The notes under the pieces: model-generated
The model's database searches: none
Told to the model about the DNA's origin: nothing
The model's input: only the letters and a program-made list of their open reading frames with translations
Assembly: GCA_946481465.1 (NCBI GenBank)
Contig: CAMLOC010000060.1
Span: 1-10,368 of the forward strand
DNA length: 10,368 nucleotides
From: an uncultured Shinella sp.
Lineage (GTDB): Bacteria > Pseudomonadota > Alphaproteobacteria > Rhizobiales > Rhizobiaceae
Direction of reading: 5' to 3'
In this document: positions 1 through 10,368 of the stretch, piece after piece
Layout: every line of letters begins with the position of its first letter
Position numbering within the stretch: the first letter of the stretch is position 1
Position numbers and translations under genes: made by a program

Positions 1-292
1 CGACGCGTCCCCATTTGCCGGCAACGGTAGCAAAGGAGGCGCGCACGGCCGCCGTGTCCGTCACGTCGGTCTCAAGGAACAGCGCCTCGCCGCCGGCGGC
101 TTCGATCTCGGCGGCGGTTTCCTTTCCGGCTGCGGCCTGAATGTCGAAGATCGCAACGCGCGCACCGGCTTGCGCGAACATGCGGGCGGCGGCGCGGCCC
201 ATTCCATTCGCCCCGCCGGTGATGATCGCCGTCCTGCCCTCGAGTCGTCCCGTTGCTGTCGTTCGTCCGACGACCTTCGACGCGATGTTCAT
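1..292 (-). CDS. SDR-family oxidoreductase, N-terminal part (cut by window edge)
   Basis: The first 97 residues of a short-chain dehydrogenase/reductase are visible; the rest, including the catalytic Tyr and Lys, lies beyond the left edge. After a 16-residue lead the protein runs RLEGRTAIITGGANGMG, the Rossmann glycine motif TGxxxGxG. It is followed by VAIFD, whose Asp at the end of beta-2 normally indicates NAD(H) rather than NADP(H), and by a TDVTD segment typical of the adenine pocket. The ATG at 292-290 has a GGGAGGG ribosome binding site (303-297) a few bases upstream. The gene follows the FadR-type regulator on the same strand after 89 bases, and its own promoter and operator-like palindrome lie in that gap. 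The substrate cannot be told from this fragment. Family assignment is firm; specific function is unknown. Confidence 0.9.
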   Translation of the reverse strand, partial: MNIASKVVGRTTATGRLEGRTAIITGGANGMGRAAARMFAQAGARVAIFDIQAAAGKETAAEIEAAGGEALFLETDVTDTAAVRASFATVAGKWGRV

Positions 293-312
293 GCGGCCCT
301 CCCAAATGGATC

Positions 313-335
313 ATTGGTCTGTTGTTAATACCAAT
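313..335. promoter_or_regulatory. Operator-like 23-bp palindrome in front of the edge SDR
   Basis: Perfect 6-bp arms ATTGGT (313-318) and ACCAAT (330-335) flank an 11-base centre. It overlaps the predicted -10 box and start point of the edge SDR promoter. A second copy with the same arm spacing and 17 of 23 identical positions lies at 1852-1874, in front of the other SDR. The regulator gene lying between the two sites is the obvious candidate to bind both. GntR/FadR-family dimers bind short palindromes of this kind; the assignment to this protein is inferred. Confidence 0.7.
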
Positions 336-356
336 GAATCACGACGCGCTTGTCAA
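328..356 (-). promoter_or_regulatory. Predicted sigma70-type promoter of the edge SDR
   Basis: On the minus strand a consensus -35 TTGACA (356-351) is followed by a 17-base spacer and a TGGTAT -10 (333-328). The -10 lies inside the 313-335 palindrome, so a bound repressor would block polymerase. The -35 sits within a second perfect inverted repeat, GCGCTTG-T-CAAGCGC (346-360). Initiation near 321 would give a leader of about 30 bases containing the GGGAGGG ribosome binding site. Confidence 0.5.
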
Positions 357-381
357 GCGCCAAATCCGGCGCCGACGGAAT

Positions 382-1086
382 TTAGGCGGCGTTGCGGGTC
401 ATCCGGCGGATCGCGGCCCAGAGTAGGGCATGCAGGCCGGCCATCGCGGCCTCGCAGGCCGCGGCATCTTCGGCTTCCAGAGCAGCGAGCAGGTTTTCGA
501 AGGATTTCAATGCCTCCGAGGCGGAGCCATCCGGCAGGGTGCCTTCGAAAGGCAGAAAGAGTTCGGCAAGGCCATCCTCGATGGCGCGGGCAAGCAGGGG
601 ATTTTGCGAGGCGTCGCCGAGGGCGAGCAGGAACAGGGCCTCGGCCTGCTTGCGCTGGGGAGCGGTCAGCGCTGAATGCATCATGTCCGTCGCCTGGCGC
701 AGGCGCTTGAGATCCCCCGTGCCACGCCGGGCGGCGGCGAGGCGGGCGGCGGCGAGCTGGTTGACGGTCAGAAACTCCACCACGCGCATGGCGGCGGCCG
801 GCGCGCGCGACATCCGGCGGCGCGCAAGCTGGGTCAGGCGGTCCTCATCGGTGACGAAGGCGCCGCCCTGGGCGCCGCGGCGCACCGTGATGTACTGGTT
901 GGTTTCAAGCACGCGCAGGGCTTCGCGCAGTGTCACGCGGCTGATGCCGAACTTGTCGGAAAGCTGCCTTTCGGCCGGCAGGCGCTCGGCGGGCAAGAGC
1001 AGCCCGGCATGAATCTGCCGGCGCAGCAGATCGACGGCAAGCCCGTGGGCCGCTTGCGGCTCGACCGGTCTCAGTCCCCAGAGCAC
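382..1086 (-). CDS. GntR/FadR-family transcriptional regulator
   Basis: A 234-residue regulator with an N-terminal winged helix-turn-helix (about 17-80) and a helical FCD-type effector domain (about 95-230). The HTH is the classic GntR signature, LPAERQLSDKFGISRVTLREA spread over residues 36-56, with the wing at RRGAQGG (69-75). In the effector domain the segment EALFLLALGDASQNPLL (149-165) aligns with the usual D-x2-F-H...ASGNPLL helix, but the metal-binding Asp is Glu149 and the His is Leu153. The next ligand His appears to be Phe196, so the metal site looks lost. The start is a GTG three bases after the upstream SDR stop with no clear ribosome binding site, suggesting translational coupling. 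It probably controls both flanking SDR genes through the two matching palindromes. The effector is unknown. Confidence 0.9.
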   Translation of the reverse strand: MLWGLRPVEPQAAHGLAVDLLRRQIHAGLLLPAERLPAERQLSDKFGISRVTLREALRVLETNQYITVRRGAQGGAFVTDEDRLTQLARRRMSRAPAAAMRVVEFLTVNQLAAARLAAARRGTGDLKRLRQATDMMHSALTAPQRKQAEALFLLALGDASQNPLLARAIEDGLAELFLPFEGTLPDGSASEALKSFENLLAALEAEDAAACEAAMAGLHALLWAAIRRMTRNAA

Positions 1087-1089
1087 GGG

Positions 1090-1854
1090 TCAGACCGCCG
1101 TGAACGTGTTGTCGACGAAAAGCTCCGCGCCGTTGACGAAGCTCGACGCATCCGAGGCCAGAAACAGCGCGACCTCGGCGACCTCCTCCGGCTCGCAGAT
1201 GCGGCCCTGCATGGCATTGACGTCATTTTCCGACGCAAAGACCCCGTAGCTGCGCAATTGTTCGATCTCATGCTCACCATGCTGGGTGCGGACAAAACTC
1301 GGGCAGATCAGGTTGGACCGGATCCCCTGGTCTCGATACTCGACCGCCAATGCGCGGGCAAGTTGATGCATGGCGGATTTCGACGCGCAATAGAGCGCTT
1401 CCAGGTGCGTCGCCGCACGCACGCCGGTCGTCGAGGTGAAGATCAGCACGCCCTTGCCGCGTTCCAGCATCTCCGGCAGCACGAGCCGCGACATCAGGAA
1501 GGCCGACTTGGCATTGTTGTCCATCAGTTCGTCCCATTCCTCCAGCGTGCATTCGAGGAAGGGCTTCACGATGATGATGCCGGCATGGTTGAACAGGATA
1601 TCGACCTGGCCAAAGGCTTCCCGCGCGGCAAGGTAGGCGCGCTCGGCCTCGTCCGGTCTGGAAACGTCGGCCTGCACGAAGCGCACGTCGAGATTGCGCG
1701 CGGAAAGCCTGGCGATCAAAAGCTCGGCCGCGACCGCGTCTCGGTCGGCGATCATCACCCGTGCGCCCTCTTCCGCAAACAGCGTCGCGCTTGCCGCTCC
1801 GGCGCCCTTGGCGCCACCCGTAATGAGGACCGACTTTTTTGACAGGCGTTTCAT
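1090..1854 (-). CDS. SDR-family NAD(P)-dependent oxidoreductase
   Basis: A complete 254-residue classical short-chain dehydrogenase/reductase. Visible are the cofactor motif TGGAKGAG (12-19), Asp37 after beta-2 (NAD preference), an NHAG segment (89-92, the usual NNAG), Asn in MDNN (111-114), Ser141, and catalytic Tyr155 with Lys159 in YCASK. The C-terminal PEEVAEVALFLASD and NGAELFVD segments are typical of the family. Such enzymes oxidise or reduce a hydroxyl/carbonyl on small metabolites; in sugar-acid pathways they often oxidise a keto-deoxy acid, but nothing here fixes the substrate. It is the first gene of an operon with the FadR-type regulator. The ATG at 1854-1852 lies inside an operator-like palindrome and has no ribosome binding site; the nearest upstream in-frame stop is ten codons away with no ATG, GTG or TTG between. 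A leaderless message is plausible. Confidence 0.93.
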   Translation of the reverse strand: MKRLSKKSVLITGGAKGAGAASATLFAEEGARVMIADRDAVAAELLIARLSARNLDVRFVQADVSRPDEAERAYLAAREAFGQVDILFNHAGIIIVKPFLECTLEEWDELMDNNAKSAFLMSRLVLPEMLERGKGVLIFTSTTGVRAATHLEALYCASKSAMHQLARALAVEYRDQGIRSNLICPSFVRTQHGEHEIEQLRSYGVFASENDVNAMQGRICEPEEVAEVALFLASDASSFVNGAELFVDNTFTAV

Positions 1855-1874
1855 GGTATAAGGAATAGACCAAT
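1852..1874. promoter_or_regulatory. Operator-like 23-bp palindrome covering the SDR start codon
   Basis: On the minus strand this reads ATTGGT, an 11-base centre, then ACCATG. It matches the 313-335 palindrome at 17 of 23 positions, including the run ATTGGTCT and the run ATACCA. The last three bases are the SDR start codon, which explains the loss of perfect symmetry at that end. It is the probable second binding site of the FadR-type regulator encoded just downstream, implying autoregulation of the SDR-regulator operon. Confidence 0.65.
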
Positions 1875-1890
1875 CAAGTCGCTATGTCCA
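1862..1890 (-). promoter_or_regulatory. Predicted promoter of the SDR-regulator operon, possibly leaderless
   Basis: On the minus strand a -35 TGGACA (1890-1885, five of six consensus bases) is followed by a 17-base spacer and a weak -10 TATTCC (1867-1862) inside the palindrome. The expected transcription start, about seven bases after the -10, falls at or next to the ATG of the SDR. The weak -10 makes this tentative. Confidence 0.35.
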
Positions 1891-1951
1891 GCCAACTACC
1901 GCCGGTCGGGGCGACGCCGTTCAAGGGATATGGCGCCGGCACCAGGACGGA

Positions 1952-2845
1952 TTATACGAGGCAATTCATCTCTGTCAGCGTATCGCTGACACATTCGACA
2001 AGCGCGCGGGCAGGCAGCGACAGCGGGCCTGATCGATGAACGATAAAGATCGCCACCGGTTCGACGGGAGGAAACGTCTCCAGAAGCTTCAGGCGACCGG
2101 ACTGGATGCTGCTTTCGATCATCGGCGTAGAGAGAATGCCGACGCCGGTTCCCGCCTCGATCATCTGAGCCTGTACCGCGACGCTTGAGCAGATATCCAG
2201 ATGGGCCGGCTGGGCACCTTCCGAAGCAAACCAGCGCACGACCTGCCGATAGCCTATCGTGCCTGGCTGGTTGCTGATGATCCGCGTCTTGACGAGGCTG
2301 CCGGGCGTCACAGGGGTCGCAAGTTCGAACGTCGAGGACGCAACCCAGGATGTCGGCTGCGAGCCGAGGTAAACATAGGTAAACCCTTCGACCTCGCGCG
2401 GCTCGACAAGGAAAGCCAGATCGATCTGGCTGTTATGCAGCGACGGCTCGATCGAGGAGCTCGTGGCAATAGTGAATTCCGGATGCACATCGGGATAGCT
2501 GCGATGCAGCCTGTCGACAATCTGCGGCAGGCAGGCAAGAGCGAGCCCTTCGGCAAAGCCAACCTTAACGTTTCCCGCCACGTTTGCCGAGGCGGCCGAA
2601 CCGAGCGCATCAACAGCGTCCAGCACGTCCCGCGCATTGCGCAACAGCTCGCGCGCTTTCTGTGTCATCCGGAGTTTGCGTCCGGATCGCTCGAACAGTT
2701 TGTCGCCTATTGCGCTCTCGAATTCCCTGAGGCGCAGCGAAACCGCCGGCTGGGAAAGCGCCAGCCTGTCTGCCGCCTTCTGCACGGAGCCGAGGGTTGC
2801 AATCCAGTAAAAGGCTTCGATCTGTTGAACGGTGGGGCGAACCAT
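1952..2845 (-). CDS. LysR-family transcriptional regulator
   Basis: A 297-residue protein, the normal LysR length. The N-terminal winged HTH (about 3-62) shows the LysR pattern: TVQQIEAFYWIATLGSVQKAA, LSQPAVSLRLREFE and LFERSGRKLRMT. The periplasmic-binding-like effector domain (about 92-295) starts at NVKVGFAEGLA. It is transcribed away from the enolase-superfamily/TRAP operon, with about 90 bases between the start codons. That is the standard arrangement in which a LysR protein activates the divergent operon in response to its substrate and represses itself, so it most likely controls import and first-step catabolism of the TRAP substrate. ATG at 2845-2843; the ribosome binding site is weak (AAGAAA). 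The coinducer cannot be predicted. Confidence 0.93.
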   Translation of the reverse strand: MVRPTVQQIEAFYWIATLGSVQKAADRLALSQPAVSLRLREFESAIGDKLFERSGRKLRMTQKARELLRNARDVLDAVDALGSAASANVAGNVKVGFAEGLALACLPQIVDRLHRSYPDVHPEFTIATSSSIEPSLHNSQIDLAFLVEPREVEGFTYVYLGSQPTSWVASSTFELATPVTPGSLVKTRIISNQPGTIGYRQVVRWFASEGAQPAHLDICSSVAVQAQMIEAGTGVGILSTPMIESSIQSGRLKLLETFPPVEPVAIFIVHRSGPLSLPARALVECVSDTLTEMNCLV

Positions 2846-2858
2846 TTGGATTTCTTAT

Positions 2859-2890
2859 ATCAAAAGCACCAAAAATCAAATTAGACCAAG
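2859..2890. promoter_or_regulatory. Tandem A-rich repeats in the LysR/enolase divergent region
   Basis: The divergent gap has two imperfect, directly repeated units: ATCAAA at 2859-2864 and again at 2875-2880, each followed by ACCAA (2868-2872 and 2885-2889). The region is markedly A-rich against its surroundings. These are candidate contact points for the LysR protein or promoter elements; no convincing T-N11-A dyad or consensus promoter was found, so the assignment is tentative. Confidence 0.3.
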
Positions 2891-2937
2891 CTATGCAAAT
2901 GTATTACTCCACGCTTCAAACGGGAGATTTGCAGACA

Positions 2938-4083
2938 GTGGCCAGTATCATCAAAGCCATAGAGGCTTTTACCCTAACCTGTGACATGCAGGAGCCGGTA
3001 GGCAACGCCCGTGGGACGTTCGCCACGCGTACAGCGCTGCTGGTCCGTCTCCTCACGGAGGACGGCCATGTCGGCTGGGGAGAAAGCTGGGCCTACCCCG
3101 ATGCGGTCGGCCAGATCATCCGCTCGCGGCTCGGCCCGGCGCTGATTGGCGCTGACGTAACCCTGCCTGGCGCGGCCATCGACCGCCTGTTCGGTTTCGC
3201 AGTGCAGGATCGTCGTGGCCTTCATCACATGGCGATCAGCGCACTCGACATCGCGGTCTGGGACGCCTTCGGCCGGGTTACCGGGCGCCCGATCCACGCG
3301 CTCCTCGGCGGGGCGCGGCGCGAGCGCGTGCCGGCCTATGCAAGCGGCCCGTTGCTGCTTCCCAACAACCCCTATGCGAACCTGGAAAGCGCGCTGGCGA
3401 GCTACGTGAAACAGGGTTTCCGTGCCTACAAGCTGCGCATCGGCATCGACAGGGAAAGCGACCTCGCGGCGCTACGCAAGGCGCGTGAGATCATCGGCCC
3501 CGACGCAATGCTGATGGCCGACATGAACGAAGCGAGCACTGTCAAGGAAGCCGTCGCCATTGTGGAGGCCGCGCGGGAGATCGGGCTATCCTGGCTTGAA
3601 GAACCTGTTCCGCACGACAATTTCCCTGCCTATGCACAGCTTGCCCGGCAATTGCCGGTTCCGCTTTCCGGCGGTGAATCGCTTTACGGTTTGGCCGCCT
3701 TCCGGGATGTCCTCGTTCAGGGCGGGCTTGAAATCGTCCAGCCCGATCTGGCGCTGTGCGGCGGATTCGGCGAGGCGCGCAAGATCGCCGCGCTGGCCGA
3801 AGCCTTTGGAGTTCCGACCGTCCCTCATGTCTGGGGCGCGGGAGTCAACTATCTCGCTGCGTTGCATTTTACGTCGACCCTGCCTGCCCAGCGGGTCGGG
3901 CGCTTCACATTCCCGCTGCATGAAGTCGACGTCGGCTACAATCCGCTACGATCCTGCATGGTCGATATCGATCTCGATGCCGACGGAAAGCTGGCGGTGC
4001 CCCAGGGACCTGGCCTTGGCGTGGATATCCAGGTGTCTCAATTCGAGGCGTTCATTGTCGATCGCTGGACGATCGGCTCTTAA
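2938..4083 (+). CDS. Enolase-superfamily enzyme, mandelate racemase subgroup (probable acid-sugar dehydratase or racemase)
   Basis: From the GTG at 2938 the protein has 381 residues: an N-terminal capping domain (about 5-130) and a TIM barrel (about 135-360). Metal ligands are Asp195 (MADMNE), Glu221 (WLEEP) and Glu247 (GGES). The His-Asp dyad is His297 (VPH) and Asp270 (VQPD), the same numbers as in mandelate racemase. The barrel strand-2 motif is KLR (165-167) rather than KxK, so the second-lysine base is an arginine. Members of this superfamily abstract the proton alpha to a carboxylate; His297 alone would favour beta-elimination from an acid sugar over racemisation (inference). GTG 2938 has GGGAG 11 bases upstream, and the conserved fold starts right after it; upstream in-frame ATGs at 2893 and 2899 lack ribosome binding sites. 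It heads the TRAP operon, so its substrate is probably the imported one. Confidence 0.88.
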   Translation: MASIIKAIEAFTLTCDMQEPVGNARGTFATRTALLVRLLTEDGHVGWGESWAYPDAVGQIIRSRLGPALIGADVTLPGAAIDRLFGFAVQDRRGLHHMAISALDIAVWDAFGRVTGRPIHALLGGARRERVPAYASGPLLLPNNPYANLESALASYVKQGFRAYKLRIGIDRESDLAALRKAREIIGPDAMLMADMNEASTVKEAVAIVEAAREIGLSWLEEPVPHDNFPAYAQLARQLPVPLSGGESLYGLAAFRDVLVQGGLEIVQPDLALCGGFGEARKIAALAEAFGVPTVPHVWGAGVNYLAALHFTSTLPAQRVGRFTFPLHEVDVGYNPLRSCMVDIDLDADGKLAVPQGPGLGVDIQVSQFEAFIVDRWTIGS

Positions 4084-4101
4084 AAAACGGGAGGATCTCA
4101 C

Positions 4102-5070
4102 ATGAAGAAACAGCTTATCGGATCGGTGTTCGCGCTTATCCTTGGCGCCGGACTGGCACAGGCCCAGACGGTCCTCAATCTTGGCTTTATCGGCGGCCCT
4201 GCAGCACCGGAATCCATTGGCCTTGGCCAGTTTGCCGAAGAGATCGCGGAACGCACGGAAGGTCGCTACAAGATCCAGTTGCACGGCGCCGGCGCACTGG
4301 GTGGCGACCGCGATGTCGTTGAGGGCGTGCAGTTCGGCACGGTGGACATGACGATTTCCTCGACTGCGGTCGTTGCGAACTTCGCTCCGGAATTCGCCGT
4401 GTTCGACGTGCCCTTCCTGTTTCGCGACTTCAATCACGCCCAGGCGGTTTTTGATGGTCCGGTCGGGCAGGAAATTCTCGCTAGCTTGCCGGATGCAGGC
4501 TTTGTCGGCCTTGCTGCCGGCGGCATCGGGTTCCGTCAGTTGACGAACAACGTTCGTCCCGTAACCAGCGTGGCGGATGTTGCGGGCCTCAAAATCCGAA
4601 CCCAGCAGAACGACCTCCACCTGCAGGCATGGGAAGCCCTCGGCGCATTGCCGACGCCGATGGCCGTCACCGAGGTTTATTCGGCCCTCCAGCAGGGCGT
4701 CGTGGACGGACAGGAAAACCCGATCGGCGCGATCCTCAACAATCGCTTCGGTGAAGTTCAGAAATACATGAGCATCACCGACCATGCATTCACACCGGTC
4801 GTCATTCTGATCAATCCCGGCGTCTATGACGGTCTTAGCGATACCGACAAACAGATCTTCCGGGAGGCCGCGGTACACGCAATGGCCCGCACAAAGGCCG
4901 AAGTCGAAAAGATCCAGCAAACCGGGCTCGACGATCTGCGCAAGCTCGGTGTCGAGATATTGACCGAAGTCGATGGCCAGAGCTTCCGCGACAAGCTTGA
5001 GCCGACCTTCGCCAAACTGGCGGAACGCTTTGGCGCGCGCCTCGACGCCATTCGCAGTGTCGGGCAATGA
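4102..5070 (+). CDS. dctP: TRAP transporter substrate-binding protein, DctP family
   Basis: A 322-residue periplasmic solute receptor with a clear Sec signal peptide: MKK, a hydrophobic core, and probable cleavage after AQA at residue 21. The mature protein has the DctP hallmarks: Arg145 in GFRQLT, Arg166 in KIRTQQN (the residue that in this family pairs with the ligand carboxylate), the PTPMAVTEVYSALQQGVVDGQENP stretch in two runs over 184-207, and Asn206. It therefore binds an organic acid and passes it to the membrane subunits; which acid cannot be read from the sequence. A GGGAGG ribosome binding site (4089-4094) lies seven bases before the ATG, 18 bases after the enolase-superfamily gene. 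Its stop overlaps the start of the next gene (ATGA). The symbol is used for the family only; the substrate need not be a C4-dicarboxylate. Confidence 0.95.
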   Translation: MKKQLIGSVFALILGAGLAQAQTVLNLGFIGGPAAPESIGLGQFAEEIAERTEGRYKIQLHGAGALGGDRDVVEGVQFGTVDMTISSTAVVANFAPEFAVFDVPFLFRDFNHAQAVFDGPVGQEILASLPDAGFVGLAAGGIGFRQLTNNVRPVTSVADVAGLKIRTQQNDLHLQAWEALGALPTPMAVTEVYSALQQGVVDGQENPIGAILNNRFGEVQKYMSITDHAFTPVVILINPGVYDGLSDTDKQIFREAAVHAMARTKAEVEKIQQTGLDDLRKLGVEILTEVDGQSFRDKLEPTFAKLAERFGARLDAIRSVGQ

Positions 5071-5576
5071 CCGCGCCGCGCCTGCAACAACTGTTTCTCG
5101 AGGGAGAGCGCCGGCTGAACAGGCTGGTGCTCGCCCTGGCGGCTCTCATGCTGGCTGTCGCGGCCGGCGCGGGCCTGTTTCAGGTCTTCAGCCGATTCGT
5201 CCTGAAATTGCCCGCTCATTGGTCGGAGCCGACCATCAAGATGACGCTGATCTGGATGGTCTATCTTGGGCTTATGGCCGGTGCGCGCACCGGCACGATG
5301 ATTGCGGTCGACTTCCTGATTGAGAGAGCATCTGGCCGCCTGCGCTCGATCATGGACCTGCTGGTCCTGACATCAATGCTCATCGTGTTCCTGCTCCTGC
5401 TCTATTACGGGTGGCGCGCCGTCTACATGGTCAGAAATCAGACCATAGCCGGCCTTGGCCTTTCGGCAGCCTGGGTTTACTCGGCCATCCCAATAGGCGC
5501 AGGTTTCGCAGCACTTGCGGCCATTGCGCACTTCATCGACCCCCACAAAAAAACAGACAGCGCCGAAGCGCTTTGA
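5067..5576 (+). CDS. dctQ: TRAP transporter small membrane subunit, DctQ family
   Basis: A 169-residue inner-membrane protein with four predicted transmembrane helices at about 19-40, 56-74, 95-117 and 134-156, the standard DctQ topology. The family's conserved W-x-E turn after helix 1 is present (WSE, 52-54), as is AGARTG-TMIAVDFL after helix 2. It supports the large DctM subunit in Na+- or H+-driven uptake of the acid delivered by the binding protein. The start overlaps the dctP stop by four bases (ATGA), indicating translational coupling. The C-terminus is a short charged cytoplasmic tail (PHKKTDSAEAL). Confidence 0.95.
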   Translation: MTAPRLQQLFLEGERRLNRLVLALAALMLAVAAGAGLFQVFSRFVLKLPAHWSEPTIKMTLIWMVYLGLMAGARTGTMIAVDFLIERASGRLRSIMDLLVLTSMLIVFLLLLYYGWRAVYMVRNQTIAGLGLSAAWVYSAIPIGAGFAALAAIAHFIDPHKKTDSAEAL

Positions 5577-5588
5577 TCCGAGGGCGTC

Positions 5589-6851
5589 ATGCTACCTTTG
5601 ATGATATCGACGATGACGCTGTTCATGCTCATCGGCATCCCCGTTGCCGTCGCGATCGGGCTGTCCAGCCTGCTCGGCATTGGCGTGTTTACCAGCCTTC
5701 CCATGGTGTTGTTCCCGCAGCAGGCATTTGTCGCGCTGGACAAGTTTCCACTTGCGGCAATCCCGTTCTTCATCTTCGCGGGAAACCTCATGGCGGCAGG
5801 CGGCATCTCGCGCCGCTTGGTCGCGCTGGTCGAAAGCTGCGTTCATTCGATACGCGGCGGCATTCTGCTGACCTGCATCTTCACGGCGTTGATCTTCGGC
5901 GCCGTCTCCGGCTCAAGCGTCGCGACCACACTGGCGATCGGCGCCGTCCTGATCCCGGCAATGGTGAAGCGAGGCTATCCGGTCGGTTTTGCCGCTGCCT
6001 TGCAGGCCACTGCCGCCGAACTCTCCGTCCTTGTGCCCCCGTCCATCCCGATGATCATCTACGGCCTGTCGGCAAACGTCTCGGTGGGCGACCTCTTTCT
6101 TGCCGGTATCGGCCCAGGCATTCTGGTGGCCATAGCACTCACCATCTTCGTGCTGGTTTATACCCGCTGGAAGGGTTTCGTCGAAGTGAAATCATCGACG
6201 CGCCCACCGTTTCTGCCCGCGCTGCGGAGTGCGAGCCTTGCCCTTCTCATGCCATTGATCGTCCTTGGCGGCATCTATGGCGGCGTCTTTACGCCCACGG
6301 AAGCATCCGTGGTCGCTATCGGCTACTCGCTTGTCGTGTCGCTGATCTACCGCGAGCTTGACCTGCGCGGCTTCGGCGAGGTGATAAAGAAATCGGCGAT
6401 ATCGGCATCGATCGTCATGTTTATCGTATCGATGGCCGGCGTCTTCTCTTTCGTGCTGACACGGGCGGGCGTACCGGCAGCGATCGGCGCCTGGATCGTC
6501 GAGACCTTCACCACGCCATTCGGCTTCCTGATCGCGGTGAATGTCTTCCTGTTCATCATGGGTATGTTTGTCGAAACCTCCGCATCGATCGTCGTTCTCG
6601 CCCCGATTCTGGCGCCCGTTGCCGAGCACTACGGCATCGATCCGGTCCATTTCGGCATGATCATGATCTTCAATCTGGCATTGGGCATGATAACCCCGCC
6701 GCTGGGGGTGAACCTGTTTGCTGCCTGCGCGGTTGCCAATATCGGGATCGAGAAGATGATTCCCTATCTCGTGCCACTGGTCTGCGTCATCCTCGTCTGC
6801 CTGGCTTTCGTAACCTTCGTTCCCGCAATCTCGCTGCTCTTTCTGAACTGA
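5589..6851 (+). CDS. dctM: TRAP transporter large membrane subunit, DctM family
   Basis: A 420-residue, almost entirely hydrophobic protein with about 12 transmembrane segments, the usual length for the ion-coupled transport subunit. Conserved segments are visible: PLAAIPFFIFAGNLMAAGG near residue 60, SGSSVATTLAIG near 105-120, VPPSIPMIIYG near 150-165, a second repeat with ETSASIVVLAPILAPV, and ITPPLGVNLF near the C-terminus. It completes a three-part TRAP system with the two preceding genes. The ATG follows GAGGG by a few bases, 12 bases after the dctQ stop. It is the last gene of the operon; the next gene is on the opposite strand and converges on it. Confidence 0.96.
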   Translation: MLPLMISTMTLFMLIGIPVAVAIGLSSLLGIGVFTSLPMVLFPQQAFVALDKFPLAAIPFFIFAGNLMAAGGISRRLVALVESCVHSIRGGILLTCIFTALIFGAVSGSSVATTLAIGAVLIPAMVKRGYPVGFAAALQATAAELSVLVPPSIPMIIYGLSANVSVGDLFLAGIGPGILVAIALTIFVLVYTRWKGFVEVKSSTRPPFLPALRSASLALLMPLIVLGGIYGGVFTPTEASVVAIGYSLVVSLIYRELDLRGFGEVIKKSAISASIVMFIVSMAGVFSFVLTRAGVPAAIGAWIVETFTTPFGFLIAVNVFLFIMGMFVETSASIVVLAPILAPVAEHYGIDPVHFGMIMIFNLALGMITPPLGVNLFAACAVANIGIEKMIPYLVPLVCVILVCLAFVTFVPAISLLFLN

Positions 6852-6862
6852 CAGGCGCCGAC

Positions 6863-6884
6863 GCCGAAGCGAGATCGCTTCGGC
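6863..6884 (+). terminator. Strong hairpin after the TRAP operon, terminator-like
   Basis: Twelve bases after the dctM stop, perfect arms GCCGAAGCGA and TCGCTTCGGC are separated by two bases; a realistic hairpin has nine pairs and a four-base loop. No U-run follows, so it is not a textbook intrinsic terminator, but it sits between convergent genes where one is expected. A weaker CAAGC/GCTTG hairpin (6896-6910) follows and may serve either direction. Confidence 0.45.
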
Positions 6885-6934
6885 TGGAAATGCTCCAAGC
6901 CTGATGCTTGTTAAATGAGGTGCGCCTTGCACAA

Positions 6935-7852
6935 TCAAGCGTAGACGCGATCGCTGGTGCCCGCTTTCACAATATAGCCGGGAACGCCATGGCCGAGAAT
7001 GGCGGGGAGTTCGCGTGAAAGCTCAAGCATGGCCGTAAGGTCGACACCGGTGTCGATGCCGCAATGGTGGAACATGTGCACGAGGTCCTCGGTGCACACA
7101 TTCCCCGTCGCGCCGGGCGCGTAGGGGCAGCCGCCGATGCCGCCAAGCGCGGAATCGAAGCTGCGCATGCCCGCGTCATAGGCGGCAAGTGCATTGGCGA
7201 GGCCCATGTCCCGGGTGTTGTGGAGATGGAGCGTCAAGGGCAGGCCGGGATGGTGCCGGAAGATCGTGGCCGTGAGGTCGCCGACCTGCCGGGGATTGGC
7301 CATGCCGATCGTGTCGGCGATGGTGATGCCCTCGATGCCCAGGTCGCGATAAGTGTCGATCGCCCACAAGACACGCTCCACGGGCTGGCGCCCCTCGAAG
7401 GGGCAGCCGAAGGCGGTGGCGATCGTGCCGTTGATGAAGATGCCGCTTCCGGCGACCACGTTCATGATCTCCTTGAACTGGGCAAGCGACTGGTCGCAGG
7501 TCATCCGCATGTTCGCCAGGTTGTGCCGCTCCCCGATCGACATGACGAGGTTGACCTCGTCCACCGCGCATTCCAGCGCGCGCTCGGCGCCGCGCACGTT
7601 CGGCACAAGCGCCGTATAGCGCACGCCCGGCGCCCGTTCGATGCCGCGGAACACCTCTGCCGCGTCGCGAAGGTTCGGAATCGCTTTCGGCGAGACGAAG
7701 GATGACACCTCGATGCGCCGGACACCGGTCGCCGACAGGCGATCGGAAAGGCGGATCTTCTTCTCGGTCGGAACGAAATCCGGCTCGTTCTGGAAGCCGT
7801 CGCGCAGGACCACTTCGTTGATCGCTACAAAATCCGTGTTCTTCGACATCAT
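6935..7852 (-). CDS. HMG-CoA lyase family protein (hydroxymethylglutaryl-CoA lyase)
   Basis: A 305-residue DRE-TIM barrel protein. Known human HMG-CoA lyase residues Arg41, Asp42, Glu72, Asp204, His233, His235, Cys266 and Asn275 correspond to Arg17, Asp18, Glu48, Asp180, His209, His211, Cys242 and Asn251, a constant offset of 24. Family blocks RDGFQNE, FVSPKAIPN, CPFEGR, HLHNTRDMG and GGCPYAPGATGN are all present. The expected reaction is cleavage of 3-hydroxy-3-methylglutaryl-CoA to acetoacetate and acetyl-CoA, using a divalent metal in the cytoplasm; relatives cleave other 3-hydroxyacyl-CoAs such as citramalyl-CoA. The start is ATG 7852 or the adjacent ATG 7849, both just after GGGAGGAG (7863-7856); a longer reading from 7891 adds residues unlike the family. 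It diverges from an acylating aldehyde dehydrogenase across a region with paired palindromes, suggesting that its acyl-CoA substrate comes from that enzyme. Confidence 0.9.
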   Translation of the reverse strand: MMSKNTDFVAINEVVLRDGFQNEPDFVPTEKKIRLSDRLSATGVRRIEVSSFVSPKAIPNLRDAAEVFRGIERAPGVRYTALVPNVRGAERALECAVDEVNLVMSIGERHNLANMRMTCDQSLAQFKEIMNVVAGSGIFINGTIATAFGCPFEGRQPVERVLWAIDTYRDLGIEGITIADTIGMANPRQVGDLTATIFRHHPGLPLTLHLHNTRDMGLANALAAYDAGMRSFDSALGGIGGCPYAPGATGNVCTEDLVHMFHHCGIDTGVDLTAMLELSRELPAILGHGVPGYIVKAGTSDRVYA

Positions 7853-7916
7853 GCGCTCCTCCCGATTTCCTCTGTTGGCGCCAGCTAGCATGCACCTTGA
7901 AAGGTATCAATGAAAA

Positions 7917-7922
7917 TATAAT
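7917..7922 (+). promoter_or_regulatory. Perfect TATAAT -10-like box in the divergent region
   Basis: A consensus TATAAT lies in the AT-rich part of the divergent gap, abutting and partly overlapping the first palindrome (7921-7936). The only -35-like match, TTGAAA (7897-7902), is 14 bases away, which is short. The box could drive the plus-strand pair with a weak -35, or the AT-richness may reflect promoter DNA serving both directions. Confidence 0.35.
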
Positions 7923-7936
7923 CTGATACATCAGAT
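7921..7936. promoter_or_regulatory. Perfect 16-bp palindrome, candidate operator (site 1)
   Basis: ATCTGAT-AC-ATCAGAT is a perfect inverted repeat, 68 bases upstream of the HMG-CoA lyase start on one side and 109 bases before the aldehyde dehydrogenase on the other. Its core TGAT-N2-ATCA recurs at 7995-8004. No regulator gene in the window is an obvious partner; it may lie beyond the right edge. Confidence 0.6.
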
Positions 7937-7948
7937 AAAATATTTCTA

Positions 7949-7977
7949 TTGAACCCTATGCGTAGATGCCGTATGGA
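7949..7977 (+). promoter_or_regulatory. Possible promoter of the aldehyde dehydrogenase operon
   Basis: A -35 TTGAAC (7949-7954) is followed by a 17-base spacer and TATGGA (7972-7977). Spacing is ideal but the -10 matches only half of the consensus. Transcription would begin near 7985, placing palindrome site 2 (7995-8004) just downstream, in a position where a bound repressor would block elongation. Confidence 0.35.
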
Positions 7978-7994
7978 TACCGTGATGCCTTAAC

Positions 7995-8004
7995 TGATGC
8001 ATCA
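7995..8004. promoter_or_regulatory. Palindrome TGATGCATCA, candidate operator (site 2)
   Basis: A perfect 10-bp palindrome sharing the CTGAT-N-CATCA core with site 1. The centres are 71 bases apart, close to seven helical turns, which would allow a looped complex. It lies 41 bases before the aldehyde dehydrogenase ATG. Confidence 0.5.
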
Positions 8005-8019
8005 AGGCGTACAGCATGT

Positions 8020-8035
8020 GGCCGCGACCGCGGCC
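8020..8035 (+). promoter_or_regulatory. GC-only hairpin abutting the ribosome binding site
   Basis: GGCCGCG-AC-CGCGGCC is a perfect inverted repeat ending one base before the GGAGG ribosome binding site (8037-8041) of the aldehyde dehydrogenase. In the mRNA it would form a very stable short hairpin next to the 30S landing site. It could be protein-bound or modulate translation; no function is shown. Confidence 0.4.
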
Positions 8036-8045
8036 TGGAGGAACA

Positions 8046-9464
8046 ATGTCTCAGTCCGCAGATCATAGTCACATCGCAGAACTCGTTGCCCGGGCGCGCA
8101 AGGCGCAGGCGATCCTGAACGGCTACAGCCAGGAGCAGGTCGATCTGATCGCCGGCGCCATCGTCTACCATCTGTCGCGCCCCGAACTGGCCGCGAAGAT
8201 CGCCGAAATGGCCTATGACGAGACGAAGATGGGTCTTGTCGAAAGCAAGCGCGCCAAGCTCACGCACAAGATGCCGGCGATCTTCCACGACATCCGCACG
8301 GAAAAGACCGTTGGCGTCATCGATCGTGACGAGGTGAACGGCATCATCACCATCGCCAAGCCCTATGGCGTCATCGCGGCGCTCGTGCCGAGCACCAATT
8401 GCGAAGCGACGCCGATCTTCAAGTCCGTCCTGGGCATCCGCGCCCGCAATGCCGTGATCTGCGCGCCGCACCCGGCAAGCAAGAAGACCACCATCTTCGT
8501 GGTGGATGTCATCCGTCAGGTTCTTGTCGCCTGCGGCGCTCCTGAGGATCTGGTCCAGTGCATCGCCGCGCCGTCCAAGGCGCTCGCCGCCGAACTCATG
8601 GCCCAGTGCGACGTCACCATGGCGACCGGCTCGGGGGATATGGTGAATGCGGCCTATTCCTCCGGCAAGCCCGCTTATGGCGTCGGCGTCGGCAATGCCG
8701 CGGTGATCATCGACGAGACGGTCGATCTTGCGGAGACGGCGTCGAAAATCCGGATCGGCAAGACCGGCGACAATGCCTCCGGCTGCTCGGCCGAAAATTC
8801 CATCATCGTCCAGGCTTCCATCCATGACGGTTTCCTGCGCGCGCTGGAAAGGGAGGGTGCCTATATCGCAACGGCGGAGGAGAAGGCGAAGCTCCAGGCC
8901 GTCCTCTGGGAAAACGGCCACGTCTCGCGCAAGGTCGTCGCCCGCCCCGTCGGCGAGATTGCCGCGCTTGCCGGTATCGCCGTGCCGGCGGACCGCACGT
9001 TCATCGTCGTCGAGGAGGAGGGCACCGGTGCCGAGCATCCCTTCTCGGGCGAAAAGCTCAGCCTCGTCCTCACCTGCTACAAATACGAGGCCTTCGAGGA
9101 TGCCGTCGCGCTGGTGAACGCGATCACCGGCTATTCCGGCTCCGGCCATTCCTGCGGCATCCATTCCAACAACGCCGACCGCATCCTGCAGCTCGGCCTT
9201 GAGACGAAGACGTCGCGGGTCATCGTGCGCCAGCCGCACGGGGTCGCCAATTCGGGAAGCTGGTCCAACGGCCTCGCCAAGACCTTCTCGCTCGGCTGCG
9301 GAAGCTGGGGCGGGAACTCGGTTTCCGAGAACGTCACCCAGAAGCACTATTACAACACGACGCGCATTGCCGAGCCGCTCGACCGTGCCGCGCCGGATGA
9401 TGCGGCGATCTATGGTCCCCTGTTCGGGAAGATCGCCGCCGTGCGTATCGCTGCGGGAGCCTGA
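8046..9464 (+). CDS. CoA-acylating aldehyde dehydrogenase (SucD/SauS type)
   Basis: A 472-residue member of the CoA-dependent aldehyde dehydrogenases that convert an aldehyde, CoA and NAD(P)+ to an acyl-CoA. The nucleophile is Cys247 in NASGCSAE. The N-terminal YSQEQVD and KTVGVI blocks, the APHP segment (140-143), AYSSGKPAYGVGVGN (203-217), HSCGIHS (368-374) and LGCGSWGGNSVSEN (417-429) resemble recalled sequences of succinate-semialdehyde dehydrogenase SucD of Clostridium kluyveri and sulfoacetaldehyde dehydrogenase SauS. Both use carboxylate- or sulfonate-tailed aldehydes, so the substrate here is probably an acid semialdehyde. ATG 8046 has GGAGG four bases upstream; a longer reading from 8016 would run through the GC hairpin and is rejected. 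The next gene, an alcohol dehydrogenase six bases downstream, probably makes the aldehyde. With the divergent HMG-CoA lyase, mevaldate is an attractive substrate (inference). Confidence 0.9.
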   Translation: MSQSADHSHIAELVARARKAQAILNGYSQEQVDLIAGAIVYHLSRPELAAKIAEMAYDETKMGLVESKRAKLTHKMPAIFHDIRTEKTVGVIDRDEVNGIITIAKPYGVIAALVPSTNCEATPIFKSVLGIRARNAVICAPHPASKKTTIFVVDVIRQVLVACGAPEDLVQCIAAPSKALAAELMAQCDVTMATGSGDMVNAAYSSGKPAYGVGVGNAAVIIDETVDLAETASKIRIGKTGDNASGCSAENSIIVQASIHDGFLRALEREGAYIATAEEKAKLQAVLWENGHVSRKVVARPVGEIAALAGIAVPADRTFIVVEEEGTGAEHPFSGEKLSLVLTCYKYEAFEDAVALVNAITGYSGSGHSCGIHSNNADRILQLGLETKTSRVIVRQPHGVANSGSWSNGLAKTFSLGCGSWGGNSVSENVTQKHYYNTTRIAEPLDRAAPDDAAIYGPLFGKIAAVRIAAGA

Positions 9465-9470
9465 ACGACG

Positions 9471-10368
9471 ATGAAATTCGCTGTTCGTCCGCAGCTCCAC
9501 GGCTACGATACCTTCGCGGCCTTCACCGAAGCGCATGCCGTCACCGAGCGGGACCTTATCTTCACGCAACGCGTCCTTCACGACGCCTTCATGAAGGGTA
9601 CGCCGGCGCAGACCCTCTTCTACGACGATTTCTGCGGCGGAGAGCCGACGGACATCGCGGTCGACGAGATGCTGCGCGCCATCCGCAAGTTCGGCTTCGA
9701 TCGCCTGATCGCGATCGGCGGCGGCTCCATCCTGGACTGCGCGAAGGTGCTCGCGCTGGATTCGGATGAGAATGTCGCGGGCCTCTTTGCAGCCGGCGTG
9801 CAGCCGGGGCGCAAGGCGGGCCTTCTCCTGATCCCGACGACCTGCGGCACGGGCTGCGAGGTGACCTGCGTCTCGGTGTTCGACTTCCCGTCGATCGGCA
9901 GCAAGATCGGCAAGGGTTTCGATGCGGGGTTTGCCGACCATGCCATCCTGATCGACGAACTCCTGTCGAAGATCCCCTACCATGTGTTCGCCACCTCGTC
10001 GGCCGATGCCCTCGTCCATGCGCTGGAGATCTACCTGGCGCCACGGGCGAACGCCTATACGGACATGTTCTGCATGGCGGCCATCCGGTCCATCCTGCAG
10101 GGCTACATGCGCATCGTCGCGCATGGGCGGGAGGTGATCCAGCAGGATGCCAAGGCCTACCTGACGGCGAGCAACATGGCCGGCATTGCCCTTGCAAACG
10201 TCCTGGCGGGCGGCGTCCATGCGATCGCGATGCATTTCGGCAGCGCGCATCATGTGCCGCACGGCGAGGCGACGCGGCTGTTCCTGCCGCCGGTCTTCAA
10301 GATCTACTACGAGAAGGCGCCGGACGGGAAGATCGCCGACATCGCCCGATTGATCGGGGAGGTGGTCG
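9471..10368 (+). CDS. Iron-type alcohol dehydrogenase, 4-hydroxybutyrate-dehydrogenase-like (cut by window edge)
   Basis: The first 299 residues of a group III (iron-activated) alcohol dehydrogenase are present; the C-terminal tail lies beyond the right edge. The NAD-binding motif AIGGGSILDCAK (81-92) and TTCGTGCEVT (123-132) are clear. Metal ligands map to Asp179 and His183 (DALVH), His250 (GGVH) and His264 (VPHG), as in FucO (196, 200, 263, 277). FucO His267, which lies near the active site, is Met254 here. The overall pattern, including TTCGTG, SSADALVHALEIYLAPRAN and HVPHGEA, is closest to 4-hydroxybutyrate dehydrogenase among the members I can recall, so a carboxylate-bearing primary alcohol is the likely substrate. 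ATG 9471 is six bases after the aldehyde dehydrogenase stop, with GGGAG (9455-9459) inside that gene, so translation is coupled. It would supply the acid semialdehyde to its neighbour. Confidence 0.9.
   Translation, partial: MKFAVRPQLHGYDTFAAFTEAHAVTERDLIFTQRVLHDAFMKGTPAQTLFYDDFCGGEPTDIAVDEMLRAIRKFGFDRLIAIGGGSILDCAKVLALDSDENVAGLFAAGVQPGRKAGLLLIPTTCGTGCEVTCVSVFDFPSIGSKIGKGFDAGFADHAILIDELLSKIPYHVFATSSADALVHALEIYLAPRANAYTDMFCMAAIRSILQGYMRIVAHGREVIQQDAKAYLTASNMAGIALANVLAGGVHAIAMHFGSAHHVPHGEATRLFLPPVFKIYYEKAPDGKIADIARLIGEVV

Follow-up and report, generated by a model that had tools for sequence, protein, structure and literature searches.

A stretch of 10,368 nucleotides from an uncultured Shinella sp., referred to here as the window, carries a cassette of three genes coding for a C–C lyase of the HMG-CoA lyase-like (HMGL) family, a CoA-acylating aldehyde dehydrogenase (ALDH) and an iron-containing alcohol dehydrogenase (Fe-ADH), and this cassette is conserved, rare and patchy in its distribution (Table 1). 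The lyase gene is divergent from the two dehydrogenase genes, as the initial annotation of this DNA had described. We see an even chance that this is an inducible catabolic cassette in which a C4-chain 2-hydroxy acid with a terminal hydroxyl is broken down via a malyl- or citramalyl-type CoA ester; a short compound resembling a sugar acid is the probable import, with mevalonate, the substrate originally proposed, less likely. The cassette offers a concrete, testable set of genes for a pathway that would activate an organic acid with CoA at its terminal alcohol, rather than at a carboxylate, before C–C cleavage.

Table 1. Coordinates of the cassette features within the window.
Feature	Coordinates	Strand	Basis or remark
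HMGL-like C–C lyase, CoA-transferase-linked subfamily	6935..7852	-	Pfam HMGL-like, NCBIfam PRK05692, PDB matches, Tyr167 to Thr, tree
Operator-like palindrome 1, CTGATACATCAG	7923..7934		Paired sites conserved in 8/9 alphaproteobacterial cassettes
Operator-like palindrome 2, CTGATGCATCAA	7994..8005		71 bp from palindrome 1
CoA-acylating aldehyde dehydrogenase, SucD/SauS-like	8046..9464	+	NCBIfam SauS, PDB 8cei, start by Shinella comparison
Fe-containing alcohol dehydrogenase, 4-hydroxybutyrate-dehydrogenase-like	9471..10368, cut at window edge	+	Pfam PF00465/PF25137

Comparison with Shinella puts the lyase start at the ATG at 7852, and an alternative in-frame start upstream would lengthen the gene to 7891. 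The product scores 154 bits against Pfam HMGL-like and 316 bits against NCBIfam PRK05692 (cut-off 246), and its best PDB match is 6nds (339 bits; the human enzyme, 2cw6, gives 205 bits). It aligns with human HMG-CoA lyase without gaps across residues 9-281 at an offset of 24, confirming the constant offset noted previously. The accompanying claim that every known catalytic residue is present holds for Arg41, Glu72 and Cys266 and for the metal ligands Asp42, His233, His235 and Asn275, but fails at Tyr167, which is replaced by Thr143. PMC6941031 lists Tyr167 as one of the four residues most critical for catalysis in the human lyase. Threonine occupies this position in all six alphaproteobacterial cassette lyases (window included), in the 6nds lyase and in 37/37 database homologs that are 73% or more identical (a count that takes in the entry of the window itself), and both Halomonas cassette lyases have serine. 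The tyrosine is kept in 7/7 leucine-type lyases encoded by host genomes, as it is in the human enzyme and in 1ydn and 1ydo. Five further residues altered in the window lyase (Trp81, Phe134, Ser135, Ser169 and Asp236) are invariant in the seven leucine-type bacterial lyases compared. One Halomonas paralog, L049, fits neither residue pattern.

Phylogeny places the leucine-type lyases in one separate group with support of 100/100 (eight rows, seven of them different), a class for which a leucine operon was seen in one of the seven, the others being classed by similarity. The window lyase falls outside this group among CoA-transferase-linked lyases, and tree and identities together place it in that HMGL-like subfamily. 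Of 44 records, seven were viewed in their plasmid context, and in all seven a family III CoA-transferase gene adjoins the lyase relative (42-63% identity); a 60% relative in Salinicola is likewise adjoined by one, and a Cupriavidus relative has leuCD as well. Many database 'hydroxymethylglutaryl-CoA lyases' lack Tyr167 and adjoin CoA-transferases in the contexts viewed, so that this name may misassign their substrate. The prototype of such a pairing is reportedly the succinyl-CoA:(R)-citramalate CoA-transferase and (R)-citramalyl-CoA lyase of Chloroflexus. Operons with a CaiB/BaiF family III CoA-transferase and an HMGL-like lyase share the lyase subfamily of the cassette, and presumably cleave a beta-hydroxyacyl-CoA derived from an imported organic acid. 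However, no family III CoA-transferase adjoins the cassette lyases in the window or in annotated relatives, where the Fe-ADH and acylating ALDH are found instead; this pair would replace the CoA-transferase, making the acyl-CoA from a terminal alcohol, with a TRAP transporter present in relatives. More than one lyase clade occupies the lyase slot of the cassette. The Halomonas cassette lyases share 62-70% identity with three CoA-transferase-linked lyases, against 50-55% with the alphaproteobacterial cassette lyases, and by sequence were drawn separately from the same subfamily.

An ATG at 8016 lies upstream of the ALDH start that we adopted, which is equivalent to that of the annotated Shinella gene. 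The ALDH scores 501 bits against the SauS model NF047625, under its cut-off of 600, and its best PDB match is 8cei (335 bits), named an acylating succinate-semialdehyde dehydrogenase. The Fe-ADH gene is cut by the right edge of the window, and its full length is therefore known only from relatives; it is 94-95% identical in Shinella, R. subbaraonis and R. rhizolycopersici. The best PDB match of both the window ADH and the full-length Shinella ortholog is 30sm (Cvir-Hbd2), which we take from its name to be a 4-hydroxybutyrate dehydrogenase. The full-length ortholog scores 85 bits against NF058672 (4-hydroxybutyrate dehydrogenase; cut-off 500). In favor of our reading, the nearest solved ALDH relative acts, by its name, on succinic semialdehyde, and relatives of the ADH carry the name 4-hydroxybutyrate dehydrogenase.

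Two better-known uses of these enzyme families were considered and rejected. The metabolism of 4-hydroxybutyrate by 4-hydroxybutyrate dehydrogenase and SucD employs the same two families on a 4-hydroxy acid and its semialdehyde, but the cassette adds a C–C lyase, and its ADH shares only 35-38% identity with three genes on plasmids that are annotated as 4-hydroxybutyrate dehydrogenases; plain 4-hydroxybutyrate catabolism is incomplete as an explanation because it leaves the lyase without a role. The sulfoacetate and isethionate pathways, with the acylating sulfoacetaldehyde dehydrogenase SauS, have the ALDH family and a TRAP importer in common with the cassette. We reject a sulfonate pathway because the ALDH is below the SauS cut-off and no sulfonate-pathway enzyme is annotated in three annotated cassette stretches; we also know of no role for such a lyase there. 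In one of these stretches, that of Ponticoccus, a TauE/SafE-family exporter gene is located a few kb from the lyase.

The set of lyase, ALDH, ADH and GntR regulator is present in Shinella, Rhizobium, Ponticoccus, Salipiger, Szabonella and Halomonas cupida, with the GntR gene directly after the cassette in relatives and a TRAP transporter there in most. Of the genes that the initial annotation suggested looking for beyond the right edge, the transporter is found, but neither a thiolase nor an acetoacetate CoA-transferase is annotated in the cassette stretches of three annotated relatives. A TRAP transporter, encoded downstream in relatives and past the end of this window, would take up a small hydroxy-carboxylate with a primary-alcohol end; the Fe-ADH would oxidize the CH2OH group to the aldehyde, the acylating ALDH would convert this with NAD+ and CoA to the thioester, and the lyase would cut the resulting beta-hydroxyacyl-CoA by retro-Claisen cleavage. 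The proposed succession of alcohol, aldehyde, acyl-CoA and C–C cleavage fits the gene set well, and the three genes look like a mobile kit by which a hydroxy acid, once imported, is converted to a CoA ester and cleaved. Likely substrates would be 2,4-dihydroxybutyrate or one of its 2-methyl and 2-hydroxymethyl homologues, or else pantoate. They would yield a malyl-, citramalyl- or dimethylmalyl-type CoA and, as products, an acyl-CoA together with a 2-oxo acid, for example glyoxylate or pyruvate.

The shared palindromes reported earlier are real: TGATACATCA at 7924 and TGATGCATCA at 7995, a spacing of 71. In 8/9 alphaproteobacterial cassettes (window included) the interval between the divergent genes holds a pair of TGATRYATCA palindromes at a spacing of 70-72 bp; because of this arrangement the lyase and dehydrogenases look like a single regulon. 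The ninth, in Rhizobium sp. GN54, has a single variant copy. The strict 12-mer CTGATRYATCAG occurs once per genome, at the cassette, in three of the seven host genomes scanned. A GntR-family regulator probably binds the paired sites. The Fe-ADH and acylating ALDH families are reversible, and the cassette could in principle run backwards or serve detoxification, with the ADH reducing a semialdehyde and the lyase incidental; the nearby importer, the GntR regulator and the operator pattern common to the lyase suggest catabolism, and we regard this reverse reading as highly improbable.

The degradative mevalonate pathway of Pseudomonas mevalonii uses a class II HMG-CoA reductase (MvaA) and an HMG-CoA lyase (MvaB). 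Both there and in the cassette, uptake by a TRAP transporter and cleavage by an HMGL-family lyase are plausible, and the idea of one reductase-free module holds insofar as the three genes share an operator pattern and the window contains no HMG-CoA reductase gene. Oxidation of mevalonate to mevaldate by the ADH, conversion to HMG-CoA by the ALDH and cleavage to acetoacetate and acetyl-CoA is an exact chemical fit and, if true, would constitute a mevalonate pathway independent of the reductase. The expected conservation in genomes without HMG-CoA reductase is seen in six of eight host genomes (cassette hosts only), but the other two contain PF00368, away from the cassette in both. In Salinicola an ALDH-ADH-GntR unit lies directly downstream of a leucine-operon lyase, which favors HMG-CoA; chance is unlikely by a rough, post hoc reckoning (about 4 flanking slots and some 3700 genes, at an assumed gene density). 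However, this unit comes with an operator-like site and a GntR gene of its own, and the CoA-transferase-linked 60% lyase relative is elsewhere in the same genome. Moreover, the window lyase has neither Tyr167 nor Trp81 and falls apart from the leucine-type lyases in the tree, in a different clade and a CoA-transferase-linked subfamily. Salipiger mucosus carries, besides the cassette, a degradative HMG-CoA reductase that scores 432 bits (cut-off 260) and has its own SDR and TRAP genes, and the receptor of that cluster is of another class, with no BLAST match to the PontB, SzabB or SalipB cassette receptors and 24-25% identity to ShinB and HalCB. Together with the receptor relationships below, these observations count against mevalonate or HMG-CoA as the specific substrate, and we consider it unlikely.

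In the receptor phylogeny, the cassette TRAP receptors interleave with those of a split-transketolase module, and the cassette transporter is by sequence akin to transporters of sugar-acid-like transketolase modules. Transketolase genes lie within about 10 kb of the cassette in 7/12 host species; in Szabonella a lyase-TK1-TK2-SDR strand faces ALDH-ADH-GntR-TRAP, and in Halomonas urumqiensis the lyase, a D-2-hydroxyacid dehydrogenase and the transketolase pair are all on one strand, a gene set that points to a 2-oxo-acid product, although this dehydrogenase gene was seen in one cassette only. Cassette and module might form one pathway, in which an SDR would convert a 3-deoxyaldonate-like acid to a ketol acid, transketolase would remove two carbons to leave a semialdehyde acid for the ALDH and lyase, and the ADH would take the matching 4-hydroxy acid. 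We think this distinctly unlikely: the module also occurs without the cassette in stretches viewed, four of the 12 hosts have no transketolase gene in the stretch examined, and TGATRYATCA occurs at the cassette only, being absent from the module, in three 27 kb Shinella stretches. It is improbable, too, that these genes constitute a new route for such saccharinic-type acids, from TRAP import through the SDR, split transketolase, acylating ALDH and an HMGL-type malyl-CoA lyase to acetyl-CoA plus glyoxylate, the matching 4-hydroxy acid entering by way of the Fe-ADH.

Pantoate, a common natural 4-hydroxy-2-hydroxy acid, is one member of the substrate class that we favor, and would pass via 4-oxopantoate and 3,3-dimethylmalyl-CoA to isobutyryl-CoA and glyoxylate. 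We judge it quite improbable as the actual substrate: the transketolase link is left unexplained, the annotation of the three annotated cassette stretches includes no gene of the pantothenate or valine pathway, and the best solved receptor match, 4p47, is ligand-free, although pantoate or erythronate is present in the structures of related TRAP receptors (PMC11668362, PMC5812351). The ligand is not readable from TRAP sequence.

A second TRAP transporter lies inside the window at 4102-6851. We do not take it as the default importer, since its receptor resembles those of the cassette and of the transketolase module at only 27-38% and its genes run together with that of a dehydratase, but it could serve the Shinella strain of the window, since the window stops before the GntR/TRAP position. 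In open-licence papers we found no description of such a cassette or of a mevalonate TRAP receptor, which does not prove their absence. In Skermanella a receptor 62% like the Shinella cassette receptor lies beside genes for a family III CoA-transferase, an Fe-ADH, an HMGL and an ordinary ALDH, an arrangement that is a parallel solution.

The HMGL-family lyase, acylating aldehyde dehydrogenase (ALDH) and Fe-containing alcohol dehydrogenase (Fe-ADH) genes at the right of the window constitute a real and probably co-regulated cassette, with gene content, linkage, operator pattern and phylogeny directly observed; our preferred reading is a novel form of hydroxy-acid breakdown by CoA-ester cleavage, and we found no published description of it in the open-licence literature. 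Four Shinella plasmid records share 84-86% DNA identity with the window over the three-gene block, and Ponticoccus alexandrii shares 81% over the ALDH/ADH part; of the nine plasmid records with a match, not one covers both window halves. In relatives the ADH gene is followed by a GntR regulator gene and in most by TRAP transporter genes, the kind of neighbour that the initial annotation suggested seeking beyond the right edge. A genome scan yielded 11 loci, nine of them close orthologs (77-95% identity) and two distant Fe-ADHs. Counting each seed genome, at E-value limits of 1e-120 to 1e-150, an ALDH ortholog is present in two of 199 Rhizobiaceae genomes (≥94% identity, leaving out two further matches of 42-43%), one of 394 in Szabonella's family, three of 201 in Salinicola's family and one of 385 of the class; by genus the counts are 1/18 for Salinicola, 2/21 for Shinella and 1/20 for Salipiger. 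Because this distribution is rare and patchy, the cassette looks to be moving horizontally.

Gene features of the window
Feature	Coordinates	Strand
GntR regulator	382-1086	-
SDR	1090-1854	-
LysR	1952-2845	-
Enolase-superfamily dehydratase-like gene	about 2884-4083	+	
TRAP DctP/DctQ/DctM	4102-6851	+	
HMGL-family lyase	6935-7852	-	
Acylating aldehyde dehydrogenase	8046-9464	+	
Fe-containing alcohol dehydrogenase	9471 to window edge	+	

The palindromes initially noted between the divergent genes are real and conserved. Two TGATRYATCA palindromes, 70-72 bp apart, lie in the lyase/ALDH gap of eight of the nine alphaproteobacterial cassettes, including that of the window (at 7924 and 7995), and the GN54 cassette contains a single TGATATATCA without the pair. 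Neither the pair nor TGATATATCA was found in the three gammaproteobacterial cassettes, all of which have a related palindrome, CTGAAATKTCAG, near the ALDH start (imperfect in Halomonas). The strict 12-mer CTGATRYATCAG is present genome-wide as a single copy, at the cassette, in three of seven genomes, and as 3, 3 and 5 copies, cassette site included, in three others; a genome-wide scan found none in GN54, and the reversed control pattern did not occur in the genomes scanned. Likewise, CTGAAATKTCAG is found once, at ALDH, in two of three genomes, and three times, including the ALDH site, in the third. Because the paired palindromes lie between lyase and ALDH and have few genomic copies, the lyase and both dehydrogenases probably form one regulon in the alphaproteobacteria, and the adjacent GntR protein may be what binds the palindromes.

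The lyase scores 316 against a cut-off of 246 for its NCBIfam subfamily, which is a broad one. It had been thought to retain every known catalytic and metal residue of human HMG-CoA lyase, and at a constant offset of 24 it does keep Arg41, Asp42, Glu72, His233, His235, Cys266 and Asn275 (human numbering), but Tyr167 is replaced by threonine. According to one report, the residues that matter most for catalysis are Tyr167, Arg41, Glu72 and Cys266 (PMC6941031). Threonine occupies this position in 6/6 alphaproteobacterial cassette lyases, that of the window among them, and in all 37 database homologs with 73% identity or more, a set that contains the entry for the window itself; serine does so in both Halomonas cassette lyases, and 83 homologs at about 62-68% have Thr (60), Cys (15), Ser (6) or Val (2). 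Tyr167 is present in all seven leucine-type lyases of host genomes (the operon was seen for Salinicola, and the others were classed by similarity, at 39-42% to the window lyase). The human lyase, 1ydn from Brucella and 1ydo from Bacillus have it too, whereas Brucella 6nds has threonine; the human, 1YDN, 1YDO and 2FTP lyases are given as the characterised (S)-HMG-CoA lyase family in PMC6689899. The window lyase also differs at Trp81, Phe134, Ser135, Ser169 and Asp236, with exceptions among CoA-transferase-linked lyases, and a Halomonas paralog (L049) fits neither residue pattern. In the lyase tree, where the software flagged L049, Sker2, Pries, L042 and Parom as long branches, eight leucine-type entries (seven different) form one group (100/100) and the window lyase falls outside, among the rest. 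By residues and tree position, the window lyase does not belong to the leucine type.

From 44 plasmid records with lyase relatives seven contexts were viewed, and in all of them a family III CoA-transferase gene adjoins the lyase, a relative at 42-63% identity; these stretches also carry di-/tricarboxylate, citrate or other transporters, and leuCD in Cupriavidus. The database name 'HMG-CoA lyase' is therefore weak evidence for these genes. In Chloroflexus an HMGL-family (R)-citramalyl-CoA lyase likewise lies beside a family III CoA-transferase. For that pair, one source gives only the names and EC numbers of the enzymes (PMC8307300). The run of CoA-transferase, HMGL-like lyase and leuCD genes on Cupriavidus necator N-1 pBB2 (L056:4733-9024) plausibly serves citraconate/(R)-citramalate degradation.

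The initial annotation proposed that the cassette degrades mevalonate via mevaldate and HMG-CoA to acetoacetate and acetyl-CoA, independently of HMG-CoA reductase. We consider this possible though rather unlikely, and not the best reading, with the lyase outside the leucine type and Salipiger mucosus having a separate reductase and TRAP transporter. In Salinicola halimionae, a methylcrotonyl-CoA-carboxylase-like operon ends in a gene for HMG-CoA lyase (470 bits), and ALDH-ADH-GntR follow on the same strand after about 0.4 kb, which favours HMG-CoA, and a rough, after-the-fact reckoning makes this neighbour unlikely by chance. However, the ALDH-ADH-GntR unit has its own operator-like site, and elsewhere in that genome a gene for a lyase 60% like the cassette's adjoins one for a family III CoA-transferase. 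HMG-CoA reductase was not found in six of eight host genomes, in line with the proposal, but S. mucosus has the cassette plus, elsewhere, a degradative reductase (432 bits against a cut-off of 260) whose gene shares a run with those for SDR, DctM, DctQ and DctP (L028:9588-14617). The receptor of this cluster has sorbitol/mannitol-named and ketoacid-binding proteins as best solved relatives, gives no BLAST match to the receptors of the cassettes in Ponticoccus, Szabonella and Salipiger, and is 24-25% identical to those of Shinella and H. cupida. Judging by the reductase family name the cluster would degrade mevalonate, and it is a good candidate for the classical mevalonate pathway with uptake by TRAP. 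A second reductase, in the alphaproteobacterium Szabonella alba (L027:9287-13903), lies beside UbiA-type prenyltransferase, sulfotransferase and P450 genes, and this cluster may serve isoprenoid biosynthesis.

In the hydroxy-acid cleavage that we favour, with substrate, direction and products as we infer them, a hydroxy acid would be imported, its terminal alcohol oxidised by Fe-ADH, a CoA ester formed by the acylating ALDH, and the resulting beta-hydroxyacyl-CoA split by the lyase. With an acylating succinate-semialdehyde dehydrogenase as the nearest solved ALDH relative, and with relatives of the ADH bearing the name 4-hydroxybutyrate dehydrogenase, the favoured putative substrate is a C4-chain acid; candidates are 2,4-dihydroxybutyrate or branched homologues, by way of a malyl/citramalyl-type ester, or pantoate. 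Two reports give pantoate and erythronate as ligands of related TRAP receptors (PMC11668362, PMC5812351).

The Shinella cassette DctP is 78% identical to that of the adjoining module of TRAP, SDR and split-transketolase genes and 76% to that of the Sinorhizobium meliloti module, and the closest relatives of the DctP in the Ponticoccus cassette are transketolase-module DctPs, from Sulfitobacter and others (64-71%). In a receptor tree, sequences from cassettes and modules are interleaved within two supported clades, while the deep forks, where Halomonas and Skermanella fall, are not resolved; the starred branches require a minimum of three switches of cassette/module label, for which one gain and two losses suffice. 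Because module receptors are more widespread, transfer was presumably from module to cassette. At least 18 of 24 non-Ponticoccus records matched by Ponticoccus DctP have a transketolase match within 8 kb, among the best 40 of 189 transketolase matches, where the other six records are absent; one of these six, Azospirillum ramasamyi, has an annotated transketolase pair adjoining the receptor. No transketolase was found in the stretch viewed around a Chelatococcus receptor relative, and stretches were viewed that carry the module but not the cassette. Among 12 host species, transketolase lies near the cassette in seven (S. sumterensis, S. oryzae, Shinella H4-D48, R. subbaraonis, GN54, Szabonella and H. 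urumqiensis) and was not found in the stretches of four (Ponticoccus, Salipiger mucosus, Salinicola and H. cupida), with R. rhizolycopersici in neither class. The kinship of cassette and module receptors suggests a sugar-acid-like ligand for the cassette transporter. The module recurs on plasmids (L002:24501-27417 and loci L023, L024, L064, L065, L066 and L068), in some cases with a TIM barrel, a DhaL-type kinase and a threonate/tartronate-semialdehyde-type dehydrogenase, and appears to be a sugar-acid pathway.

In the two Halomonas cassettes ALDH and ADH are retained (76-80% to Shinella). The Halomonas cassette lyases share 66-70% identity with the Paraburkholderia caribensis and Caballeronia zhejiangensis lyases and 62-63% with the Mitsuaria one, which are all CoA-transferase-linked; the values are 50-55% for lyases of alphaproteobacterial cassettes and 51-53% for P. 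aromaticivorans. The tree groups the Halomonas lyases with the Paraburkholderia/Caballeronia/Mitsuaria-type lyases (100/99), and thus the dehydrogenase pair has joined the CoA-transferase-linked subfamily at least twice, or the lyase was replaced from it. In Halomonas urumqiensis, genes for the lyase, a D-2-hydroxyacid dehydrogenase (64 bp apart) and the split-transketolase pair TK1 and TK2 follow on one strand, suggesting a 2-oxo-acid product and not acetoacetate. Skermanella mucosa pSM-1 (L063:10066-15610) has GntR, family III CoA-transferase, Fe-ADH (36% to the cassette's), HMGL-like lyase (45%) and ALDH genes beside DctP, its TRAP receptor being 62% identical to the Shinella cassette's; the ALDH is an ordinary one, and no close match to the cassette ALDH was found. 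Apparently the same chemistry is reached there by an acid-plus-CoA-transferase route, with a different activation step.

Elsewhere in the window, the GntR and SDR pair (382-1854) is about 78-86% identical at the DNA level on plasmids of Shinella zoogloeoides and of Rhizobium leguminosarum, where it is unlinked to the window's right half. LysR (in 1952-6851) is divergent from the enolase-superfamily and TRAP DctPQM genes, an operon convergent with the lyase gene. The enolase-superfamily product is arabinonate-dehydratase-like, scoring below the cut-off, and the closest solved structures to the TRAP receptor are 4nq8, 4pdd and 4pdh, which we take to be pantoate/erythronate-bound receptors; by sequence, this looks like a second small-acid uptake and dehydration operon.
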